A stretch of 64,000 nucleotides of DNA from Acidimicrobiales bacterium (GTDB taxonomy: Bacteria > Actinomycetota > Acidimicrobiia > Acidimicrobiales > CADCSY01): contig JAUJNB010000004.1 of the NCBI GenBank assembly GCA_030446545.1, positions 62,372 to 126,371 on the forward strand, given 5' to 3'. The first letter of the stretch is position 1. Every line of letters starts with the position of its first letter. The translations under genes and the position numbers were made by a program. Under the pieces are notes generated by a model, which searched no databases, was not told the origin of the DNA, and saw nothing but the letters and a program-made list of their open reading frames with translations. Shown in pieces: positions 1-64,000 of the stretch.

Positions 1-494
1 TAGGCCTCGCTACGGAGATGTTCTTTCGACCACCCAGCGACTTTTTCGCCCTGCGCGACAACCGGACGCAGATCGCCGGGTTCAACCGAGTGTACAACCG
101 GGTGATCAACGGAGTCATCGCCGATGGTGACCCGGTCTCGGTTTTCCCCGACGTGGGGCGACAGTACCGCCAGGGACCTCCCCGCACGGCATGGTTCTCC
201 CTGCTCTTCTACCTCGTCGCCCTCATTGGTGGCCCCATCGAGTTGTGGCTGCGGCGCCGTCGCCGAGAGGCCAGGCCGGGCTCACTCGTTCTGGCCTTTC
301 TCTGGTCCAGCGTCGTCTACGTGATTCTCGTCAGCAATCTGTTGGAGGTCGGAGAGAACGATCGATTCCGCCTGTATACAGATCCACTCGTCATGCTCTT
401 GGTGGCGGCCTTGGCCCTGGCTTGGCGATCTCGGCGCCGACAGGCTCAATCGGGCGAGGAACCGGCGACGCCGCCAATCAAGACAGCCACTTGA
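1..494 (+). CDS. GT-C type membrane glycosyltransferase, C-terminal part (cut by window edge)
   Basis: The reading frame is already open at base 3, so only the last 160 or so residues are present and the start lies outside the window. The visible part has three hydrophobic segments (starting near AWFSLLFYLVAL, LVLAFLWSSVVY and LVMLLVAALALA) and an Arg-rich, Gln-rich tail. It is clearly paralogous to the 525-residue protein at 11408-12985: both carry FFRP(P/T)SDFF and then SNLLEVGEN followed by RFRLY and DPLV. In that paralogue this is the C-terminal end of a multi-spanning protein resembling dolichyl-phosphate-sugar dependent GT-C enzymes. A role in sugar transfer at the outer membrane face for the adjacent polysaccharide cluster is inferred. 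The last 17 bases overlap the convergent epimerase gene. Confidence 0.8.
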   Translation, partial: GLATEMFFRPPSDFFALRDNRTQIAGFNRVYNRVINGVIADGDPVSVFPDVGRQYRQGPPRTAWFSLLFYLVALIGGPIELWLRRRRREARPGSLVLAFLWSSVVYVILVSNLLEVGENDRFRLYTDPLVMLLVAALALAWRSRRRQAQSGEEPATPPIKTAT

Positions 495-1515
495 GGATTC
501 GGATGGCGCCCATCTCGGCGGGCTGGCGGTGGGCGGAGACGTCCCGCCGGTTGTGGATCTCCTCGAAGTCTCGCTCGTAGCTCTTGTAGGCCTCGGCTAG
601 CATCTCCTCATTCGTGAGCGACGGGCACCAGCCGAGCTCATTGGCGATCTTGGAGGTATCGAAGATGAAGTCCTCTGCGATCATGCGCTGCTGGTAGGGA
701 CCGAGGGGCGAGACCTTGAGGGCGGCGGCGATCCGCATGGCGGCAAGCGTCGGTGCTTTCGGCAGCGAGGCCACCCGTGCACCCGTCCCCGCGCCATCGA
801 TGACGTACCTGTAGACCTCGGCCATCGTCTTGACGTGATCGGAGCCCACGTTGTAACAGGCGGAACCGCTCGAGCCGAGGGCGAGCACGCAGGCCTCAGC
901 GATATCTGGGGCATAAACGAATTGGTAGCGGTTGTCGCCCTTGCCGACGACCCAGACCCTGCGGCCCTCACGTATGAAGTCGAACAGGATGGTGAGGAGC
1001 CCCAGGCGGCCAGCATCAACGATGGTCGGGCTACGCAGCACCACCACGTCGAAGTCGCCCCGGTGGCGGGCCAGCACCTTCTCACCTTCCCACTTGGATC
1101 GACCATAGATCTCTATGGGTCGAGGTACGTCCTCCTCGGTCACCGGACGCTGGAAGCTCTGCCCCCAAAGACAGTTGGAGGAGATGAAGACGAACTTCGA
1201 GACCTGATGGGCGGCGGCGCAGCGAGCCAGTACCTCTGTCCCGTCCACGTTGGAGGTCCAGAGGAAGCCCTCATCTTTCACTGCGTGGGCGAGGATGGCG
1301 GCGCAATGAACGACGCCCGAGAAGCGATACTTCGCAAAAAGCCCATCGACGAGCTTCTCATCACGGATGTCACCTCGGATGGACGTGAGCTGCGGATGGG
1401 TGAGCAGGTCAGGCTGCAGGTCGATGCTCACGCAATCGAACCCGTCGGCCAGCAGCCGCCGCTTGAGGATGTCGCCGAAGAAGCCGGCGCCGCCGGTGAT
1501 GAGAACGGTAGCCAT
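478..1515 (-). CDS. NAD-dependent epimerase/dehydratase (extended SDR)
   Basis: A 345-residue extended short-chain dehydrogenase/reductase, probably acting on a nucleotide sugar. The N-terminal Rossmann motif GGAGFFG (8-14) binds NAD(P). ISSN (111-114) precedes the catalytic Tyr137-x3-Lys141 in YGRSK. The start chosen is the ATG at 1515, because MATVLITGGAGFFG is the expected beginning of this fold; the frame stays open upstream but there it runs antisense to the next gene. The family includes UDP-glucose 4-epimerases and related enzymes. The substrate cannot be read from the sequence. Its place beside glycosyltransferases suggests a precursor sugar for the surface polysaccharide. It is divergent from the GT-C gene at 1752, leaving a 236-base shared promoter region. 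Confidence 0.87.
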   Translation of the reverse strand: MATVLITGGAGFFGDILKRRLLADGFDCVSIDLQPDLLTHPQLTSIRGDIRDEKLVDGLFAKYRFSGVVHCAAILAHAVKDEGFLWTSNVDGTEVLARCAAAHQVSKFVFISSNCLWGQSFQRPVTEEDVPRPIEIYGRSKWEGEKVLARHRGDFDVVVLRSPTIVDAGRLGLLTILFDFIREGRRVWVVGKGDNRYQFVYAPDIAEACVLALGSSGSACYNVGSDHVKTMAEVYRYVIDGAGTGARVASLPKAPTLAAMRIAAALKVSPLGPYQQRMIAEDFIFDTSKIANELGWCPSLTNEEMLAEAYKSYERDFEEIHNRRDVSAHRQPAEMGAIRILKWLS

Positions 1516-1751
1516 GGCACGTGATGCTACCTTGTCCCGGCGCCGAGCCCCCGACCCCGATCCTGCTAACGTGCGCCCTCCGGCTGTGCTCTCCGGTGCC
1601 TGCACGCGATACCCATCGTCGACAATGCCCTTTCGCCGCGTCGTCCCGTCGGGTGGTGGAGATGGTAAAGAACCGACTGGTGCTGACTGGGCGAGTCCGC
1701 GTAGGCAAGAGCCATTGTTCGTGAGCTGATGGAGCGAGGTGACCAGCGGAC

Positions 1752-3356
1752 GTGACGGACCTGACCGAACCGGCGCAACGAGACCTGTTGTCGAAAGAGC
1801 GGACCGCCAACGGAAGCAATGCGAAGGGATCTCCCGCCCAGACCCCTCGGGTGCGGGGCGCACTGGCGAGCCACAGGACCGACGCCACCATCCTGGCTGG
1901 ACTCGTGGCCGTACTGGCCTTCCTGTGGGGACGCGGCCGGGGCGTCTCGTTCTGGATCGACGAGGGAATCGCCGTGGGCATCTCGTCTCAGCCGCTGGCG
2001 GACATCCCCGCCAGCTTGCGACTCGACGGGTCGCCGCCGCTGTACTACTTCTTGCTCCACCTGTGGATGTCGATGTTCGGGTCCTCCGAGGCGGCCACCC
2101 ACACCTTGTCCCTGCTGTTCGCCTTGGCGGTCGTTCCCGCTGCGCTGTGGGCGGGTTGGAGCCTCTTCGACAGGCGAACGGGCTGGATGTGCGCCGCACT
2201 CGCAGCTCTGAACCCCTTCATCGCCTACTACGCCAACGAGACGCGCATGTACAGCCTCGTCACGTTCCTCACCCTCCTGGTCACCGCCACGTTCCTCCAC
2301 AGCTTTGTCTTCGGCCGCCGAGGCTACCTCCCAGCCTTTGTCGCCGTGCTCACCTTGCTGGTGTACACCCACGGCTGGGGTCTGTTCCTCGGCGTCGCAG
2401 CGGCCGCCGCCCTGGTCCCATGCGTGGCTCTGCGACCCGATCGTCGAAGGATCTTGGTCGACGCCACCCTCGCGTTCGGGGCTGTCGGGGTGTTGTACCT
2501 ACCCTGGGTGCCGACCTTGCTCTATCAGGTGGCCCACGATCCCAACCCCTGGTCCCGGCGCCCCACCCTGACCGGCCTCCGGGACGCAGTGGCTTTCGGG
2601 CTGGGTGGGGAGGAGGTGGTGGTGGCTCTCGGCGTGGGCAGCATCGCCGCTTTGGTCGCCATCTTGAAGCGACCGTCGACTCGCACCGCCCTGGCGGTGG
2701 CGACCATGCTCATCCTGCCCGTCGTCGTTCTCGCCGGGGGTTGGGCCAGCGCAGTATGGGGATATCGCTACCTGGGGGTGGTCGTCCCGCCGCTGTTGTT
2801 GGTCCTCGCCCTCGGTATGGCCAGGGGCGGATCCTTGGGGGTCACGGGCCTTGTCCTCGCGGCGTTCCTCGCCGCTCCCCTGGGTGTCAGGGTGCCGGCC
2901 TCCCAGAAGAGCAACGCGCAAGAGGTGGCCCAAGAGGCTGACCAACTCCGACCGGGAGATCTTGTGGTCACGTCAGACTTCAGCCAGATCCCGCTACTGG
3001 CCTACTATCTTCCTCCCGACCTTCGCTATGCTGGCGCCCACGGTGCGGTCGACGACGTACAGGTCACCGACTGGCGGGACAGCTTGGAGCGGATGCGCAA
3101 CAGCCAACCGGACCAGGCTCTCCCACCGATGATCGATGCGTTGGCGGTGGGCGCCAGAGTCTTGCTCATGTGTCCTGATCTGGAAGACACCCCCGATCTG
3201 GTGGAGTTCCATCAACTGGTCCAACAGCACTGCATTGACATCCAGGCGCTGCTGCAGCGCGACGACCGGCTGCGATTGGACACGTCGATCGAGGCGCCCG
3301 ATGGGGTGGAACTGACGCCCTTCAACGGCTGGCTCTTCGTCAAGCGGAGCGCCTGA
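1752..3356 (+). CDS. GT39-like membrane glycosyltransferase
   Basis: A 534-residue multi-spanning protein. An early D-E pair (Asp70-Glu71 in FWIDEGIAVG), just after the first membrane segment, matches the catalytic acidic motif of GT-C enzymes of the PMT/ArnT (GT39) type, which transfer sugars from polyprenyl-phosphate donors outside the cytoplasmic membrane. The motif YYANETRMYS is also typical of the family. About ten hydrophobic stretches follow, then a soluble C-terminal domain of about 150 residues. The start is a GTG with GGAGCGAGG about 12 bases upstream; a later start is possible because the first 45 residues are hydrophilic. The gene belongs to the polysaccharide cluster; donor and acceptor are unknown. 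Confidence 0.85.
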   Translation: MTDLTEPAQRDLLSKERTANGSNAKGSPAQTPRVRGALASHRTDATILAGLVAVLAFLWGRGRGVSFWIDEGIAVGISSQPLADIPASLRLDGSPPLYYFLLHLWMSMFGSSEAATHTLSLLFALAVVPAALWAGWSLFDRRTGWMCAALAALNPFIAYYANETRMYSLVTFLTLLVTATFLHSFVFGRRGYLPAFVAVLTLLVYTHGWGLFLGVAAAAALVPCVALRPDRRRILVDATLAFGAVGVLYLPWVPTLLYQVAHDPNPWSRRPTLTGLRDAVAFGLGGEEVVVALGVGSIAALVAILKRPSTRTALAVATMLILPVVVLAGGWASAVWGYRYLGVVVPPLLLVLALGMARGGSLGVTGLVLAAFLAAPLGVRVPASQKSNAQEVAQEADQLRPGDLVVTSDFSQIPLLAYYLPPDLRYAGAHGAVDDVQVTDWRDSLERMRNSQPDQALPPMIDALAVGARVLLMCPDLEDTPDLVEFHQLVQQHCIDIQALLQRDDRLRLDTSIEAPDGVELTPFNGWLFVKRSA

Positions 3357-3383
3357 CCCTCCACACCCACGCCGCGGCGGCCG

Positions 3384-4769
3384 TCAGGTATGGCCTCGCG
3401 TCATCCGTCCCCGCACCTTGTCGAGGATCACGCTGACCTCCCCATGGCGCAGGTGGTGGGCCAGCCGGTGGAGGTCGCCTTTCGTTCCCGGTGAGGCGAG
3501 CTCCGCCGCCGAGGGAGCGCTCAGACGGGAGCCCTTGGTGTAGGGGTGGACGAGATCGGGGGCTCGGCGCGGACTGCGGCAGAACGAAAGCAGCGGTTGC
3601 ATGACCGAGGACCAGGTGAGCTCAGAGGCGACGGCGGTGATGGCGCGGCGGCAGTTCGTGGCCAACTCGGCGTCGACCAGCAGACGGAACAAGGCCTCTT
3701 CGAGCGCGTCCACATCGCCAGGGGGCACGCTTAGACCTATGCCCCGAGCGTCGGCCAGCTCGGCGAAGCCGTCACCCCGGGTTACGACCATGGGCAAGGA
3801 CGCCCACAGGTAGTCGAGCAGCCGAGAGCGGAACGAGAAGGCGGTCTCCAGGTGGTCGAGGTGGGTGCTCACCCCGATATCAGCCTCGAGCAGGTAGCGC
3901 TGGCGCTGGTTGTAGTCGACCCAGCCCTGGTTGAAGAAAACGTGGGAATCCGTGAGGCCCAACTGGGCGGCCAACTCGATGGCTTGTGCCGCCATCGCCA
4001 TCGGGGGGACGTCCGGGCTGGGGTGGTTGAGGCCCATGAAGTAGAGGCGCACCTTGGGCAAGCGGTGGCGCAGGCGATCAATCGCTCGAAGAAGGGTCAA
4101 CGGATCGAGCCAGTTGTAGATACCCCCTCCCCACAGGACCAACAGGTCGTCGGCAGAGATGCCGGGGACGACGCCTCGCAATACGGGGATGCCGGGGACA
4201 GGAGGTGCATCTGGCAGGCCGGTGGGAACCACCGCGATGAGCGATCGCATCGTCTCGCCCTCGAGGTAGGTGAGCGGGTTGATCCTTCCCAGCGCGGCCA
4301 GGTGGCCTAGCCAGAAGTCGCGCTGCTTGGGGCTGGCACAGACGAAGAAGTCGCCCCGCAGGAGTTGCTCGTTCAGAACTGCGGCGGCCGCCCGCACAGA
4401 CGCCAGGTGCTGGCGCATCCCGGCGTCTCTGCCCTGCTCGAGCTGCTCGAGGTGGATGGGATCGTAGACATCGACGACGACCACCTTCCCGGAGCGCCGC
4501 AGGACCGGGTGGCGTCGCATGACGAAGCCTCGTACCACCATCGCCTCGCACCACTGCTCGAGATCCTCTAAACCCTGCGCGTCGACACGGCATGTTCGAA
4601 AGCGGCCATCTTCAAGGGTGCAGAGCCCGGTGGTGGCCAGCACCACTTCGTGCTCGACGGACAGAGCGCCGGCCATGTGCCAGCTCCGGATGGTCGGGCC
4701 GGCCATCTGGGGCGTCAGCGGATCCATCACCGGAATCAGGATGCGGCGACGCTCAGTTATGGCTGTCAC
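3384..4769 (-). CDS. GT4-like (GT-B fold) glycosyltransferase
   Basis: A 461-residue cytosolic glycosyltransferase. The N-terminal half starts RRRILIPVMDPLTPQMAGPT, in the manner of GT4 proteins that bind the acceptor with this domain. The C-terminal nucleotide-sugar domain shows LLVLWGGGIYNWLDP, then HVFFNQGWVDYNQRQRYL, and FSFRSRLLDYLWASLPMV with a following GDGFAEL, a typical GT-B donor-site region. The start chosen is the GTG at 4769, the last good start before the conserved domain; the frame is open further upstream but runs antisense to the next gene. It is divergent from the GT2 gene at 4902 and convergent with the GT39-like gene. It probably adds one sugar to the lipid-linked repeat. 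Confidence 0.85.
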   Translation of the reverse strand: MTAITERRRILIPVMDPLTPQMAGPTIRSWHMAGALSVEHEVVLATTGLCTLEDGRFRTCRVDAQGLEDLEQWCEAMVVRGFVMRRHPVLRRSGKVVVVDVYDPIHLEQLEQGRDAGMRQHLASVRAAAAVLNEQLLRGDFFVCASPKQRDFWLGHLAALGRINPLTYLEGETMRSLIAVVPTGLPDAPPVPGIPVLRGVVPGISADDLLVLWGGGIYNWLDPLTLLRAIDRLRHRLPKVRLYFMGLNHPSPDVPPMAMAAQAIELAAQLGLTDSHVFFNQGWVDYNQRQRYLLEADIGVSTHLDHLETAFSFRSRLLDYLWASLPMVVTRGDGFAELADARGIGLSVPPGDVDALEEALFRLLVDAELATNCRRAITAVASELTWSSVMQPLLSFCRSPRRAPDLVHPYTKGSRLSAPSAAELASPGTKGDLHRLAHHLRHGEVSVILDKVRGRMTRGHT

Positions 4770-4901
4770 CCGGCAGCCTCCGGCGGCACGCCGGCACCGC
4801 GGCCACGGCCCTGCACAGCCGGCATCGATCCCACCCGGTGGAGTTTGGCACGACCGTCTGTCCAACATGCGATGCGGGAGCGATCGTGCCAAGGTGATCC
4901 C

Positions 4902-6236
4902 GTGTCTGATCAGCCCTACGTCCGTGCCGTGGTGGTGAACCACAACGGTGGCGGAGCCACGATGCGGGCCCTCGAGAGCCTTCGCGCCCTTGATTGGCCG
5001 GCCGAAGCACTCGACGTGGTGCTCGTCGACAACGCTTCCACCGATGGCGTGGCCTCGGCCGTGAGGGGCACAACGGGCAACGTGCGGGTCTTGGAGGCTG
5101 GCACCAACCTGGGCTTTGGCGGGGGCTGCAACCTCGGCATGGGTGATCTCGCCGGTGTCGACTTCGTCGCCCTGCTCAACCCCGACGCCGTGGTCGAACC
5201 CGACTGGCTGTGGCGTCTGGCCGCGGCGCACGCGGCGGATCCGGCCCTGGCCGCCGCCTGCCCCAAGATCCTCTTCGACGTTCCCTTCGTGGAGATCGAG
5301 ATCAAGAGCCCCACATCCCGTTTCGGGCGGGGAGATCGCCGCCAGCTTGGGGTCCTGATGTCGGGGGCCCGGATGGCGGGTGAGAACGTGAGTCGCCGGC
5401 TGCAGTTCGTGCGAGGGTTCTGGGGGCCCGAGCCGTGCTCACGCCAGGGCGCAGCTTCGCAGTGGAGCAAAGACAGCGCCCTCATCCGAGTTCCAACGGG
5501 CGGACACCGCAGCGCCGCGTGCGAGCTGTTGTTGTCCGCTCCCGCTTCACGCACGGTGCAGGTCCTTGCCGGAGACGACCGGTCTGTGCTCCAGGTCGGC
5601 CCGCAGCCTCGTTGGCACGCGGTCGGTCTGGGGGGGACGCCGGTCGAGGTGATCAACAGCGTTGGCATCTCCGTGCTCGAAGACGGCTACGCCGCCGACC
5701 GCGGCTGGCTGGAACAGGACCAGGGCCAGTGGGACGAGCCCCGCCCGGTGGAGGCCTGGAGCGGTGCATCGGTCCTGCTCCGGGCCGAGCACCTGCGCCA
5801 GGTGGGCCGCTTCGAAGAGCGCCTTTTCCTCTACTACGAAGACGTGGACCTCTCCTTGCGGGCGGCCAGGGCGGGCTGGCGCCACGTCACGGTCCCCCAG
5901 GCGGTCGCCCGCCACGTGCACTCGGCCACGGTGGTGGCGGGATCACCCCTCCACCAGCACTTCAGCGAACGGAATCGGCTGATCGTTTTGGCAACGCACG
6001 CACCTAGCCGTTCGGTTATGGCGGCCGTGGTCCGCTTCCTGCTCGTCACCGCCTCCTATGGCCGACGCGACCTGCTGGCCCCGCTCCGGCGCGGCGTCCG
6101 CCCGTGTGGGCGGGTAGCCCGCCTGCGCCTCGGGGCCCTGGCCGGCTTCGTACGCGCCCTTCCCTGGACGATCATGCGACGCCGGCGCCAGGGGACGCCG
6201 GCCTCGGCCGGTCGGCCCGAGGGTTGCGCGGGGTAG
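4902..6236 (+). CDS. GT2 family glycosyltransferase (rhamnosyltransferase-like) with internal insert
   Basis: A 444-residue GT-A fold glycosyltransferase. The N-terminal catalytic signatures are VVNHNGGG (11-18), VDNASTDG (42-49), TNLGFGGGCN (68-77) and ALLNPDAVV (90-98), where the NPDA Asp is the metal-binding position. The second half of the fold appears near residue 310 as LFLYYEDVDLSLRAARAGWR. Between them lies an insert of roughly 150 residues not seen in minimal GT2 enzymes. The start GTG at 4902 lies directly before the first beta strand. The C terminus is basic with a short hydrophobic patch, suggesting membrane association. Only 13 bases separate it from the exporter permease gene, so the three genes 4902-8308 probably form one operon for polysaccharide assembly and export. 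Confidence 0.86.
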   Translation: MSDQPYVRAVVVNHNGGGATMRALESLRALDWPAEALDVVLVDNASTDGVASAVRGTTGNVRVLEAGTNLGFGGGCNLGMGDLAGVDFVALLNPDAVVEPDWLWRLAAAHAADPALAAACPKILFDVPFVEIEIKSPTSRFGRGDRRQLGVLMSGARMAGENVSRRLQFVRGFWGPEPCSRQGAASQWSKDSALIRVPTGGHRSAACELLLSAPASRTVQVLAGDDRSVLQVGPQPRWHAVGLGGTPVEVINSVGISVLEDGYAADRGWLEQDQGQWDEPRPVEAWSGASVLLRAEHLRQVGRFEERLFLYYEDVDLSLRAARAGWRHVTVPQAVARHVHSATVVAGSPLHQHFSERNRLIVLATHAPSRSVMAAVVRFLLVTASYGRRDLLAPLRRGVRPCGRVARLRLGALAGFVRALPWTIMRRRRQGTPASAGRPEGCAG

Positions 6237-6249
6237 CCTCCCCCTCGTC

Positions 6250-7074
6250 ATGGCAGCCTTGGGGACGTACGCGCACGTCCGTGACCTAGCCCTCAACCTC
6301 ACGAGTCGTGAGCTGAAGGGAAAGTACAAGCGCTCGGTGCTCGGCTGGTGCTGGTCGCTGCTCAACCCACTGGCCACGGCCCTCATCTTCACCATGGTCT
6401 TCAAGGTGTTTTTCCAAGCCCCGAACCCGTCGGGTGAGCCCAGCGGCCTGTCCAACTTCCCGCTTTGGCTGTTGTGCGGCCTCCTGCCCTGGAACTACCT
6501 GGCCAACAGCTTGAACGGGGCCACGGAGAGCCTGGTGGCCAACGCCAACCTCATCAAGAAGGTCTACTTCCCCCGACAGGTCCTCGTGGTTGCCAACGTG
6601 GCCTCGTGGATGGTGCCCTTCCTCATCGAGTTCGGCGTCCTGGCGTTGCTCCTGCTGGCCTTCGGCAACTTCGTTCTCCCCTGGCTGCCCGTGGTGCTCG
6701 TGCTCATCCTGGTGCAGACGAGCTTCGTCCTCGGCATCGGGCTGATCCTCGGAGCCGTCAACGTCTACTTCCGCGACGTAAAGCACCTCATCGCCATCGT
6801 GCTCCAGGCGCTGTTCTACGCCACCCCCATCGTCTACCCGCTTTCTCTGGTGCCTGTGCGAGCCGTCCTGTTCGGGTTGGATCTCCCGGTACGGTCCCTG
6901 TACCGACTGAATCCGATGGTGCCCATGGTCGAGGCCTTCCGTGACGTGCTCTACGACCTTCGCCTGCCTCCCTTCGGCGACCTCGTGTACGTGTCGGCTT
7001 GGGGCCTGGGTTGCATGGCCCTCGGCCAGCTGGTCTTCAGGCGTCTCGAGCCTCGATTCGCCGAGGAGCTGTGA
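6250..7074 (+). CDS. Polysaccharide ABC exporter, permease (Wzm type)
   Basis: A 274-residue ABC-2 type membrane protein. The N terminus carries the family signature LTSRELKGKYKRSVLGWCWS followed by LLNPLATALIFTMVF, and six hydrophobic helices follow. VYFRDVKHLI in the middle is the conserved loop of Wzm/RfbD/TagG permeases. It should form the channel that exports a completed, undecaprenyl-linked polysaccharide across the cytoplasmic membrane, powered by the ATPase encoded immediately downstream. The start is the ATG at 6250. The pairing with a C-terminally extended ATPase marks this as an ABC-dependent pathway rather than a Wzx/Wzy pathway. Confidence 0.94.
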   Translation: MAALGTYAHVRDLALNLTSRELKGKYKRSVLGWCWSLLNPLATALIFTMVFKVFFQAPNPSGEPSGLSNFPLWLLCGLLPWNYLANSLNGATESLVANANLIKKVYFPRQVLVVANVASWMVPFLIEFGVLALLLLAFGNFVLPWLPVVLVLILVQTSFVLGIGLILGAVNVYFRDVKHLIAIVLQALFYATPIVYPLSLVPVRAVLFGLDLPVRSLYRLNPMVPMVEAFRDVLYDLRLPPFGDLVYVSAWGLGCMALGQLVFRRLEPRFAEEL

Positions 7075-7105
7075 GGCGCTCGCCCGCCGGCGAGGCGTGC
7101 AGCCG

Positions 7106-8308
7106 GTGAGTGGGCTGGCCGTCTCGGTGAAGGGCGTCTCCAAGCGGTTCCGCCTCTACCACGAGCGCAACCAGTCCCTCAAGGCATCGCTCGTGAGGGG
7201 GAGACGGTCCCGCTACGAGGAGCTGTGGGCACTGCGGGACGTCACGCTCGAGGTCCGGGAAGGGACGACCCTCGGCCTCATCGGCAGGAACGGCTCTGGC
7301 AAGAGCACCCTGCTCAAGACCATGGCCAGGATCCTTCGCCCCGACACCGGACGGATCGTCGTCGACGGAAGGCTGTCGGCCCTCCTGGAGCTGGGCGCAG
7401 GGTTCCATCCTGAGCTCTCCGGACGGGAGAACATCTTCTTGAACGGCTCGATCCTCGGTCTGGGTCGCAAAGAGCTCAAGGCGAAGTTCGACGACATCGT
7501 CGCCTTCGCCGAGGTCGAGCCCTTCATCGACACGCCGGTCAAGGACTACTCCTCGGGCATGTACGTCCGTCTCGGGTTCTCCGTGGCCATCAACGTCGAT
7601 CCCGCCGTGCTGTTGGTGGACGAGGTGCTGGCCGTGGGCGACGAGCAGTTCCAGCGTAAGTGCAGGGAGAAGTTCGCCGACTTGCAGGCCGAGGGTCGCA
7701 CCGTCGTGATCGTCTCCCATGACCTGGGGGCCGTACGCGACGTGTGCCACGAGGCCGCGCTGCTCGAGGACGGCCGCCTGGAGCAAACCGGGCCCGTGGG
7801 CGAGGTGATCGACCATTACCTCGGCCGGGTCCACCATGACCGCCTCGATGATGGCAGCCTCGGCGCCCGCTGGGGGACGGGTGAAGGAGGCATCGAGCGC
7901 ATCGAGGTGCTCGAATTCGGCGGTGGCCCGGCCGCCCGCCTGCGCACAGGCGACCCCGTGGTGTTCCGACTGCACTTCGACACCACCGAGCCCATTGAAC
8001 GGCCGGTGTTCACCCTGACGGTGCATACGGCCGGCGGCGTCCACGTCACCGCGCCCAACACTCGCGACGCCGGCCTGGTTCCCGACGAAGTAAAAGGCAG
8101 AGGCCACATCGACCTACGGGTCGAGCGGCTCCTGCTCGTTCCCGGGACCTATGACCTCGGTGCGTCCCTGACCGACTACACCGGCGCCTATCAGTACGAC
8201 GTGCGTCATCGAGCGTTTCGCTTCGAGGTGGTGGCCGGCAGCCCTGCCGAACGCCATGGGGTCATGTCGTTGGGCGGGCGTTGGGAAGGCTTACCACTGG
8301 AGCGCTGA
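7106..8308 (+). CDS. Polysaccharide ABC exporter, ATPase (Wzt type)
   Basis: About 400 residues: an ABC ATPase domain plus a C-terminal carbohydrate-binding-like domain. Walker A is GRNGSGKST (60-68), the signature is YSSGMYVRLGFSVA near residue 147, and Walker B is AVLLVDEVLAVGD near 167. The E-VLAVGD form is characteristic of the Wzt/TagH subfamily. Residues from about 240 to 400 form a beta-rich Wzt-C domain, which in characterised homologues recognises the capped polymer end. Two GTG starts are possible (7097 and 7106); the latter is preferred because GGCGAGG lies at suitable spacing. It pairs with the Wzm-type permease upstream. Its 3' end overlaps the convergent DUF2142 gene by 47 bases. 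Confidence 0.94.
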   Translation: MSGLAVSVKGVSKRFRLYHERNQSLKASLVRGRRSRYEELWALRDVTLEVREGTTLGLIGRNGSGKSTLLKTMARILRPDTGRIVVDGRLSALLELGAGFHPELSGRENIFLNGSILGLGRKELKAKFDDIVAFAEVEPFIDTPVKDYSSGMYVRLGFSVAINVDPAVLLVDEVLAVGDEQFQRKCREKFADLQAEGRTVVIVSHDLGAVRDVCHEAALLEDGRLEQTGPVGEVIDHYLGRVHHDRLDDGSLGARWGTGEGGIERIEVLEFGGGPAARLRTGDPVVFRLHFDTTEPIERPVFTLTVHTAGGVHVTAPNTRDAGLVPDEVKGRGHIDLRVERLLLVPGTYDLGASLTDYTGAYQYDVRHRAFRFEVVAGSPAERHGVMSLGGRWEGLPLER

Positions 8309-9881
8309 GGTGACGTCCTCGGCCAGGCCAGGGCCAAGAATTTCCGTCACCCCACCAGGCGACAGCCATGGCGAGGACGAGTAGAGCGCTGCCCATGAGA
8401 GCGAGGACCATCCATGGGAGCCACCCGAGCCGCGGCGCCCACTCAGCCACTTCCAGGAACAGCTTCGGGCCGGCCGTGCCCACCGCCTGGCGCCGGGCGT
8501 TCGCGTACCAGGCGACGAACTGCACGCCGGCTACGGCTCCGACGGCCAACCACAGAAGGCCCGTCGTCACCCGCGATCGGGCCCGCGCCCACTGCGAGCG
8601 CACGATGTCGGCGGCGAAGAGCGGGACCACCACGGTCAGGGGCATGACGTAGCGTGCCTGCATCCCGAAGCCGGTCGGACGGATCAGACCGGCGGAGACA
8701 GCTACGGAGAGCCCGGCGCTGGCTAGGGTGAGCACCGCAAGCACCATGCGCTGGCGGGCGGTGCCCAACACCACTGCGAGCACCACGACAACGGCCAAGC
8801 CGACGCTCCAGGCCAGGTACCCCTCAATCGGCAGCTCGGTGTCGAGCCATCCGAAGACCCCGACTTGCTGCCGGTAGATGTCGGGAAGTTCGCCAACGGC
8901 GAGAACGATCCCGTCGAGAACCGTGGCGATATCGGTCTCGGGGTGGACCTGATGGGTCAGCTCCCAGCCGAGGCTCACCCCCACGGCCAATCCGATGACG
9001 CCGCCGGCTACCAGCGCTCGGCGTCCACCATCCCTCAGGACGGCCACGCTACGCGGAACGCCCAACGCGAGAGGAAGCACCATGGCGCCGAGCACCACCC
9101 AGGCCGGACCGAGGGAACGGCTCAAGCTCAGCACCGCCCCGCCCAGCGCCAAGCCCAGCCATGTGGCCGGCGTGGGCGGCGCCCGGCGCGTCAGGCGCAG
9201 GAGCGCCGCCAGATAGCACACCCCTCCGGCGACCTCGGCGCCGCTGGCCGACACGGCCGAGGCCAGGAAGATCACCATGGGACTCAGCGCTAGGAGGAGT
9301 CCGAGCAAGCTGGCGGTTCCGACTTCGGGCTCCCAGGAGGCCAGCACGGCGAGGGCGAGCAGCACGATGACCAGGGCGGCGCTCACCGCTCGCGCCAACA
9401 GCATCGCATCGTCGACATTCGCGGCCAGCCGAGCGGCCCAACCGGGCGCTAAGTACAAATAGGGCTGGTAGGTGCCCACATACGTGGGCTGGACCGATGG
9501 CTGTGGCGGGGGTTGACCCGAGCTTCGGCAGGCCGAGGAGACTTCGGTCAGGTGCGCGTTGCAGTCGAGCTCGGGCGGGGCCGACAGCGACGGGGGCACT
9601 TCGACCAGGCGGCTCGTCTTCTCCTGCCAGGCCCGCTGCCGGGGCGTCTCCGCCGACAGCCCCTGCGCCTCGTCCTCGAGCCCAGGGGGTGTCGGCGTTC
9701 CCACCAGGTCTCCTCCGCCGGCTCCCAGGGCCTTGATGTAGTGGGCGGGTTCGTCAGGGGCGGCCCCAGGCGGGTTCGCCCCCACCCAGGCGGTGATGAG
9801 CACGAGGTACGCGAGCACCAGGAGCCAGGGGGCGAGCGGGCGTGTCCGGCCCCGGGGGCGAAGGGCCGCCGGGCTGCTCAC
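8262..9881 (-). CDS. DUF2142 family multi-spanning membrane protein
   Basis: A 539-residue integral membrane protein with about eleven hydrophobic helices. The motif PDEPAHYIKAL (42-52) after the first helix is the hallmark of DUF2142 proteins, which are GT-C-like and common in surface polysaccharide clusters; Asp43-Glu44 would be the catalytic acidic pair by analogy. No member's reaction can be assigned from sequence alone. The GTG at 9881 was chosen as start because it lies seven bases after the stop of the GtrA-like gene; the longer open frame is antisense or overlaps that gene. It probably forms a two-gene unit with the GtrA-like flippase, a common partner of lipid-phosphate-sugar dependent GT-C enzymes. 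Confidence 0.85.
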   Translation of the reverse strand: MSSPAALRPRGRTRPLAPWLLVLAYLVLITAWVGANPPGAAPDEPAHYIKALGAGGGDLVGTPTPPGLEDEAQGLSAETPRQRAWQEKTSRLVEVPPSLSAPPELDCNAHLTEVSSACRSSGQPPPQPSVQPTYVGTYQPYLYLAPGWAARLAANVDDAMLLARAVSAALVIVLLALAVLASWEPEVGTASLLGLLLALSPMVIFLASAVSASGAEVAGGVCYLAALLRLTRRAPPTPATWLGLALGGAVLSLSRSLGPAWVVLGAMVLPLALGVPRSVAVLRDGGRRALVAGGVIGLAVGVSLGWELTHQVHPETDIATVLDGIVLAVGELPDIYRQQVGVFGWLDTELPIEGYLAWSVGLAVVVVLAVVLGTARQRMVLAVLTLASAGLSVAVSAGLIRPTGFGMQARYVMPLTVVVPLFAADIVRSQWARARSRVTTGLLWLAVGAVAGVQFVAWYANARRQAVGTAGPKLFLEVAEWAPRLGWLPWMVLALMGSALLVLAMAVAWWGDGNSWPWPGRGRHLSAPVVSLPNARPTT

Positions 9882-9888
9882 AGCGGGC

Positions 9889-10377
9889 TCAGGAGGCCAG
9901 GGCCTCGGAACGCTCGGGGATCCGGAACAACACAGAGTCGAGGAGCAGAAACTTGACCACCCACAGGATCCCGAAGGCGGTGAGGTTGGCCGCGCTCGCC
10001 ACCAACGTGGTGTCGTTCCACTGCACCGCCACATGCACGGCGACGGTAGAGAAGACCAGCCCAAGCAACGCCAGGGCCCAGAAGGGCAAGATCTCCCGCA
10101 GCAGGTGGTTGGGACCTCGCTTGCCCCATACCCAGCGGCGGTTCAGCGTGTAGGAGGGGACCGACCCGATGGTGACAGCAGCTACGTTGGCGAGCGCGGG
10201 CGACCAGCCGAGCACCCCAGCGCAGATCACCAGGACCAGTTGGGAAACCGCGACGGCCACCACCGACACCAGCGAATACCGCAGCGCCTTGCGGTCCAAC
10301 TGAGCACGCGCGTAGTCGACGAGGGGCCGAAGCATCCTGGTGATGCTACTCGATACCACGTCGAGACTGCCGGTCAA
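9889..10377 (-). CDS. GtrA-like membrane protein
   Basis: A 162-residue protein with four hydrophobic helices. The second segment reads IGSVPSYTLNRRWVW, the conserved GtrA motif (S-Y-x-LNR-x-WVW). GtrA-type proteins are thought to flip polyprenyl-phosphate-linked sugars across the membrane for periplasmic glycosyltransferases. The gene sits seven bases upstream of the DUF2142 membrane protein, consistent with a flippase plus transferase pair. It is divergent from the epimerase gene at 10456, with 78 bases between the starts. The N terminus may begin at the internal Met (residue 15), since MTGSLDVVSSSITR adds little. Confidence 0.87.
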   Translation of the reverse strand: MTGSLDVVSSSITRMLRPLVDYARAQLDRKALRYSLVSVVAVAVSQLVLVICAGVLGWSPALANVAAVTIGSVPSYTLNRRWVWGKRGPNHLLREILPFWALALLGLVFSTVAVHVAVQWNDTTLVASAANLTAFGILWVVKFLLLDSVLFRIPERSEALAS

Positions 10378-10455
10378 CCATCTGGGCTCGTTTTCGTACT
10401 CGGTTCTCGCCGCCGACTAGGGTCACGGGCAGTCGAACGACAGGAGGAGCAGCTA

Positions 10456-11424
10456 ATGGCGAATGACGTGACGGTTGTCGCTGGAGGGGGAGGCTTCATC
10501 GGTGGGCATCTCGTCGCGCGCTTGATCGACGAGGGCCGTCTGGTCAGGGCGGTGGACCGCAAGCCACTCAGCGAGTGGTACCAGGTGCACGCCGGCGTCG
10601 ACAACCGATCGCTCGATCTGCAGCAGATGGAAGCCTGCCGCGCTGCCGTCGAGGGTGCCACCGAGGTCTACAACCTCGCCGCCGACATGGGTGGCATGGG
10701 CTTCATCGAAAATAACAAGGCTTTGTGCATGCTCTCGGTGCTGATCAACACCAACCTCCTACTTGCCAGTCAAGAAGCGGCTACAGACCGCTACTTCTTC
10801 TCATCCTCGGCCTGTGTCTATGCCGCCGGGAAGCAGGTGACAACAGATGTGACTGCCCTGAAAGAGGACGATGCCTACCCGGCCATGCCAGAAGACGGTT
10901 ACGGTTGGGAGAAGCTGTTCAGCGAGCGAATGTGTCGTCACTTTCTCGAAGACTTCAGTCTTACCACCCGGGTGGCGCGCTACCATAACGTGTACGGCGA
11001 ACACGGCACCTACGACGGTGGGCGCGAAAAGGCGCCGGCGGCGATCTGTCGGAAGGTGATCCAGGCCAAGCTTTCAGGTGATCATGAGATTGACGTCTGG
11101 GGCGACGGCGAACAGACTCGAAGCTTTATGTATATCTCAGACTGTATCGACGGTACCTTCAAAATCATGACCAGTGGCATCACCGAGCCGATAAATCTTG
11201 GCAGCTCGGAGTTGGTTTCGATCAACCAGCTGGTCGACATCGTTGAGGAGATCGCCGGTATGACGGTGAAACGTAACTACATCCTGGATGCGCCCCTTGG
11301 TGTCCGAGGTCGCAACAGCGACAACACGCGTATCTGCGAATATCTTAACTGGGAACCCTCTGTCTCACTGAAAGCCGGCCTCGAGCGTACGTATCGATGG
11401 ATCCACGATGAGTTGCAGGCATGA
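10456..11424 (+). CDS. GDP-mannose 3,5-epimerase-like NAD-dependent epimerase
   Basis: A 322-residue extended SDR enzyme. The cofactor loop is AGGGGFIGG (9-17). The block NLAADMGGMGFIENNKALCM is the signature of GDP-mannose 3,5-epimerases, best known from plant vitamin C synthesis and from some bacteria. SSSACVY and YGWEKLFSERMC (catalytic Tyr and Lys near 147-151) complete the active site. A strong ribosome site AGGAGG at 10442-10447 supports the ATG at 10456. If the assignment is right the product would be GDP-L-galactose or GDP-L-gulose, a rare L-sugar donor; related bacterial epimerases with other substrates cannot be excluded. The gene is visibly richer in A/T and in non-GC third positions than its neighbours. 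Confidence 0.83.
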   Translation: MANDVTVVAGGGGFIGGHLVARLIDEGRLVRAVDRKPLSEWYQVHAGVDNRSLDLQQMEACRAAVEGATEVYNLAADMGGMGFIENNKALCMLSVLINTNLLLASQEAATDRYFFSSSACVYAAGKQVTTDVTALKEDDAYPAMPEDGYGWEKLFSERMCRHFLEDFSLTTRVARYHNVYGEHGTYDGGREKAPAAICRKVIQAKLSGDHEIDVWGDGEQTRSFMYISDCIDGTFKIMTSGITEPINLGSSELVSINQLVDIVEEIAGMTVKRNYILDAPLGVRGRNSDNTRICEYLNWEPSVSLKAGLERTYRWIHDELQA

Positions 11425-12985
11425 TGACCACCGCCGCCTAGGGGGGCGTGAGGGCCGCCTCGGGAGCGTTTTGAGGGAACGTGCTCGTCGTCATGCAGGC
11501 GCCTTGGTCGTTGCCGCTGCCTTCGTTACCTGCCGCTTGGTGCTGGCAACCGTTGCTCGCGTCCAGTTCGACAACCGGCCACTCAATGACGCAGCCCAGC
11601 TACTCGACAGAGGACAACTTCGTGACCACCTGCTGGACAGTTTGCTCCACCTGCACGCGCAGCCTCCGCTGTTCAACCTGTTCATCGGATTAGGCTTACA
11701 CGCTCCCATCCGCCTGGAGACCCCGCTGTTTCATGCGCTCTATCTGGGGGTGGGTCTCGCGATCGCTCTCTGCCTCTACACCGTCCTGCGACGATCGGCC
11801 GTGCCCACGTTTTGGGCAGTCGCACTATCCGTCTTGTTCTGCTGCAGCCCCGGCGTATTCTTATACGAGAGCTGGCTCCACTACGACTACCTGGTCGTGC
11901 TTCTTCTTATCCTGGGCGTGGTAGCCCTCCAGCGGTTTCTGCAGGAGCGTCGCCCAGCACAAGCGGCAGGCTTCATCGCCGCTTTGGCCGCAACGGTCCT
12001 CACTCGTAGTATCTTCCACTTGGCCTGGCTGCTCCTCTGGGTAGTCTTGGTCATCCTCATGGCTGCCGACCGACGCCGGGTTCTGGCCGCCGTCAGCCTT
12101 CCCGTGTTGGTCGTGCTCGGGTTCCAAGTCCAGCGCTTCGCCAGCTTCGGGACCATCGCCTTGAGCAGTGGACTCGGGGTGAGCTTGGCAAAGATTACGG
12201 TCTTCCAGCTTCCTCTGGACCAACGGGAGGCCATGGTCGCCAGCGGGGAGCTCTCAGCTGTCTCCTTGGTAGACCCGCTGAGCCCGGCGGCCAACTACTC
12301 GGACCTCGTACCTGCGCCCGCACGAACAGGCGTACCTGTGCTCGACGATGATCAGAAGGGCGTCTATGAAAGCCCGCCCACCAATGACGTCTTCCGGGTG
12401 AACATGAATAGTAGGGTCTTCATTGCGATCTCCAATAGTTACCTTCGAGACTCTCTCCACATCATCCGCAACCGACCAGAGATATACCTCCAGGGTGTCG
12501 CCAAAGCCACCCAGCAGTTCTTCAGGCCCACCAGTGACTTCTTTACTCTTGCCGAGAACCGTGCCCGCGTCGCACCAGTTGAGCGCTTCTTCAACAAGGC
12601 GATCCTCGGCGTGGTCTCCGGAGGAGTCGGCGAGATCGCTATTCCTGATGCTCGCGCTCAGTACACGTTGGGATCCACTTCCCGAACCGCTTGGACCGTC
12701 GTGGCTGCCTACGGCCTCGCCGCCGTCGCTGGCGCCATCCTTCTGCTGAGATCATTGTTCCGGCGCGACACACCCCTCGAGGTGGTGACCCTCACCGGCT
12801 TTCTCTGGTTCACCGTTGGGTACATCTTCTTGGTAAGCAACCTCCTCGAGGTAGGCGAAAACAATCGGTTCCGGCTCTACTCGGACCCCCTGGTCCTCCT
12901 CTTGCTGGCCACCGTCGTCATGGCCTGGCGCCGACCAGGTGGGGTATCCGTCGTGGCGGAAGAGAAGTTCTCTCGTCAGAAATGA
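11408..12985 (+). CDS. GT-C type membrane glycosyltransferase, paralogue of the protein at the left edge
   Basis: A 525-residue multi-spanning protein (about ten hydrophobic helices) with a soluble stretch around residues 270-360. It resembles GT39/ArnT-like polyprenyl-phosphate-sugar transferases, with an early acidic residue in FDNRPLNDAAQLLD after the first helix and HAQPPLFNLF. The C-terminal third matches the partial gene at 1-494 (FFRPTSDFF and SNLLEVGENNRFRLYSDPLV). The ATG at 11408 overlaps the epimerase stop by 17 bases; its ribosome site is weak, and a TTG about 60 bases later is an alternative. The 3' end overlaps the convergent gene by 10 bases. A sugar transfer role in the surface glycan is inferred from context. 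Confidence 0.83.
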   Translation: MSCRHDDHRRLGGREGRLGSVLRERARRHAGALVVAAAFVTCRLVLATVARVQFDNRPLNDAAQLLDRGQLRDHLLDSLLHLHAQPPLFNLFIGLGLHAPIRLETPLFHALYLGVGLAIALCLYTVLRRSAVPTFWAVALSVLFCCSPGVFLYESWLHYDYLVVLLLILGVVALQRFLQERRPAQAAGFIAALAATVLTRSIFHLAWLLLWVVLVILMAADRRRVLAAVSLPVLVVLGFQVQRFASFGTIALSSGLGVSLAKITVFQLPLDQREAMVASGELSAVSLVDPLSPAANYSDLVPAPARTGVPVLDDDQKGVYESPPTNDVFRVNMNSRVFIAISNSYLRDSLHIIRNRPEIYLQGVAKATQQFFRPTSDFFTLAENRARVAPVERFFNKAILGVVSGGVGEIAIPDARAQYTLGSTSRTAWTVVAAYGLAAVAGAILLLRSLFRRDTPLEVVTLTGFLWFTVGYIFLVSNLLEVGENNRFRLYSDPLVLLLLATVVMAWRRPGGVSVVAEEKFSRQK

Positions 12986-13887
12986 GAACGGTAACGATTG
13001 AACGCAGCAACGGTTCGCTCAGGTAGGAACCGGAATAGCGAATCGGCGCTCTTCGCCACGTCACCGACAATCTGTAGGTTGTTCTCATAGCCACCGTACT
13101 CCAGCTTCATGTCAGTTATCGGATCGTGCGGGTTCCGTTCCTGGATCACGGAAGCCTTGCCGAATACCACCTTTGCCCCTTCGCCCTGAAGGTAATAGGC
13201 AGCCCATATGTCGTCCATGCGGCCGACGCCGGGGAACAGGAAATAGTTCTCAAGCCAGGAAGAGGTGATGAAGGTGTTCTGGGAGTCAAAAGGAGCAATA
13301 GCGGTGGAAGCGATCGGGAAGGACTCGTCCTGGAAGGAGCAGTCGGGAGCAAACTGCATACGACAAATGGCATCTATGTCGGGATCTCCGTTCCAGAAGT
13401 CGGCTTGAACGTCCGGCGTCACCACCTGACGGGAGTGCTGGGAGTAGTCGCGCTGAGCCAAAAGCTGAAGCGGGTACCCTCGATGCCACAGATGGGGATA
13501 ATTGGTGGCGCCGATCGGATCGAAGGCGGGCAGCGACGTGGTGAACAGGTTCACCTCGACGGGCTTGCCTACCATCACCTCCGTACCCCACCCCTCGAGC
13601 GGGATGTTGTCGTCATCAACAACCGCAATGATCTCGGCACCCATCTCGTGCGCGAGTAGGAACCCGAAGTTCCGGCGCTGGATGCAGTTCCAGCCGATGA
13701 GGTCGGAGAGTTCCTTGTCGATCCGCTCCTGCTCCTCTGGGCCGACATAGGTTCCGTTGTCGAGGTGGTAACCCTCCGGCGTCTTCCGATCACCGATCAC
13801 GACCAGGTGCCAGTCACCCATCCGGTCGAACATCTCGACTGCCTTGGTCGGAGGATTGATCGTCGTGGTGACGATGACGTTGGTCAT
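12976..13887 (-). CDS. STELLO/RGP-like glycosyltransferase domain protein
   Basis: A 303-residue soluble protein starting MTNVIVTTTINPPTKAVEMF. It contains VVIGDRKTPEGY (29-40), RRNFGFLLAHEMGAEIIAVV (71-90) and directly after it the acidic DDDN (91-94). This layout resembles STELLO proteins (DUF288) and reversibly glycosylated polypeptides, in which the DDD motif binds the metal and nucleotide sugar. Further conserved-looking blocks are FNPL-like VNLFTTSLPAFDPIGATNYP and GRMDDIWAAYYLQ. Bacterial members are found in polysaccharide loci but are poorly characterised. The ATG at 13887 overlaps the stop of the upstream GT2 gene in an ATGA, indicating translational coupling. The donor sugar is unknown. 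Confidence 0.72.
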   Translation of the reverse strand: MTNVIVTTTINPPTKAVEMFDRMGDWHLVVIGDRKTPEGYHLDNGTYVGPEEQERIDKELSDLIGWNCIQRRNFGFLLAHEMGAEIIAVVDDDNIPLEGWGTEVMVGKPVEVNLFTTSLPAFDPIGATNYPHLWHRGYPLQLLAQRDYSQHSRQVVTPDVQADFWNGDPDIDAICRMQFAPDCSFQDESFPIASTAIAPFDSQNTFITSSWLENYFLFPGVGRMDDIWAAYYLQGEGAKVVFGKASVIQERNPHDPITDMKLEYGGYENNLQIVGDVAKSADSLFRFLPERTVAAFNRYRSHF

Positions 13888-14654
13888 CGGACACCTCGTT
13901 GCGAGATTCGAAGGAATGAGTTCGGCGGAGCCAAGCGATTGGTCAAGAGGGTGCGGATGTAACGAGCCTGGGTAGAGAGGGAGTTTTGTGATTCTCCGTC
14001 GGGACGCGGGGCCCAATACGTCGGTATCTCGACCACCTCGATGCCAAGGCGGAGAGGCTTGAGCACGGTTTCAAGCAGGAACTCGTGGCGACTTCCCTCC
14101 CAATCAATCGCCTGGACCAAAGCGGTGGGGAAGAGCCGGTACCCGAAGGTCGCGTCGGTGAGTGGTGTTTGGTACAATAGCGACGTGAGGTGCTGGAAAA
14201 CCCAGTTGGCAGCCACGCGAACCCGTCCGTAACCGGAGAAACCTCCTCCTTGCGCCCACCGGGAGGCGGTAACCACGACTTGCGGCCGCTGCTTGGCGAT
14301 GTCGATGAACGCTGGGACCAGGTTGGGATCCGTTTCGAGATCTGTTGCCATCATGATCACATGGCTGGCCGAAGCCAACTCGAACGCCTCTCGCATGGCG
14401 CCGCCGAGGAACGGTAGGCGCTGCTGATGAATCTGCACGCGTGGGCCGAACCACGTTGCGAGGTCCTCGCAACGCTTCATCGTCTCGGGCGTGGTCCGGT
14501 CACAGACCACGACGAGCACCTGCTCTATGTCGGCATCACTCGTCTTCTTGAGGATGTCAGCGGTCTGGGCGATCGAATCTGTCTCCGTCACCGCCGGCAG
14601 GATGACGGTTGCACCGGAGAACCTCTCGGGCAGTTGCATCCGTTCAGCTTCCAT
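13884..14654 (-). CDS. GT2 family glycosyltransferase (dolichyl-phosphate-sugar synthase-like)
   Basis: A 256-residue GT-A fold enzyme. The N-terminal strand GATVILPAVTETDSI is followed by VLVVVCDRTTPETM. HVIMMATDLETDPNLV carries the acidic metal-binding motif near residue 105, and TDATFGYRLFP is the acceptor-side block found in polyprenyl-phosphate sugar synthases and related GT2 enzymes. It lacks membrane helices at the C terminus. It could supply a polyprenyl-phosphate-linked sugar to the GT-C proteins in this cluster (inference). The start may be the ATG at 14654 or the Met five codons later. It is the first gene of a two-gene unit with the STELLO-like protein (4-base overlap). Codon usage is less GC-biased than in the rml operon. 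Confidence 0.84.
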   Translation of the reverse strand: MEAERMQLPERFSGATVILPAVTETDSIAQTADILKKTSDADIEQVLVVVCDRTTPETMKRCEDLATWFGPRVQIHQQRLPFLGGAMREAFELASASHVIMMATDLETDPNLVPAFIDIAKQRPQVVVTASRWAQGGGFSGYGRVRVAANWVFQHLTSLLYQTPLTDATFGYRLFPTALVQAIDWEGSRHEFLLETVLKPLRLGIEVVEIPTYWAPRPDGESQNSLSTQARYIRTLLTNRLAPPNSFLRISQRGVR

Positions 14655-15005
14655 CTGTGTGGCGACCTACCTTCGGGCAAGGGAGGAGCCAGCCCTCCGA
14701 GTGATGTCGGCCTGAGTGCCGGCGCCGAACCCTAGCTGGACCGGTCCCTGTCGATCCACCTCTGAGGGCCCAGACCGTGGCCTTCCCAGCGGCTGCCATC
14801 TTTACCTCTGGGTCGTGAACTGGTCGACACAACTGACGACGCGCATGACCCTTCTGGAAGTGCTCTGACCGACTTGTACGCATCGCGCCGGCCTGGGTAC
14901 CGGCGCAGTCGGAGATTGGGTGCTCATCGTTGGATTCGCCCGCGTAGAACGCCGCTCATGGTGGCCGAACGAGCCCGGAAGCAGTGGGTTGCGCGACGAG
15001 CGGCA
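14655..15005. other. Intergenic region without a recognisable gene
   Basis: A 351-base gap between the start of the GT2 gene at 14654 and the end of rmlD. It should hold the promoter of the GT2/STELLO pair. I see no RNA gene, strong hairpin or convincing ORF: short open frames here lack ribosome sites and overlap the GT2 gene. It also marks the change from the A/T-richer cassette (about 10.4-14.7 kb) to very GC-rich rml genes, so it may be a junction. Confidence 0.6.
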
Positions 15006-15905
15006 TCATCGCCCATGAGGTAGTCGGAGGGAGAGCGAGGTCCCGAGGGGTCGTTTGACGTTCGTACTGCAGATCCGTACGAGGCGGTCGAAGGACTCTT
15101 CCCAGGGCGGGAGGAGGGGTAGGCCCATGAGCCGCAGGGCGGCGTTGTCGAGCACCGAGTTGGCCGGACGGGCGGCGGGGCGGGGCGGGACGAGGTCGGC
15201 GGTGGCGACCGGTCGCACCCGGGCGGGGTCGAGACCGGCCGAGGACATCACGGTGCGAGCGACGTCGAACCAGCTCGCCGACCCGTGGTTGGTCACGTGG
15301 AAGGTCCCGGGCAGGCGATCAGCGACCAGGCGGACGACGGAGCCGGCCAGGTCACAGGCCGCCGTGGGCGAACCCCGCTGGTCGTCTACGAAGGCCAGCT
15401 CGTCGTGTTCGCCGGCCAGGCGCAGCACCGTCTTGACCAGATTGGGACCGGAACGCCCACACAGCCACGACGTGCGCACCAGGGTGGCCTCCGGGTCGAG
15501 CTCGGCCTCGCCGCCCAGCTTGGAACGCCCGTAGACCGAGTGGGGGTTGGGTGCGTCCCACTCCACGTAGGGCTCGGTCTTGGTGCCGTCGAACACGTAG
15601 TCGGTCGAGATGTGGCAGACGCGGGCCCCCACCAGCCGGGCGCCCTCGGCCAGGTGGCGCACGCCGAGAGCGTTGACCCGCCAGGCCCGGTCGGGATCGT
15701 CCTCGCAGGCGTCGACCGCGGTCCAGGCGGCGGCGTTGACCACGACCTCTGGTGAGACGCCGTCGAGGGCCTGGAGCACGGCCTGGCGGTCGCCCACGTC
15801 GAGGCGCCGGCGGTCGGCGGCCACCACCTCGTGGCCGGCGGCGGTGAAAGCGTGGACCAGCTCCCGGCCGAGCTGGCCTCCGGCCCCGCTCACCAAGACC
15901 CGCAT
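15006..15905 (-). CDS. rmlD: dTDP-4-dehydrorhamnose reductase
   Basis: A 299-residue SDR that reduces dTDP-4-keto-L-rhamnose to dTDP-L-rhamnose, the last step of the pathway. The cofactor motif is GAGGQLG (7-13), STDYVFDG lies at 100-107 and the catalytic YGRSK at 125-129. NAAAWTAVDACE is the typical RmlD block. The start ATG at 15905 shares one base with the rmlB stop, so the three genes rmlC-rmlB-rmlD are read as one unit in that order. The C-terminal tail after WEESFDRLVRI is slightly longer than usual and basic. RmlA (thymidylyltransferase) is not encoded in this window. Confidence 0.94.
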   Translation of the reverse strand: MRVLVSGAGGQLGRELVHAFTAAGHEVVAADRRRLDVGDRQAVLQALDGVSPEVVVNAAAWTAVDACEDDPDRAWRVNALGVRHLAEGARLVGARVCHISTDYVFDGTKTEPYVEWDAPNPHSVYGRSKLGGEAELDPEATLVRTSWLCGRSGPNLVKTVLRLAGEHDELAFVDDQRGSPTAACDLAGSVVRLVADRLPGTFHVTNHGSASWFDVARTVMSSAGLDPARVRPVATADLVPPRPAARPANSVLDNAALRLMGLPLLPPWEESFDRLVRICSTNVKRPLGTSLSLRLPHGR

Positions 15906-16864
15906 CAGCGGCCCCGGGTCAGGGGCTCCCACCACCACCGGTTGTCGCGGTACCAGCTCACGGTGGCGGCCAGAGCTTCGTCCAGCGAGTAGCGGGGAGC
16001 CCAGCCCAGCTCCCGCACCTTGGTGCTGTCGAGGGAGTAGCGACGGTCGTGTCCCAGCCGGTCGGCCACCGGCTCGATGAAGGACCGGTCCCGCCCGCAC
16101 AGGGCCAGCAGCCTCATCGTCAGGTCCCGGTTGGTGATCTCCTGTCCCGCCCCCACGTTGTAGATCTGACCCACTTGGCCCCGGCGCAGCACCAGATCGA
16201 GGGCGGCGCAGTTGTCGTCCACGTGACACCAGTCGCGAACGTTGCCGCCGTCGCCGTAGAGGGGAACCCGCCGACCGTCGAGCAGGTTGGTCACGAACAG
16301 CGGGACCACCTTCTCGGGAAACTGGTAGGGGCCGACGTTGTTGGACGAGCGGGTGATGACCACGGGCAGCCCGTAGGTGTGGGCGTAGGACAGGGCGATG
16401 AGATCGGAGCCGGCCTTGGACGCCGAGTAGGGCGAGCGGGGGGCGAGGGGGTCGGACTCGGTGAAGGACCCCTTGACGATGGAGCCGTAGACCTCGTCGG
16501 TGGAGACGTGCAACACACGGGAGACCTCGAGGTGACGGGCCACGTCGCACACGACGTTGGTGCCCCCGCAGTTGGTGCGCATGAACTCGTCGGGGCTGGC
16601 GATGGAGCGGTCGACGTGGCTCTCGGCGGCGAGGTGCACCACGGCATCGTGGCCGGCCATGGCCTCGGTCACCGCCGGGCGGTCGCAGACGTCGCCCTTG
16701 ACGAAGCGGTAGCGGGGATCGTCGTCGAGACCGGCCAGGTTGGCCGGGTTGCCGGCGTAGGTGAGGGCGTCGTAGACGGTGACGTGGTCGTCGCGCTGGG
16801 CCAGGACGTGGCGGACGAAGTTGGACCCGATGAACCCGGCCCCCCCGGTGACGAGCACCCTCAC
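15905..16864 (-). CDS. rmlB: dTDP-glucose 4,6-dehydratase
   Basis: A 319-residue extended SDR that converts dTDP-glucose to dTDP-4-keto-6-deoxyglucose. The NAD loop GGAGFIG lies at 7-13. The catalytic triad region STDEVYG lies at 121-127 (Thr, Asp and Glu specific to dehydratases) and YSASK at 146-150. ITRSSNNVGPYQFPEK and PLYGDGGNVRDW are classic RmlB blocks. The start is a GTG at 16864 whose first bases overlap the rmlC stop (GTGA), implying coupled translation. It lies centrally in the rmlC-B-D operon, supplying L-rhamnose for the surface polysaccharide. Confidence 0.95.
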   Translation of the reverse strand: MRVLVTGGAGFIGSNFVRHVLAQRDDHVTVYDALTYAGNPANLAGLDDDPRYRFVKGDVCDRPAVTEAMAGHDAVVHLAAESHVDRSIASPDEFMRTNCGGTNVVCDVARHLEVSRVLHVSTDEVYGSIVKGSFTESDPLAPRSPYSASKAGSDLIALSYAHTYGLPVVITRSSNNVGPYQFPEKVVPLFVTNLLDGRRVPLYGDGGNVRDWCHVDDNCAALDLVLRRGQVGQIYNVGAGQEITNRDLTMRLLALCGRDRSFIEPVADRLGHDRRYSLDSTKVRELGWAPRYSLDEALAATVSWYRDNRWWWEPLTRGR

Positions 16865-17427
16865 GGGCGCAGGCCGGCGTGGGGCCGCCGCTCGGGGGAA
16901 AGCTCGGCCCGAGCGGGGTTGGACTGGTCCCGAGCCGACAGGACCGGGTTGCCCAGGCCCCAGTCGGCGGCGATGTCGGGGTCGTCCCAGGCCACCCCCA
17001 GCTCGTCGGCCGGGTTGTAGTAGCGGTCCACCAGGTAGGTGATGGTGACGTCGGTCAGAGCGGCGAAGCCGTGAGCCACACCGGGGGGGATGAACACGCC
17101 GCGGTGGTCGGGTGGGGCGCCCGGAGCGGCACCGAGGTCGATGGTGAGGGTGGCCCCGTCGGTGGGTGAACCCTGCCGCAGGTCGTGCAGGACCACCCGG
17201 GCCAGACCGTCGGGGACGTACCAGTAGTCGGCCTGGTGGAGGTGGAAGTGCAACCCCACCACCGAGCCCGACCGACGATCACCCCGGTTGGCCTGGACCA
17301 TCTCCAAACCGCCCGGGAACCACGCCCGGCGATAGGTCTCCACGAACATGCCCCGGTCGTCGGTGTGCACGCTCGGCTCCACCACCCACACCCCGGCGAT
17401 GACCTCCGACGGTGTCAGCGTGGCCAC
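16861..17427 (-). CDS. rmlC: dTDP-4-dehydrorhamnose 3,5-epimerase
   Basis: A 188-residue cupin-fold epimerase acting between RmlB and RmlD. VHTDDRGMFVETYR (20-33) is the conserved N-terminal block. GLHFHLHQADYW around residues 59-69 includes the catalytic His region, and GVFIPPGVAHGF is the cupin barrel motif. YYNPADELGVAWDDPDI at the C terminus is also conserved. In RmlC the usual motif is RGLHFQ; here it reads VGLHFH, a modest divergence. The start is the GTG at 17427, placed by homology to the family N terminus. It is the first gene of the rml operon; the 161 bases before it reach the convergently oriented end of nothing but the next minus-strand gene, so a promoter there is likely. Confidence 0.9.
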   Translation of the reverse strand: MATLTPSEVIAGVWVVEPSVHTDDRGMFVETYRRAWFPGGLEMVQANRGDRRSGSVVGLHFHLHQADYWYVPDGLARVVLHDLRQGSPTDGATLTIDLGAAPGAPPDHRGVFIPPGVAHGFAALTDVTITYLVDRYYNPADELGVAWDDPDIAADWGLGNPVLSARDQSNPARAELSPERRPHAGLRP

Positions 17428-17588
17428 GGCGCCATTCTGGCCGCCTGGCGCCCCCTCGCGCTCGGTCGGGCTCGGGGCCGGGCCGACGCTGGCCAGCCGG
17501 CGTCGAGCGGGTGGCGCCACCTGAGGCCGGGAGGACCGTCTCCTTTGCCGAAGCGACGTCAGGCACGCTCGGCCGTGGCCACACGGGG

Positions 17589-19244
17589 TCACGGCCGGTT
17601 CCGGACCAAGAGATCGGCGTGCACTCCGTGGGCGTCGATGCGGTCGACGATCCGGAACCCGTTCCCGAGGAGACGCTGCTCGGGCCGGTACTCATGCGCT
17701 TGCACCTCGGGCGGCGTGTCGCTCGCCGGAGTGTCGGTCGCCAGGTACCAGATTCGGGACCGCCCTTCGGCGAACGGCACGGCCTGTCCCTCGTCGTAGC
17801 CGTCCTCGAAGAACTCGGCGGGCATGATCAGCACGTCGGGATCCCGGGAGCGCACCGTGAATCCCGGGGCGTAGAGAGAACTGAGCACGACCTCTGTCTC
17901 GACGTCGGCGTACAGCGCGAACGGGAACCGGCTGAAGGCGCCTACCACGATGGCGTCGCCGGGCGCCATGCGGGCACCCACGGCTGCCGCAAGCGGCGCC
18001 ATGTCGGCCGCCGGGTAGGGGTTGGCCTCCACACGGGCCCGGAGGATGGTGCCGGCGCCGAGGACCACGACCACGACGAGGGTGGCGCCGGCGAAGCGAT
18101 CAGGGACGCGCGTCGTGTCGAGGAGCTTCTGGCTGGCCATGGCGGCCAGGAGCGCGATGCACGGGTACAGGTAGATGTCGATGCGGCCCCCACCGAACGG
18201 AGCTCGCTGGACCAAAGCCAGCCCGAGAGCCACCACCACAGGCGCCATGACCAGGATGCCGACGTGCGAGCGGTACCAGAGTGCCCCCAGCGAGAGCACG
18301 ATCAGGACAAGGGCGGCGATCGCCTCGGTGGTGGGTAGCACGCCGGCGGCAAAGCTCCCGAATACCGACCAGGTCGTCCTCACCAGCTCGGCGGGCGTCG
18401 AGGCGTAGATGAAGTTCTCGGCCCAGGAGGCGTGCAGCGAGGGCGGGACGTTGCCCAACACGATGGTGGCGTAGACGCCGACCAGACCAAGGTAGGTGAG
18501 AGGAAGCGTGGCGCCGCGGCGCCGGGCCCGACCTTCGCCCCGGCGCACGCTGCTCACCGCACACCAGGCCACGGCGCCAGCCGATACCGCCAACGTGGAG
18601 GCGGAGAACAAGGCGGCCATGAGCGAGACGGCCAGGAGGGCGCCCCAACGTCTCCGGGAGGTCGGGCGCTCGACCACGGCCAAGGCGGCAGCCATGATGC
18701 ACAGCGCGCTGAGCGCGTCGAACTGGTAGGGCTTGACCCGGGTGGCGTAGAGGATGTTGACGGGTGAGAGTACGAGCAGCCCACCCGCCACCCCGGCCGC
18801 CACCCGCCCACAGCCCAGCCTCCTGGCCAGGAGGAAGGTACCGACGATGGTCAGCACCGCGGCGACCAGCGTCGGTGCCTGCGCCCACAGTGTCGCCCCA
18901 CTGAAGCTCAGCCAGAAGCGAAGGAACAGTTCGAATCCCGGCGTGGTGATGCCCATGCGGAGGGCGTCGAGAAGCCCGGCCTCCGTCGCCAGGGCCGGCC
19001 AGGCGTCGTCCCGGTACAAGCCGAGTCTGGTGAGCCCCGGCACGCGGAGCCACAGCGCCACCACGACGAGGAAGGTGACGCCGGGCAGGTCCCACCACGT
19101 GAGCAGGCTCCCCCAGCGGGGCCGGTGGACCTCGGCCTCCCTCTGCCGCTCGCTCGGCGATCGTCGTCCTGGTTCGCCTCCGGAGGGGACTGTCGGTTCC
19201 TTGCTCGTAGAGAGCCTGTTCGGGCCAGAGGACGGCAAGCGCAT
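17589..19244 (-). CDS. GT39-like membrane glycosyltransferase
   Basis: A 551-residue multi-spanning protein. After the first membrane helix (about residues 50-65) it reads RLGLYRDDAWPALATE, the acidic pair of the GT-C/PMT catalytic motif. Further blocks typical of the family are PGFELFLRFWLSFSG, LYATRVKPYQFDALSAL and roughly ten more helices, then a soluble C-terminal domain of about 150 residues. The start is the ATG at 19244; the frame stays open on this strand as far as 21323 but that part is antisense to gmd and crgA, a GC-rich artefact. The cytoplasmic N terminus is Ser, Pro and Arg rich. It likely transfers a lipid-linked sugar onto an extracytoplasmic acceptor. Confidence 0.84.
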   Translation of the reverse strand: MRLPSSGPNRLSTSKEPTVPSGGEPGRRSPSERQREAEVHRPRWGSLLTWWDLPGVTFLVVVALWLRVPGLTRLGLYRDDAWPALATEAGLLDALRMGITTPGFELFLRFWLSFSGATLWAQAPTLVAAVLTIVGTFLLARRLGCGRVAAGVAGGLLVLSPVNILYATRVKPYQFDALSALCIMAAALAVVERPTSRRRWGALLAVSLMAALFSASTLAVSAGAVAWCAVSSVRRGEGRARRRGATLPLTYLGLVGVYATIVLGNVPPSLHASWAENFIYASTPAELVRTTWSVFGSFAAGVLPTTEAIAALVLIVLSLGALWYRSHVGILVMAPVVVALGLALVQRAPFGGGRIDIYLYPCIALLAAMASQKLLDTTRVPDRFAGATLVVVVVLGAGTILRARVEANPYPAADMAPLAAAVGARMAPGDAIVVGAFSRFPFALYADVETEVVLSSLYAPGFTVRSRDPDVLIMPAEFFEDGYDEGQAVPFAEGRSRIWYLATDTPASDTPPEVQAHEYRPEQRLLGNGFRIVDRIDAHGVHADLLVRNRP

Positions 19245-19400
19245 CAGCCTACGGGAGCGCCGCGGTAGGGAAATGAGGCACCGGCGGACGATCGCCGTCG
19301 GCAACCGGCGCTCACCGAAGGGTGTGGGTGGGTGGGCCCGAACCGGATGACGCAACGGGAGGACACGACAGCTGGTCAGTCCCTCGGCCACACTGCGGAG

Positions 19401-20393
19401 ATGCCCCGAGCCCTCATCACCGGGATCACCGGACAGGACGGCCAGTACCTGGCCGAGCTGCTCCACGAGAAGGGCTACGAGGTGTTCGGCCTGGTGAAGG
19501 GACAGAACAATCCCCGAACCGTGCTCCTGCAGGAGGAGTTCCCCTTCGTGGAGGTGGTGGGCGGGGACCTGGCCGACCTGGCCTCCCTGGTGGCGGCCAT
19601 GGAGTACACCCAGCCCGACGAGGTCTACAACCTGGGCGCCATCTCCTTCGTGGCTCTGTCCTTCCGCCAGGCCGAGCTCACCGCCAACGTCACCGGCCTG
19701 GGTGTGTTGCGCATGCTCGAGGCCATCCGCATGGTGGGCGGGACCGACAACCCCATCCGCTTCTACCAGGCCTCGTCGAGCGAGATGTTCGGCAAGGTCC
19801 GCCAGACCCCTCAGAACGAGGAGACGCCGTTCTACCCCCGTAGCCCCTACGGCGTGGCCAAGGTCTTCGGCCACGACATCACCGTCAACTACCGCGACTC
19901 CTACCACCTCTTCGCCTGTAGCGGCATCTTGTTCAACCACGAGGGACCGCGTCGGGGTCTGGAGTTCGTCACCCGCAAGATCACCAACGCGGTGGCCCGC
20001 ATCAAGCTGGGCCTGCAACCGGAACTGGCCCTGGGCAACCTCGAACCGCAGCGCGACTGGGGCTTCGCCGGCGACTACGTGCAGGCCATGTGGCTGATGC
20101 TGCAACAGGACGAGCCCGAGGACTTCGTGGTGGCCACGGGCGAGACCCACTCGGTGCGCGAGTTCGTCGACCTGTCGTTCCGGGCCGCCGGCATCGACGA
20201 CTGGGGCCGCTACGTGCGCCAGGACGAGCGCTTCATGCGCCCGGCGGAGGTCGACCTCCTGGTGGGCGACGCCCGCAAGGCCGAGCGCCTCCTCGGCTGG
20301 ACCCCGACCATGACCTTCCCCGAGCTGGTGGAGACCATGGTGGCCCATGATCTCGAGTTGGAGCAGCGCAAGGAGCGCAACCGCCGCCGCTGA
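19401..20393 (+). CDS. gmd: GDP-mannose 4,6-dehydratase
   Basis: A 330-residue extended SDR that makes GDP-4-keto-6-deoxymannose, precursor of fucose, rhamnose and other deoxysugars. The motif [14 protein letters not shown] (8-21) is diagnostic of Gmd. [10 protein letters not shown] (123-132) and the catalytic YGVAK (150-154) follow, with [17 protein letters not shown] and [15 protein letters not shown] downstream, both Gmd signatures. The ATG at 19401, preceded by GCGGAG, was chosen over an upstream in-frame ATG because it gives the family N terminus. No GDP-fucose synthase lies beside it, so the final sugar is unclear; the epimerase-like proteins at 478 and 10456 are candidates to act downstream. 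Confidence 0.93.
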
Positions 20394-20434
20394 GCGAGGC
20401 CGCCCGCCCGCCCCGGCGCCCGACGACCGATCGT

Positions 20435-21022
20435 TCAGGCCGGGACGGCGGTTCGCCCCAGGAAGTTGCGCAGCAGGTCGTGGCCCGAGCCGGTGAGGAT
20501 CGATTCGGGGTGGAACTGGACGCCCTCGACGTCGAGGTCGCGGTGGCGCAGGCCCATCACGACGCCGTCGTCGGTCTCGGCACTCACCTCCAACACCTCG
20601 GGCAGCCCGTCCCGCTCGACCACCAGGGAGTGGTAGCGGGTGGCTTCGAAGGGGCTGGGCACCCCGGCGAAGACGCCTCGACCGTCGTGGTGGACCATCG
20701 AGGTACGGCCGTGCACGACTTGGGGGGCCCGCGCCACCCGACCCCCGTAGAGGGCGCCGATGCACTGATGGCCCAGGCACACACCGAGCACCGGGACCCG
20801 TCCGGCCAGGTGGCGGATGACGTCGTTGGAGATGCCGGCGTCGTCGGGCCCACCGGGCCCGGGAGAGACGAGCACGGCGTCGGGCGCCAGCTCGTCGATC
20901 TGGTCGAGGTCGATGGCGTCGTGGCGATGGACCAGCGGGGTGGCCCCGAGCCCCCCCAGGTACTGGGCCAGGTTGTAGACGAAGGAGTCGTAGTTGTCCA
21001 CGACCAGCACCCGGGCGCCCAT
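20435..21022 (-). CDS. pabA: Aminodeoxychorismate/anthranilate synthase component II (glutaminase)
   Basis: A 195-residue class I glutamine amidotransferase. It releases ammonia from glutamine for the synthase subunit that aminates chorismate. VVDNYDSFVYNLAQYL (7-22) opens the protein, SPGPGGPDDAG is the oxyanion region, GVCLGHQCIG holds the nucleophile Cys82, and VQFHPESI holds His171 and Glu173. PabA and TrpG cannot be separated by sequence, and the partner subunit is not in the window. In many actinobacteria this gene lies next to crgA near the pknAB cell-division cluster, and crgA is found here too, one small gene away, so the order is conserved in part. Confidence 0.93.
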   Translation of the reverse strand: MGARVLVVDNYDSFVYNLAQYLGGLGATPLVHRHDAIDLDQIDELAPDAVLVSPGPGGPDDAGISNDVIRHLAGRVPVLGVCLGHQCIGALYGGRVARAPQVVHGRTSMVHHDGRGVFAGVPSPFEATRYHSLVVERDGLPEVLEVSAETDDGVVMGLRHRDLDVEGVQFHPESILTGSGHDLLRNFLGRTAVPA

Positions 21023-21063
21023 GGCACGAGGGTAGCCACGGCGTCGGTGGCCGGGAACCGATG

Positions 21064-21273
21064 TCAGCCGGCGACCGTCCCGGTGTCGGTCTCGGCCAGG
21101 AGGTGGGCGGCCTTCTCGACCGCTCGCCGGGCCCGGGTGAGGCGCTTCTCGTCGACGGGGAGCTCGGTCCCTCCGGCGTCGATGGACTCGCGCAGGCGCA
21201 GGATGGCCAGGTCGGCCAGCTCTTCGGCGATGCCCTCGAGTCGTCCCCGGATCTCGTCGAACTCGCCAGCCAT
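21064..21273 (-). CDS. Small hypothetical protein (69 aa)
   Basis: A 69-residue, probably all-helical soluble protein starting MAGEFDEIRGRLEGIAEELA, with heptad-like Leu and Ile spacing and a second helix RLTRARRAVEKAAHLL. It is rich in Glu and Arg and has no Cys. Function unknown; I do not recognise a named family. It lies 41 bases upstream of pabA on the same strand and is divergent from crgA (73 bases between starts), so it is likely co-transcribed with pabA. The ATG at 21273 is supported by normal codon-position GC. It could be a small coiled-coil partner of the division or envelope machinery, but that is only positional inference. Confidence 0.7.
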   Translation of the reverse strand: MAGEFDEIRGRLEGIAEELADLAILRLRESIDAGGTELPVDEKRLTRARRAVEKAAHLLAETDTGTVAG

Positions 21274-21346
21274 GGCCGCGCATCGTACCCTCCGGCTGGT
21301 GGGCGGCCGGGCGACTCCCCCACCCGGCCGTCCTATCCTGGCCGCC

Positions 21347-21676
21347 ATGGCCAAACGGGCACCAGGCAGACCGACCGGCTCGTCCGGACGCACCACGCCC
21401 AAGGGCACCAACGACAAGGCCACGCTGGCCAAGGGCCGACCCACCAAGGAGAAGGTGCCACCCAGCTCGGGCCGCTACACCCCGCCCATCCCCCGGGAGC
21501 AGAAGGTCAGCCCCCGCTGGGTTCCCGCCCTGATGTTCTTCTTCCTCCTCGGCGGGGCGGCGGTGATCCTGCTCAACTACCTGGGCCTGCTCCCCGGAGC
21601 CGCCGACGACCGCTACCTCCTGGTCGGCCTGGCCCTCATCACCGGGGGGTTCATCACCGCCACCCGCTACCACTGA
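21347..21676 (+). CDS. crgA: Cell division protein CrgA
   Basis: A 109-residue protein of the CrgA family, which in actinobacteria binds FtsZ, FtsQ, FtsI and Wag31/CwsA and modulates septum formation. The first 55 residues are hydrophilic and basic, with repeated Pro, Lys and Thr. SGRYTPPIPREQKVSPRWVP precedes the first membrane helix, then LNYLGLLPGA and a second helix ending GFITATRYH. This two-helix core with an LNY-LG-LPGA hinge is the family signature. The ATG at 21347 gives a slightly longer N-terminal tail than typical. It strongly supports an actinobacterial source. Confidence 0.95.
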   Translation: MAKRAPGRPTGSSGRTTPKGTNDKATLAKGRPTKEKVPPSSGRYTPPIPREQKVSPRWVPALMFFFLLGGAAVILLNYLGLLPGAADDRYLLVGLALITGGFITATRYH

Positions 21677-21751
21677 GCCGACGGAACGGTCGCGTACTTA
21701 CAGCGCTGTCATTCTCCCCAGGTTTCTCCACACGCTGTGGACAACCGGCTC

Positions 21752-22057
21752 TCACTCGGCCGGGACCACCAGCTCCATCTCGTCCATGCAGTGGCGTGGG
21801 GCCACCGGGTCCTCCGACATCGCCGAACGGACCCGTAGCTCCATGCCGCACAGCGGGCAGCGGTACGTGAGGCTCACCCGGCGCATCTCTCCGGGTGGTG
21901 GTGGTTCGGGAGCGGGACGGGCGAAGGAGCCGAGCACGGCGAAGCCCACCTTGAAGATCAGGTAGGCGGCCACCACGGCCAGCACCACGTTGAGCACGGA
22001 CCCCATAGGTGTCGCCCAGCCTACGAGCCCGTCCCCGGAGCCGGCGTGGCCGGTCAC
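21752..22057 (-). CDS. Small membrane-anchored protein with a zinc-ribbon-like CPLC motif
   Basis: A 101-residue protein with one membrane helix (about 20-42), a Pro-rich hinge (PAPEPPPPGEM) and a short soluble domain. RCPLCGMELRV (66-76) and RHCMDEM (88-94) provide Cys67, Cys70, His89 and Cys90, a plausible metal-binding ribbon. Function unknown. The GTG at 22057 lies four bases after the ku stop, so it appears to be the last gene of a run starting at the S9 peptidase or earlier. A start at the internal Met18, just before the helix, is also possible. The association with ku may simply be positional. Confidence 0.72.
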   Translation of the reverse strand: MTGHAGSGDGLVGWATPMGSVLNVVLAVVAAYLIFKVGFAVLGSFARPAPEPPPPGEMRRVSLTYRCPLCGMELRVRSAMSEDPVAPRHCMDEMELVVPAE

Positions 22058-22061
22058 GGGT

Positions 22062-22922
22062 TCAGCCCTCGGCGGCCTGGTCCCCCTCCTCCGCCTTGGA
22101 GCCCTTCGACGTCGACGTCGAGGCCTTGGCCCGCTCTTGGCGGGCGGCGGCCACGCTGGCCTCCAGCGCCGCCATCAAGTCGACCACCTTGCCGTCGTCC
22201 TCGGCGGCCCGCTCGGTGACGATCTCGTCACCCTCGGCCTTGCGGGCGATGAGCTCGAGCACCCGCTCCCGGTAGGTGTCGTGGTAGCGCTCGGGCTCCC
22301 AGTCGCTGCTCAGCGACTCGATGAGCTGGCCGGCGATGCGCAGCTCCCGCTCACCGAGCTCGACGTCGTCGCCCGGCAGGTCGTCGATGTCCTGGGCCGG
22401 GTCGCGCACCTCGTCGGCGAAGAACATGGTCTCGAGCACCAACGCGCCCCGGGCCGGGCGCACGGCGGCGAGGTACTGCTTGGTCCGTAGCACGAAGCGG
22501 GCGATGGCCACCTTGTTGGCGTCCTCCATGGCCTGGCGCAGCAGTGCGTAGGACTTGTCGGCGCCCGCCCCCTTGGCCGGGGCCAGGTAGTAGGTCTTCT
22601 CGAAGTAGACCGGGTCGATCTCGTCGAGGTCGACGAAGTCCTCGATCTCGATGGTGTGGGACCGACCGGGGTCGACCGACTCCAACTCGTCCGGCGTGAC
22701 CAGGACGTGGCGGCCCTTGTCGATCTCGTAGCCCTTGACGATGTCGTCGAAGCCCACCTCCTCGCCCGACTCCTCGGCCACCCGCCGGTAACGGATGCGC
22801 TGGCCCGTCCCCTCCTGGAACTGATGGAAGCTCACGTCCTTGGCCTCGGTGGCACTGAACAGCTTCACCGGCACGTTCACCAGCCCGAAGCTGATCGCCC
22901 CGCTCCAGATCGCTCTCGCCAT
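22062..22922 (-). CDS. ku: Non-homologous end joining protein Ku
   Basis: A 286-residue bacterial Ku. It forms a homodimeric ring that threads onto double-strand DNA ends and recruits LigD. The N terminus ARAIWSGAISFGLVNVPVKL is diagnostic. GQRIRYRRVAEESGEEV, the block VKGYEIDKGRHVLVTPDEL and YYLAPAKGAGADKSYALLR continue the core Ku fold. The C-terminal extension from about residue 245 is rich in Lys, Ala, Ser and Thr, as in bacterial Ku tails that contact DNA and LigD. No ligD is present in this window. It is preceded at nine bases by the S9 peptidase gene on the same strand. Confidence 0.97.
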   Translation of the reverse strand: MARAIWSGAISFGLVNVPVKLFSATEAKDVSFHQFQEGTGQRIRYRRVAEESGEEVGFDDIVKGYEIDKGRHVLVTPDELESVDPGRSHTIEIEDFVDLDEIDPVYFEKTYYLAPAKGAGADKSYALLRQAMEDANKVAIARFVLRTKQYLAAVRPARGALVLETMFFADEVRDPAQDIDDLPGDDVELGERELRIAGQLIESLSSDWEPERYHDTYRERVLELIARKAEGDEIVTERAAEDDGKVVDLMAALEASVAAARQERAKASTSTSKGSKAEEGDQAAEG

Positions 22923-22931
22923 GACCTCCCC

Positions 22932-24824
22932 TTACCCGCTCCGTCCGCCTAGATGTTCGGCCAGGAACCGCTCCATGGCCCGGTAGAGATCGAGGCGGTT
23001 CTCGGGGTTGGAGAAGCCGTGCCCCTCGTCGTCTTTCAACAGGTACTCGACCTCCACCCCCCGCTCGCGCAGGGCAGCCACGATCTGGTCGGCCTCCTGC
23101 TTGGTCACCCGGGGGTCGTTGGCCCCCTGGACCACGAGCAACGGCGTGCGGATGGCGTCGACCTTCGACAGGGGCGATCGGGCCCACAGGTCGGCCACCA
23201 CCTCCTCGTTGGGCTCCTCCTCGGTGCCGGGATCGCCCACGAAGCGGAACCACGAGCCCTGCAGGAAGGGCCGCCAGTAGGGCGGGAAGGAGCGCACCAG
23301 GGTGACCAGGCTCGAGGGGCCCACGTAGTCGATGGCGGCAGCGAAAACGTCGGGCGTGAAGGTGACCCCGACCAGGGTGGCGTAGCCGCCGTAGGAGCCG
23401 CCGTAGATGGCCAGACGGGCGCGGTCGGCGATGCCGGCCTCGACTGCCCACTCGACGGCATCGAGGAGGTCGTCGTGCATCCTCCCGGCGAACTCGTGCT
23501 CGGCCGCGTGCATGAACGCCTTGCCGAAGCCGGTGGAGCCCCGGTAGTTGACCTGGAGCACGGCGTAGCCCCGGTTGGCCAGGAACTGGGCCTCGGGGTG
23601 ATAGCCCCAGGTGTCGCGGGCCCAGGGGCCGCCGTGGACCACCAGCACCAGGGGAAGTCCTTCGGGCTCCACGCCGAGGGGAAGGGTCAGGCAGCAGTGC
23701 AGGGTGAAACCGTCACGCGAGGCGATGGCAGAGGTCTGCATGGGAGCGAGGCTGGCCGGGTCGAGCCAGGGCCGGGGCCGGAAGAGGAACCGGGCTCCGC
23801 CGCCGACGGAATCGCCTCCCTCGTCGCCGGCCAGGAAGGGGGCGTCGAGGAGGAAGGTGGCACCCGGCTCGCGGTCGTCGTCGAAGGACACCACCCAGGT
23901 CTCCTCGTCGTCGTCCATGGACACCCCGGCCACGTCGCCGTGGTGCAGCTCGGCCGCCCGGTGCCACTTCTGCTCGAAGCCGTCGTCGAAGAAGGCCACC
24001 TCCAGACGGTCGACCATGTGCACCACGGCCAGCAGCTCACCGGTGCGACCGCGCAGGATGGGCCCGCCCAGGTCGACCTCGGGGTGGGCGTGGACCTCGG
24101 TCTCCTCGCCCGTGGCCAGGTCGAGGCGCACCAGGCGGGTGAGATCACGGCCCCGGGCCGAGCCCACCCACAGGGCGTCGCCCTCGGGGGTGAAGCCGTA
24201 GACATTGCCGCCGTCCTCGTTGGCGTAGACGGCGAGGGGGCGGAACTCCTCGTCCTCCCGGGTGCGCACCAGGATCTCGGTGTCGCCGGCGGGCGTCTGG
24301 GCCGAGGCGCCCAGGAGCCGCCCGGCGTTGTCGGTGTGCCAGCCGGCGATGTTGCCCGGGTTCTCGGCGACCAGGTCGAGGGCCCCGGTGGCGAGGTCGA
24401 GGCGGTGGACGTCGAAGCACTGGGGGTTGCGGCGGTTCATGGAGATCAAAACGTGGGTGGGGTCGTCGTAGGGCACGTCGACGATGCCGGCCCGCACGTC
24501 GTCGAAGGGGGTGAGGTCGACCGAGGGGTCGCCGGGGCGGGACAGGTCGGCCGCGTAGACGTGGAAGTTCTCGTTGCCCCCCTGGTCCTGGGTGTAGAGG
24601 ATGCGCGAGGAGTCCCGGCTCCAGGAGTGGCCGCGGATGCCCCGGACGTGGTCGTGGGTCACGCACACGTCGTCGTCGGCCCCCACCGTGCGCACCCACA
24701 CGTTGAGGCGGCCCTCCTCGGGGGCGAGGTAGGACAGGCGGGTGCCATCGGGGCTGATCTTGGCGCCGGACCTCTCGGGGTTGTCGAAGAAGTGCTCGAG
24801 GGGGATCAGTGGAGGCAGGGCCAC
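22932..24824 (-). CDS. S9 family prolyl oligopeptidase-like serine peptidase
   Basis: A 630-residue two-domain peptidase. Residues 1 to about 370 form a beta-propeller with repeated strands such as TRLSYLAPEEGRLNVWV and SRILYTQDQGGNENFHVYAA. The alpha/beta-hydrolase domain follows. The nucleophile is Ser477 in IYGGSYGGYATL, and the oxyanion region is LVLVVHGGPWARD. VVQGANDPRVT and DDEGHGFSNPENR hold the expected Asp and His. The size and propeller place it with acylaminoacyl peptidases and dipeptidyl aminopeptidases of S9C. No signal peptide is seen, so it is probably cytosolic and degrades short peptides. GTG start at 24824. It lies directly upstream of ku. Confidence 0.93.
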   Translation of the reverse strand: MALPPLIPLEHFFDNPERSGAKISPDGTRLSYLAPEEGRLNVWVRTVGADDDVCVTHDHVRGIRGHSWSRDSSRILYTQDQGGNENFHVYAADLSRPGDPSVDLTPFDDVRAGIVDVPYDDPTHVLISMNRRNPQCFDVHRLDLATGALDLVAENPGNIAGWHTDNAGRLLGASAQTPAGDTEILVRTREDEEFRPLAVYANEDGGNVYGFTPEGDALWVGSARGRDLTRLVRLDLATGEETEVHAHPEVDLGGPILRGRTGELLAVVHMVDRLEVAFFDDGFEQKWHRAAELHHGDVAGVSMDDDEETWVVSFDDDREPGATFLLDAPFLAGDEGGDSVGGGARFLFRPRPWLDPASLAPMQTSAIASRDGFTLHCCLTLPLGVEPEGLPLVLVVHGGPWARDTWGYHPEAQFLANRGYAVLQVNYRGSTGFGKAFMHAAEHEFAGRMHDDLLDAVEWAVEAGIADRARLAIYGGSYGGYATLVGVTFTPDVFAAAIDYVGPSSLVTLVRSFPPYWRPFLQGSWFRFVGDPGTEEEPNEEVVADLWARSPLSKVDAIRTPLLVVQGANDPRVTKQEADQIVAALRERGVEVEYLLKDDEGHGFSNPENRLDLYRAMERFLAEHLGGRSG

Positions 24825-24841
24825 GGAGAGAGCTCCAGGGG

Positions 24842-25150
24842 TCAGGGGGTGAGCAGCGCTTCGAGACTACGGAAGAACTGCGAGCGGGGCATGGCCCGGC
24901 AGCCGGTGGCCGCCGCCTCCTCCAGGGTGGTCCGCTCCACGTGGGAGCCGAAGCCGAGGACCAGGGCGCCGGTGGCCACCAGGGCCGGCAGCACGTCGAG
25001 CACCCCGGGCCGGCCCAGGTCGACCACCACCACGTCGTCGCCCGTGACGGTGGGGACCAGATCGGCCGGTCGCGTGACGAACGTGGCCGGCGCCGCCGCC
25101 GACACCTTGGAGCGGTCCATCAGGTCGGGGACGTAGGCGAGGACGGTCAC
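24842..25150 (-). CDS. Conserved hypothetical protein, receiver-like alpha/beta fold
   Basis: A 102-residue protein with alternating strands and helices: TVLAYVPDLMDRSKV, DDVVVVDLGRPGVLDVL, ATGALVLGFGSHVE and CRAMPRSQFFRSLEALL. The pattern, with an Asp in the middle strand and a late CRAMPRS block, recalls response-regulator receiver-like folds without a clear phosphoacceptor pocket. No function can be named. Its GTG start at 25150 overlaps the stop of the upstream gene (GTGA), so the two are translationally coupled. It is 17 bases upstream of the S9 peptidase, and the four minus-strand genes 22062-25602 may be one operon. Confidence 0.7.
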   Translation of the reverse strand: MTVLAYVPDLMDRSKVSAAAPATFVTRPADLVPTVTGDDVVVVDLGRPGVLDVLPALVATGALVLGFGSHVERTTLEEAAATGCRAMPRSQFFRSLEALLTP

Positions 25151-25602
25151 GGCGCCCGGCCGTGGCGGCCCAGGTGGGCGTGGGCCTTGGACGCGCCCCA
25201 GGCCAGGCCCAGGTCATGGAGCGAGACGTCGACGTCGGCGAAGGTGCGAGGGACCAGGGCGTAATCGTCGTCGGGGAAGTGGGCCTCGTCGTAGGCGTCG
25301 CGCACCACGGGTGGGACCCCGGCCCGACGCAGGACCTCAGTGGGAAAGCGAACCGCGCCTCGCAGGACGGACAGGGGGTTGGTCCACTGCTCGTCGACGT
25401 CGGCCGCCAACAGCCGGCGTAGCTCGCAGCCGACCTCCTCCGACGCCCGCTGGCCGGCCGCCGCCCCCTGGGCCAGTGCGGCCGGATCGGCCGAACCGGA
25501 CCAGTCGAGGAGACGCCGTCGAACCGACCGCTCCACCCAGGCCGGAAGGACGCGCTCCACCGCGGCGGCCAGGCGCTCGGAGATGTCGTCCACCGCTGCC
25601 AT
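25147..25602 (-). CDS. Conserved hypothetical protein
   Basis: A 151-residue soluble, largely helical protein, starting MAAVDDISERLAAAVERVLP. Blocks that look constrained are WVERSVRRRLLDW, TNPLSVLRGAVRFPTEVLRR and GVPPVVRDAYDEAHFPDDDYAL, and the C terminus ends in KAHAHLGRHGRAP. It has no Cys pair and no membrane helix. I do not recognise a characterised family. Its stop overlaps the start of the 102-residue gene. The chosen ATG at 25602 leaves only ten bases to the start of the divergent DUF427 gene; an upstream in-frame start at 25629 would overlap it. Confidence 0.72.
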   Translation of the reverse strand: MAAVDDISERLAAAVERVLPAWVERSVRRRLLDWSGSADPAALAQGAAAGQRASEEVGCELRRLLAADVDEQWTNPLSVLRGAVRFPTEVLRRAGVPPVVRDAYDEAHFPDDDYALVPRTFADVDVSLHDLGLAWGASKAHAHLGRHGRAP

Positions 25603-25612
25603 GCTTGCCCAC

Positions 25613-26107
25613 ATGAGGCCTCGACGCATCTCTCCGTCGCCCGGCCAGGAGTCGGTGTGGGACTACCCCCGTCCTCCCGCCGTGGAGCCGGTGACCCGAC
25701 GGGTGCGGGTGGTGCTGGCCGGCGTCACCGTCGCCGACTCGACCGCGGCGCTGCGGGTGCTCGAGACCAGCCATCCGCCCAACTACTACCTGCCGCCCGG
25801 CGACGTGGACCACGAGCTCGTCCAGGCCACGGCCCGCCGGTCGTTCTGCGAGTTCAAGGGGCTGGCCCACTACTGGACGGTGTCCGCCGGCGGCCGGGTC
25901 GAGCAGGACGTGGCCTGGAGCTATCCCCAACCCAGCCCCGGCTACCGGGCCCTGGCCGACCACGTGGCCTTCTACGCCGCCCGCATGGACGAGTGCTGGG
26001 TGGGCGACGAGCTGGCCACGCCCCAGCCCGGTGGCTTCTACGGCGGTTGGGTCACGTCGGAGGTGGTGGGCCCGTTCAAGGGCGTCCCCGGCTCCATGGG
26101 CTGGTGA
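25613..26107 (+). CDS. DUF427 domain-containing protein
   Basis: A 164-residue soluble protein of the DUF427 family, a small beta-rich fold of unknown biochemical role found widely in actinobacteria. The typical blocks are visible: VWDYPRPPAVEP, VRVVLAGVTVADSTAALRVL, HPPNYYLPPGDVD, FCEFKGLAHYWTV and ALADHVAFYAARMDECWVG, followed by GGFYGGWVTSEVVGPFKG. The ATG at 25613 lies ten bases from the divergent gene start, with no Shine-Dalgarno sequence visible, so the message may be leaderless. No pathway can be assigned. Confidence 0.88.
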   Translation: MRPRRISPSPGQESVWDYPRPPAVEPVTRRVRVVLAGVTVADSTAALRVLETSHPPNYYLPPGDVDHELVQATARRSFCEFKGLAHYWTVSAGGRVEQDVAWSYPQPSPGYRALADHVAFYAARMDECWVGDELATPQPGGFYGGWVTSEVVGPFKGVPGSMGW

Positions 26108-26189
26108 CGGCGCCTCCTCGGGTCACGGGCCGAGGCGTTCCTGAGCGTCGAGCTCCTCGAGTGAGCCTCGCTTGCCGCTGGACGGGGGT

Positions 26190-26831
26190 TCAGGCCCCCT
26201 CGATGCGGCGGAGCAGGTAGTCGGGGACCCGGTCGAGCGTGCAGCCCAGGCGGACGGCGCCCTGGACCACCTCGCCCTCGAGCGGGCAGGGGAAGAAGTC
26301 GGCTCCGGGCAGGGCGACGGAGAGGTCGGGCAGGGGGCCGAGCTCGAAGCGGACCTCTCCGTTGGCCACCTCCACGTCGCTGCCCGCCGTCTGTCCGGCC
26401 AGGGTGGCCTCGGCCCGGCCCGGCGTGAGGGTGAGGTCGATCCCGCCGACCGGCGAGGCGTCTTCCAGGTCGGCCTCGGTGATCACCGCCGTCAGCTCTC
26501 CCCGGTCGACCCGCTCCAGGTCGATCTCGCCGTCGAAGAGCGCCCGACGGGCCACCTCGATGCCCGTCACCTCCACCAGGACCCGGTCGATGGTCAGCTC
26601 GGGACGGGCCACCTCCTCCAGGGTGACGACCAGGCGCCGCACCTCACCGGTGGCCAGGCCCTGGGCCACGACGGGAAACCCGTCCAGCTCGGCCTGCACC
26701 GATCCCGCCTCGGGAACCTTGGTCGAGACCCGCTGCTCGATCTCCTCCTCGAGGCGGGGAGGCACCACGACCTCGGCGGCCACCACGACGATCGCCACCA
26801 TCACGACCAGCACCAGCACCAGGCGGGTCAC
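26190..26831 (-). CDS. LmeA/DUF2993 family phospholipid-binding protein
   Basis: A 213-residue protein with an N-terminal membrane anchor or uncleaved signal (about residues 3-20, hydrophobic and Val-rich). VVPPRLEEEIEQRV, the run SVQAELDGFPVVAQGLATGE and the alternating hydrophobic strands that follow match the DUF2993 family. LmeA, the characterised mycobacterial member, binds phosphoinositides in the periplasm and supports mannan elongation in lipoglycans. Here the ligand is unknown. The GTG start overlaps the larE stop (GTGA), so the two are translationally coupled although their roles look unrelated. The gene end is convergent with the DUF427 gene. Confidence 0.85.
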   Translation of the reverse strand: MTRLVLVLVVMVAIVVVAAEVVVPPRLEEEIEQRVSTKVPEAGSVQAELDGFPVVAQGLATGEVRRLVVTLEEVARPELTIDRVLVEVTGIEVARRALFDGEIDLERVDRGELTAVITEADLEDASPVGGIDLTLTPGRAEATLAGQTAGSDVEVANGEVRFELGPLPDLSVALPGADFFPCPLEGEVVQGAVRLGCTLDRVPDYLLRRIEGA

Positions 26832-27640
26832 AGGGCGCCGTTGAGGTTGCCCGAGCGAAAGCCCTCGAGGTCGAGGGTGACGTAGCGGTAGCCGGCGGCC
26901 TGCACCGCGGCCACCACCTCGGTCCGACGCCGGAGGGCCTGGGCCAGGTCGTCGAGGGCCAGTTCGACCCGGGCCAGGTCGCCGTAGTGGCGCACCCGGA
27001 GCTGGCCGAACCCCAGCCGGCGCAGGGCCGACTCGGCCGCCGCCACCTCGGCCAGCACCCCCACCGTCACCGGCGTGCCATAGGGCACGCGTGACGCCAG
27101 ACAGGCGGCCGCCGGCTTGTCCCAGGTGCGCAGTCCGAGCAACCGGGAGGCCGAGCGCACGTCGCCTTTGGTGAAGCCGGCCTCGACCAGGGGGAACACC
27201 GCGCCGGCGGCGGCAGCCGCCGCCTGGCCGGGCCGGTGATCGCCCAGGTCGTCCACGTTGACCCCCAGCACCACGGTGGCCCGCTCCGCCTGGGCGAGGG
27301 GGGTGAGCGCGGCCATGAGGGCCGACTTGCAGTGGGCACAGCGTTGCCCGTCGTTGGCCACGTAGGCCGGATCGGCCATCTCATCGGTGACCACGGCCCG
27401 CCAGCGCAGGCTCCACTCCGCGGCCAGGGTGGCGCAGTCGTGTTGCTCCTCAGGGGCCAGCGACGGTGACACCGCCGTCGCCGCCAACGTGGCCCCGGCG
27501 CCCAGGGTGTCCTGGGCCACCCACGCCAACAGCGATGAGTCGGCCCCTCCACTGAAAGCCACCACCACCCGCCCCAGCCGGCGAAGTTCGAGGCGCAGAC
27601 CGTCGAGGCGGGGCCCGTCCGGCCCGCTCACGTGCACCAC
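26828..27640 (-). CDS. larE: ATP-dependent sacrificial sulfur transferase LarE-like
   Basis: A 270-residue PP-loop ATPase. SGGADSSLLAW (30-40) is the PP-loop that adenylates the substrate. NDGQRCAHCKSALM (97-110) and NVDDLGDHRPGQAAA (128-142) are LarE blocks. KPAAACLASRVPYG (175-188) includes Cys180, at the position of the sulfur-donating Cys of characterised LarE, which sacrifices its own sulfur to the nickel-pincer nucleotide cofactor. Cys101 and Cys104 could form an extra sulfur or iron-sulfur site. The larA, larB and larC genes are absent from this window. The gene is divergent from livJ. Confidence 0.88.
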   Translation of the reverse strand: MVHVSGPDGPRLDGLRLELRRLGRVVVAFSGGADSSLLAWVAQDTLGAGATLAATAVSPSLAPEEQHDCATLAAEWSLRWRAVVTDEMADPAYVANDGQRCAHCKSALMAALTPLAQAERATVVLGVNVDDLGDHRPGQAAAAAAGAVFPLVEAGFTKGDVRSASRLLGLRTWDKPAAACLASRVPYGTPVTVGVLAEVAAAESALRRLGFGQLRVRHYGDLARVELALDDLAQALRRRTEVVAAVQAAGYRYVTLDLEGFRSGNLNGAL

Positions 27641-27733
27641 GGGGAGGAGGCCTTTGCTTCGCGCACCCTGTCATCCTGGCACCTCCGTGCGTATCATCCT
27701 GCTTCTCAGGACCGGCGAACGAGGGGGACGACC

Positions 27734-28936
27734 GTGGGCCGACGTGGGATAGGTGGACGGAGCCTCGCCGTGGGGATGGTGATGGCGCTGGTGCTCAGCG
27801 GGTGCGGCGGTGGGGGCGACGACCAGGACTCGGCCGGCGGTGGCGACGATCCGGCCGGCGAAACGGTCACCATCGCCTTCATGGGTGCGCTCACGGGTGA
27901 CAGTGCCAACCTCGGGATCAACGTCCGCGACGCGATGGAGCTGGCCGTCGATCAGGCCAACGCCACGGGCGACGGTCCCACCATCGCCATCAAGGAGTTC
28001 GACACCGCCGGTGATCCGGCGCAGGCCGGGACGGTGAAGGACCAGGTGATCGGCGACGACGACGTGGTGGCGGTCGTGGGGCCGGTGTTCTCCGGTGAGA
28101 CCAAGGCCGTCATCCCCTCCTTCGAGGACGCCGGACTGCCCATGATCAGCCCGTCGGCCACCAACAAGGACCTTCCCGACATCGTGCCCGGCAGCTCGGT
28201 GTTCCACCGCATCATCGCCGACGACGCCCTGCAGGCCAGCGGTGTGGCCTCCTACATCACCGACACGCTGGCCCCGTCGTCCATCGTCTTCGTGCACGAC
28301 AACACCGAGTACGGCAAGGGGCTCACCGACGACGTGGCCAGCCTGGTCACCGGGGCGGGGGTGACGGCGGCCACCGACGCCCCACTGACGCTGGACCCCG
28401 ATGCCCAGGACTTCTCCTCCACGGTGAACGCGGTCAACGGCGCCGATCCCGAGGTGCTTTTCTACGGGGGCTACTACACCGAGGCGGGCCGGTTCAAGAA
28501 GCAGCTGACCGACGCCGGTTTCACCGGGACCTTCGTGAGCGGGGACGGGTCGCTCGACCCCGGCTTCATCGCCGCCGCCGGCGCCGAAGCCGCCGAGGGC
28601 GCCCGGCTCAGCTGCCCGTGCAACCTGGCCTTCCAGGAGTCCGAGGGCAACCTCAAGGAGTTCTTCGACAACCACACCGAGGAGGTGGGCCGGGAACCGG
28701 GCCTCTACTCGCCTGAGGGCTACGACGCCGCCAACATCCTCATTCAGGGCATCAAGGCCGGCAACACCGACCGGGCCAGCCTGGTCAGCTACCTGGAGGA
28801 GGACTTCACCAGCTACGAGGGCGTCTCCAAGACCGTGGAGTTCGCCGACAACGGCAACGTCACCTCGAAGGACTTCTTCGTGTTCGAGGTGACGGACGGG
28901 GCCTTTGCCGCGGTAGAGACGGTGACGGTCGACTGA
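27734..28936 (+). CDS. livJ: Branched-chain amino acid type ABC transporter, substrate-binding lipoprotein
   Basis: A 400-residue periplasmic-type binding protein. The signal ends in LVLSGC with the lipidated Cys24, then a Gly, Asp-rich linker. TIAFMGALTGDSANLGINV starts the type I binding fold and NVRDAMELAVDQAN follows. AVVGPVFSGETKAVIPSFED and ISPSATNKDLPD form the ligand cleft of LivJ-like proteins. FVHDNTEYGKGL is the second-lobe motif. The ligand may be a branched-chain amino acid or another small amide or carboxylate; it cannot be decided here. The start is the GTG at 27734, preceded by GAGGGGG. A strong hairpin separates it from the permease genes. Confidence 0.93.
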   Translation: MGRRGIGGRSLAVGMVMALVLSGCGGGGDDQDSAGGGDDPAGETVTIAFMGALTGDSANLGINVRDAMELAVDQANATGDGPTIAIKEFDTAGDPAQAGTVKDQVIGDDDVVAVVGPVFSGETKAVIPSFEDAGLPMISPSATNKDLPDIVPGSSVFHRIIADDALQASGVASYITDTLAPSSIVFVHDNTEYGKGLTDDVASLVTGAGVTAATDAPLTLDPDAQDFSSTVNAVNGADPEVLFYGGYYTEAGRFKKQLTDAGFTGTFVSGDGSLDPGFIAAAGAEAAEGARLSCPCNLAFQESEGNLKEFFDNHTEEVGREPGLYSPEGYDAANILIQGIKAGNTDRASLVSYLEEDFTSYEGVSKTVEFADNGNVTSKDFFVFEVTDGAFAAVETVTVD

Positions 28937-28948
28937 GCGTCCGCTAGC

Positions 28949-28975
28949 GGGGTGGGGCGAGCTTCGCCCCACCCC
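28949..28975 (+). promoter_or_regulatory. Intercistronic GC-rich hairpin between livJ and livH
   Basis: Twelve perfectly paired bases, 28949-28960 (GGGGTGGGGCGA) with 28964-28975, around a 3-base loop. It lies 13 bases after the livJ stop. There is no U-run, so it is more likely a partial terminator or an mRNA 3'-end stabiliser that keeps binding-protein message in excess over permease message, a common arrangement in ABC operons (inference). It overlaps the only conventional start codon of livH. Confidence 0.75.
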
Positions 28976-29953
28976 CCGCGCTTCGAAGGGATCACCATCG
29001 ACGCCTGCTTCCGGTGCCTGGTCGACCAGTTCGGCCCTCAGACCGTCGACGGCCTCACCCTGGGTGCCATCTACGCCCTGGTCGCCCTCGGCTACACGCT
29101 CGTCTACGGCGTGCTCCGGCTGATCAACTTCGCCCACTCCGAGATCTTCATGGTGGGGGTCTTCGCCAGCCTCTTCGCCCTGCACGCCCTGGGCATCGAC
29201 ACCGGCGACCCCACCCGCTCGGGCTTGGCCCTGGTGGCCACGTTGGTGGCGGTGATGCTGGCGGCCATGGCCGCCTCGGGACTCACCGCCGTGGCCATGG
29301 AACGGGTCGCCTACCGGCCCCTGCGCAACCGCGGGGCGCCGCGCCTGGCCGCCCTCATCACCGCCATCGGGATCTCGCTGTTCCTCCAGGAGCTGTTCGC
29401 GGCCCGCTACAAGCGGGAGCAACTGGGCTTCCCCAGGGTGCTCGAGAAGCGTCAGCTGTTCGAGTTCGCCGGCGCCAACATCCGCACCGACAAGGTGCTG
29501 GTGTTCGTGTCCGCCCTGGTGTTGATGGTGGCGCTCGACCGCTTCGTCAACCACTCCCGCCTGGGCCGGGGCATCCGGGCCACGGCCCAGGACCCGGAGA
29601 CGGCGTCGCTCATGGGCGTCGACATCAACCGGGTGGTGATGCTCACCTTCATGCTGGGAGGGCTGCTCGCCGGCGCCGCAGGAACGCTCTTCGGGGTGTT
29701 CTTCGAGACGGCCCGCTACAACATCGGGTTCCTGCTCGGCATCAAGGCCTTCACCGCGGCGGTGCTGGGTGGCATCGGCAACATTCGCGGTGCCGTGCTC
29801 GGCGGGCTGTCCCTCGGGTTGCTGGAGAACTGGGGGGCTACGGTGCTCGGCGGCGAGTGGAAGGACGTGTTCGCCTTCACGGTGCTGGTGTTGGTGTTGC
29901 TCCTGCGGCCCACCGGGCTCCTGGGCGAGAGCTTGGGCCGGGCCCGGGCATGA
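28952..29953 (+). CDS. livH: Branched-chain amino acid type ABC transporter, permease LivH
   Basis: A permease of up to 333 residues with about eight hydrophobic helices. GLTLGAIYALVALGYTLVYG is the family N-terminal signature. ERVAYRPLRNRGAPRLAALI and GRGIRATAQDPETASLMGV (the cytoplasmic EAA-like coupling loop) confirm LivH. The start is a problem. The only ATG, GTG or TTG upstream of the first helix in frame is the GTG at 28952, which lies inside a strong hairpin and encodes an atypical HPPRFEG leader. An ATC at 28997, six bases after GAAGGG, would give an N terminus of normal length (MDACFRCLVDQ). The stop overlaps the next start (ATGA). Confidence 0.92.
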   Translation: MGRASPHPPRFEGITIDACFRCLVDQFGPQTVDGLTLGAIYALVALGYTLVYGVLRLINFAHSEIFMVGVFASLFALHALGIDTGDPTRSGLALVATLVAVMLAAMAASGLTAVAMERVAYRPLRNRGAPRLAALITAIGISLFLQELFAARYKREQLGFPRVLEKRQLFEFAGANIRTDKVLVFVSALVLMVALDRFVNHSRLGRGIRATAQDPETASLMGVDINRVVMLTFMLGGLLAGAAGTLFGVFFETARYNIGFLLGIKAFTAAVLGGIGNIRGAVLGGLSLGLLENWGATVLGGEWKDVFAFTVLVLVLLLRPTGLLGESLGRARA

Positions 29954-32016
29954 CGGAGGTGGCGGCGGCGCTGCGGCAGCGGTGGCGGCAGTCACCGCCG
30001 ATCACCGAAGCCGTCGGGCGCTGGTGGCAACGCCAGCGATGGGTGGTCAAGGCCCTCGTGGTGCTCCCGGTGGTGATCGTCGCGGTGATCGTGCCCCCCA
30101 CCCTTCCGCCCCTGTGGCAGAGCGCCCTGTTCTCACCGATCGGCCTCTACGTCCTCCTGGCCCTCGGGCTCAACGTCGTGGTCGGTTCGGCCGGGCTGCT
30201 CGACTTCGGCTACGTCGCCTTTTTTGCTGTCGGCGCCTACACCACCGCTGTCCTCACCACCACCGCGGGATGGTCGTCGTGGCAGGCCCTCCCTGCGGCC
30301 GTTGGCCTGGCCATGCTGGCGGGCGTGGTGCTCGGCGCCCCCACGCTGCGGTTGCGGGGCGACTACCTGGCCATTGTGACCCTGGGGTTCGGCGAGATCG
30401 TGCGCATCGTGGCCCAGAACAGCGCGTCGTTGGGGGAGGCCCGCGGTATCACCCGAATCCCCCACCCGTCGCCGCTGGCCGGCGTAGCCTTCGAGTTCAA
30501 ACCGCTGCCCTACTACTACCTGACCCTGGTGGCCGTCGCCGTGACCGTCGCCGTGTTCGTGCGCATCGGTCGGTCCCGGGTGGGAAGGGCGTGGTCGGCC
30601 ATCCGTGAGGACGAGGACACGGCCGAGGCCATGGGCGTGCCCACCTTCCGAATGAAGCTGTGGGCCTTCGCCGTCGGGGCGTCGACCGCCGGGTTGGCCG
30701 GGTGGCTCTTCGCCAGCCGGGCCAGCTTCATCAATCCGGACAACTTCCTCTTCTTCTTCTCGGTGCTGATCCTCTCGGCCGTCGTGCTCGGAGGGATGGG
30801 GTCGATCCCCGGCGCGGTGGCAGGCGGTCTGGCCGTGGCCTTCCTCCCCGAGTACCTCCGTGATCTGGCTGCCGGCGAGACGCTGACCAGGTGGCTGAAC
30901 GTGCTGACCGGAGGCGAGGTCGGCTCCATCACCGAATACCGGGTGATGCTCTTCGGGGCGGCGCTGGTGGTGGTCATGATCTTCCGGCCCCAGGGACTGA
31001 TCCCCAGCCGGCGTCGGGCGTCAGAGCTGGCCGATCCCGGCTCGGGATCGTCGATGGCCGCCAACCCAGAGGCCGTCGCCGAGGCGTCTGCGCTGGAACC
31101 GGTCGACCCGGAGGGGGACACGGAGCGTCCGCCGGTCGGCCAGGGTGGTGGTGGCGGCGGCGGCGGCGGCGAAGGCGAGCTCCCCGTCGCCCTGGCGTCC
31201 GCGGCCCTCGCCTCGACCGACCTGCCGGACGGGGAACCGGACGTGGTGTTGAGACTGGGCGAGGTGACCATGACCTTCGGCGGTGTGGTCGCACTCGACC
31301 GGGTCTCGCTGTCGGTCCACCGGGGCCAGATCTACGGTGTCATCGGGCCCAACGGCGCCGGCAAGACCACCGTGTTCAACTGCGTCACCGGGGTGTTCCG
31401 GCCCGACTCGGGAACCATCACCGGCAACGGCCGGTCATTGGTGGGACGCAAGCCCCACCGCATCACCGCCGCCGGCGTCACCCGCACCTTCCAGAACGTC
31501 CGGCTGTTCCCCGACATGACCGCCCTCGAGAACGTTCTGGTGGGAGCCGATGCCCGGCACCGGACCAGCGTGCCCGGTGCGGTGTTGAGACTGCCCCGCC
31601 ATCGCCGTGAAGAGCGGGCCGGCGCCGAGGAGGCCGAACGGCTCCTGCGGTACGTAGGTATCGGCGGGCGGGGCGCCGAGGTCGCCCGCAACCTGTCCTA
31701 CGGTGACCAGCGACGTCTGGAGATCGCCAGGGCAGTGGCCACCGGTCCGACCGTTCTGCTCCTCGATGAACCGGCCGCCGGCATGAACCCGTCGGAGAAG
31801 CGGGTGCTCATCGACCTGATCCACCAGCTCCATCGTTCGGGTCTCACGCTCGTGCTCATCGAGCACGATGTCGGCCTGGTGATGGAGGTGTGCCAGCGCG
31901 TCGCCGTGCTCGACTTCGGCACCAAGATCGCCGACGGTCCGCCTGCCGAGGTCCGCGCCGATCCCCGGGTCATCGAGGCCTATCTGGGGGTGGCGGCCGA
32001 TGCTCCTCGAGCTTGA
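29950..32016 (+). CDS. LivM-LivG fusion: permease joined to ABC ATPase
   Basis: A 688-residue fusion. Residues 1 to about 355 are a LivM permease with GLNVVVGSAGLLDFGYVAFF, the block RGDYLAIVTLGFGEIVRIV and the loop SAIREDEDTAEAMGV. A linker of about 70 residues follows, rich in Ala, Glu and Pro and containing nine consecutive Gly near residue 400. Residues from about 430 are a LivG ATPase: Walker A GPNGAGKTT near 465, signature LSYGDQRRLEIARA near 582 and Walker B VLLLDEPAAGMNP near 601. Usually these are two genes. The single frame is uninterrupted. The start ATG overlaps the livH stop and the end overlaps livF by 17 bases, so the operon is tightly coupled. Confidence 0.94.
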   Translation: MTEVAAALRQRWRQSPPITEAVGRWWQRQRWVVKALVVLPVVIVAVIVPPTLPPLWQSALFSPIGLYVLLALGLNVVVGSAGLLDFGYVAFFAVGAYTTAVLTTTAGWSSWQALPAAVGLAMLAGVVLGAPTLRLRGDYLAIVTLGFGEIVRIVAQNSASLGEARGITRIPHPSPLAGVAFEFKPLPYYYLTLVAVAVTVAVFVRIGRSRVGRAWSAIREDEDTAEAMGVPTFRMKLWAFAVGASTAGLAGWLFASRASFINPDNFLFFFSVLILSAVVLGGMGSIPGAVAGGLAVAFLPEYLRDLAAGETLTRWLNVLTGGEVGSITEYRVMLFGAALVVVMIFRPQGLIPSRRRASELADPGSGSSMAANPEAVAEASALEPVDPEGDTERPPVGQGGGGGGGGGEGELPVALASAALASTDLPDGEPDVVLRLGEVTMTFGGVVALDRVSLSVHRGQIYGVIGPNGAGKTTVFNCVTGVFRPDSGTITGNGRSLVGRKPHRITAAGVTRTFQNVRLFPDMTALENVLVGADARHRTSVPGAVLRLPRHRREERAGAEEAERLLRYVGIGGRGAEVARNLSYGDQRRLEIARAVATGPTVLLLDEPAAGMNPSEKRVLIDLIHQLHRSGLTLVLIEHDVGLVMEVCQRVAVLDFGTKIADGPPAEVRADPRVIEAYLGVAADAPRA

Positions 32017-32755
32017 CGACGTCGGCGTCCACTACGGACGGATCGAGGCCCTCAAGGGCGTGTCCCTCGGCGTGGACGAGGGCGAGATCGTCACCCTGAT
32101 CGGGAGCAACGGTGCCGGAAAGACCACCCTGCTCAAGACCATCTCCGGCCTGCGTCCCATGTCGAGCGGTCGCATCAGCTTCGACGGCGTCGAGCTGGCC
32201 GGGGTTCCCGCCCACCGCCTCGTCAGCATGGGCATCTCCCAGGCACCCGAGGGACGGGGGATCTTTCCCGGCATGTCCGTGATGGAGAACCTGGAGATGG
32301 GCGCCTACAACCGGGCCGGAGGGCGCGGGGCCTTCGCCCGCAACCTGGAGCGGGTCATGGGCCTGTTCCCCCGACTCGACGAGCGCCGCTCCCAGCCCGG
32401 AGGCACGCTGTCGGGCGGGGAGCAGCAGATGGTGGCGATCGGACGGGCGTTGATGGCCGAACCCCGGGTGCTGTTGCTCGACGAGCCGTCGATGGGCTTG
32501 GCACCCAAGCTGGTGGCGCAGATCTTCTCCATCATCGAGGAGATCAACCGGCAGGGCACCACCGTCTTGTTGGTCGAGCAGAACGCCGCCCAGGCCCTCC
32601 GTTTGGCCGACCGGGCCTATGTGTTGGAGTCCGGTCGGGTGGTACGGCACGCGCCAGCCGCAGAGCTCCTGGACGACGAGTCGGTGCGGGCGGCCTACCT
32701 GGGTGGTGACGTGGGAGGATCAGCGGCCGAGGTCGGCGACGGCACCGGTGCCTGA
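32000..32755 (+). CDS. livF: Branched-chain amino acid type ABC transporter, ATPase LivF
   Basis: A 251-residue ABC ATPase. LLELDDVGVHYGRIEALKGV opens the domain, Walker A is GSNGAGKTT (about 35-43), ISQAPEGRGIFPGMSVMENL is characteristic of LivF, the signature is LSGGEQQMVAIGRALM and Walker B is VLLLDEPSMGLAP. LVEQNAAQALRLADRAYVLE closes the domain. The C-terminal tail is slightly extended (YLGGDVGGSAAEVGDG). It should pair with the LivG half of the fusion to energise uptake through LivH and LivM. It is the last gene of the liv operon and is convergent, at eight bases, with hemQ. Confidence 0.95.
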   Translation: MLLELDDVGVHYGRIEALKGVSLGVDEGEIVTLIGSNGAGKTTLLKTISGLRPMSSGRISFDGVELAGVPAHRLVSMGISQAPEGRGIFPGMSVMENLEMGAYNRAGGRGAFARNLERVMGLFPRLDERRSQPGGTLSGGEQQMVAIGRALMAEPRVLLLDEPSMGLAPKLVAQIFSIIEEINRQGTTVLLVEQNAAQALRLADRAYVLESGRVVRHAPAAELLDDESVRAAYLGGDVGGSAAEVGDGTGA

Positions 32756-32763
32756 CCCCGCTC

Positions 32764-33456
32764 TCAGGTGAGGCCGACCTCGTCGAGGACCTCGTCGAGG
32801 GGGGCGACCAGGCCCGTGGTGAAGGGCCCGAAGTCGGCGTAGAGGGCCGAGCCGGCGTCGAAGCGCATGGTGTGGACGCACTCCTTGAGATCGTCGGGAT
32901 GCACCCCGAAGAGGGTGACCGCCCACTCGAAGTCGTCGAGCCCGGTGGAACCGGTCACGAGCTGGAGCACCCGCCCGGCGAAGGCCCGACCGCTCTTGCC
33001 GTGGTCGTACATGAGCTCGAGCCGCTGGTCGTAGGGCAGTGTGTACCAGTTCTGCCCGACGTTGCGGCGCTTGGACATGGGATAGAAGCACAGGGCCGGC
33101 ATGCCGTCGGGGGGGAGGGTCGGGTAGAGGCGCTCCCGCTTGGCCCGCTCGGGCACCTCCTTGGCGTACTCCGAGACCTCGGTGAGCGAGACGTAGGAGT
33201 CGGCGATCTCCAGACCCGCGGCCTGGAGGTCGCGCTGGAGGCGTCGGAGCTGGCGCAGATCCGGGCCGATGGCCAGAAACCCGAGGTCGGCCTTGTGGCC
33301 GAGCACCGAGAAGGGCACGACCTGGTGCTCTCCGTCCCCACCCTGCTTGACGGCGACGGTCACGGCCTCTCGATCGGCGTGGGGACGCAACCGGCAGAAG
33401 AGATGGAGCACGGCCAGCCCCTCGGAGGGGACGACCGGCTGCTGGGGCTCGGGCAC
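32764..33456 (-). CDS. hemQ: Coproheme decarboxylase HemQ (ChdC)
   Basis: A 230-residue protein of the chlorite dismutase superfamily that oxidatively decarboxylates coproheme III to haem b, the final step of the coproporphyrin-dependent pathway. LCFYPMSKRRNVGQNWY (122-138) includes Tyr125, the expected catalytic tyrosine, and LMYDHGKSGRAFAG (148-161) includes His152, the expected proximal haem ligand. SEYAKEVPERAKRERLYP lies between the two half-barrels. The actinobacterial length and motifs argue for ChdC rather than a true chlorite dismutase. GTG start at 33456. Other haem genes are not in this window. Confidence 0.94.
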   Translation of the reverse strand: MPEPQQPVVPSEGLAVLHLFCRLRPHADREAVTVAVKQGGDGEHQVVPFSVLGHKADLGFLAIGPDLRQLRRLQRDLQAAGLEIADSYVSLTEVSEYAKEVPERAKRERLYPTLPPDGMPALCFYPMSKRRNVGQNWYTLPYDQRLELMYDHGKSGRAFAGRVLQLVTGSTGLDDFEWAVTLFGVHPDDLKECVHTMRFDAGSALYADFGPFTTGLVAPLDEVLDEVGLT

Positions 33457-33595
33457 GCCTTTACGCTACCGGCCCGAAACCGGCCCGCCCGCTCGGGTGG
33501 CCGAGGCGCTGACCACACTGACGGCTACCTCCCCTTTCGTGTCGCTGCACGCAAGGAGCAGGCGATGGGTCACCGACGTACGACGACGCAGGTGG

Positions 33596-34384
33596 TCATG
33601 CCGGGGAGTAGACGGTCATCCGGTTGCCGCGCACGAAGCCGGCGAGCAGGATGCCCGCCACCCGGGCCGTCTCGACGGCCAACGCCGTGGGTGCGCTCAC
33701 CGCCACCATGGTGGCAAAGCCCGCCGCCCAGGCCTTCTGCACGATCTCGAACGAGGCCCGGCCGCTGACGTAGAGGCCCAGTCCCTCGGCGGGGAGTCCG
33801 GCGTCGAGTAGGAGGCGGCCGACCACCTTGTCGACGGCGTTGTGGCGGCCGACGTCCTCCCGCACCACGAGCGGCTCCCCGTCGGGGGTGAAGGCGGCGG
33901 CGGCGTGCACCGATCCGGTGCGGGCGAACAGGGCCTGCTCGGCGCGCATCCGGGCGGGGATGCCGGCCAGGACGCCGAGCTCGAAGCCGGCCCCGGGGAC
34001 GATCGGCGTGAGGCGCTCCACCAGTCGCTCGATGGAGGCCGACCCGCAGAGGCCACACGAGGAGGTGACGGTCCCGAGGCGGGCGTCGGCCGGGGGAGCC
34101 AGGCCGGCGGTGTCGACGGTGACCACGTTGAACGCCGAGGAGACGGCCGATCCGTCGGCGCAATAGGCCACGGTCCTGACCGGCGCTCCGGCCAGGAGGC
34201 CGTCACCGAAGCAGAGCCCCACCGCCAGCTCGAAGTCGTGGCCCGGGGTACGCATGGTGGTGGTGACGAGGGCACCGTCGAGGCGCACCTCCATCGGCTC
34301 CTCCACGATGAGCTCGTCGGGTGCAGTGGACGTCAGCCCTCCGGCATGGCGACGCACCAGCACGCGAGAGACCCGTCTCGACAC
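33596..34384 (-). CDS. fdhD: Formate dehydrogenase accessory sulfurtransferase FdhD
   Basis: A 262-residue protein that transfers sulfur from the IscS desulfurase to the molybdenum cofactor for formate dehydrogenase activation. TMRTPGHDFELAVGLCFGDG (44-63) is a hallmark block. TSSCGLCGSAS (107-117) holds Cys110 and Cys113, the sulfur-handling C-x2-C. FARTGSVHAAA and VREDVGRHNAVDKVVGRLL are further FdhD signatures. No formate dehydrogenase structural gene is present in the window. GTG start at 34384, with an alternative GTG at residue 8. It is divergent from the SpoIID-domain gene with 116 bases between the starts. Confidence 0.95.
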   Translation of the reverse strand: MSRRVSRVLVRRHAGGLTSTAPDELIVEEPMEVRLDGALVTTTMRTPGHDFELAVGLCFGDGLLAGAPVRTVAYCADGSAVSSAFNVVTVDTAGLAPPADARLGTVTSSCGLCGSASIERLVERLTPIVPGAGFELGVLAGIPARMRAEQALFARTGSVHAAAAFTPDGEPLVVREDVGRHNAVDKVVGRLLLDAGLPAEGLGLYVSGRASFEIVQKAWAAGFATMVAVSAPTALAVETARVAGILLAGFVRGNRMTVYSPA

Positions 34385-34500
34385 GCCACCGTGCTACCAC
34401 TTCAGCGAGACGAGCCGGAGACGGTCGGGGACCGGCATGGGGCGGGGCGGGCGGGCCGCGTCGAACGACCGCCTCGGGAGCGATAGGGTGCCCTCCCGTC

Positions 34501-36261
34501 GTGCGCCCTTCCCGGTCCTCCCGCCCTTCGGCCACGCTGCCGGCCGCCTTTTCCGTCGTTCTCGGCGCGCTCCTCGTCGGGTTCCTGGGCCTCGTGTCGG
34601 CCCCGCCAGCCATGGGCCAGGCCGAGCCCGTGACCGAACCCACCGTGGTCATCGAGGGCAAGGGCTGGGGTCACGGCGTGGGCATGGCCCAGGACGGCGC
34701 CCTGGCCATGGGACGGGAGGGGGCCTCCACGGCCGACATCCTCCAACACTTCTATCCCGGGACCACCCTCGGCCAGGACGGGGGGGCCGTGCGGGTGGTG
34801 GTGTCGAGCGCACCGGAAGGAGCGACGGTCGTGTCCTTCCCGAGTGGCGGGGAGGTGCGCAGCTCGCGCAGCGGTGCCCAGGCGCCGGGCTTCCCCGTCT
34901 CGGTGGCGCCGGGCGGATCGGTTCGGCTGCGCTTCGACGGTTCCTACCGGGCCGAACCCCTCACTGGCGCCACCGTGGCTGCCCTCGGCGCGGCGGACCC
35001 GGTGGTGGTGGCCGCCCAGTCGACGGCGGCACCCGGTCCCGTCGCTTCCGCCGCCCCTGAGGACGACGAAGGTGGCGGCCTCCTCGGAGGCGGCCTCCTC
35101 GGTCCCGACGACCCGCCCAGCGACCCGCCGCCCAGCGACCCGCCGCCCGTCGACCCACCCAAGCCTGACGATCCCGCAGCCCCGCCCGACCAGCCGGGCG
35201 GGGTTGCCCCCGCCCCGCCGCCCCCTCCTGACGACGTGGCCGTCTCGGGGTCGGCCCTGTGGGCCGTTCCGCGGGGTGCCACCGTCGGGGTGCCCGCCCG
35301 CAGCGCCACCTACCGGGGGGTCGTCCAGGCCGTGGCAGGGGACGGCGGCCTCCGTCTGGTCAACGAGGTCGACGTCGAGGACTACCTCCGGGGCATGGGC
35401 GAGGTGCTCGACAGTTCCTGGCCCCGGGCCTCGCTCGGCGCCCAGGCCGTGGCGGCCCGGACCTACGCCCTGCGGGCCATGGACCTCGGCGGGGAGCTGT
35501 GTGACACCCAGGACTGCCAGGTGTACCTGGGCAGCCAGGCCGAGTACGGGGCCATGGACGCCGCCGTGGCTGCCACCGGAGGACAGGTGGTGCAGTTCCA
35601 GGGCCGGCTGGCCCAGGCGGTGTACTCGGCCAGCGGTGGCGGCATCACGGCCACGCCCGACGAGGGCTTCGGCAACTCGGGCCAGGGCCTGCCCTACCTC
35701 GGTGCCACCTCGTATCCCACGGCCGACGCCCAGGCCTGGGACCTCCGCCTGCCGCTGGCCCAGGTGGGACGGCGCCTGTCCTACCCGGGGGTCCTCAGCG
35801 ACGTGCGGGTGGCCACCACCGGTCCATCGGGTCGGGCCCTCACCGTGGAGCTGGTGGGCGACGCCGGCCCCCGGGAGCTCCCTGCCCTCAGCTTCGACGA
35901 CATCCTCGGGCTGCGCTCGACGTTGTGGACGGTGCGCGTCGAGACGCCGCCCGCCCCCTCGGAGACCGTCGCCGACGCCGGCAACCCCGGATCGCGGGCG
36001 GGCGGGCGCTTCGCTGGCCCCTCGTGGGCGGTGACGACGCCCGGGCAGGGCCGGCTCCTGGGTTCGGGCGACGCGGTCCGCGTGGCGGCACTGGCCGACC
36101 TGGAAGGCCCCTTCCGGACCGGCGTCGTGCTCACCACCGCGGCGTGGCTCCTGGCCTTCGGCACCGGGGCCGTCTTCCGCCTGGCTGCGGGCCAGACCGC
36201 CCGTCAGCGCCGGAGACGCGCCACGGCCGGCCCCGAAGGACCGGCCGTGGCGAGCGTCTAG
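34501..36261 (+). CDS. SpoIID/LytB domain-containing exported protein
   Basis: A 586-residue surface or secreted protein. A signal or anchor helix spans about residues 10-33. Next comes [18 protein letters not shown] (about 52-69) with [12 protein letters not shown], then a beta-rich stretch, a Pro-Asp-rich linker with DPPPSDPP repeats (about 200-245), and the SpoIID core ([17 protein letters not shown] and [13 protein letters not shown], about 290-330), with [10 protein letters not shown] downstream. SpoIID proteins are lytic transglycosylases of peptidoglycan; the acidic Glu after RGM is the expected catalytic residue. The GWGHG block usually ends the domain but precedes it here. A C-terminal membrane helix and a basic tail suggest anchoring. 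GTG start at 34501. Confidence 0.86.
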
Positions 36262-36283
36262 GAGCGAGCTCCCGGGCGCTGGA

Positions 36284-37937
<1,654 letters not shown>

Positions 37938-38036
37938 GATGCTCCTCCGTTGGAACTCTTCGGTTCGCCCGGCGGGGGGGTCCCTCGGGGCGTCTCACTG
38001 TGCGCCTCGACCACCTTGTGGCGAACCGGACTGCGG

Positions 38037-38063
38037 TTAGCACTCTCGATGGTCGAGTGCTAA
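38037..38063 (-). promoter_or_regulatory. CIRCE operator (HrcA binding site) upstream of groEL
   Basis: A perfect inverted repeat TTAGCACTC-N9-GAGTGCTAA, matching the CIRCE consensus at all 18 arm positions. It lies 99 bases before the groEL start, inside the 168-base divergent region shared with gpgS. HrcA binding here should repress groEL until heat or misfolding stress. The repeat is symmetrical, so it could also affect the gpgS promoter on the other strand. Confidence 0.97.
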
Positions 38064-38105
38064 CCAGGAAAGCACCCCTCGGCCCTCCTCGCAACTGGAC
38101 GCCCC

Positions 38106-38938
38106 GTGACCATCGCCCCGATCGCCGATCTCACCGTCGACGAGCTGGTGGCCGGCAAGGGCCACACCACCGTCTCGGTCTGCCTGCCGGCTCGCAACGA
38201 GGCGGCCACGGTCGGGTCGATCGTCGCCCTCGTCGTCGACGGCCTGGTCAAGCGCCACGGACTGGTCGACGAGGTGGTGGTGGTCGACGACGGCTCGACG
38301 GACGCCACGGCGGCGGAAGCCCGTCGGGCCGGCGCCCGGGTGGTGGGCGCCGGGACCGTCCTCCCCGAGTGCGGACCGGCCACGGGCAAGGGCGAGGCGC
38401 TGTGGAAGTCCCTCGCCGCCTCCCGGGGCGACGTGGTGATCTGGTGTGACGCCGACATCGCCGGCTTCGACCTCCGCTTCGTCACCCGCCTGGTGGCCCC
38501 GTTGCTCCGCCACCCCTCGGTGAACTTCGTCAAGGGCTGCTACCGGCGGGACCTCGAAGGCCGGCCCGGTGAGGGTGGCCGGGTGACCGAACTGGTGGCC
38601 CGTCCCCTCCTGGCCCGCTTCTTCCCCCACCTGCTCGGCTTCGCCCAGCCCCTGTCGGGTGAGTACGGCGGAAGGCGCGCCCTGCTGGAGCGACTTCCCT
38701 TCGCCGCCGGCTACGGCGTCGACCTCGGGCTGCTGGTCGACGTGGCCGCCCAGGTGGGGCTGGGGGCCATGGCCCAGGTGCACCACGGCCACCCCGCGCA
38801 CCCCAACCCCCCCCAGCACCAGCAGACGGCCCACCCCGAGGCGGGGCAGGCCGGCGGCCCCCGCCCGGCGGCCTGGGGCCCACCCCGCGGTCGCTGGTCG
38901 AGGTGCCGGCCTACTGCAACCGGGCGACCCCCGAGTAA
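38106..38938 (+). CDS. gpgS: Glucosyl-3-phosphoglycerate synthase, 3' end damaged
   Basis: A GT81/GT2-like enzyme that joins glucose to 3-phosphoglycerate, first step to glucosylglycerate and to methylglucose lipopolysaccharides in mycobacteria. LPARNEAATVGSIV, VVDDGSTDAT (59-68), GKGEALWKSLAASRGD (94-109) and CDADI (114-118) match GpgS, as do GRVTELVARPLLARFFP and FAAGYGVDLGLLVD. From about residue 226 the family block (QVxLGxRxHRNRPLxEL) is replaced by a His, Pro and Gln-rich string whose codons still line up with it. A one-base loss near 38870 then shifts the frame; the other frame ends naturally at TAA 38936-38938 after LVEVPAYCNRATPE. As written, the first frame runs on much further without meaning. 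Confidence 0.85.
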
Positions 38939-39013
38939 ACCGGCCCTTCTCCGAGCCTTTTGCGTCCCTCAGCGCGATTTCGGCACCGGACTCAGCCTTC
39001 TGGGTCGCCCGAG

Positions 39014-39905
39014 TCAGCCGGCCGGGGCCACCAACGCCAGCAGTTCGGGCCGCGGGGGACCGCACCGGGGTGGGCGACCGCGGCCAGGGCCTCCACCCCG
39101 TCGACCAGGCGTGGGCCGGGGCGAACGAAGGCGGCGTTGGCGTCGGCGGCCCACACGGCACGCCGGCAGGCAGAGCACCGGCGCTCACCAGATCGCCGGC
39201 CAGGCGTCGTGCGTCGTCCAGGCCGTAGCCGCAAGGGGCCACCACGATGAGGTCGGGCTGGGCGGCGGCCAGCTCGGCCCACCCGATCTGGACCGAGCGA
39301 CCTCCTGGCGTCCCCAGCACGGACAAGGCGCCGGCCGCAGCGATCAGGTCGGGGATCCAGTGCCCGGGCGAGTAGGGCGGGTCGGTCCACTCCAGCACAG
39401 CCAAGCGGGGTCGAGGCCGCCCGACCACCAGGCTGGCGACCCGGGCAAGCTGGTCCCGCAACCCGGCCACCACCGTATCGGCCCTCATCGGGGCGCCGGT
39501 GGCCCGACCGACCACGGCGATCGAGTCGAGGACCTCTTCCAGGGTGGTGGGGTCGAGGGTGAGCCTGCGCTCGGCAGCCCAGGTGGGCGAGGGCGTCGTC
39601 GACCTCGGACACGTCGACGGCACACACTGCGCACAGGTCCTGGGTCACCACGAGATCGGGATCGAGGTCGCGCAGGGCTCCGGCGTCGAGGGTGTAGAGG
39701 TCCTCGCCGGCGCCGATGCGGCCCGCACCTCCTCGTCGATCTGGGCGGGCGTCAGGTCCGGGGGCAAGGTGGTGTCGGACACGATCCGGCGCTGACGGGC
39801 CTCGGGCGGGAAGTCGCACTCGAAGGTCACCCCCACCACCTGCTCGCCGGCGCCCACGGCGAAGAGGATCTCGGTGGCCGAGGGCAGCAGGGAGACGATG
39901 CGCAT
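39014..39905 (-). pseudogene. BtuF-like cobalamin-binding protein, broken by several frameshifts
   Basis: Across three frames this reads as one protein of about 298 residues of the cobalamin-binding type (periplasmic-binding-fold, COG0614-like). It begins MRIVSLLPSATEILFAVGAG at 39905 and runs to DEEVRA. After a frame change near 39722 it continues GEDLYTLDAGALRDLDPDLV and TQDLCAVCAVDVSEV. A second change near 39580 leads to LDPTTLEEVLDSIAVVG, LAVLEWTDPPYSPGHW and LIVVAPCGYGL. A third near 39170 leads to VWAADANAAFVRPGPRLVDG, and a fourth near 39050 to PELLALVAPAG and the stop at 39014. Three of the four fit loss of one C from a C run. There is no signal peptide, as in cytoplasmic members of this family. 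Confidence 0.8.
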
Positions 39906-39944
39906 CAAGGGTTCCTGCTCAGCTCCGAGCGGGGCTTCCCGCCT

Positions 39945-39980
39945 GCTCGGGCTCGGGCCGCTCGGGCTCGGGCTGCTCGG
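39945..39980. repeat. Short 15-bp direct repeats
   Basis: Two copies of GCTCGGGCTCGGGCC/T (39945-39959 and 39960-39974) plus a partial third. On the minus strand they encode a PEPERPEPEQ-like acidic, proline-rich tail in the frame that would extend the AI-2E family protein to 39919. Confidence 0.7.
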
Positions 39981-40021
39981 CGTCTCCTTCGCCGTCGGCA
40001 CCTCGGGGCGGGCCGGTCACC

Positions 40022-41245
40022 TCACCGCTGGCGCCGTCGGGCGGGCCGGTCGGCACCCTCACCGTCGGCACCGTCGGCACCGTCGGCACCGTCGGCACCG
40101 AGGTTGTTGACGCTGCGCACCACGCCCGGGCCGGAAGCCTCATCGGTCGCCTCGGCTCGGGCGGCCACCGTCTCCAGGGGCTCACCCAGGACGTAGGTGT
40201 GCCACAGGTGGCCGACCAGGATCTTGAGGACGGCGGCGGCGGGCACGGCGATCAACAGACCGAACACCCCGCCGGCGGTGCCGCCGACGAGCAGGGCGAG
40301 CATGACCGCAGCCGGGTGGAGCTTGACCGCCCGCTGCATGACCATGGGGCTGATGAAGTGGTTGTCGAGCTGTTGGGCGGCGGCCATGATCACCACCACC
40401 CACACGGCGGTGGTGGCGTCGCGGGTGGTCAGGGCGATGACCACCCCGAGCGTCCCTCCGGCCCAGGGGCCCACCAGGGGGACCACGTTGCACAAGCCGG
40501 CCACCATGCCCACGATCAGCCAGAAGGGCAGGTCGATCACGGCCAGGCCGATCGAGATCAGCACGCCGACGATGAGCGCCACCAGGAGCTGACCGCGAAA
40601 GAAGCCGCCCACCGCCTGGTTGAGGCGGGTGGCGAGCAGCCGGGTCTCCTCCCTGACCCGCCCGGGCACCAGCGACTCGGCCACGGTGAGCAGGCGGGGG
40701 AGGTCGACCAGCAGGTAGAAGGCGATGATGGGCGCCAGCAACACGATGAGCAACACGTGGAAGACCCGGCCACCGACCACCCGCACGGTGTCGATGGTTT
40801 CGCTCAGGCCCGACTCTCCGGCCTCGCCTCCCACCTGGCTCTCGAGCTCGCCCACACTCGGCACGGTGATGATCCAGTCCTGGGACTGTTCGGCCCGATC
40901 GTTGATCCAGCGCTCGATGTCGGCCCGGACCCGAGGGCCCTCGGCGGCCAGGTCCTCGGCCTGGTCGGCGGCGAGGGGGACCACGATGAGCCCGATGAGG
41001 GCCACGCTGGCGAAGAAGCCGAGGTAGGCCAAGGCGGTGCCGGCCAGACGGGGGATGTGGCGTCGGTGCAGGGCGGTGACCGCAGGATTGAGGAGGAACA
41101 CGATGGCCCCGGCCAGGATGAGGGGGGGCCACACCACCCGGATCGACCAGCCCACCAGGACGACCAGAGCCAGGAGGGCGGCCAGGCCGACCACCGACCA
41201 CGCCACCTGGCCGGCGCGTCGGATGTGCTCGCTCATGGGCAACAC
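40022..41245 (-). CDS. AI-2E family transporter (PerM-like)
   Basis: A 407-residue membrane protein with eight predicted helices. SIRVVWPPLILAGAIVFLLN and a long extracytoplasmic stretch (about 100-160) are followed by IVLLAPIIAFYLLVDLPRL, GFFRGQLLVALIVGVLISIG and LVPLVGPWAGGTLG-like blocks with conserved Pro and Gly, the AI-2E/PerM family pattern. Members export small molecules or act as ion antiporters; the substrate here is unknown. The tail carries GAD repeats and ends GADRPARRRQR at 40022. A one-base frame change near 40050 would instead give a longer acidic tail ending SPARS at 39919, leaving 13 bases to the BtuF-like gene, so the written C terminus is doubtful. Confidence 0.88.
   Translation of the reverse strand: MLPMSEHIRRAGQVAWSVVGLAALLALVVLVGWSIRVVWPPLILAGAIVFLLNPAVTALHRRHIPRLAGTALAYLGFFASVALIGLIVVPLAADQAEDLAAEGPRVRADIERWINDRAEQSQDWIITVPSVGELESQVGGEAGESGLSETIDTVRVVGGRVFHVLLIVLLAPIIAFYLLVDLPRLLTVAESLVPGRVREETRLLATRLNQAVGGFFRGQLLVALIVGVLISIGLAVIDLPFWLIVGMVAGLCNVVPLVGPWAGGTLGVVIALTTRDATTAVWVVVIMAAAQQLDNHFISPMVMQRAVKLHPAAVMLALLVGGTAGGVFGLLIAVPAAAVLKILVGHLWHTYVLGEPLETVAARAEATDEASGPGVVRSVNNLGADGADGADGADGEGADRPARRRQR
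40061..40096. repeat. 9-bp tandem repeat, four units
   Basis: ACCGTCGGC is repeated four times without change, followed by a partial unit. It codes for Gly-Ala-Asp repeats in the C-terminal tail of the AI-2E family protein. Such an array is prone to slippage and may explain the suspected frame change next to it. Confidence 0.95.
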
Positions 41246-41290
41246 GCTACCGGCGCCCAGAGGGGGCCCTGGGCCCAGACCGGCACCGGG

Positions 41291-42307
41291 TCAGCGGCCG
41301 GCCAGGTGGCCGGTCACCACCGCCTGCAGGCACGCGCCGGTGTCCCCGAGGGACCGCTCGCAGCCCCATTGCTCGACCAGGGAAACGACCTGCACCCCGT
41401 GGGGCACCTCGACCCCGTCGAGGACCTCACCGGCCACGACCAGGACGGGGACGGCCGCCACCCGGGCCAGCTCGGCCACGCCCCCGACGGCCTTGCCGGC
41501 GAACGACTGGTCGTCGAGGAAGCCCTCCCCGGTGACCACCAGGTCGGCCCCCTGCAGACGGTCGGCCAGACCGACCTCGTCGGCCACCAGATCGAATCCG
41601 GCCACCAAGTGGGCACCGATGGCGGCCAACCCACCGGCCAGGCCGCCCGCGGCGCCGCCCCCGGGGATGGTGCGCACATCCACGCCGTGGGCCTGCTCGT
41701 AGACTTGGGCCAGACGCTCCAGGCGTCGGTGCAACAGCTCCACCTGGGCCGGTGTGGCACCTTTCTGGGGGGCGAAGACCCGGGCCGCGTCCACGAAGGT
41801 GGTCTGCACATCGCATCCCACCACCAGCTCCACGCTGCGCACCCGTCCCAATGGCTCCAAGGCCCGCAGCGCGCCCAGACCGCCGTCGGTGGAGGCCGAG
41901 CCACCGACCCCGAGGACGACCCGGCGGCAACCGGCGTCGAGCGCGGCGGCCAGCAGTTCCCCGGTGCCGTGGGTGGACGCCGCCACTGCGTCGTTGCCGG
42001 CAGGCCCACCCACCAGGTCGATCCCCGAGGCCAGGGCCATTTCCAACACCGCCTGGCGCCCACCCTCACCGCCGGTGCATCGGCGCCAGCCGGCGTCGAC
42101 CAGGTCGCCCAGGGGGCCGGTCACCAGGGTGCGGCGGTTGGCTCCTCCGAGGGCCTCGAGCGTGCCCTCGCCTCCGTCGGCCACGGGCACGACGTCGACG
42201 CTCCACCCGGCCTCCTCGGCCGCCCGGGCCACTGCCTGGGCGGCGGCCGCCGCGCTCAGGGTCCCCCGGTACTTGTCGGGTGCGGCCACGACGTGCACGG
42301 GCCCCAT
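41291..42307 (-). CDS. Glycerate kinase (GlxK/GarK type)
   Basis: A 338-residue kinase of the glycerate kinase type 1 family, which phosphorylates D-glycerate with ATP to 2- or 3-phosphoglycerate. VVAAPDKYRGTLSAAAAAQA (6-25) and VPVADGGEGTLEAL (41-54) are the N-terminal signatures. RRVVLGVGGSASTDGGLGAL and GGAAGGLAGGLAAIGAHLV (Gly-rich, nucleotide-binding) and DLVVTGEGFLDDQSFAGKAV confirm it. It lies between the AI-2E gene and the otsA gene. With gpgS nearby it could link free glycerate and glucosylglycerate metabolism (inference). It is divergent from otsA with 65 bases between the starts. Confidence 0.93.
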   Translation of the reverse strand: MGPVHVVAAPDKYRGTLSAAAAAQAVARAAEEAGWSVDVVPVADGGEGTLEALGGANRRTLVTGPLGDLVDAGWRRCTGGEGGRQAVLEMALASGIDLVGGPAGNDAVAASTHGTGELLAAALDAGCRRVVLGVGGSASTDGGLGALRALEPLGRVRSVELVVGCDVQTTFVDAARVFAPQKGATPAQVELLHRRLERLAQVYEQAHGVDVRTIPGGGAAGGLAGGLAAIGAHLVAGFDLVADEVGLADRLQGADLVVTGEGFLDDQSFAGKAVGGVAELARVAAVPVLVVAGEVLDGVEVPHGVQVVSLVEQWGCERSLGDTGACLQAVVTGHLAGR

Positions 42308-42372
42308 CTTGCCCGCCCGTCCCCCTGACCACGTAGGGCCGGGGATGTCCCGGCCTGCGCCTGCTGACTACC

Positions 42373-43773
42373 GTGTCGCCGGTGATCGTGGACACGCCGA
42401 GAGACCTGGTGATCGTCTCCAACCGCGGTCCGCTGTCGTTCCGCATCGCCGACGACGGATCGCTGCACGCCCAGCGGGGTGGCGGCGGGCTGGTCTCGGC
42501 CCTGGGACCGGCGGTGGCCGGTTCGGGAGCCATGTGGATCGCCGGGGCGCTCAGCGACGCCGATCGGCAGGCGGCGGCAGCCGGGGTGGTGGAGGCCGAC
42601 GGCTTCCAGGTGCGCTCCCTCGTCATCGACGCCGACGACTACCGGGCCTACTACGACGTGGTCTCCTCGGGGGCCCTGTGGTTCGTCCACCACCGCCTCT
42701 ACGACAGTGCCCGCCGTCCCCGCTTCGACCGCTACTGGCGGCGGGCCTGGGACTCCTACCGCCGGGTGAACGCCGCCTTCGCCCGGGTGGTCGTCGACGA
42801 GGCCCCGGCCGGCGCCATCGTGTTGGTGCAGGACTACCACCTGACCCTGCTCGGGTCCGAGCTGGCGGCCGAGCGTCCCGACCTGACCCCGGTGCACTTC
42901 CACCACACGCCCTTCGGAGGTCCCGACGACTTGCGCATCCTGCCCGACGACGTGGGTGTCGAGCTGCTCGCGGGCCTGGCCGACCATGCTGCCTGCGGCT
43001 TCCAGGCGCCCCGGTGGGCGGCCGCCTTCGAAGCCTGCTGCGCCGAGCTTCTGGGCCGGTCGGCGTGCCCGACCTTCGTGTCGCCGGCGGCGGTGGAGGT
43101 GTCCGAGATCGCCAAGGTGGCGGCCTCCGAGGCGTGCACCGCCGCCCTCGCCGACCTGGACCGCCAGGTCGGCGATCGCCGGCTGGTGGTACGGGTCGAC
43201 CGCATCGAGCTGTCGAAGAACCTGCTGCGGGGCTTCCTCGCCTTCGAAGAGCTTCTCGGCGAGCAACCCCAGTGGCGGGAGCGTGTCGTCTTTGCCGCCT
43301 TCGTCTACCCGTCGAGGGAAGGGCTCCCGGAGTACCTGGCCTACCGCCAGGAGGTCGAGGGGCTGGTCCGGCGGATCAACCAGACCTGGGGAACGCCGAC
43401 GTGGACCCCCATCCTCTACGACGACACCGACGACTTCCCCCGCTCCGTCGCCGGCCTCCGCCGCTACGACGTGCTGGTGGTCAACCCCGTGCGTGACGGG
43501 CTCAACCTGGTGGCCAAGGAAGGACCGTTGGTCAACGAGCGCGACGGGGTGCTCGCCCTCAGCCGGGAGTCCGGGGCGTGGTCCGAACTGGGCACCGCCG
43601 CCCTGGGCCTCAACCCCTTCGACGTCACGGCCACCTCTGACGTGCTGCACCGAGCCCTCACCATGGACGGGCCGGAGCGGCGCCATCACGCTCGGGCGGT
43701 ACGGGCCCTGGCCGGGTCCCGGGCGCCGGCCGACTGGGTAGCCGATCAGGTGCGGGCGGCAACTTCGACCTGA
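42373..43773 (+). CDS. otsA: Trehalose-6-phosphate synthase (GT20)
   Basis: A 466-residue GT-B enzyme that transfers glucose from a nucleotide-glucose to glucose-6-phosphate. VIVSNRGPLSF (13-23) and QRGGGGLVSAL form the N-terminal loop that binds the acceptor phosphate. WFVHHRLYD and VLVQDYHLTLL (about 151-161) are OtsA blocks, as are PVHFHHTPFGG, RVDRIELSKNLLRGF and VNPVRDGLNLVAKE, the last two forming the donor site. Compared with E. coli OtsA, the strand order is normal and the length is typical. GTG start at 42373. It is convergent with otsB, ending one base before the otsB stop region, so the two make the OtsAB pathway without sharing an operon. Confidence 0.95.
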   Translation: MSPVIVDTPRDLVIVSNRGPLSFRIADDGSLHAQRGGGGLVSALGPAVAGSGAMWIAGALSDADRQAAAAGVVEADGFQVRSLVIDADDYRAYYDVVSSGALWFVHHRLYDSARRPRFDRYWRRAWDSYRRVNAAFARVVVDEAPAGAIVLVQDYHLTLLGSELAAERPDLTPVHFHHTPFGGPDDLRILPDDVGVELLAGLADHAACGFQAPRWAAAFEACCAELLGRSACPTFVSPAAVEVSEIAKVAASEACTAALADLDRQVGDRRLVVRVDRIELSKNLLRGFLAFEELLGEQPQWRERVVFAAFVYPSREGLPEYLAYRQEVEGLVRRINQTWGTPTWTPILYDDTDDFPRSVAGLRRYDVLVVNPVRDGLNLVAKEGPLVNERDGVLALSRESGAWSELGTAALGLNPFDVTATSDVLHRALTMDGPERRHHARAVRALAGSRAPADWVADQVRAATST

Positions 43774-44547
43774 TCAGGACCCGGCGGCCGAGTCGGCCCC
43801 GGCCAGCTCCTGGAGCAGGGCCAGGGCCCCGGGCGGGCCGTCGACCACCAGATCGGCCCGCTCGAGCAGCTCCTCGGGCGCCTCGTCGCTGCCCACCGCC
43901 ACCCGCACCACGTGGGCGCCGGCGCCGGCCAGGCGGTCGAGGGCCCCGAAGGCGGCCACGTCACCCAGGTCGTCGCCGACGAAGCAGGCCGACTCCATCC
44001 CTCGGGCCAGCTCCTCGACCTCGCTGCCCTTGTCCGTGGCCACCGGAGGATGGAGCTCGACCGAGGCCCGGGCCGAACGTAGCTCCAGGCCGTGGGCCGA
44101 CGCTTCGGCCCGGGCCCAGGCCCGGACCTCGTCTCCCCGCTGGGGCTGGGTGCGGAAGTGCAGGGTGAGCGACAGTCCCTTGTCCTCGACCACCGGGCCG
44201 AGCGCAGCGACGGCCCGGGCCACGGCCTCGGCCACCACCGGCCGCCACTCCTCCGCTTCCGCCACCTCGACGGGCCGTCCCTCGACGAAGCGCTCCAACC
44301 CGTAGAGGCCCGACAGCCACAGGCCGGTCCCGAGTTGGTCGACCAGGAAGGCCACCGGCCGCCCGGAGACGACCCCGGCCCGGGCGAAGCGCCCGGCCAG
44401 GCGTCCCAGCACCTCGGCGGTACCAGGCAGGGGTAGGGCTTCGGCCGGGTCGTCCACGATGGCCGCCAGCGTCCCGTCGAAGTCGGTGAACACCGCGGCG
44501 CGCGAGGGGGCCGCGAGGAACGGGGCGAAGAGCGACGGGAGGACCAC
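43774..44547 (-). CDS. otsB: Trehalose-6-phosphate phosphatase
   Basis: A 257-residue HAD-superfamily phosphatase that releases trehalose from trehalose-6-phosphate. VFTDFDGTLAAI (19-30) carries the nucleophile Asp22 and acid Asp24. GVVSGRPVAFL is motif II, ELHPPVATDKGSEVEEL holds the motif III Lys, and SACFVGDDLGDVAAFGAL holds the Mg-binding acidic motif IV. GLYGLERF and LTLHFRTQP are typical OtsB substrate-cap blocks. The GTG at 44547 was chosen because the frame continues upstream only as antisense of the next gene. It is convergent with otsA and divergent from the lipoprotein gene at 44575. Confidence 0.94.
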   Translation of the reverse strand: MVLPSLFAPFLAAPSRAAVFTDFDGTLAAIVDDPAEALPLPGTAEVLGRLAGRFARAGVVSGRPVAFLVDQLGTGLWLSGLYGLERFVEGRPVEVAEAEEWRPVVAEAVARAVAALGPVVEDKGLSLTLHFRTQPQRGDEVRAWARAEASAHGLELRSARASVELHPPVATDKGSEVEELARGMESACFVGDDLGDVAAFGALDRLAGAGAHVVRVAVGSDEAPEELLERADLVVDGPPGALALLQELAGADSAAGS

Positions 44548-44574
44548 CGGCAGGGACGCTACCGTCGCCCTGCC

Positions 44575-45411
44575 ATGCCTCGTACCCCTCACCTGCGCCG
44601 GCTGCGGCCTGTGGCCTCCGTCGCCCTGGCCGGGGCTCTGGCCGCCGGTGGGTTGACCGCCTGTCGACCGGGCGAGGTCCGCCTCACCTTCCGGCCCCAA
44701 GTCGGAGCCGTCTACCGCTACGAGGTCGAGGTGCGCACCACCTCTGCGGTCGACCTGGGTACGGGCAGCCCGGAGGTCCGAGAGGAGGACGTCGTGCTCC
44801 GGGCCGAACACACCGTGGTGCGCTCGGGCGCCGAGGGCGTGCTGGTGCGGGTGCTGCTCCTCCAACCCGGGGCCGACGACCGGGTGTTCGACGTGATCTT
44901 CGACCGGGCCGCCCAGCTCGAGGAGGTGCAGTCGATCGAGGGCGTGCCCGACGAACAGCTGGGCATGCTCGGCATCTCCGAGATCTTCCCCGCGGCCGCT
45001 GGTGCGCCGCCCGACCAGCCCCTGGCGCCGGGATCCAGCTGGGTCATCGACGACGCCGTCCAGCTGAGCGGCGTGGGGGCGGAGACGAGGTTGCGCGGTT
45101 CGGGCCGCCTGGTCGAGCTGGCCATGGTGGGCGAGGAGGAGGTGGCCCGTCTGGCCTCGGCCGCCCGGTTGCCGCTCGAGTCGGTGATCAACGGCCCCAA
45201 CGGTGCCCTGCGCCTGTCGGGCACCCAGGTCACCGACTACCGGGCCACCCACGACCTCGACGACGGTTCGGTGCGGGAGGCCACGTCGAGCACGGTGGGC
45301 CGCTTCGACCTGGAGGTGGGTCCTCCGACGGGCGAGGCCGGCAGCCCCGTGCGAGGCTCGCTGGTGGTGGAGGTCAGCTCCCAGACCAGGCTGGTCGACG
45401 CCCCCGCCTAG
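44575..45411 (+). CDS. Putative lipoprotein of unknown function
   Basis: A 278-residue exported protein. A basic N terminus and hydrophobic run end in GGLTAC, a lipobox with the lipidated Cys30. The mature part is beta-rich and hydrophilic, beginning RLTFRPQVGAVYRYEVEVRT, and contains GSSWVIDDAVQLSGVG and the closing SLVVEVSSQTRLVDAP. The opening resembles DUF6263-like or LolA-like carrier proteins in layout, but I cannot name a family with confidence. ATG start at 44575, directly in the short gap (27 bases) between divergent genes. No partner is evident; the trehalose genes next to it are unlikely to be functionally linked. Confidence 0.78.
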   Translation: MPRTPHLRRLRPVASVALAGALAAGGLTACRPGEVRLTFRPQVGAVYRYEVEVRTTSAVDLGTGSPEVREEDVVLRAEHTVVRSGAEGVLVRVLLLQPGADDRVFDVIFDRAAQLEEVQSIEGVPDEQLGMLGISEIFPAAAGAPPDQPLAPGSSWVIDDAVQLSGVGAETRLRGSGRLVELAMVGEEEVARLASAARLPLESVINGPNGALRLSGTQVTDYRATHDLDDGSVREATSSTVGRFDLEVGPPTGEAGSPVRGSLVVEVSSQTRLVDAPA

Positions 45412-45455
45412 CGGCCGCCCCCGGCCCGCGGTTCGGCCGAGACGCGCTCTTCAGG

Positions 45456-46001
45456 CTATTCGGGCACCAGGTCGGGGCCGGCCACCACCACCACGTCGGC
45501 TCCGGCCAGGTCGTCGACCGGGGAGGGGTCAGGCAGCGCCGCCACCTCCGGGGCGGGATCGAACACCGCCGCCACCGCCGCCGCCGCTTCCTCGAAGCCG
45601 GGGGTGTAGTAGACCGTCGACGTCTCGACGTCCTCGTCGACGTCGGTCGGGTCGACCGTCTGAAAGCTCTCGGCCGCCACCAGTTCGGTCAGGTCCCCGG
45701 CCAGGCCACTCACGCTGGCGCCGTTGGCCACCAGAACGGTGATGGTGGTGGGGTCAACCTCGGCCGCGGGCGGGGGGAGGGTCGTGGTGGTTGCGTCGCC
45801 GCCGGTCGCCGACGTGGTCGTGGTGTCGTCCCCGCCAACGGGACCAGAGCCCGCCGGGAAGGGGTCGGGACCGTCGGTGGCCCGGAGCAGCAGGACGCCG
45901 AGGACGACGGCGACCACGATGAGCGCCACCCCCCGGGCCATGGCTCCGCTCGCCGAGCGCCCGAAGGAGCCGTCGTCGGCCGCGTGTTGACCCCGGCTCA
46001 T
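45456..46001 (-). CDS. LytR C-terminal domain (LytR_C) membrane protein
   Basis: A 181-residue protein with a single membrane helix (about 24-41), a Thr-rich low-complexity linker (about 58-80) and an extracytoplasmic LytR_C domain: ITVLVANGASVSGLAGDLTE followed by STVYYTPGFEEAAAAVA and ADVVVVAGPDL. LytR_C domains occur in envelope proteins of actinobacteria, often near LCP ligases, but their biochemical role is not established. The ATG at 46001 overlaps the stop of the DUF3263 gene (ATGA). It is the second gene of a two-gene unit that ends with a 44-base gap to the convergent lipoprotein gene. Confidence 0.86.
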   Translation of the reverse strand: MSRGQHAADDGSFGRSASGAMARGVALIVVAVVLGVLLLRATDGPDPFPAGSGPVGGDDTTTTSATGGDATTTTLPPPAAEVDPTTITVLVANGASVSGLAGDLTELVAAESFQTVDPTDVDEDVETSTVYYTPGFEEAAAAVAAVFDPAPEVAALPDPSPVDDLAGADVVVVAGPDLVPE

Positions 46002-46258
46002 CTCGACGGTCGTCCTTCAGCCGACCGACCCTCGAAACGGGCCCGGCGCCGATGATGGCGAAGGCGCCGGAGACGACGAACGACCAACGGGTCGTAGCGC
46101 AGGGCCTCAGGGGAGTCGACGAGGCGACCGAGCAGGGAGTAGTAGTGGGCGGGCGACAAGGCCAACTGGGAGCGGATCGCCCGTTCCTTGGGCCCGGGCA
46201 ACGTCCTCCACCGTTGTTCGAAGTCGAGGATCGCCTTCTCCCTCTCGGTCAGGCCCAT
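45998..46258 (-). CDS. DUF3263 domain-containing protein
   Basis: An 86-residue basic protein. MGLTEREKAILDFEQRWRTL and PGPKERAIRSQLALSPAHYY followed by SLLGRLVDSPEAL match the DUF3263 family, small actinobacterial proteins with a helix-turn-helix-like layout. The C terminus is Arg-rich (VVRRLRRLRHHRRRAR). A role as a DNA-binding regulator is plausible but not shown. The ATG at 46258 was chosen because the conserved domain begins there; the frame is open to 46294. It is translationally coupled to the LytR_C gene, a pairing that is conserved in actinobacteria by my recollection. The tRNA-Thr gene lies 85 bases upstream on the same strand. Confidence 0.88.
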   Translation of the reverse strand: MGLTEREKAILDFEQRWRTLPGPKERAIRSQLALSPAHYYSLLGRLVDSPEALRYDPLVVRRLRRLRHHRRRARFEGRSAEGRPSR

Positions 46259-46342
46259 CGTGGCCAGCCTTGCGCTGCGGGGGTCCCGATGCAAGGACCC
46301 TCGAACTGGTGGCCGGGGCGCAGCGTCGACGGCACACCCCGG

Positions 46343-46415
46343 AGCCGAGTGTCGGGTTCGAACCGACGACCTCTTCTTTACAAGAGAAGCGCTCTGCCAG
46401 CTGAGCTAACCCGGC
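46343..46415 (-). tRNA. tRNA-Thr(UGU)
   Basis: A 73-base gene reading GCCGGGT at the 5' end and pairing with ACTCGGC plus discriminator T at the 3' end. The D arm contains AGCTCAGCTGGCAGAGC. The anticodon stem CTTCT/AGAAG encloses the loop CTTGTAA, giving anticodon TGT for threonine ACA codons. The T arm is GTCGG-TTCGAAC-CCGAC. The CCA end is not encoded. One G-T pair lies in the acceptor stem; all other stems are fully paired. Confidence 0.96.
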
Positions 46416-46531
46416 ATTCACCCGTTCATCCCAACGACCTGACTGTACCAAGGTGTCCCGGCGGCGCCGGTCGGGTAGGCGGGTCCGGTCGAAAGCTTCG
46501 ACCGGACGGATGATGAGGAGGCGAGTCGAGA

Positions 46532-47284
46532 ATGCCGATCGTACGCAATGTTCCGCAGCAGGCACCCGTGGAGTCCGAGCGGACCACCCGGTCCTCGGGA
46601 AACGGTGCCGGTGGTGCATCTGCGCCCCAGCGTGGGCGGCCGGCGGCAGCCGTGGCCGGCGAGCAGGGCCAGGAAGTGGCCCGCCAGGCCCGGGCTCAGA
46701 CCCAGGAAGTGGCCTCCGTCGCCGGTGACCAGGCCAGGGAGGTCGCCGACCTGGTTCGGAGTCAGGCCACCCAGTTGACCCAGGAGCTGTCCGACCAGGG
46801 CCGCACCCTCTACGAGGAGACCCGCCAGCAGGTGGCCGAGCAGGCCGACGCCCAGACCCAGGCGTTGGCCCAGACCCTGCACCGCTGGGGCAGTGAAGCC
46901 CAGGCGCTGGCCGAGGGCCGGCCGGCCGACGCCGGCACGGTGGGGATGTACGCCCGTCAGTTCGCCGACCAGCTGTACCGAGCAGCGTCGGAGATCGAGA
47001 TGCGGGGCGCGAGCGGGCTGGTGGAGGAGGTCGGTGATCTGGCCCGACGGCGTCCCGGCACGTTCCTGCTGGGCGCGGCTCTGATCGGCTTCGGTGGTGG
47101 GCGACTGTTGCGCAGCGGCAAGGCCAATACCGGCGGGACGGACGCCATGAGCACCGGCGGGACGGACGCCATGAGCACCGTCACCAGTGGAGCGCCCCGC
47201 ACCGAGACCGTCGCCCGCCGACGTGCACCCATGAGCGCCGCCACCGGCGCGCGGCGCAACCCCGCTTCTGCCGGTGGCGAGTGA
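46532..47284 (+). CDS. Repeat-rich helical protein (first gene of holin-X/DUF3618 set)
   Basis: A 250-residue Gln, Ala and Glu-rich protein. Residues about 45-125 are an amphipathic helical array with repeated QAR and QTQEVA-like units (EVARQARAQTQEVASVAGDQ), similar to apolipoprotein-like or LEA-type sequences. RRPGTFLLGAALIGFGGGRLLRSG (about 190-213) is one membrane segment with a glycine pattern. The tail contains a duplicated GGTDAMST unit and is basic. Function unknown; it probably sits on or in the membrane. The stop overlaps the start of the holin-X-like gene (TGATG). The three genes 46532-48479 clearly form one operon. Confidence 0.8.
   Translation: MPIVRNVPQQAPVESERTTRSSGNGAGGASAPQRGRPAAAVAGEQGQEVARQARAQTQEVASVAGDQAREVADLVRSQATQLTQELSDQGRTLYEETRQQVAEQADAQTQALAQTLHRWGSEAQALAEGRPADAGTVGMYARQFADQLYRAASEIEMRGASGLVEEVGDLARRRPGTFLLGAALIGFGGGRLLRSGKANTGGTDAMSTGGTDAMSTVTSGAPRTETVARRRAPMSAATGARRNPASAGGE
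47129..47176. repeat. 24-bp tandem duplication within coding sequence
   Basis: ACCGGCGGGACGGACGCCAT plus GAGC occurs twice back to back (47129-47152 and 47153-47176) with no change. It is in frame and doubles the residues TGGTDAMS near the C terminus of the repeat-rich helical protein. Confidence 0.96.
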
Positions 47285-47709
47285 TGGCCACCTCGATGCG
47301 ACCGCGGCGCGTCACCGGCCAACGCCCGGCCGACGACCGCTCGCTGCAGGAGTTGTGGTCGGAGATGACCCGAGAGGCCTCCAACTTGCTGCACCAGGAA
47401 GTCGAGCTGGCCAAGATCGAGACCAAGGAGCAACTGCAGCGGGCCGCCAAGGCCGGGACGGCCTTCGGTGCCGCTGGCTTGGCCGGGTTCATGGCCTTGT
47501 TGCTCCTCTCCTTCGCCGCCGCTTGGGGCCTGGACGCCATCCTGCCCACGGGCTTCGCCTTCCTCATCGTGGGGGTGGTCTACCTCGTGGCCGCAGTGGT
47601 GTTGCTCTCGGGCGCACGCAAGAAGGCCGCTGACGTCCAGATGGTTCCCCGTCAGACGGTCGAGACTCTCAAGGAGGATGTGCAATGGGCACGAGCGCTA
47701 CGGAAGTAG
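47284..47709 (+). CDS. Phage-holin-like (actinobacterial holin-X) membrane protein
   Basis: A 141-residue protein. SLQELWSEMTREASNLLHQE followed by VELAKIETKEQL forms an N-terminal amphipathic helix, and two membrane helices (about 60-82 and 88-108) follow with a short charged C terminus. This is the putative actinobacterial holin-X / phage holin superfamily III layout. Despite the name it is a chromosomal envelope gene with no lysis cassette nearby. The ATG at 47284 overlaps the previous stop by one base; a GTG three bases earlier is an alternative. The next gene starts 25 bases before its end. Confidence 0.86.
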   Translation: MATSMRPRRVTGQRPADDRSLQELWSEMTREASNLLHQEVELAKIETKEQLQRAAKAGTAFGAAGLAGFMALLLLSFAAAWGLDAILPTGFAFLIVGVVYLVAAVVLLSGARKKAADVQMVPRQTVETLKEDVQWARALRK

Positions 47710-48479
47710 CCCAGGTTCGAGAGGAGATCGCCCGCAGCCGACGCCAACTCTTCGGCACAGCGGAGCTGTTCGAGAAACGACTGCGCGAGCGCAAAGAGGA
47801 AGTGGTCGACCGGGTGAGCCCGGCCCGGGTGTGGCAGCGCAAGACCGCCGGCGTGCGCCGGCGTTGGGACGACGTGAGTACGGCGATCAGCGACATGACG
47901 AGCAGCGGCATGTCCGCAGGGAGGGAGAACCCGATGGCAGGAAGCGGGAACAAGATCCGAGGACAGGCCCAGGAGCTTTCCGGGCGGGCGGGCGACGCCG
48001 TCTCCACCGTGGGTGACCAGACCAGGACGGCAGCGCCGGCCCTGCGTGGGCGCACGGAGCGCAACCCCATGGCGGCCGGGCTGGTGGCTCTGGGCGCCGG
48101 CTTCCTCGTGGCCGCCCTGATCCCGCCCAGCGAGCGCGAACGGGAGGCGGCCCAGCGGCTACTTCAGGAGGTCGAGCCCCTGAAGCGCCAGGCCGGCACC
48201 ATCGGGCGCGACATCGTCAACGAGCTCCAGCCGGTGGCCGAAGGCGGCGTGGAGCAACTCAAGGAGAAGGCCACCGAAGCCGTCGAGCAGGTCAAGCAGG
48301 AGGCTCAGAGCTCGGCTCGCCAGGTCAAGGACGAAGCCCAGGACGCCGGGGCCACGGTGAAGCGCCGGGCGACGTCGGCCTCGCGCCAGGTGAAGCAGAC
48401 ATCGACGGGCGACGGCACCGGATCGGCCAAGCCCCGCCGCTCTCCGCGGCGTGCCCCCATCCGAGCCGGCTCCAACTGA
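47685..48479 (+). CDS. DUF3618 domain-containing protein
   Basis: A 264-residue protein. EVAQVREEIARSRRQLFGTA near the N terminus is the DUF3618 motif, which begins with paired Arg and Glu helices. A hydrophobic segment (NPMAAGLVALGAGFLVAALI, about 126-145) probably inserts in the membrane. The C-terminal third is a Lys, Glu, Gln and Ala-rich helix with repeated EQVKQEAQ and RQVKDEAQ units, ending in a basic tail. A strong ribosome site AAGGAGG precedes the ATG. DUF3618 genes usually sit beside holin-X-like genes, as here, and are suspected of envelope or osmotic stress roles (inference). A bidirectional terminator follows. Confidence 0.87.
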   Translation: MGTSATEVAQVREEIARSRRQLFGTAELFEKRLRERKEEVVDRVSPARVWQRKTAGVRRRWDDVSTAISDMTSSGMSAGRENPMAGSGNKIRGQAQELSGRAGDAVSTVGDQTRTAAPALRGRTERNPMAAGLVALGAGFLVAALIPPSEREREAAQRLLQEVEPLKRQAGTIGRDIVNELQPVAEGGVEQLKEKATEAVEQVKQEAQSSARQVKDEAQDAGATVKRRATSASRQVKQTSTGDGTGSAKPRRSPRRAPIRAGSN

Positions 48480-48484
48480 GGCTC

Positions 48485-48518
48485 CACGACGGACCTGCGA
48501 AAACGAAGGTCCGTCGTG
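48485..48518. terminator. Bidirectional hairpin terminator
   Basis: A perfect 12-bp stem (CACGACGGACCT at 48485-48496 with its complement at 48507-48518) and a 10-base loop. It sits in the 47 bases between the convergent DUF3618 gene and the 177-residue hypothetical gene. There is no clear U-run on either strand, as is common in high-GC actinobacteria. Confidence 0.85.
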
Positions 48519-48526
48519 AGCCCAGC

Positions 48527-49060
48527 TCAGAGCAGGTAGCAGATGCGGCCTTCGGAGCTCTGCACCACGGCTTCCACGGCGGCTACCAGCAGGGCGTGAA
48601 GGACGCGGAAGTGGTCGACTTCGGGGTCAGCGGCGTCGGTGGCCTGGGGTGCGGTACCGGCTGAACCCTCGTCGGAATTGGCCAACGAGGCCAACTCGGC
48701 ATCCCAGTCGGCGGTTTCCGCCGCCACTCTGAGCCGCATGGAGGGAGCCTGGAGGAGAGCCCGCTGGAGGTCCTGGACGATGGTCACCACCACGTCGGTG
48801 GTGGTCCGTACACCTGGAGTAGCCAGGAGGTGCAGGGCCTGGAGCTTGCGCATGGCCATGGCCGCCACCAGCTGGGGATCGCCCAACTCGGCCACCGCCG
48901 AGTCGACCTCGGACAGATCGAGCGTCACGTGGTCGGCGACGTCGAACCACCCCCGCAGGATGGCGAACATCTCGGTGGTGACCGAATGCAGGGCGAGGAG
49001 CTCGTCGGGCTTGGGGACCGTGGCCAGGCCACCGTGTTCGGGATCGGGCTGATCGCCCAT
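48527..49060 (-). CDS. Hypothetical protein downstream of a STAS-domain gene
   Basis: A 177-residue acidic, mainly helical protein. The pattern EVDSAVAELGDPQLVAAMAM and RKLQALHLLATPG is followed by TTDVVVTIVQDLQRALLQA. It has a single Cys close to the C terminus (ICYLL). No family is recognised. It lies 16 bases downstream of the STAS anti-sigma antagonist on the same strand, so the two are very likely co-transcribed, and a role in the same partner-switching circuit is possible. No kinase (HATPase) domain or phosphatase motif is seen in it. Confidence 0.68.
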   Translation of the reverse strand: MGDQPDPEHGGLATVPKPDELLALHSVTTEMFAILRGWFDVADHVTLDLSEVDSAVAELGDPQLVAAMAMRKLQALHLLATPGVRTTTDVVVTIVQDLQRALLQAPSMRLRVAAETADWDAELASLANSDEGSAGTAPQATDAADPEVDHFRVLHALLVAAVEAVVQSSEGRICYLL

Positions 49061-49076
49061 GTCGGCCTCCCGTTGA

Positions 49077-49421
49077 CTAGGTGGCTGCTCCGGCGACGGC
49101 TTGGTCGACGCTGTCGTGAATGGAGAATACCTTGGTCAGTCCCGTGACCTCGAACACCTTGCGGATGCGGGGCTGGTTGCAGATGAGTTGGAGGTCTCCG
49201 CCGCTGGAGCGCACCCGCTTGAGGGCCCCGACGAGCACGCCGAGGCCGGTCGAGTCGAGGAAGTCCACGCCGTCGAGGTCGACCACGATGCGGTTGTCTC
49301 CTTGAGCCACGAGGCCGTGCAGCTGTTCACGCATCCGGGGGACGGTGGCCACGTCCACCTCGCCCGACACTGCGAGCACCGAGTACCCGTCACGCTGCGA
49401 CAGCTCCAACCCGAGATCCAT
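49077..49421 (-). CDS. STAS domain anti-sigma factor antagonist
   Basis: A 114-residue single-domain STAS protein of the SpoIIAA/RsbV type. [20 protein letters not shown] (13-32), [20 protein letters not shown] (44-63) and [19 protein letters not shown] make the canonical fold. Ser57, in the DSTG motif, is the expected phosphorylation site used in partner switching with an anti-sigma kinase. No matching kinase or sigma factor is adjacent, so the partner must be elsewhere. The ATG at 49421 gives a standard N terminus. It is the first gene of a unit with the unknown 177-residue protein. Confidence 0.93.
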
Positions 49422-49501
49422 GCTTTCGTAACCCTCCGCGTCGACGACCTGATCACGCTACTGGCTGGGTCCGCCGGTCGCTCCGGGCGGCCCCGCCGGC
49501 G

Positions 49502-50617
49502 TTACCGGGGAACGATGGGGATGTCGCTCTCGCCGGCCCGCTTCGACAGCAAGAAGAGGTGCAGGGCCCCGACGATGAGGGCGAGGCCTCCGGCCACGGG
49601 GACGAGGGTGGCCCGGCGCTGTTCGTCGTCGGAGACGTCGTCGAACTCGGCCAGCACTGCCGCGTCCCCGGGGGGCTCGGGCCGGAGATCCTCCGAGGGG
49701 ATGGTGGTCCGGCTGGGGTCGAAGGGCAGCGCCTGGTCGAACCCGGTGTCGGCCGTGGTTCGGGTCCGGGAGGGCGGCCGCGCCGGGCCCGACCGGTCGC
49801 CTGACCGGTTCCCGCCGGCGTTGCTCGGGCCGGAAGGGGCCGCCAGGAGATCGGGGGCTTCAGGCCCCGAGCGCACGAACCGGGAGGGCTCGCTCTCGAT
49901 CCGGCCCTCAGGTGGCTCCGGCCGCACGGCGATGATCCGGTAGATCTGCCCCTCTCCGACGTCGGGGTCGCGGAAGGCCGTGTCCGTCACCACTGCGTCA
50001 CCACTGATACGGGTGAAGCGGGACTGGCCGGCAGGAGACCGTTCGACGTGGTAGCCGACGATGTCGGGCTCGGGGTTGGGCGCCCAGGTGAGGGCCACCT
50101 CCCGGGTGGCGGAGTCATAGACGGCCTCCAGCCCCTTCACCTGCACGGGGCGGATGGCCACCGAGAAGCTCAACGCGGCCGGTTCCTGAGCCGGCTCCCT
50201 CGGCGCCGGCGCCAAGTCGAAGACGCCAGGGTTCTCGTAGGACACGTCGGCCAGGAGCTTGTAGGCCCGGTTGCACGGGAAGTCGAGGTCGAAGTCGAAG
50301 CTGGCCTCGGTCACCTTGACGGCCGGGTCGAACGTCTGGACCTTCTTGTCCGTGGGCAGGTCGACGAAGCACGGGTCATCGGGGTCGTTGGGGGCGTCGG
50401 GGTCCTCGAGAACCACGGCGAAGGTCACCTCGGAAAGCGTCTGACCCTCGTCTTCGTCCACGGAGATGGTGCCGGTGACCGGGCCCGGCGCGTCCCGGGC
50501 GGCGGGGCTGGTCAGCGCCACCTCAGGAGGATGGTCGGCCCGCGCCGGGGAGGCGACGGTGAGAAGGGCGAGGACACCGGCACCGGCTGCGGCGGCGAGG
50601 CGACGGGCCATGGTCAT
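49502..50617 (-). CDS. Exported fibronectin type III domain protein with C-terminal membrane helix
   Basis: A 371-residue cell-surface protein. The signal peptide spans about residues 1-27 (ending PARA). A beta-rich domain with SPAARDAPGPVTGTISV follows (about 28-165). Then comes a fibronectin III-like domain: VKGLEAVYDSATREVALTW, NPEPDIVGYHVERSP and YRIIAVRPEPP (about 170-265). A Pro, Ser and Arg-rich stalk (about 280-330) precedes one membrane helix and a short basic tail. No LPxTG motif is evident. The ATG at 50617 overlaps the sortase stop (ATGA), so the pair is translationally coupled and the protein is a plausible partner or substrate of that sortase (inference). Confidence 0.85.
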   Translation of the reverse strand: MTMARRLAAAAGAGVLALLTVASPARADHPPEVALTSPAARDAPGPVTGTISVDEDEGQTLSEVTFAVVLEDPDAPNDPDDPCFVDLPTDKKVQTFDPAVKVTEASFDFDLDFPCNRAYKLLADVSYENPGVFDLAPAPREPAQEPAALSFSVAIRPVQVKGLEAVYDSATREVALTWAPNPEPDIVGYHVERSPAGQSRFTRISGDAVVTDTAFRDPDVGEGQIYRIIAVRPEPPEGRIESEPSRFVRSGPEAPDLLAAPSGPSNAGGNRSGDRSGPARPPSRTRTTADTGFDQALPFDPSRTTIPSEDLRPEPPGDAAVLAEFDDVSDDEQRRATLVPVAGGLALIVGALHLFLLSKRAGESDIPIVPR

Positions 50618-51294
50618 GCTGCGGCAGCCGGCCCCTCGAGGTCGGCTTGGACGATGAGGCGCTGCGCGGCCGAGTTCTTCGGGTGGCAGGTGGTGAGGGT
50701 CAAGGTCCCGGTGGGGGTGCGATCGAGCACCGAGAAGTCGTTGGGTTCCACCACGAACGGGTCCTTGTTGACCGAGTAGGTGCAGGTGCCCACCGGCGTC
50801 TGCAGGATGATCTTGTCTCCCGTGCTCAACAGGTCGAGGTTGTGGAAGGGGCGGCCGTACGTGGTGCGGTGGCCGGCGATGGCCACGTTGCCGATCTCGC
50901 AAGGCAACGGCGACTCGGGGTAGTGACCGGCGCCGGCGCGCAGGGCGCTGGCGGTCGTGCCCTCGACCACGATCACATCGACATCGAGAGAGGGGATCAT
51001 GAGCCGGGTCAGGCTGTCGCCTTCGGCCACGTCATCGGAGCGGTAGGCCTGCTCCAACTCGGGGCTGGCCAGTTGACCGTCGAGCCCACCCTGGACGCGG
51101 TCTTGGTAGAGGTTGGTGTAGACGGGGTAACCAAGCACGCCCACGGCAACGAGCGCCATGACCGCAGCCAGGCCGGTGAGCAAGCGGCGGGCCCAGGGCC
51201 GGCCGCCCAGGCCGGAGGCGACTCGGGCCATCGGGTCGCGCGGCCCGGCCGGCTCCCGGGCATCGGTGCGGAACTTGTGGGGGTTCGCAGTCAT
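50614..51294 (-). CDS. Class E sortase
   Basis: A 226-residue transpeptidase. An N-terminal membrane anchor spans about residues 35-55. LMIPSLDVDVIVVEGTT begins the sortase barrel. NVAIAGHRTTYGRPFHNLD contains His142, TLTTCHPKNSAAQR contains Cys203 and an Arg a few residues later; together they are the catalytic set. Class E enzymes in actinobacteria usually recognise LAxTG-like signals; no such tail is seen in the neighbouring protein, so the natural substrate is uncertain. ATG start at 51294. It is first of a two-gene unit and lies just downstream of the tad pilus operon, read in the same direction. Confidence 0.94.
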   Translation of the reverse strand: MTANPHKFRTDAREPAGPRDPMARVASGLGGRPWARRLLTGLAAVMALVAVGVLGYPVYTNLYQDRVQGGLDGQLASPELEQAYRSDDVAEGDSLTRLMIPSLDVDVIVVEGTTASALRAGAGHYPESPLPCEIGNVAIAGHRTTYGRPFHNLDLLSTGDKIILQTPVGTCTYSVNKDPFVVEPNDFSVLDRTPTGTLTLTTCHPKNSAAQRLIVQADLEGPAAAA

Positions 51295-51378
51295 GAGCTT
51301 CTCCAGGCTACTGATGCCCGGACGCGAGCCGGGCGCGACTTCCGTTGTTCATCGGCAGGCAGAGAGCGATCCTGAAGA

Positions 51379-51405
51379 GCGCCGTCTCCCCACCAGCGAC
51401 GGCGC
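51379..51405 (-). terminator. Possible terminator of the tad operon
   Basis: An 8-bp inverted repeat (GCGCCGTC at 51379-51386 and its complement at 51398-51405) with an 11-base loop. It lies about 80 bases past the end of the last tad gene and before the sortase start. The trailing bases on the minus strand (TCTTC) are only weakly U-rich, so it is a candidate only. Confidence 0.4.
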
Positions 51406-51482
51406 CCACCATGCATTGCCCACCGACGGTTGGACGCGTCACCGCGACGAATGTGACGCCAAGGGCTCAGCAACCGGCCGGC

Positions 51483-51884
51483 TCAGCGTTCGACCCGCAT
51501 GGTGGCCGAGCCGGAGAGGCCCACGTCGCCCACCAAGGCTCCCACCAGGGGCACGTCGGTGGGCGAGGCGTAGCCGAGCTGCACCCGGACCCGGCTGCCG
51601 GCGGGGCCGCGGCCCGAGACCTCGACGTCGAGTCGGCTCGGGTCGAGCGCGCCACTGGCCCGGGCCGCTCGGCCGGCGACCTCGGGATCGGCGTCGACCG
51701 CGGCCTCCCGGGCTGCCTCTCGAGCGGCGTGGCTGACCAGGACCTGATCACGCACGACCAGGGCCACCTGGACCAGCACGAGAGCCAACAGCACCACCAA
51801 GGGCAGGACCAGGGCCAGTTCGACTGCGGCTTGGCCCTGGTCCCCCCGTGCGCGCCGGCGGCACCCGAGGGTGCCCCCGCTCAC
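51483..51884 (-). CDS. tadE: TadE-like pilus assembly protein
   Basis: A 133-residue protein with one N-terminal membrane helix. RGDQGQAAVELALVLPLVVL (15-34) is the TadE-type prepilin-like motif, with Glu at the fifth position after a processing-site-like Gly/Gln. The rest is a small beta domain with LVSHAAREAAREAAVDADPE and DVEVSGRGPAGSRVRV. TadE-like pseudopilins are needed for Flp pilus assembly. The GTG at 51884 overlaps the stop of the upstream Flp-like gene (GTGA). It is the last gene of the tad operon. Confidence 0.88.
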   Translation of the reverse strand: MSGGTLGCRRRARGDQGQAAVELALVLPLVVLLALVLVQVALVVRDQVLVSHAAREAAREAAVDADPEVAGRAARASGALDPSRLDVEVSGRGPAGSRVRVQLGYASPTDVPLVGALVGDVGLSGSATMRVER

Positions 51885-52114
51885 GGCGCCAGGCCGGTGA
51901 CCTTGTCGAAGATGGCGTCGAGCAGGCCGCCCACCTTGTCGGTGTTCTTGGCCCACAGGGCGATGAGCAGGGCGACGGTGGCCGCGCCCAGCAGGACCAG
52001 GGCGTATTCGGCCGAGGTCTGTCCTTCCTCGTCCCGCACGTGGCCCAGGCGGGCTTCGACGCGTGCAGTGACGAAGAGGACGGCGACGTGGAGACGAACG
52101 GTGATCGGGAGCAT
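51881..52114 (-). CDS. Flp-type pilin-like protein (DUF4244)
   Basis: A 77-residue protein, probably the major pilin. A hydrophilic leader of about 35 residues ends in RDEEGQTSAEYALVLLGAAT, where the Gly-Gln junction is the expected prepilin peptidase site and the Glu is at position 5 of the mature helix. The mature peptide is a single hydrophobic helix of about 25 residues with a short tail (KVGGLLDAIFDKVTG). Its leader is longer than that of classical Flp pilins. A strong ribosome site GGAGGAG precedes the ATG at 52114. No prepilin peptidase gene is seen in this window. Confidence 0.88.
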   Translation of the reverse strand: MLPITVRLHVAVLFVTARVEARLGHVRDEEGQTSAEYALVLLGAATVALLIALWAKNTDKVGGLLDAIFDKVTGLAP

Positions 52115-52141
52115 GGGCTCCTCCTTCTCGGTGGTGCAGGT

Positions 52142-52927
52142 TCAGAGACGCAGCGACCGGAGGGCGCCGGCGAGCAGAGGCGCCACGGTGAGCAGCGCGA
52201 AGGCGGGAAGGGTGCAGAACACCAGGGGGAAGAGAAGTTTCACCGGCACCCTCCGGGCCGCTTCCTCGGCCCGTCGGCGACGATCGGCCCGCAGCTCGGT
52301 GCTGAGGCGGACCAGCCCCTCGAGGAGGGGGGCGCCGTAGCGGTCGGAGGAGACCAGGGCGCCGATGAGCGGCCGAGCTTCCTCTCCCAGCTGGGCGGGG
52401 ATGTCTTCGAGGGCGTCGGCCAGGCGTCGGCCGAGGTGGGTGGCGTCGACCGCCTGGCTCAGCGCCGGGGCCAATGGCCCCGGTGCTCGCCGGGCCACGG
52501 CGGCCACGGCCAGCGGCACGGTCAGCCCGGCACCGACGGCCAGGACGAAGAGGTCGGCCACCTCGGGCAGGTGGCGCAGGAGCTCGTTGTGGCGCCGCCG
52601 GCGGAGACGGCGCTGGCCCAGGGCGGGCAGGGCCCAGACCGTTGCGCCCAGGGCCAGTGCCGCGGGGACGCCGAACACGAGCGCGGCCGCCCCGGCGAGG
52701 GCGGCACGGCCCAGTCGGTGGGCGTTCTCGGGACCAGCCGGTCGACGGGCCGTCCGCAGGAGCCATCCCCCGACGACTCCGGCGATCGTCGGCCCCGGCT
52801 CACCGGCGGACCGCCGAGAGCCTCCGTCGAGCGCCAAGACCCGGTGACGGGCCGGTGCCGGCGCCCGGTGCTTGGCCGCGGCCAGGACCAACCCGGCCCA
52901 GGCCAGGGCGAGCAGGGCGACGACCAT
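52142..52927 (-). CDS. tadC: Type II/IV secretion inner-membrane protein TadC
   Basis: A 261-residue GspF-domain protein. It starts with a membrane helix (VVALLALAWAGLVLAAAK), has two hydrophobic segments around residues 65-105, then the cytoplasmic domain: HLPEVADLFVLAVGAGLTVP, RRLADALEDIPAQLG and ALVSSDRYGAPLLEGLVRLS, and EEAARRVPVKLLFPLVFC before the final helix. That last block is the TadC hallmark. It forms the platform complex with TadB for the Flp pilus motor. The ATG at 52927 overlaps the tadB stop by one base (TGATG). Confidence 0.9.
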   Translation of the reverse strand: MVVALLALAWAGLVLAAAKHRAPAPARHRVLALDGGSRRSAGEPGPTIAGVVGGWLLRTARRPAGPENAHRLGRAALAGAAALVFGVPAALALGATVWALPALGQRRLRRRRHNELLRHLPEVADLFVLAVGAGLTVPLAVAAVARRAPGPLAPALSQAVDATHLGRRLADALEDIPAQLGEEARPLIGALVSSDRYGAPLLEGLVRLSTELRADRRRRAEEAARRVPVKLLFPLVFCTLPAFALLTVAPLLAGALRSLRL

Positions 52928-53832
52928 CACGCTTCGACCCGGGAGAGCCGCTGCATCAACAGGGCGGCGGCGCCGTCGAGGGCCAGGCCGAGGGTGAGGC
53001 AGACGAGGCCGAGCGGGGTGGCGAGCAGGAACGAGGCGGTGCGTTCGTCGGTGGCGGCGGCCAGAGCCGAGAACCCGAGCGGCGCCAGCGTGATGACCGC
53101 GCCTGACATGCGGGCCTGGGAGGACAGGGCCCGCACTTCGCGCCCCACGGCCTGGCGGCTGCGCAAGGTGGCCGCCACACCGTCGAGGGCCCGGGCCTGG
53201 GCACCTCCGGCTTCGGCGCCGAGGCCGAGCGCCGAGGTGGCCAGGCGGACCCCGGGAAGCGGCCGCCGCATGGCCCACCGGTCGAGGGCGTCGGTGAGGG
53301 CCCGGCCGTGGCTCGCCTCGTGGGCCACGTCGCCCAGATCGACGCCGAGGCTTCCCGGGGTGGTGGTGGCGGCCTCCCCCACTGCTTGGTGCAGGGACGC
53401 ACCACTGCGCAGGGCCCGGGCCATGGCCTCGAGGGCGTCGGGCAGGCCGTCCTCCGCAAGCCGGTCGGCCCGACCCGAGGCGGCGCCCAGTGCCACCAGG
53501 GGCCCGACCGTGGTGGTGAGACCGGCCACCAACCCCAGGCCCACGCCCCCGGCCAGGAAAGCGACGACGACCGTGACCGCCACTGTGGCCAGCCAGGCGG
53601 CCCACACCCGTCGACCGTCGATGACCAGCCCGGCGCTCTCCAGGCGCCGGGCCACCTGAGCGGGTACCCGTGGGAGCGCGTCCAGCCAGGTGCCGCGACC
53701 GACGGGTGCCACCGCCCCACCTCCGAGGCGGCGCGTCACCAACGAGCGCCGACCTCCCGCCGTCGCCACCCGTGCCGCCGAGGCCACCGCCATCATCAGC
53801 ACGGCGACGAGGGCGCCCAGCGCCACGTTCAC
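52927..53832 (-). CDS. tadB: Type II/IV secretion inner-membrane protein TadB
   Basis: A 301-residue GspF-domain protein with helices near both ends and about residues 80-115. The cytoplasmic domain carries LPDALEAMARALRSGASLHQ, AVGEAATTTPGSLGVD and ALGLGAEAGGAQARALDGVA, followed by SSQARMSGAVITLAPLGFSA before the last helices. These are TadB-type features. It works with TadC as the membrane platform on which the TadA ATPase acts. The GTG at 53832 overlaps the tadA stop by four bases. The N-terminal 70 residues are basic and probably cytoplasmic. Confidence 0.9.
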   Translation of the reverse strand: MNVALGALVAVLMMAVASAARVATAGGRRSLVTRRLGGGAVAPVGRGTWLDALPRVPAQVARRLESAGLVIDGRRVWAAWLATVAVTVVVAFLAGGVGLGLVAGLTTTVGPLVALGAASGRADRLAEDGLPDALEAMARALRSGASLHQAVGEAATTTPGSLGVDLGDVAHEASHGRALTDALDRWAMRRPLPGVRLATSALGLGAEAGGAQARALDGVAATLRSRQAVGREVRALSSQARMSGAVITLAPLGFSALAAATDERTASFLLATPLGLVCLTLGLALDGAAALLMQRLSRVEA

Positions 53833-55079
53833 GACGGCGCCGCCACCCGTGCGCCGACCCAGGAAGGGTCAGGGGGGCGGGCGCCCTGGCCGCGGGGCTT
53901 GCGCATCGGCAGGCGCAGCACCCCCTCCGGACCGGCCAGGCGACGGGTGCCCAGCCCGGCCTTCCCGCCGGCGACGGCGGCCGCGTCACCCACCACCACT
54001 TCGGCCACCTCGGTGACACCCCGGCCACCGTCGGGCCGTCGGGCCACCTGCACGACCAGGTCGATCGCTGCGCCGAGCTGGTCGCGCACGGCCGACAGGG
54101 GTAGCGCCACCGATCCGGTGAGGACCATGGTCTCCAGTCGGCGCAGGGCGTCGGTGGGGCTGTTGGCGTGGCAGGTCGACAGCGAGCCCTCGTGTCCGGT
54201 GTTCATGGCCTGGAGCATGTCGAGGGCCTCCGGGCCCCGGACCTCGCCGACGATGATCCGGTCGGGGCGCATGCGCAGGGCGTTGCGGACGAGTTGGCGC
54301 AGCGGGACCTCGCCCACCCCCTCGGCGTTGGCCGGCCTGGACTCGAGGCGCAGGACGTGCTCGCCGGGGAGACGGAGCTCGGCCGCGTCCTCCACGGTGA
54401 TGACCCGCTCACCCTCGGGGATCTCCGCTCCGAGGGCATTGAGCAACGTGGTCTTGCCCGCCCCGGTCCCGCCCGAGACCAACAGGTTGGCTCGTGACCG
54501 CACCGCCCAGGCCAGGAGGTCGGCGACCCCGGGAGGGCACACCTCGTGGAGCGTCAGACGCCGGGTGGCAAATCGGCGGATGGTGAGGCAAGGTCCGTCG
54601 ATGGCGAGGGGCGGCACCACGGCGTTGACCCGTGAGCCGTCGGGCAGCCGGGCGTCGACCAGCGGCGAGGAGCGGTCGATGCGCAACCCGAGGGGGCCGA
54701 CCACCCGCTCGATGAGGCGCTCGATGGTGGGGGTGTCCAGCTCGACGTCGAGGCGCTGGAGGACACCATGACGCTCGATCCAGACCCGCCCCGGCCCGTT
54801 GACCATGACCTCGCTGATCGAGGGGTCGCGCAGCAGCGCTTCGAGCGGGCCGAGGCCTCGTACCCGGGCGGTGACGGCGTCGACGACGGCGTCGAGAGCC
54901 GGACCGCTCAGCAGCGGGGCCTCGGCCCGCGCCATGCGCTCGACCTGGGCTTGCAGGTCGGCGCGGTCGGCCAGCTGACGATCGGCAGCCACGATGCAGC
55001 GGTGGAGACGCTCCTCCAGGCCGGCCACGACGGTTGCCCCGGGCGGTAGGGGGCCTCGGCCCGTCGCTTCACGCGGCAT
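53829..55079 (-). CDS. tadA: Pilus assembly ATPase TadA (CpaF)
   Basis: A 416-residue secretion ATPase. GLGPLEALLRDPSISEVMVN (about 80-99) and RLPDGSRVNAVVPPLAIDG (about 155-173) belong to the N-terminal domain. Walker A is GGTGAGKTT (about 204-212), the Asp box is VITVEDAAELRL, Walker B is RPDRIIVGEVRGPEALDMLQ and the His box is TGHEGSLSTCHANS. These are CpaF/TadA hallmarks. It powers extension of the Flp pilus. The ATG at 55079 starts inside the end of tadZ (11-base overlap). The C-terminal tail is short and basic. Confidence 0.95.
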   Translation of the reverse strand: MPREATGRGPLPPGATVVAGLEERLHRCIVAADRQLADRADLQAQVERMARAEAPLLSGPALDAVVDAVTARVRGLGPLEALLRDPSISEVMVNGPGRVWIERHGVLQRLDVELDTPTIERLIERVVGPLGLRIDRSSPLVDARLPDGSRVNAVVPPLAIDGPCLTIRRFATRRLTLHEVCPPGVADLLAWAVRSRANLLVSGGTGAGKTTLLNALGAEIPEGERVITVEDAAELRLPGEHVLRLESRPANAEGVGEVPLRQLVRNALRMRPDRIIVGEVRGPEALDMLQAMNTGHEGSLSTCHANSPTDALRRLETMVLTGSVALPLSAVRDQLGAAIDLVVQVARRPDGGRGVTEVAEVVVGDAAAVAGGKAGLGTRRLAGPEGVLRLPMRKPRGQGARPPDPSWVGARVAAPS

Positions 55080-55785
55080 GTCGGAGTGCCCGTTCCAGAC
55101 CACGGGGCATGCGGGCCGGTAGGAGCCCGGCGTCGACCGCCCGGGCCACGGCGGGGTCGACCCCGACCACCGCCCGCACCGGGACGCCGAGCACCTCCTC
55201 GACCTCCCTACGGCCGAGGGAACGACCCGCCTCACTGACCAGGATCACGCCCGAAGGACGCAGGGGGGCGTTGAGCGCCCGGCGCAGCGACAGGTAGCAG
55301 GGGCGCAGCACGAGGAGGGAGACCGAGGCGGCGGCGGCCACGGGCAGGCCGGGGCCCGGGAGGCACCCGCAGTCGGCGACGACGGGACGTGGATCAGCGG
55401 CCAGGACGGCGGCAAGCACCTCCGCCCGCCCGGCCCCACCGACCGACGGCTCACCCGTCGCCGCGGTGGCACTGGTGGCGGTCAACGACCCGGTGGGGAG
55501 CACGTGCAGGCCTCCGGGGCCGACGATCTCGAGGCGGGACAGGGCGTCGGCCGGCACGGAGTCGCCCGACGCCAGCCACTCGCCCAGACCGGGACCGGAG
55601 GTTTCGGGCAGGCCGAGCACCGCCGGGACGTCGCCGCCGAGGTCGGCGAGAAGAACGCCCGCAGGCGACGACCGGGCCAGCACCGTGGCCAGGGCGACCG
55701 ACACCACGGTGGTGCCGCTGCCCCCTTTGGCTGACCAGCAGGCGATGAGCACATCCACTCCCTGGGCGCGTCGGGACGCTTCCAC
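55069..55785 (-). CDS. tadZ: TadZ/CpaE-like ParA family ATPase
   Basis: A 238-residue MinD/ParA-like protein without a receiver domain. CWSAKGGSGTTVVSVALATV (17-36) is a deviant Walker A (KGGSGTT). VLLADLGGDVPAVLGL is the switch I region and PVVADCGCLPGPGLPVAAAA the Walker B region, with Cys where Asp-x-Pro-G often occurs, so ATP turnover may be altered. LRPSGVILVSEAGRSLGRRE is typical of TadZ/CpaE-like proteins that place the pilus at a cell site. GTG start at 55785; a later GTG at residue 10 is possible. It is the first gene of the tad operon. Confidence 0.86.
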   Translation of the reverse strand: MEASRRAQGVDVLIACWSAKGGSGTTVVSVALATVLARSSPAGVLLADLGGDVPAVLGLPETSGPGLGEWLASGDSVPADALSRLEIVGPGGLHVLPTGSLTATSATAATGEPSVGGAGRAEVLAAVLAADPRPVVADCGCLPGPGLPVAAAASVSLLVLRPCYLSLRRALNAPLRPSGVILVSEAGRSLGRREVEEVLGVPVRAVVGVDPAVARAVDAGLLPARMPRGLERALRHAA

Positions 55786-55895
55786 GGGGAAGTGGTAGGG
55801 CCAACCTAACGCCGAGTTCCGCCCGGCGCAAGGGGAAAGTTCACATCAAGGCCGGCACCCGCGGCGCCGACCCACCGGAACGACGAGATGGGAAC

Positions 55896-55970
55896 TCAGA
55901 CGTCCTTGAGTTTGCGGGCGGCGACGGTACCGAGGGCGACCAGCACCAGGAGGATCAACAGCTTTTTCAT
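55896..55970 (-). CDS. 24-residue membrane microprotein
   Basis: A very small gene encoding MKKLLILLVLVALGTVAA followed by RKLKDV. It has a two-Lys start, a single 14-residue hydrophobic helix and a basic end, a classic single-span topology with its C terminus in the cytoplasm. An AAGGTG ribosome-site-like sequence lies about seven bases upstream of the ATG at 55970. It lies 60 bases downstream of rsgA on the same strand. Similar tiny MKK-LL...ARK-L proteins are seen in other actinobacteria, so it is probably real; function unknown. Confidence 0.65.
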   Translation of the reverse strand: MKKLLILLVLVALGTVAARKLKDV

Positions 55971-56030
55971 GCCCGCACCTTAGAGGGCGCGCCACCAGGT
56001 GACCGGCCAGGCTCTCGACGCCCGGTGGTG

Positions 56031-57080
56031 TCACCGCCCCTGGCGCTTCCGACGCTGGGCCTCCCTGGCCCCGCGTCCGGAACGGCGTTCGTGCTGACGG
56101 CGCTCGTGCTCGTCGGCCCGGCGCTCGGCCGCCTCGGCCTCACGCAGCAGCCCCGTCCAGTTCTCCCACCGCTCGGTGGCCAGCGCCCCGGTGGCCACCG
56201 CCTCGATGACCGCGCAGCCCGGCTCGCGGTCGTGACGACAGTCGTCGAACCGGCAACCGGCGGCCGTGGCCTCGACGTCGGCGAAGGTGGCCGCCACGGC
56301 GTCGAGGTCGACCGAGAGCCCCACGGCCCGCAGCCCCGGGGTGTCCACCAGCACGCCGCCGCTCGGCAGCGGGTACAGATGCCGGGCAGTGGTGGTGTGG
56401 CGACCCTTGGAATCCCCACCGCGGACGACCCCGGTCGCGGCCACGTCTCCTCCCGCCAGGGCGTTGGTCATGGTGGACTTCCCGGCGCCCGACTCGCCCA
56501 GGAGGACGACGGTGGAATCGTGACACCGCCGGCGCACCTCGCCCAGGCCGTCGCCGGTGGTGGCGCTGGTGAGGATCACGTCGATTCCGGGGCCACCGCG
56601 GCGCACCGTCTCCGCCCGTCGCTCGGGATCGGCCACCAGATCAGCCTTGGTCAGCACCACGACAGGTGTGGCGCCGGCATCCCAGGCCAGGGTGACCGAG
56701 CGTTCGATGCGCCCGGGCTTGACCGGTCGGTCGAGGCCGCAGACCACGAAGACCACGTCGACGTTGGCCACGAGCGGCTGCTCCCCGCCGGTGCCGGGAT
56801 CCTGGCGGCGCAGGAGCGAGTGCCGGGGCACGACGGCCACCACCACCTGGGCCGACCGGTCGAGCGCCACCCAGTCACCCACGACGGGGGGCGGATCGGC
56901 GCCGGGGGGTACGTGGAGGTGCTCGAGGGCCCCGTCGACGGTCACGGCCAGCACGGCCGAACCGTCGTGGCGCACGACCCGCCCGGGTTGGGCGTCGGGC
57001 CACGACGACGCCACCTCGCGGAACCCGGGGGTCCAGCGTTCGCCCCACCCGTAGGCCTCCAACTTCGGCGACGTCACCAC
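56031..57080 (-). CDS. rsgA: Ribosome small subunit maturation GTPase RsgA
   Basis: A 349-residue circularly permuted GTPase. After an OB-fold (VVGDWVALDRSAQVVVAV) the G motifs come in the order G4 (LTKADL, near 145), G5 (TSATTGDGL), G1 (LLGESGAGKSTMTNAL, near 195) and G3 (DTPGLR, near 245). The zinc-binding C-terminal domain is CRFDDCRHDREPGCAV, with Cys and His ligands. It helps late 30S maturation and leaves on GTP hydrolysis. The C terminus is very basic (ERRQHERRSGRGAREAQRR). GTG start at 57080. It is divergent from the large regulator at 57166. Confidence 0.96.
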   Translation of the reverse strand: MVTSPKLEAYGWGERWTPGFREVASSWPDAQPGRVVRHDGSAVLAVTVDGALEHLHVPPGADPPPVVGDWVALDRSAQVVVAVVPRHSLLRRQDPGTGGEQPLVANVDVVFVVCGLDRPVKPGRIERSVTLAWDAGATPVVVLTKADLVADPERRAETVRRGGPGIDVILTSATTGDGLGEVRRRCHDSTVVLLGESGAGKSTMTNALAGGDVAATGVVRGGDSKGRHTTTARHLYPLPSGGVLVDTPGLRAVGLSVDLDAVAATFADVEATAAGCRFDDCRHDREPGCAVIEAVATGALATERWENWTGLLREAEAAERRADEHERRQHERRSGRGAREAQRRKRQGR

Positions 57081-57165
57081 AAGACTTGTACACCACCGAG
57101 CTGACCTTGGTGGCCGAGATCCAGCGGAACCCCGTTGGAGCGGGGGATCCTAAGCTCGCGTCGGC

Positions 57166-60100
57166 ATGACTTCGCCGGAACCCCAGGGCCGCCCACCGGG
57201 CGGAAGGGTGCTCCAGGACAGGGACCTGGCCCTGGAGCTGCGGTTGCTCGGCCACCCGACCCTCCTCCTCGAGGGCAAGACCATCGTGGGCTTCTCCTCG
57301 CTCCGGATGCAGCGGCTGCTGGCGGCGCTCGTCCTCGAGCCGGACACCGCCGTCCCGAGGTCGAGGATGGCCTTCCAGCTCTGGCCCGAATCGACCGAAG
57401 CCCAGGCCCGAACCAACCTCCGCAAGCTGCTCCACGAACTGCGCCAGATGCTCTCCGGAGCCGGGGCCGACCTGGAGGTCGACCAACAGCGGCTGCGGTG
57501 GCGAGCGGCCCCGTCGAGCTGGGTCGACGTGATCGCGTTCCGGGACGCCCTCGAGCGAGGTGACGACGACGCAGCCGCCACCACCTACGCCGGCGACCTG
57601 TTGCCGGACTGCTACGACGACTGGGTCATCGAGGCTCGGGATCGGCTCCGCCAGGCGGCCGGCGGCGCGCTCGACCGGCTCGCCGCCGCCGCCGAGGACC
57701 GGGGGGACCACCTCGCCACCATCGATCATGCGTGTGCCCGACTCCGTCTCGAACCCTGGTGGGAACCGGCCCACCGCCATCTCATACGAGCGCACGGTCG
57801 TCTCGGAAACCGGGCCGAGGCACTCCGCAGCTACCACCGCTGCGCTGAGGTTCTGGCCAAGGAGCTCGGGGTCGAACCGGACCCGACCACCCGCCGAGCG
57901 TACGAGGCCGTGCGCCCATCGATCAGCCCGGCGGCCGGCGCCACGGTGGTCGCGCCTTCGTCGTCGTCAGCGGTCGGCCGGAACGTCGAGCTCGACCGGA
58001 TGGCGTCGGTGTGGGAACGGGCGACGGCTTGCCGCAGCCAGCTGCTGCTCGTCACCGGTGACGCCGGCATCGGCAAGAGCCGGCTGGTCGACGAGCTGGC
58101 TCGATCGGTCCAGAGCCGGGCCACGGTGGCCCGCTCACGAGCCTATGAGGCCGCAGGCCGGCTTCCGTGGGGCCCGGTCGTCGAGTGGTTGCGCTCCGGC
58201 GGCCTGGAACAGGCCCGCCATCGGCTGGCGCCGAGCTGGCGGGCCGAGTTGGCCGTCCTCCTCCCCGAGCTCCGTGCCGAGGCCGGGACCGCGCCCCGCC
58301 ATGAGGGTGACCCCGGGGGGCGCACGCAGCTCTTCGACGCCATCTCCCATGCGCTCCTGGCCGATGACCGCCCCGTCCTGTTGGTCATCGACGACCTCCA
58401 GTGGTGCGACCTCGACACCATCGACCTCATCGGTTACCTGGTCTCCACCCGCCCCTCGTCCCCCGTGCTCGTGGCCGGCACCGTCCGGATCGACGAGGTG
58501 GCCGACGACCATCCCCTGCGCCGGTTGGTCACCGGGCTCCAGCGGGAGGCGGCAGTGACCCAGATCGATCTTGGACCTCTCGACCTCGCCGCCACCAGCG
58601 ACCTGGTGCGCCGGCTGACCGGGGTCGAGGTCGAGCCCGGGGCGCTCGAACGCCTCTGGCGCGAGACCGCCGGGAACCCCCTGTTCCTGGTGGAGGCGGT
58701 GCGCGCCGGGCTGACCGAGCAGGCAGCTGCTTCCACATCGCTGTTGCCCACCGTCAAGGCAACGATCGGCGCCCGTCTGGCCCGTCTCTCGCCCGGGGCC
58801 CGGGCCTTGGTCGAGCTGACCGCCGCGCTGGGCCGCGAGTTCACCGCCGACGTCGTGGTGAGGGCATCCGACCAGGAACCGCAGCAAGTGCTCGATGCGC
58901 TCGACGAGCTGTGGCAACGCCGCATCGTGCGGGAGCTGGGTGCGGGCTACGACTTCACCCACGACAAGATCCGGGAAGTGGCCTACGACGGCATCAGCCC
59001 GGTTCGGCGTCGGCGTCTCCACTGGGCCGCGGCCCAGGCCCTCTTGGATGCCCACGGCGACGATCCGGGCCCGCTCAGCGCCCACCTGGCCGCTCAGCTG
59101 GAGGCGGCCGGACAGGTGGGCGCCGCGGTCGATGCCCACCGCCGGGCCGCCGAGCACGCCGCCGCAGTCTTCGGACTGGACGAGGCCATCGCGTCCTGCC
59201 GGCGTGGCCTCGCCCTGCTCGAGCAGCTCCCCCCGGGCCGCGACCGCGACGAGCAGGAGCTGGAGCTCCGACTGGCGCTCGGCGCGCCGGTGGTCGCGCT
59301 CGAGGGATACGGCTCCGCGCTCGGACAGGACGTGTACGGTCGCACGCTGGCGCTGTGCCGGCACCTTGGCCGCCGCGTCGACCCGGCCACCTTGCGAGGT
59401 CTGGGCCTGGCCGCGGTCACCTCGTGCCAGTTCCCCCGCGCCGCCGCGTTCGGCGCGGAGCTCCTGGCCATCGAGAACGACCCGATCGCCAGGACGGAGG
59501 GCCACTACCTGCTCGGTGTCACCGCCTTCTGGCGGGGCGCGTTGGCGTCGGCCGAGCACCATCTCCGGGCGGCCGTCTCTAGCTACCGACCGGACCTCGG
59601 ACCGACCCACCGCCTCTACTACGCGCAGGATCCCAAGGCGGTGTGCCTGGTGCGCCTGGCGGTGACGCGGCTCTGGCGGGGAGACACCGAGGAGGCCAGG
59701 GAGCTGGCCGAGGAGGCCCGGTCCTTCGCCCTCTCGCTCGACCACCCGATGACCTTGAGATACGTGCTCCTGTTCACCTCGATGGCCGCCATCGAGCTCT
59801 CTGACGAGTCCTGGCTCCGGCGCGACCTGAACCAGGTGGCCGCAGTGGGTGAGCACGGACTGGCCTTCGTGAGAGTCGTCGAGCGCATCTACGAAGCCTG
59901 GATCGGGATCCTCGACCGCCGGGAGGCCGCACTCGACGAGCTGGAGGCCGCCGTCGAGGCCTGTCGCGTGGAGTCGGTCAGCCTGCACCTCACCCACGGC
60001 CTCAGCATCCTCGCTCGGGCTCACCTTCGTCTCGGCCGGGCCGAACGGGGCCTCTCGGCGGTCCGGGAGGGTCAGGCCTGGGCCGCGGCGCACGACCAGC

Positions 60101-60381
60101 ACTACACGGATCCGCTTCTGCACCGGATCGAGGGAGAGCTGCTGGAGGCCCACGGTGACCTCCCCGGGGCGGCGGCAGCCTTCGACCGGGCCAGGGACGT
60201 CGCCGTAGCTCAGGGGGCGGACCGCTTCATCCGGTCGGCCGTCGACGGCCACACCCGGGTGGGCTCGGCCTCACTCCGGGCGGGGCGGGACAGGGGAACG
60301 TCTGAGGGAACGCTCGGGGAACACCCCGGTGGGCACGGTGGGCGGCGCCAGGACGCGTCATCGACAGGAGGAGTCCCATGA
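57166..60381 (+). CDS. Large SARP/BTAD-AAA-TPR transcriptional regulator
   Basis: A 1071-residue regulator. Residues about 20-120 form a winged-helix OmpR-like domain (LELRLLGHPTLLLEGKTI, ARTNLRKLLHELRQML). Residues about 125-255 are the bacterial transcriptional activation domain: YAGDLLPDCYDDWVIEARDR, RLGNRAEALRSYHRCAEVL and KELGVEPDPTTRRAYE. Then come an NB-ARC/AAA ATPase (Walker A GDAGIGKSR near 299; Walker B LLVIDDLQWCD near 405) and TPR-like helices to the C terminus. Such proteins activate biosynthetic or specialised clusters. The stop overlaps the flavoprotein start (ATGA), so that gene is probably under its control or co-expressed. ATG start at 57166. Confidence 0.88.
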   Translation: MTSPEPQGRPPGGRVLQDRDLALELRLLGHPTLLLEGKTIVGFSSLRMQRLLAALVLEPDTAVPRSRMAFQLWPESTEAQARTNLRKLLHELRQMLSGAGADLEVDQQRLRWRAAPSSWVDVIAFRDALERGDDDAAATTYAGDLLPDCYDDWVIEARDRLRQAAGGALDRLAAAAEDRGDHLATIDHACARLRLEPWWEPAHRHLIRAHGRLGNRAEALRSYHRCAEVLAKELGVEPDPTTRRAYEAVRPSISPAAGATVVAPSSSSAVGRNVELDRMASVWERATACRSQLLLVTGDAGIGKSRLVDELARSVQSRATVARSRAYEAAGRLPWGPVVEWLRSGGLEQARHRLAPSWRAELAVLLPELRAEAGTAPRHEGDPGGRTQLFDAISHALLADDRPVLLVIDDLQWCDLDTIDLIGYLVSTRPSSPVLVAGTVRIDEVADDHPLRRLVTGLQREAAVTQIDLGPLDLAATSDLVRRLTGVEVEPGALERLWRETAGNPLFLVEAVRAGLTEQAAASTSLLPTVKATIGARLARLSPGARALVELTAALGREFTADVVVRASDQEPQQVLDALDELWQRRIVRELGAGYDFTHDKIREVAYDGISPVRRRRLHWAAAQALLDAHGDDPGPLSAHLAAQLEAAGQVGAAVDAHRRAAEHAAAVFGLDEAIASCRRGLALLEQLPPGRDRDEQELELRLALGAPVVALEGYGSALGQDVYGRTLALCRHLGRRVDPATLRGLGLAAVTSCQFPRAAAFGAELLAIENDPIARTEGHYLLGVTAFWRGALASAEHHLRAAVSSYRPDLGPTHRLYYAQDPKAVCLVRLAVTRLWRGDTEEARELAEEARSFALSLDHPMTLRYVLLFTSMAAIELSDESWLRRDLNQVAAVGEHGLAFVRVVERIYEAWIGILDRREAALDELEAAVEACRVESVSLHLTHGLSILARAHLRLGRAERGLSAVREGQAWAAAHDQHYTDPLLHRIEGELLEAHGDLPGAAAAFDRARDVAVAQGADRFIRSAVDGHTRVGSASLRAGRDRGTSEGTLGEHPGGHGGRRQDASSTGGVP

Positions 60382-61754
60382 GCACCATCGAAGGGTTGCG
60401 AGCCCGAGCCCGGGGCCCGGTGATCGGCCCCGACGACGACGGGTACGACGAGCACCGCACCGTCTACAACGCCATGCACGACCGCCGACCGGCGGTCATC
60501 GTGCGCTGCGCCGATGCAGCCGACGTCATCGCCGCCGTTCATCACGCCCGGGAGAACGATCTCGATCTGGCCGTGCGCGGTGGTGGTCACAGCGTGCCGG
60601 GGTTCGGCACGTGCACAGGAGGCGTAGTGGTCGACCTCTCTCCCATGCGCAACGTCAGCGTCGACCCGGTCAAGAGAACGGCTCGTGCCGGCGGCGGCGC
60701 CACGTGGGGTGATTTCGACCACGCCACCCACGGGTTCGGACTGGCCACCACCGGCGGCATCATCTCGACCACGGGGGTCGGCGGTCTCACGCTCGGAGGC
60801 GGCATCGGGTACCTGACGCGAGGCCACGGACTGTCGATCGACAACCTCCTCTCGGCCGACGTGGTGACGGCGGACGGCCGCCAGGTGACCGCCAGCGACT
60901 ATCAGCACGAGGATCTCTTCTGGGCCCTGCAGGGCGGTGGCGGGAACTTCGGCGTGGTCACCGCCTTGGAGTTCCAGCTCCACGAGTGCGACACCATCGT
61001 CGGGGGGCCGCTCTTCTACGAGGTCGACGACGCCGAGGCGGTCCTGCAGCTCTACCGCGAGTACATCGACAGCGCTCCCGAGCAACTGGGTTGCTTCTTC
61101 GCCTGGCAGATCGCGCCGCCGCTGCCCTTCGTGCCCGAGAACCGGGTGGGTGACCTCTTCTGCGCCATGGTGACGTGTTGGAACGGTCCCCTCGACAAGG
61201 CTGAAGCGGTCATGAAGCCGCTCCGGGACGTCGCCGAGGTCAAGGCCGAGCACGTCGGTCCCATGCCCTACCCGGCGCTCAACGGCGCGTTCGACGGCTT
61301 GGTCCCTCCCGGGCTCCAGCACTACTGGAAGGCGGACTTCGTCACCGAGCTCAGCGACGACGCCATCCGAGCCCACATCGAGCACGGGAAGAAGACGCCG
61401 GTGGTCAACTCGACCATGCACCTCTACCCGATCAACGGGGCGGTGCAGCGAGTGAGCACCGACGAGACGGCCTTTGGCCATCGCGACAAGAAGTTCGCGG
61501 CGGTGATCGCCGGCATGTGGCCGGACCCGGCCGACAACGAGGCCAACACCCAATGGGTGCGGGACTACTACGCCGGGATCCATCCCCACTCGGGCAGCGA
61601 CGGCGGCTACGTCAACTTCATGGCCGAGGACGATGCCCACCGGACCGAGGCCAACTTCGGGCGCAACTACGGCCGCCTGGCCGAGGTGAAGGCCGCCTGG
61701 GACCCGGACAACCTCTTCCACCTCAACCAGAACATCAAGCCGGCATCACGCTAG
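60378..61754 (+). CDS. FAD-binding berberine-bridge-type oxidoreductase
   Basis: A 458-residue flavoprotein of the FAD_binding_4/BBE family. LAVRGGGHSVPGFG (65-78) contains His71, the expected covalent 8-alpha-histidyl FAD site. TTGVGGLTLGGGIGYLTR is the second FAD-binding block; a Cys that forms a second covalent link in some members is missing, so attachment is probably mono-covalent. YWKADFVTELSDDAIRAHI and the C-terminal NYGRLAEVKAAWDPDNLFHL with NQNI are typical of the BBE domain. These enzymes oxidise sugars or alcohols, or carry out cyclisations; the substrate is unknown. A good ribosome site (GACAGGAGGAG) lies within the end of the regulator gene. Confidence 0.9.
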   Translation: MSTIEGLRARARGPVIGPDDDGYDEHRTVYNAMHDRRPAVIVRCADAADVIAAVHHARENDLDLAVRGGGHSVPGFGTCTGGVVVDLSPMRNVSVDPVKRTARAGGGATWGDFDHATHGFGLATTGGIISTTGVGGLTLGGGIGYLTRGHGLSIDNLLSADVVTADGRQVTASDYQHEDLFWALQGGGGNFGVVTALEFQLHECDTIVGGPLFYEVDDAEAVLQLYREYIDSAPEQLGCFFAWQIAPPLPFVPENRVGDLFCAMVTCWNGPLDKAEAVMKPLRDVAEVKAEHVGPMPYPALNGAFDGLVPPGLQHYWKADFVTELSDDAIRAHIEHGKKTPVVNSTMHLYPINGAVQRVSTDETAFGHRDKKFAAVIAGMWPDPADNEANTQWVRDYYAGIHPHSGSDGGYVNFMAEDDAHRTEANFGRNYGRLAEVKAAWDPDNLFHLNQNIKPASR

Positions 61755-62033
61755 AGGCCGCCTGCCTCCCCGCATCCCGGGAGGACCCACCGCCTGGCTC
61801 TGTCGAACGCAGTCACCAACTGCGAGGCACCGCTCCTCTGATCGCTGATCGACGGTCAAGCAACCCCAGGCCCTACCAGGCCACCGGACGGCAGGTCATG
61901 GTCGCAGTGCTCGACGCCAACCCGCTCGGCGGGGACGTGAACGGCTCGGGAGGCTGATCGAAGAGGCCCAGTAGCAACGCGCGCCTCGTTGCTCGCCGGT
62001 CGCCGGACGCGGCCACCGTTACCGTGGATCACG
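61755..62033. other. Intergenic region before the helicase gene
   Basis: A 279-base gap with no convincing gene. A 19-codon open frame at 61898-61957 (MVAVLDANPLGGDVNGSGG) is a poor candidate. It should contain the promoter of the helicase gene. Base composition changes just after it, which may mark the edge of an accessory island. Confidence 0.5.
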
Positions 62034-64000
62034 ATGTCCGCGAGTGCCCCAGACCAGGCGCAGAGAATTCTGCTCGCCCTCGCGGATCTCGCGCCGTCGG
62101 GTGAGCAGCGAACGGTGGCCCTGAGCGTTCCGACCGAATGGTTCCGATGGCTGGATGCCGCCTCGGTGCGCCTGTTCGTTCCCCGCCCCTACTACGAAGG
62201 CACCGGGACGGCCGCCGAGGCCATCCGTCGCTTCGCCACACCGGAGGAGGCGGCGATGCGCTTTGCGTCCGTCGACCGCACCTTCGCCGAGCGTCTCGCC
62301 AGCGTTGACCAGTTGCGGCCGGAACAGCGATCGCTCAGGGTTGGATGGTTGTTCGTCGCAGGCCGAATGAAGGACCATTCGGCGCGCGTCAGGCGTGTGC
62401 TCCACCCTCTTGTGACCGTCCCCGTTCGCGTCGACCGCGCGCCAGGTTGGGGGCCTGCTCGCCTTCGTCCCGCCGGGGACGTCGAGGTCTCCGAACTCAT
62501 CGAAGACCGCCAAGAGCGCTACCGGTTGGAAGGCCAGATCCAGCTCGGCGGCGGCGCCTTGGACGGCATGAACGACGTCACGATCCCGCCCGCGCTCCTC
62601 GCACGGCTCGACCATCTCCAGCAATTCGCTCGATCTGTGGCGAGCGCCGCCCGACTTCCAGCGTCGCTGGTCGTGCCGGCCACCGACGGCCCCGAGAAGT
62701 TGATGACCGCGAAAGGCCTGGTGATTGTTGCGGGTGTCGGTGTCTTCGCAACACATGAGACGGGCACGGCGAGCAGAGCAGGATCCCTTCGCGCCTGGGC
62801 AGCGAGCCCTCTCTCGGAATGGACCGCCTTCCACGCGCTGTACCTCGACGCCGATCCGCCCGCGGTCGCCAACCCCGAGCACTCGGTCACGGTGGAGTCG
62901 CCGTACCTGCTGACGCCCGCACAGCGCGACGCGATCATCCGAAGCCGTCGAGAGCACATCACGGTCGTCTCGGGAGCTCCCGGCACCGGAAAGTCGCACA
63001 CCGTCGTCTCCATCGCGTGCGACGCGCTCAGCCGAGGTGAAAGCGTGCTTGTCGCGGCGAAGTCCGACGCAACGGTCGACGCACTCCTCGACCTCTTCGA
63101 GCGTTCGCCCGGTCCAGATCCCGTCGTGTTCGGTTCGAGCGAACGTCGTGAGGCCTTGGCCAATCGTCTGGCAGCCGGCCAGCTGCAGCCGATCTCGGAC
63201 AACGCAGTACGCGGAGCACGCGCCGCGCACGAGCGTGCTCGCGATGACGAACGGTCCCTCCGCCAGCGCATAGCCGATCAGCTGGGTGCAGAGGAGTTGG
63301 TGACGCGGTCCGGTGCGAGCCAGGACCGGGCTCGGCGCGATGCGCCGGGCTTCTTCGACCCCGCCACGGACCTCGTCGAGGTGGAGCGGGTACTGGACGC
63401 GGCGCTCAGCCCCGCACGCGGTTGGTGGCGGGGTCGTCGACGGCGACGGTACCAGCGTTCCCTGCTCGCCTCGGCGCGCGCATCCGCTGATGTGCCGCTC
63501 GTCCAGCTCACCGAAGCTCTGCGGGTAGCGCGCGCCACCCACGTCGCGTCTCGGCTCGTCGTCGACGGAGGCCTGGAGATCGGCGGCGCGTGGACGGACC
63601 TACGAGACCTCAACGACCGAGCCCGTCGAGCGACAGCCGAATGGCTCGCCGCCGATAGCCGGTCCGACGAGCGGCTCAACCGAGCGACACTTCCGACGGT
63701 GGCAGCCCTCGCCACTGCCCTCCGGAGCGGTCGAGCAGCGCGGCGGGATCAGCTCAGCCGGCTCGACCGGAGGCTCACACGGGCCCTGCCGCTGTGGGTT
63801 GGGTCGCTTCCCGACATCGACGACCTGTTGCCCGCCGTGAGCGGGTTCTTCGATCTCGTCATCCTCGACGAGGCATCGTCCATCGACCAATCGCTCGCCG
63901 TGCCCGGTCTCCTCCGTGCCCGTCGAGGGGTCATTGTTGGCGACCCACAGCAGCTTCGCCATGTGTCCTTCCTCTCCGACGAGCGGCTCAGGAGCGTCAT
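62034..64000 (+). CDS. Superfamily 1 DNA/RNA helicase-like AAA protein (runs off the window)
   Basis: The frame is open from the ATG at 62034 to the right edge, at least 655 residues. The first 310 residues are an N-terminal region without a known signature. SGAPGTGKSHTVVSIACDAL (about 313-332) is Walker A, followed by SVLVAAKSDATVDALLDLF, motif Ia of superfamily 1 helicases. FDLVILDEASSIDQSLAVPG near 610 is the DE-x-x Walker B, and VIVGDPQQLRHVSFLSDERL is motif III (GDPxQL). This resembles Upf1-like AAA_11/AAA_12 helicases seen in several defence systems and in nuclease-helicase fusions. Codons such as CGA and TTG are commoner than in neighbouring genes, hinting at transfer. The C terminus and any nuclease lie outside the window. 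Confidence 0.85.
   Translation, partial: MSASAPDQAQRILLALADLAPSGEQRTVALSVPTEWFRWLDAASVRLFVPRPYYEGTGTAAEAIRRFATPEEAAMRFASVDRTFAERLASVDQLRPEQRSLRVGWLFVAGRMKDHSARVRRVLHPLVTVPVRVDRAPGWGPARLRPAGDVEVSELIEDRQERYRLEGQIQLGGGALDGMNDVTIPPALLARLDHLQQFARSVASAARLPASLVVPATDGPEKLMTAKGLVIVAGVGVFATHETGTASRAGSLRAWAASPLSEWTAFHALYLDADPPAVANPEHSVTVESPYLLTPAQRDAIIRSRREHITVVSGAPGTGKSHTVVSIACDALSRGESVLVAAKSDATVDALLDLFERSPGPDPVVFGSSERREALANRLAAGQLQPISDNAVRGARAAHERARDDERSLRQRIADQLGAEELVTRSGASQDRARRDAPGFFDPATDLVEVERVLDAALSPARGWWRGRRRRRYQRSLLASARASADVPLVQLTEALRVARATHVASRLVVDGGLEIGGAWTDLRDLNDRARRATAEWLAADSRSDERLNRATLPTVAALATALRSGRAARRDQLSRLDRRLTRALPLWVGSLPDIDDLLPAVSGFFDLVILDEASSIDQSLAVPGLLRARRGVIVGDPQQLRHVSFLSDERLRSV

What the first reader, a model, noticed from the sequence alone, without database searches (positions are those of the whole stretch)
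62034..64000. Superfamily 1 helicase at the edge of a possible defence island
The protein has a long uncharacterised N terminus, Walker A, DE-x-x and GDPxQL motifs, and a codon style unlike its neighbours. Such helicases are core parts of several antiphage systems. The missing right flank is where nuclease or effector genes would be expected.
Basis: partly seen in the sequence, partly recalled or inferred. Interest (0 to 1): 0.55.

Follow-up and report, generated by a model that had tools for sequence, protein, structure and literature searches.

The report
Lone mobile UPF1-like helicase with nuclease-fold tail
A single, probably acquired gene for a DNA/RNA-unwinding enzyme with a nuclease-shaped tail sits in a gene-exchange zone next to a tRNA gene; it may help resist viruses or mobile DNA, but no other defence genes surround it.

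Summary
In detail: window 62034-64000 is the first two thirds of an intact 981-aa superfamily 1 helicase with clean motifs and atypical codon use. The missing right flank exists on the same contig and I read it. The gene ends at window-equivalent 64979 and carries its own C-terminal Vsr-endonuclease-fold domain, whose catalytic positions are only partly kept. The 'uncharacterised N terminus' is covered by structural matches to the stalk/OB region of UPF1/IGHMBP2 helicases. There is no defence island: the flanks hold an FAD oxidase, a regulator, RsgA, a broken subtilase, tRNA-Sec and housekeeping genes, and 84 neighbours of its relatives give no convincing defence hit. It does look mobile: absent from two of three sister genomes, elsewhere and on a different branch in the third, patchy in its order (14 of 298 genomes with strong matches), and lying in a variable stretch beside a half copy of tRNA-Sec. 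Best reading: a solitary accessory UPF1-like helicase/Vsr-fold protein, probably acting against foreign nucleic acid; function untested. It resembles type III-B CoCoNuT CnuH but lacks the McrBC partners.

The parts
62034..64000 (+). UPF1-like SF1 helicase with C-terminal Vsr-fold domain, in-window part (residues 1-655 of 981; stop at window-equivalent 64979 = L003 3351)
62034..62903 (+). N-terminal region (residues 1-290): stalk and OB/1B-like part of UPF1-like helicases; no Pfam match
   Evidence: predicted model of a 62% identical relative aligns from residue 5-6 to IGHMBP2/UPF1 helicase cores, Z 20-22; no Pfam family there
62973..62996 (+). Walker A, GAPGTGKS
   Evidence: G317, T318, G319, K320 invariant in 19 rows
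63117..63773 (+). long helical insertion between Walker A and motif II (residues ~362-580)
   Evidence: helices H362-373 to H573-579 in the relative's model; poorly conserved in sequence
63867..63878 (+). motif II, DEAS
   Evidence: D612 E613 invariant
63939..63956 (+). motif III, GDPQQL
   Evidence: G636 D637 P638 Q640 L641 invariant
60378..61754 (+). FAD-binding / berberine-bridge-type oxidase, left neighbour
   Evidence: Pfam FAD_binding_4 and BBE; unit 57163-61801 is 93.5% identical in sister G298
57208..60381 (+). BTAD/AAA_16 transcriptional regulator
   Evidence: Pfam
56031..57080 (-). RsgA-type GTPase
   Evidence: Pfam RsgA_GTPase
55991..64000 (.). in-window part of the variable interval between the pilus-type cluster and tRNA-Sec; in sister G298 the two are about 0.1 kb apart
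   Evidence: blastn of sister loci, junction alignments

Best explanation
An accessory, horizontally acquired, one-gene UPF1-like SF1 helicase whose C terminus is a Vsr-fold (PD-(D/E)xK-like) domain. Shown by computation: intact frame, UPF1-type fold including an N-terminal stalk/OB region and a helical insertion, a Vsr-like tail, patchy distribution, disagreement of its tree with taxonomy, and position in a variable stretch beside a half copy of tRNA-Sec. Inferred: it loads through its OB/stalk region on single-stranded nucleic acid, translocates using ATP, and delivers the tail to the target, which cleaves or clamps it; the benefit to the cell is control of phage or mobile-element nucleic acid. 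Because E925 and the usual second acidic or lysine position are not conserved, a binding rather than cutting tail is about as likely.
For: Full ORF and motifs. UPF1/IGHMBP2 structural match Z 20-22 within model residues 5-870. Tail alone: 3hrl Z 10.2, I-Bth0305I Z 9.5, E. coli Vsr 1cw0 Z 8.3 (model pLDDT only 65); weak MTES_1575 Pfam hit (E 0.0045, below cut-off). No match in G067 and G233, a 62% identical homolog elsewhere in G298. Tree: the window gene pairs with G079 of another family (99/95); one clade of the four f1 rows rejected, p-AU 0.010, and of the two g1 rows, p 2e-41. 14 of 298 genomes of the order with E <= 1e-90. Variable interval and tRNA-Sec half copy. The best plasmid relative (28% identity over residues 584-975) starts about 60 bases after brxL of a BREX system.
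Against: No defence neighbour recognised here or at relatives, no integrase match on this contig, no named defence family reached its cut-off. Catalytic pattern of the tail is degenerate: D912 in 18 of 19, E925 in 13 of 19, position 927 (D in the 3hrl relative) acidic in 4 of 19. A defence role is inference from class and mobility; housekeeping repair or RNA metabolism is not excluded.
Confidence: 0.5

Rival explanations
1. A non-defence accessory helicase for DNA repair or RNA surveillance (like IGHMBP2, Dna2 or SETX), lost in many lineages; the tail binds nucleic acid.
For: Neighbours of relatives are largely ordinary metabolic and transport genes; G136 and G289 share the gene's neighbourhood and G298 has a HAD hydrolase gene in the corresponding position beside its copy, so it can be stably inherited; nearest solved relatives by sequence are mostly eukaryotic repair/RNA helicases; degenerate tail.
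Against: Very patchy (14 of 298), moves between loci and lineages, no partner repair gene found.
Confidence: 0.33
2. Part of a true defence island whose other genes have been lost or scrambled in the 5.5 kb right flank.
For: The flank holds broken frames and a subtilase; PADLOC lists a subtilase model among its system components.
Against: Only Peptidase_S8, Inhibitor_I9 and a marginal DUF4350 matched in 61 fragments; the half tRNA-Sec separates that segment from the helicase; no defence neighbours recognised at relatives.
Confidence: 0.07
3. Passive cargo or relic with no present benefit.
For: Atypical codons; a relative is in frameshifted pieces in G278 (L055) and only a C-terminal remnant was matched in G162.
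Against: Frame intact with all helicase motifs conserved at 60-66% identity across families.
Confidence: 0.1

Closest known systems
Type III-B CoCoNuT CnuH (UPF1-like helicase fused to Vsr-like nuclease; PMC11090510, passages and section 9 part 1 read)
   Same: UPF1-like SF1 core, OB region, large helical insertion after Walker A, Vsr-like domain fused directly to the helicase
   Different: No McrB/McrC (CnuB/CnuC) or CnuA partner found; no N-terminal wHTH recognised; tail with degenerate active-site positions. Not compared residue by residue with CnuH.
Mokosh (MkoA/MkoC)
   Same: SF1 core (PADLOC 2.5e-30 and 8e-30)
   Different: PLD nuclease (recalled as Mokosh's effector) not found; the tail is Vsr-fold
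Hhe and other large DUF4011/DUF3320 helicases with MTES_1575 REase (PMC3710099, passages read)
   Same: SF1 core; weak MTES_1575 match in the tail
   Different: 981 aa against 1797-1911 positions in the Hhe models; no DUF4011 or DUF3320 match; 49.9 bits against a cut-off of 2000
IGHMBP2/UPF1/Dna2
   Same: Fold within residues about 5-850
   Different: Bacterial, with a Vsr-fold tail at the C terminus

Membership tests
UPF1-like SF1 helicase | SF1 motifs I, II, III and C-terminal RecA motifs | tested here: met
   AAA_11, AAA_12 above cut-off; invariant residues
UPF1-like SF1 helicase | stalk plus OB/1B domain before motif I and helical insertion after it | tested here: met
   fold match of a 62% identical relative to IGHMBP2/UPF1 from residue 5-6, Z 20-22; helices 362-579 in its model (mean pLDDT 71). 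The OB barrel was not superposed on its own.
CoCoNuT type III-B | Vsr-like domain fused to the helicase | tested here: met
   fold of the tail alone, Z 8-10, moderate model confidence
CoCoNuT type III-B | operon with McrB-type GTPase and McrC-type partner | tested here: not met
   no McrBC (PF10117) match in own genome, 71% complete; none among the local genes scanned
Mokosh | PLD-family nuclease in operon or fused (recalled) | tested here: not met
   no PLD match in the protein or the local genes scanned
Hhe | curated model score | tested here: not met
   NF042953 49.9 bits against cut-off 2000
Defence island gene | neighbouring defence genes | tested here: not met
PD-(D/E)xK nuclease (active) | conserved catalytic acidic residues and Lys or Vsr-type His | tested here: inconclusive
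   D912 18 of 19, E925 13 of 19, H929 17 of 19, H936 19 of 19, no Lys at 927

The most novel reading that the evidence does not exclude
A stand-alone, single-gene immune family of Actinomycetota: a UPF1-like helicase that carries a Vsr-type Asp/His tail as its own effector and needs no McrBC partner, spreading through tRNA-Sec and other sites among ordinary genes, hence invisible to guilt-by-association searches.
Probability: 0.25. Interest if true: 0.55.

Novelty: new variant of a known kind. Interest (0 to 1): 0.33.

Why it matters
UPF1-like helicases fused to Vsr-like domains have been described as parts of multi-gene McrBC-type systems (PMC11090510). A solitary, mobile version scattered among ordinary genes would suggest that the helicase and its tail can work alone, and that such genes escape searches that rely on defence islands. 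It also flags tRNA-Sec as a gene-exchange zone in this group.

Tried and rejected
Defence-island reading: rejected after reading 22.5 kb to the right and scanning neighbours. Neighbour scan: 84 genes, up to four per side, at 16 relative loci, some very short called genes left out. PADLOC hits mad3, mad2, AriA, mad8, HTH_VI, capH and CARF3 are 1-3 members each; I read them as generic ABC, kinase or regulator matches and did not check them one by one. L014 (near duplicate of L013), L047 (syntenic with L046), the contig-edge loci L029, L040 and L055, and L056, L057, L085 and L096-L098 were not in that scan.

Prophage or plasmid gene: three unannotated phage records at 26-27% coverage, no plasmid hit covering 80%, two weak viral contigs.

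Integrase in the island: none on contig C18. RNA families: only tRNA-Sec. An IS630-like transposase at L003 4400-5120 was only guessed by eye; Pfam gave no transposase match there, so it stays unproved.

Phylum search: 10 of 396 genomes at E <= 1e-60; six of these, the window's own included, have full-length matches at E <= 4e-277, the other four are core-level or partial. Order search: of 21 of 298 with E <= 1e-30 I count 14 as relatives (E <= 1e-90, the window's own genome included); the other seven are core-level or partial matches, one of them (G162) a 45% identical C-terminal remnant.

Literature: searches gave no paper describing this stand-alone family in the listings that I saw; the library is partial. 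Apart from PMC11090510 and PMC3710099 I saw search listings only.

Full report
What is there. The window is contig C18:62372-126371 of a 2.57-Mb, 44-contig, 71% complete genome; most named relatives found by sequence are Acidimicrobiia or other Actinomycetota MAGs. The finding's ORF starts at ATG 62034 and runs off the window. The contig continues for 22.5 kb, which I fetched as L003 and L004 (window coordinate = L003 position + 61628). The gene is complete: 981 aa, stop at L003 3351, window-equivalent 64979.

Anatomy. Pfam finds AAA_11 and AAA_12 well above cut-off and a sub-threshold MTES_1575 restriction-endonuclease-like match at 888-968. The closest solved sequences are IGHMBP2, SEN1/SETX, UPF1 and Dna2. 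Nineteen rows align with the helicase motif residues invariant. A predicted model of a 62% identical relative (mean pLDDT 71) aligns with IGHMBP2 and UPF1 at Z 20-22 from residue 5-6 to about 840-870, so the first 290 residues fall in the stalk and OB region of this class. A long, poorly conserved helical insertion follows Walker A. The last 110 residues of the relative, folded alone (pLDDT 65), match NGO0050 (3hrl, Z 10.2), the I-Bth0305I catalytic domain (Z 9.5), domains of mitoribosomal and FASTKD proteins (Z 8.3-9.5) and E. coli Vsr (1cw0, Z 8.3). Among 19 rows D912 is kept in 18, E925 in 13, H929 in 17 and H936 in 19; position 927, which is D in the weak 3hrl sequence alignment (E 0.66), is acidic in only 4. 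Fold: Vsr-like. Activity: open.

Codon style. By my codon-model score the gene is second lowest of 46 genes right of 15 kb; GC3 is 0.78 against a median of 0.89 in 58 genes. Its relatives are below their local median in 16 of 17 loci; two pairs of these loci are near duplicates or syntenic.

Left and right flanks. Left: FAD/BBE oxidase, BTAD regulator and RsgA GTPase, then a cluster that I read as a TadA-type pilus cluster from the translations (not tested). Right: 5.5 kb without an intact long gene, where 61 six-frame fragments gave only subtilase, its I9 inhibitor domain and a marginal DUF4350; then tRNA-Sec at L003 8881-8976, a YitT-type membrane gene and SahH (identified through the G233 copies), PGI/SIS, PGM/PMM, a CAAX protease and an FtsH-like protease. 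SahH and the YitT gene are split over two and four frame pieces at 73-94% identity, so at least some breaks in this flank are assembly indels or very fresh decay.

A variable stretch at tRNA-Sec. A half copy of tRNA-Sec (5' half with its leader) lies at window-equivalent 65489-65588, 0.5 kb behind the helicase. In sister G298 the pilus homology ends at L082 7905 and an intact tRNA-Sec stands at 8032-8127, whereas the window genome has 9.5 kb between pilus and half tRNA and 14.5 kb to the intact tRNA. G067 keeps RsgA there but has other genes and its own half copy, in a stretch of about 200 bp shared at 92% with the window genome. The regulator-oxidase unit is 93.5% identical in G298, on another contig, although pilus and SahH regions of the two genomes are about 69-78% and 79% identical; that match stops at 61801, just before the helicase. 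I therefore read the interval as an exchange zone. Whether the helicase came with the unit, alone or earlier is not shown; G298's short interval could also be a deletion.

Mobility of the gene. G067 and G233 have no match at E <= 1e-5; G298 has a 62% identical copy on another contig. In the tree the window gene pairs with G079 of another family (99/95), while the G298 copy groups with other-genus members of family f1. Forcing the four f1 rows into one clade is rejected (p-AU 0.010) and the two g1 rows strongly so (2e-41); the groups follow from taxonomy, though I ran the test after seeing the tree. In the order 14 of 298 sampled genomes hold a strong match. Across the loci that I compared, whole neighbourhoods recur only between near relatives (L046/L047, L013/L014).

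Defence link. PADLOC models MkoC, MkoA, PDC-S37 and Hhe match the core, but NCBIfam's Hhe, ProA and PLuB models are far below cut-off. The best plasmid relative, a larger protein, starts about 60 bases after brxL of a BREX system. Against this, no convincing defence gene was found beside the gene or among 84 neighbours of relatives. The closest published design that I found is CnuH of type III-B CoCoNuTs, a UPF1-like helicase with a directly fused Vsr-like domain (PMC11090510, section 9 part 1 read); its McrBC partners were not found here (genome 71% complete).

Verdict. An intact, mobile, solitary UPF1-like helicase with a Vsr-fold tail. A role against foreign nucleic acid is my leading guess (0.5); a repair or RNA-surveillance role is the main rival (0.33). 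The defence-island claim fails.

Noticed in passing
L003 3861-3960 and 8881-8976 (window-equivalent 65489-65588, 70509-70604): Half copy and full copy of tRNA-Sec flank a 5-kb broken segment; G067 has the same kind of half copy in a stretch of about 200 bp shared at 92%. tRNA-Sec seems an insertion hotspot in this genus.
   Followed up: partly
window 57163-61801: BTAD regulator plus FAD oxidase unit is 93.5% identical to G298 while the other compared regions are 69-79% identical: a recently exchanged unit.
   Followed up: partly
L003 9270-11400: YitT-type gene and SahH split over several frames at high identity, and length differences in runs of G and C in the tRNA-Sec of this assembly: likely indel errors at this contig end.
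   Followed up: partly
L080 186-5000 (G067): Genes beside the half tRNA-Sec in G067 look by eye like a lasso-peptide cluster (ABC transporter, PqqD-like protein, asparagine-synthetase-like protein, 39-aa peptide).
   Followed up: no
window 10456-14639: Block of four genes with low GC3 (0.71-0.74) and low codon score, another candidate acquired segment.
   Followed up: no
G162 C7:216209-216670 (L056): C-terminal remnant (residues 818-973, 45% identity) of the same helicase family, apparently a decayed copy.
   Followed up: no
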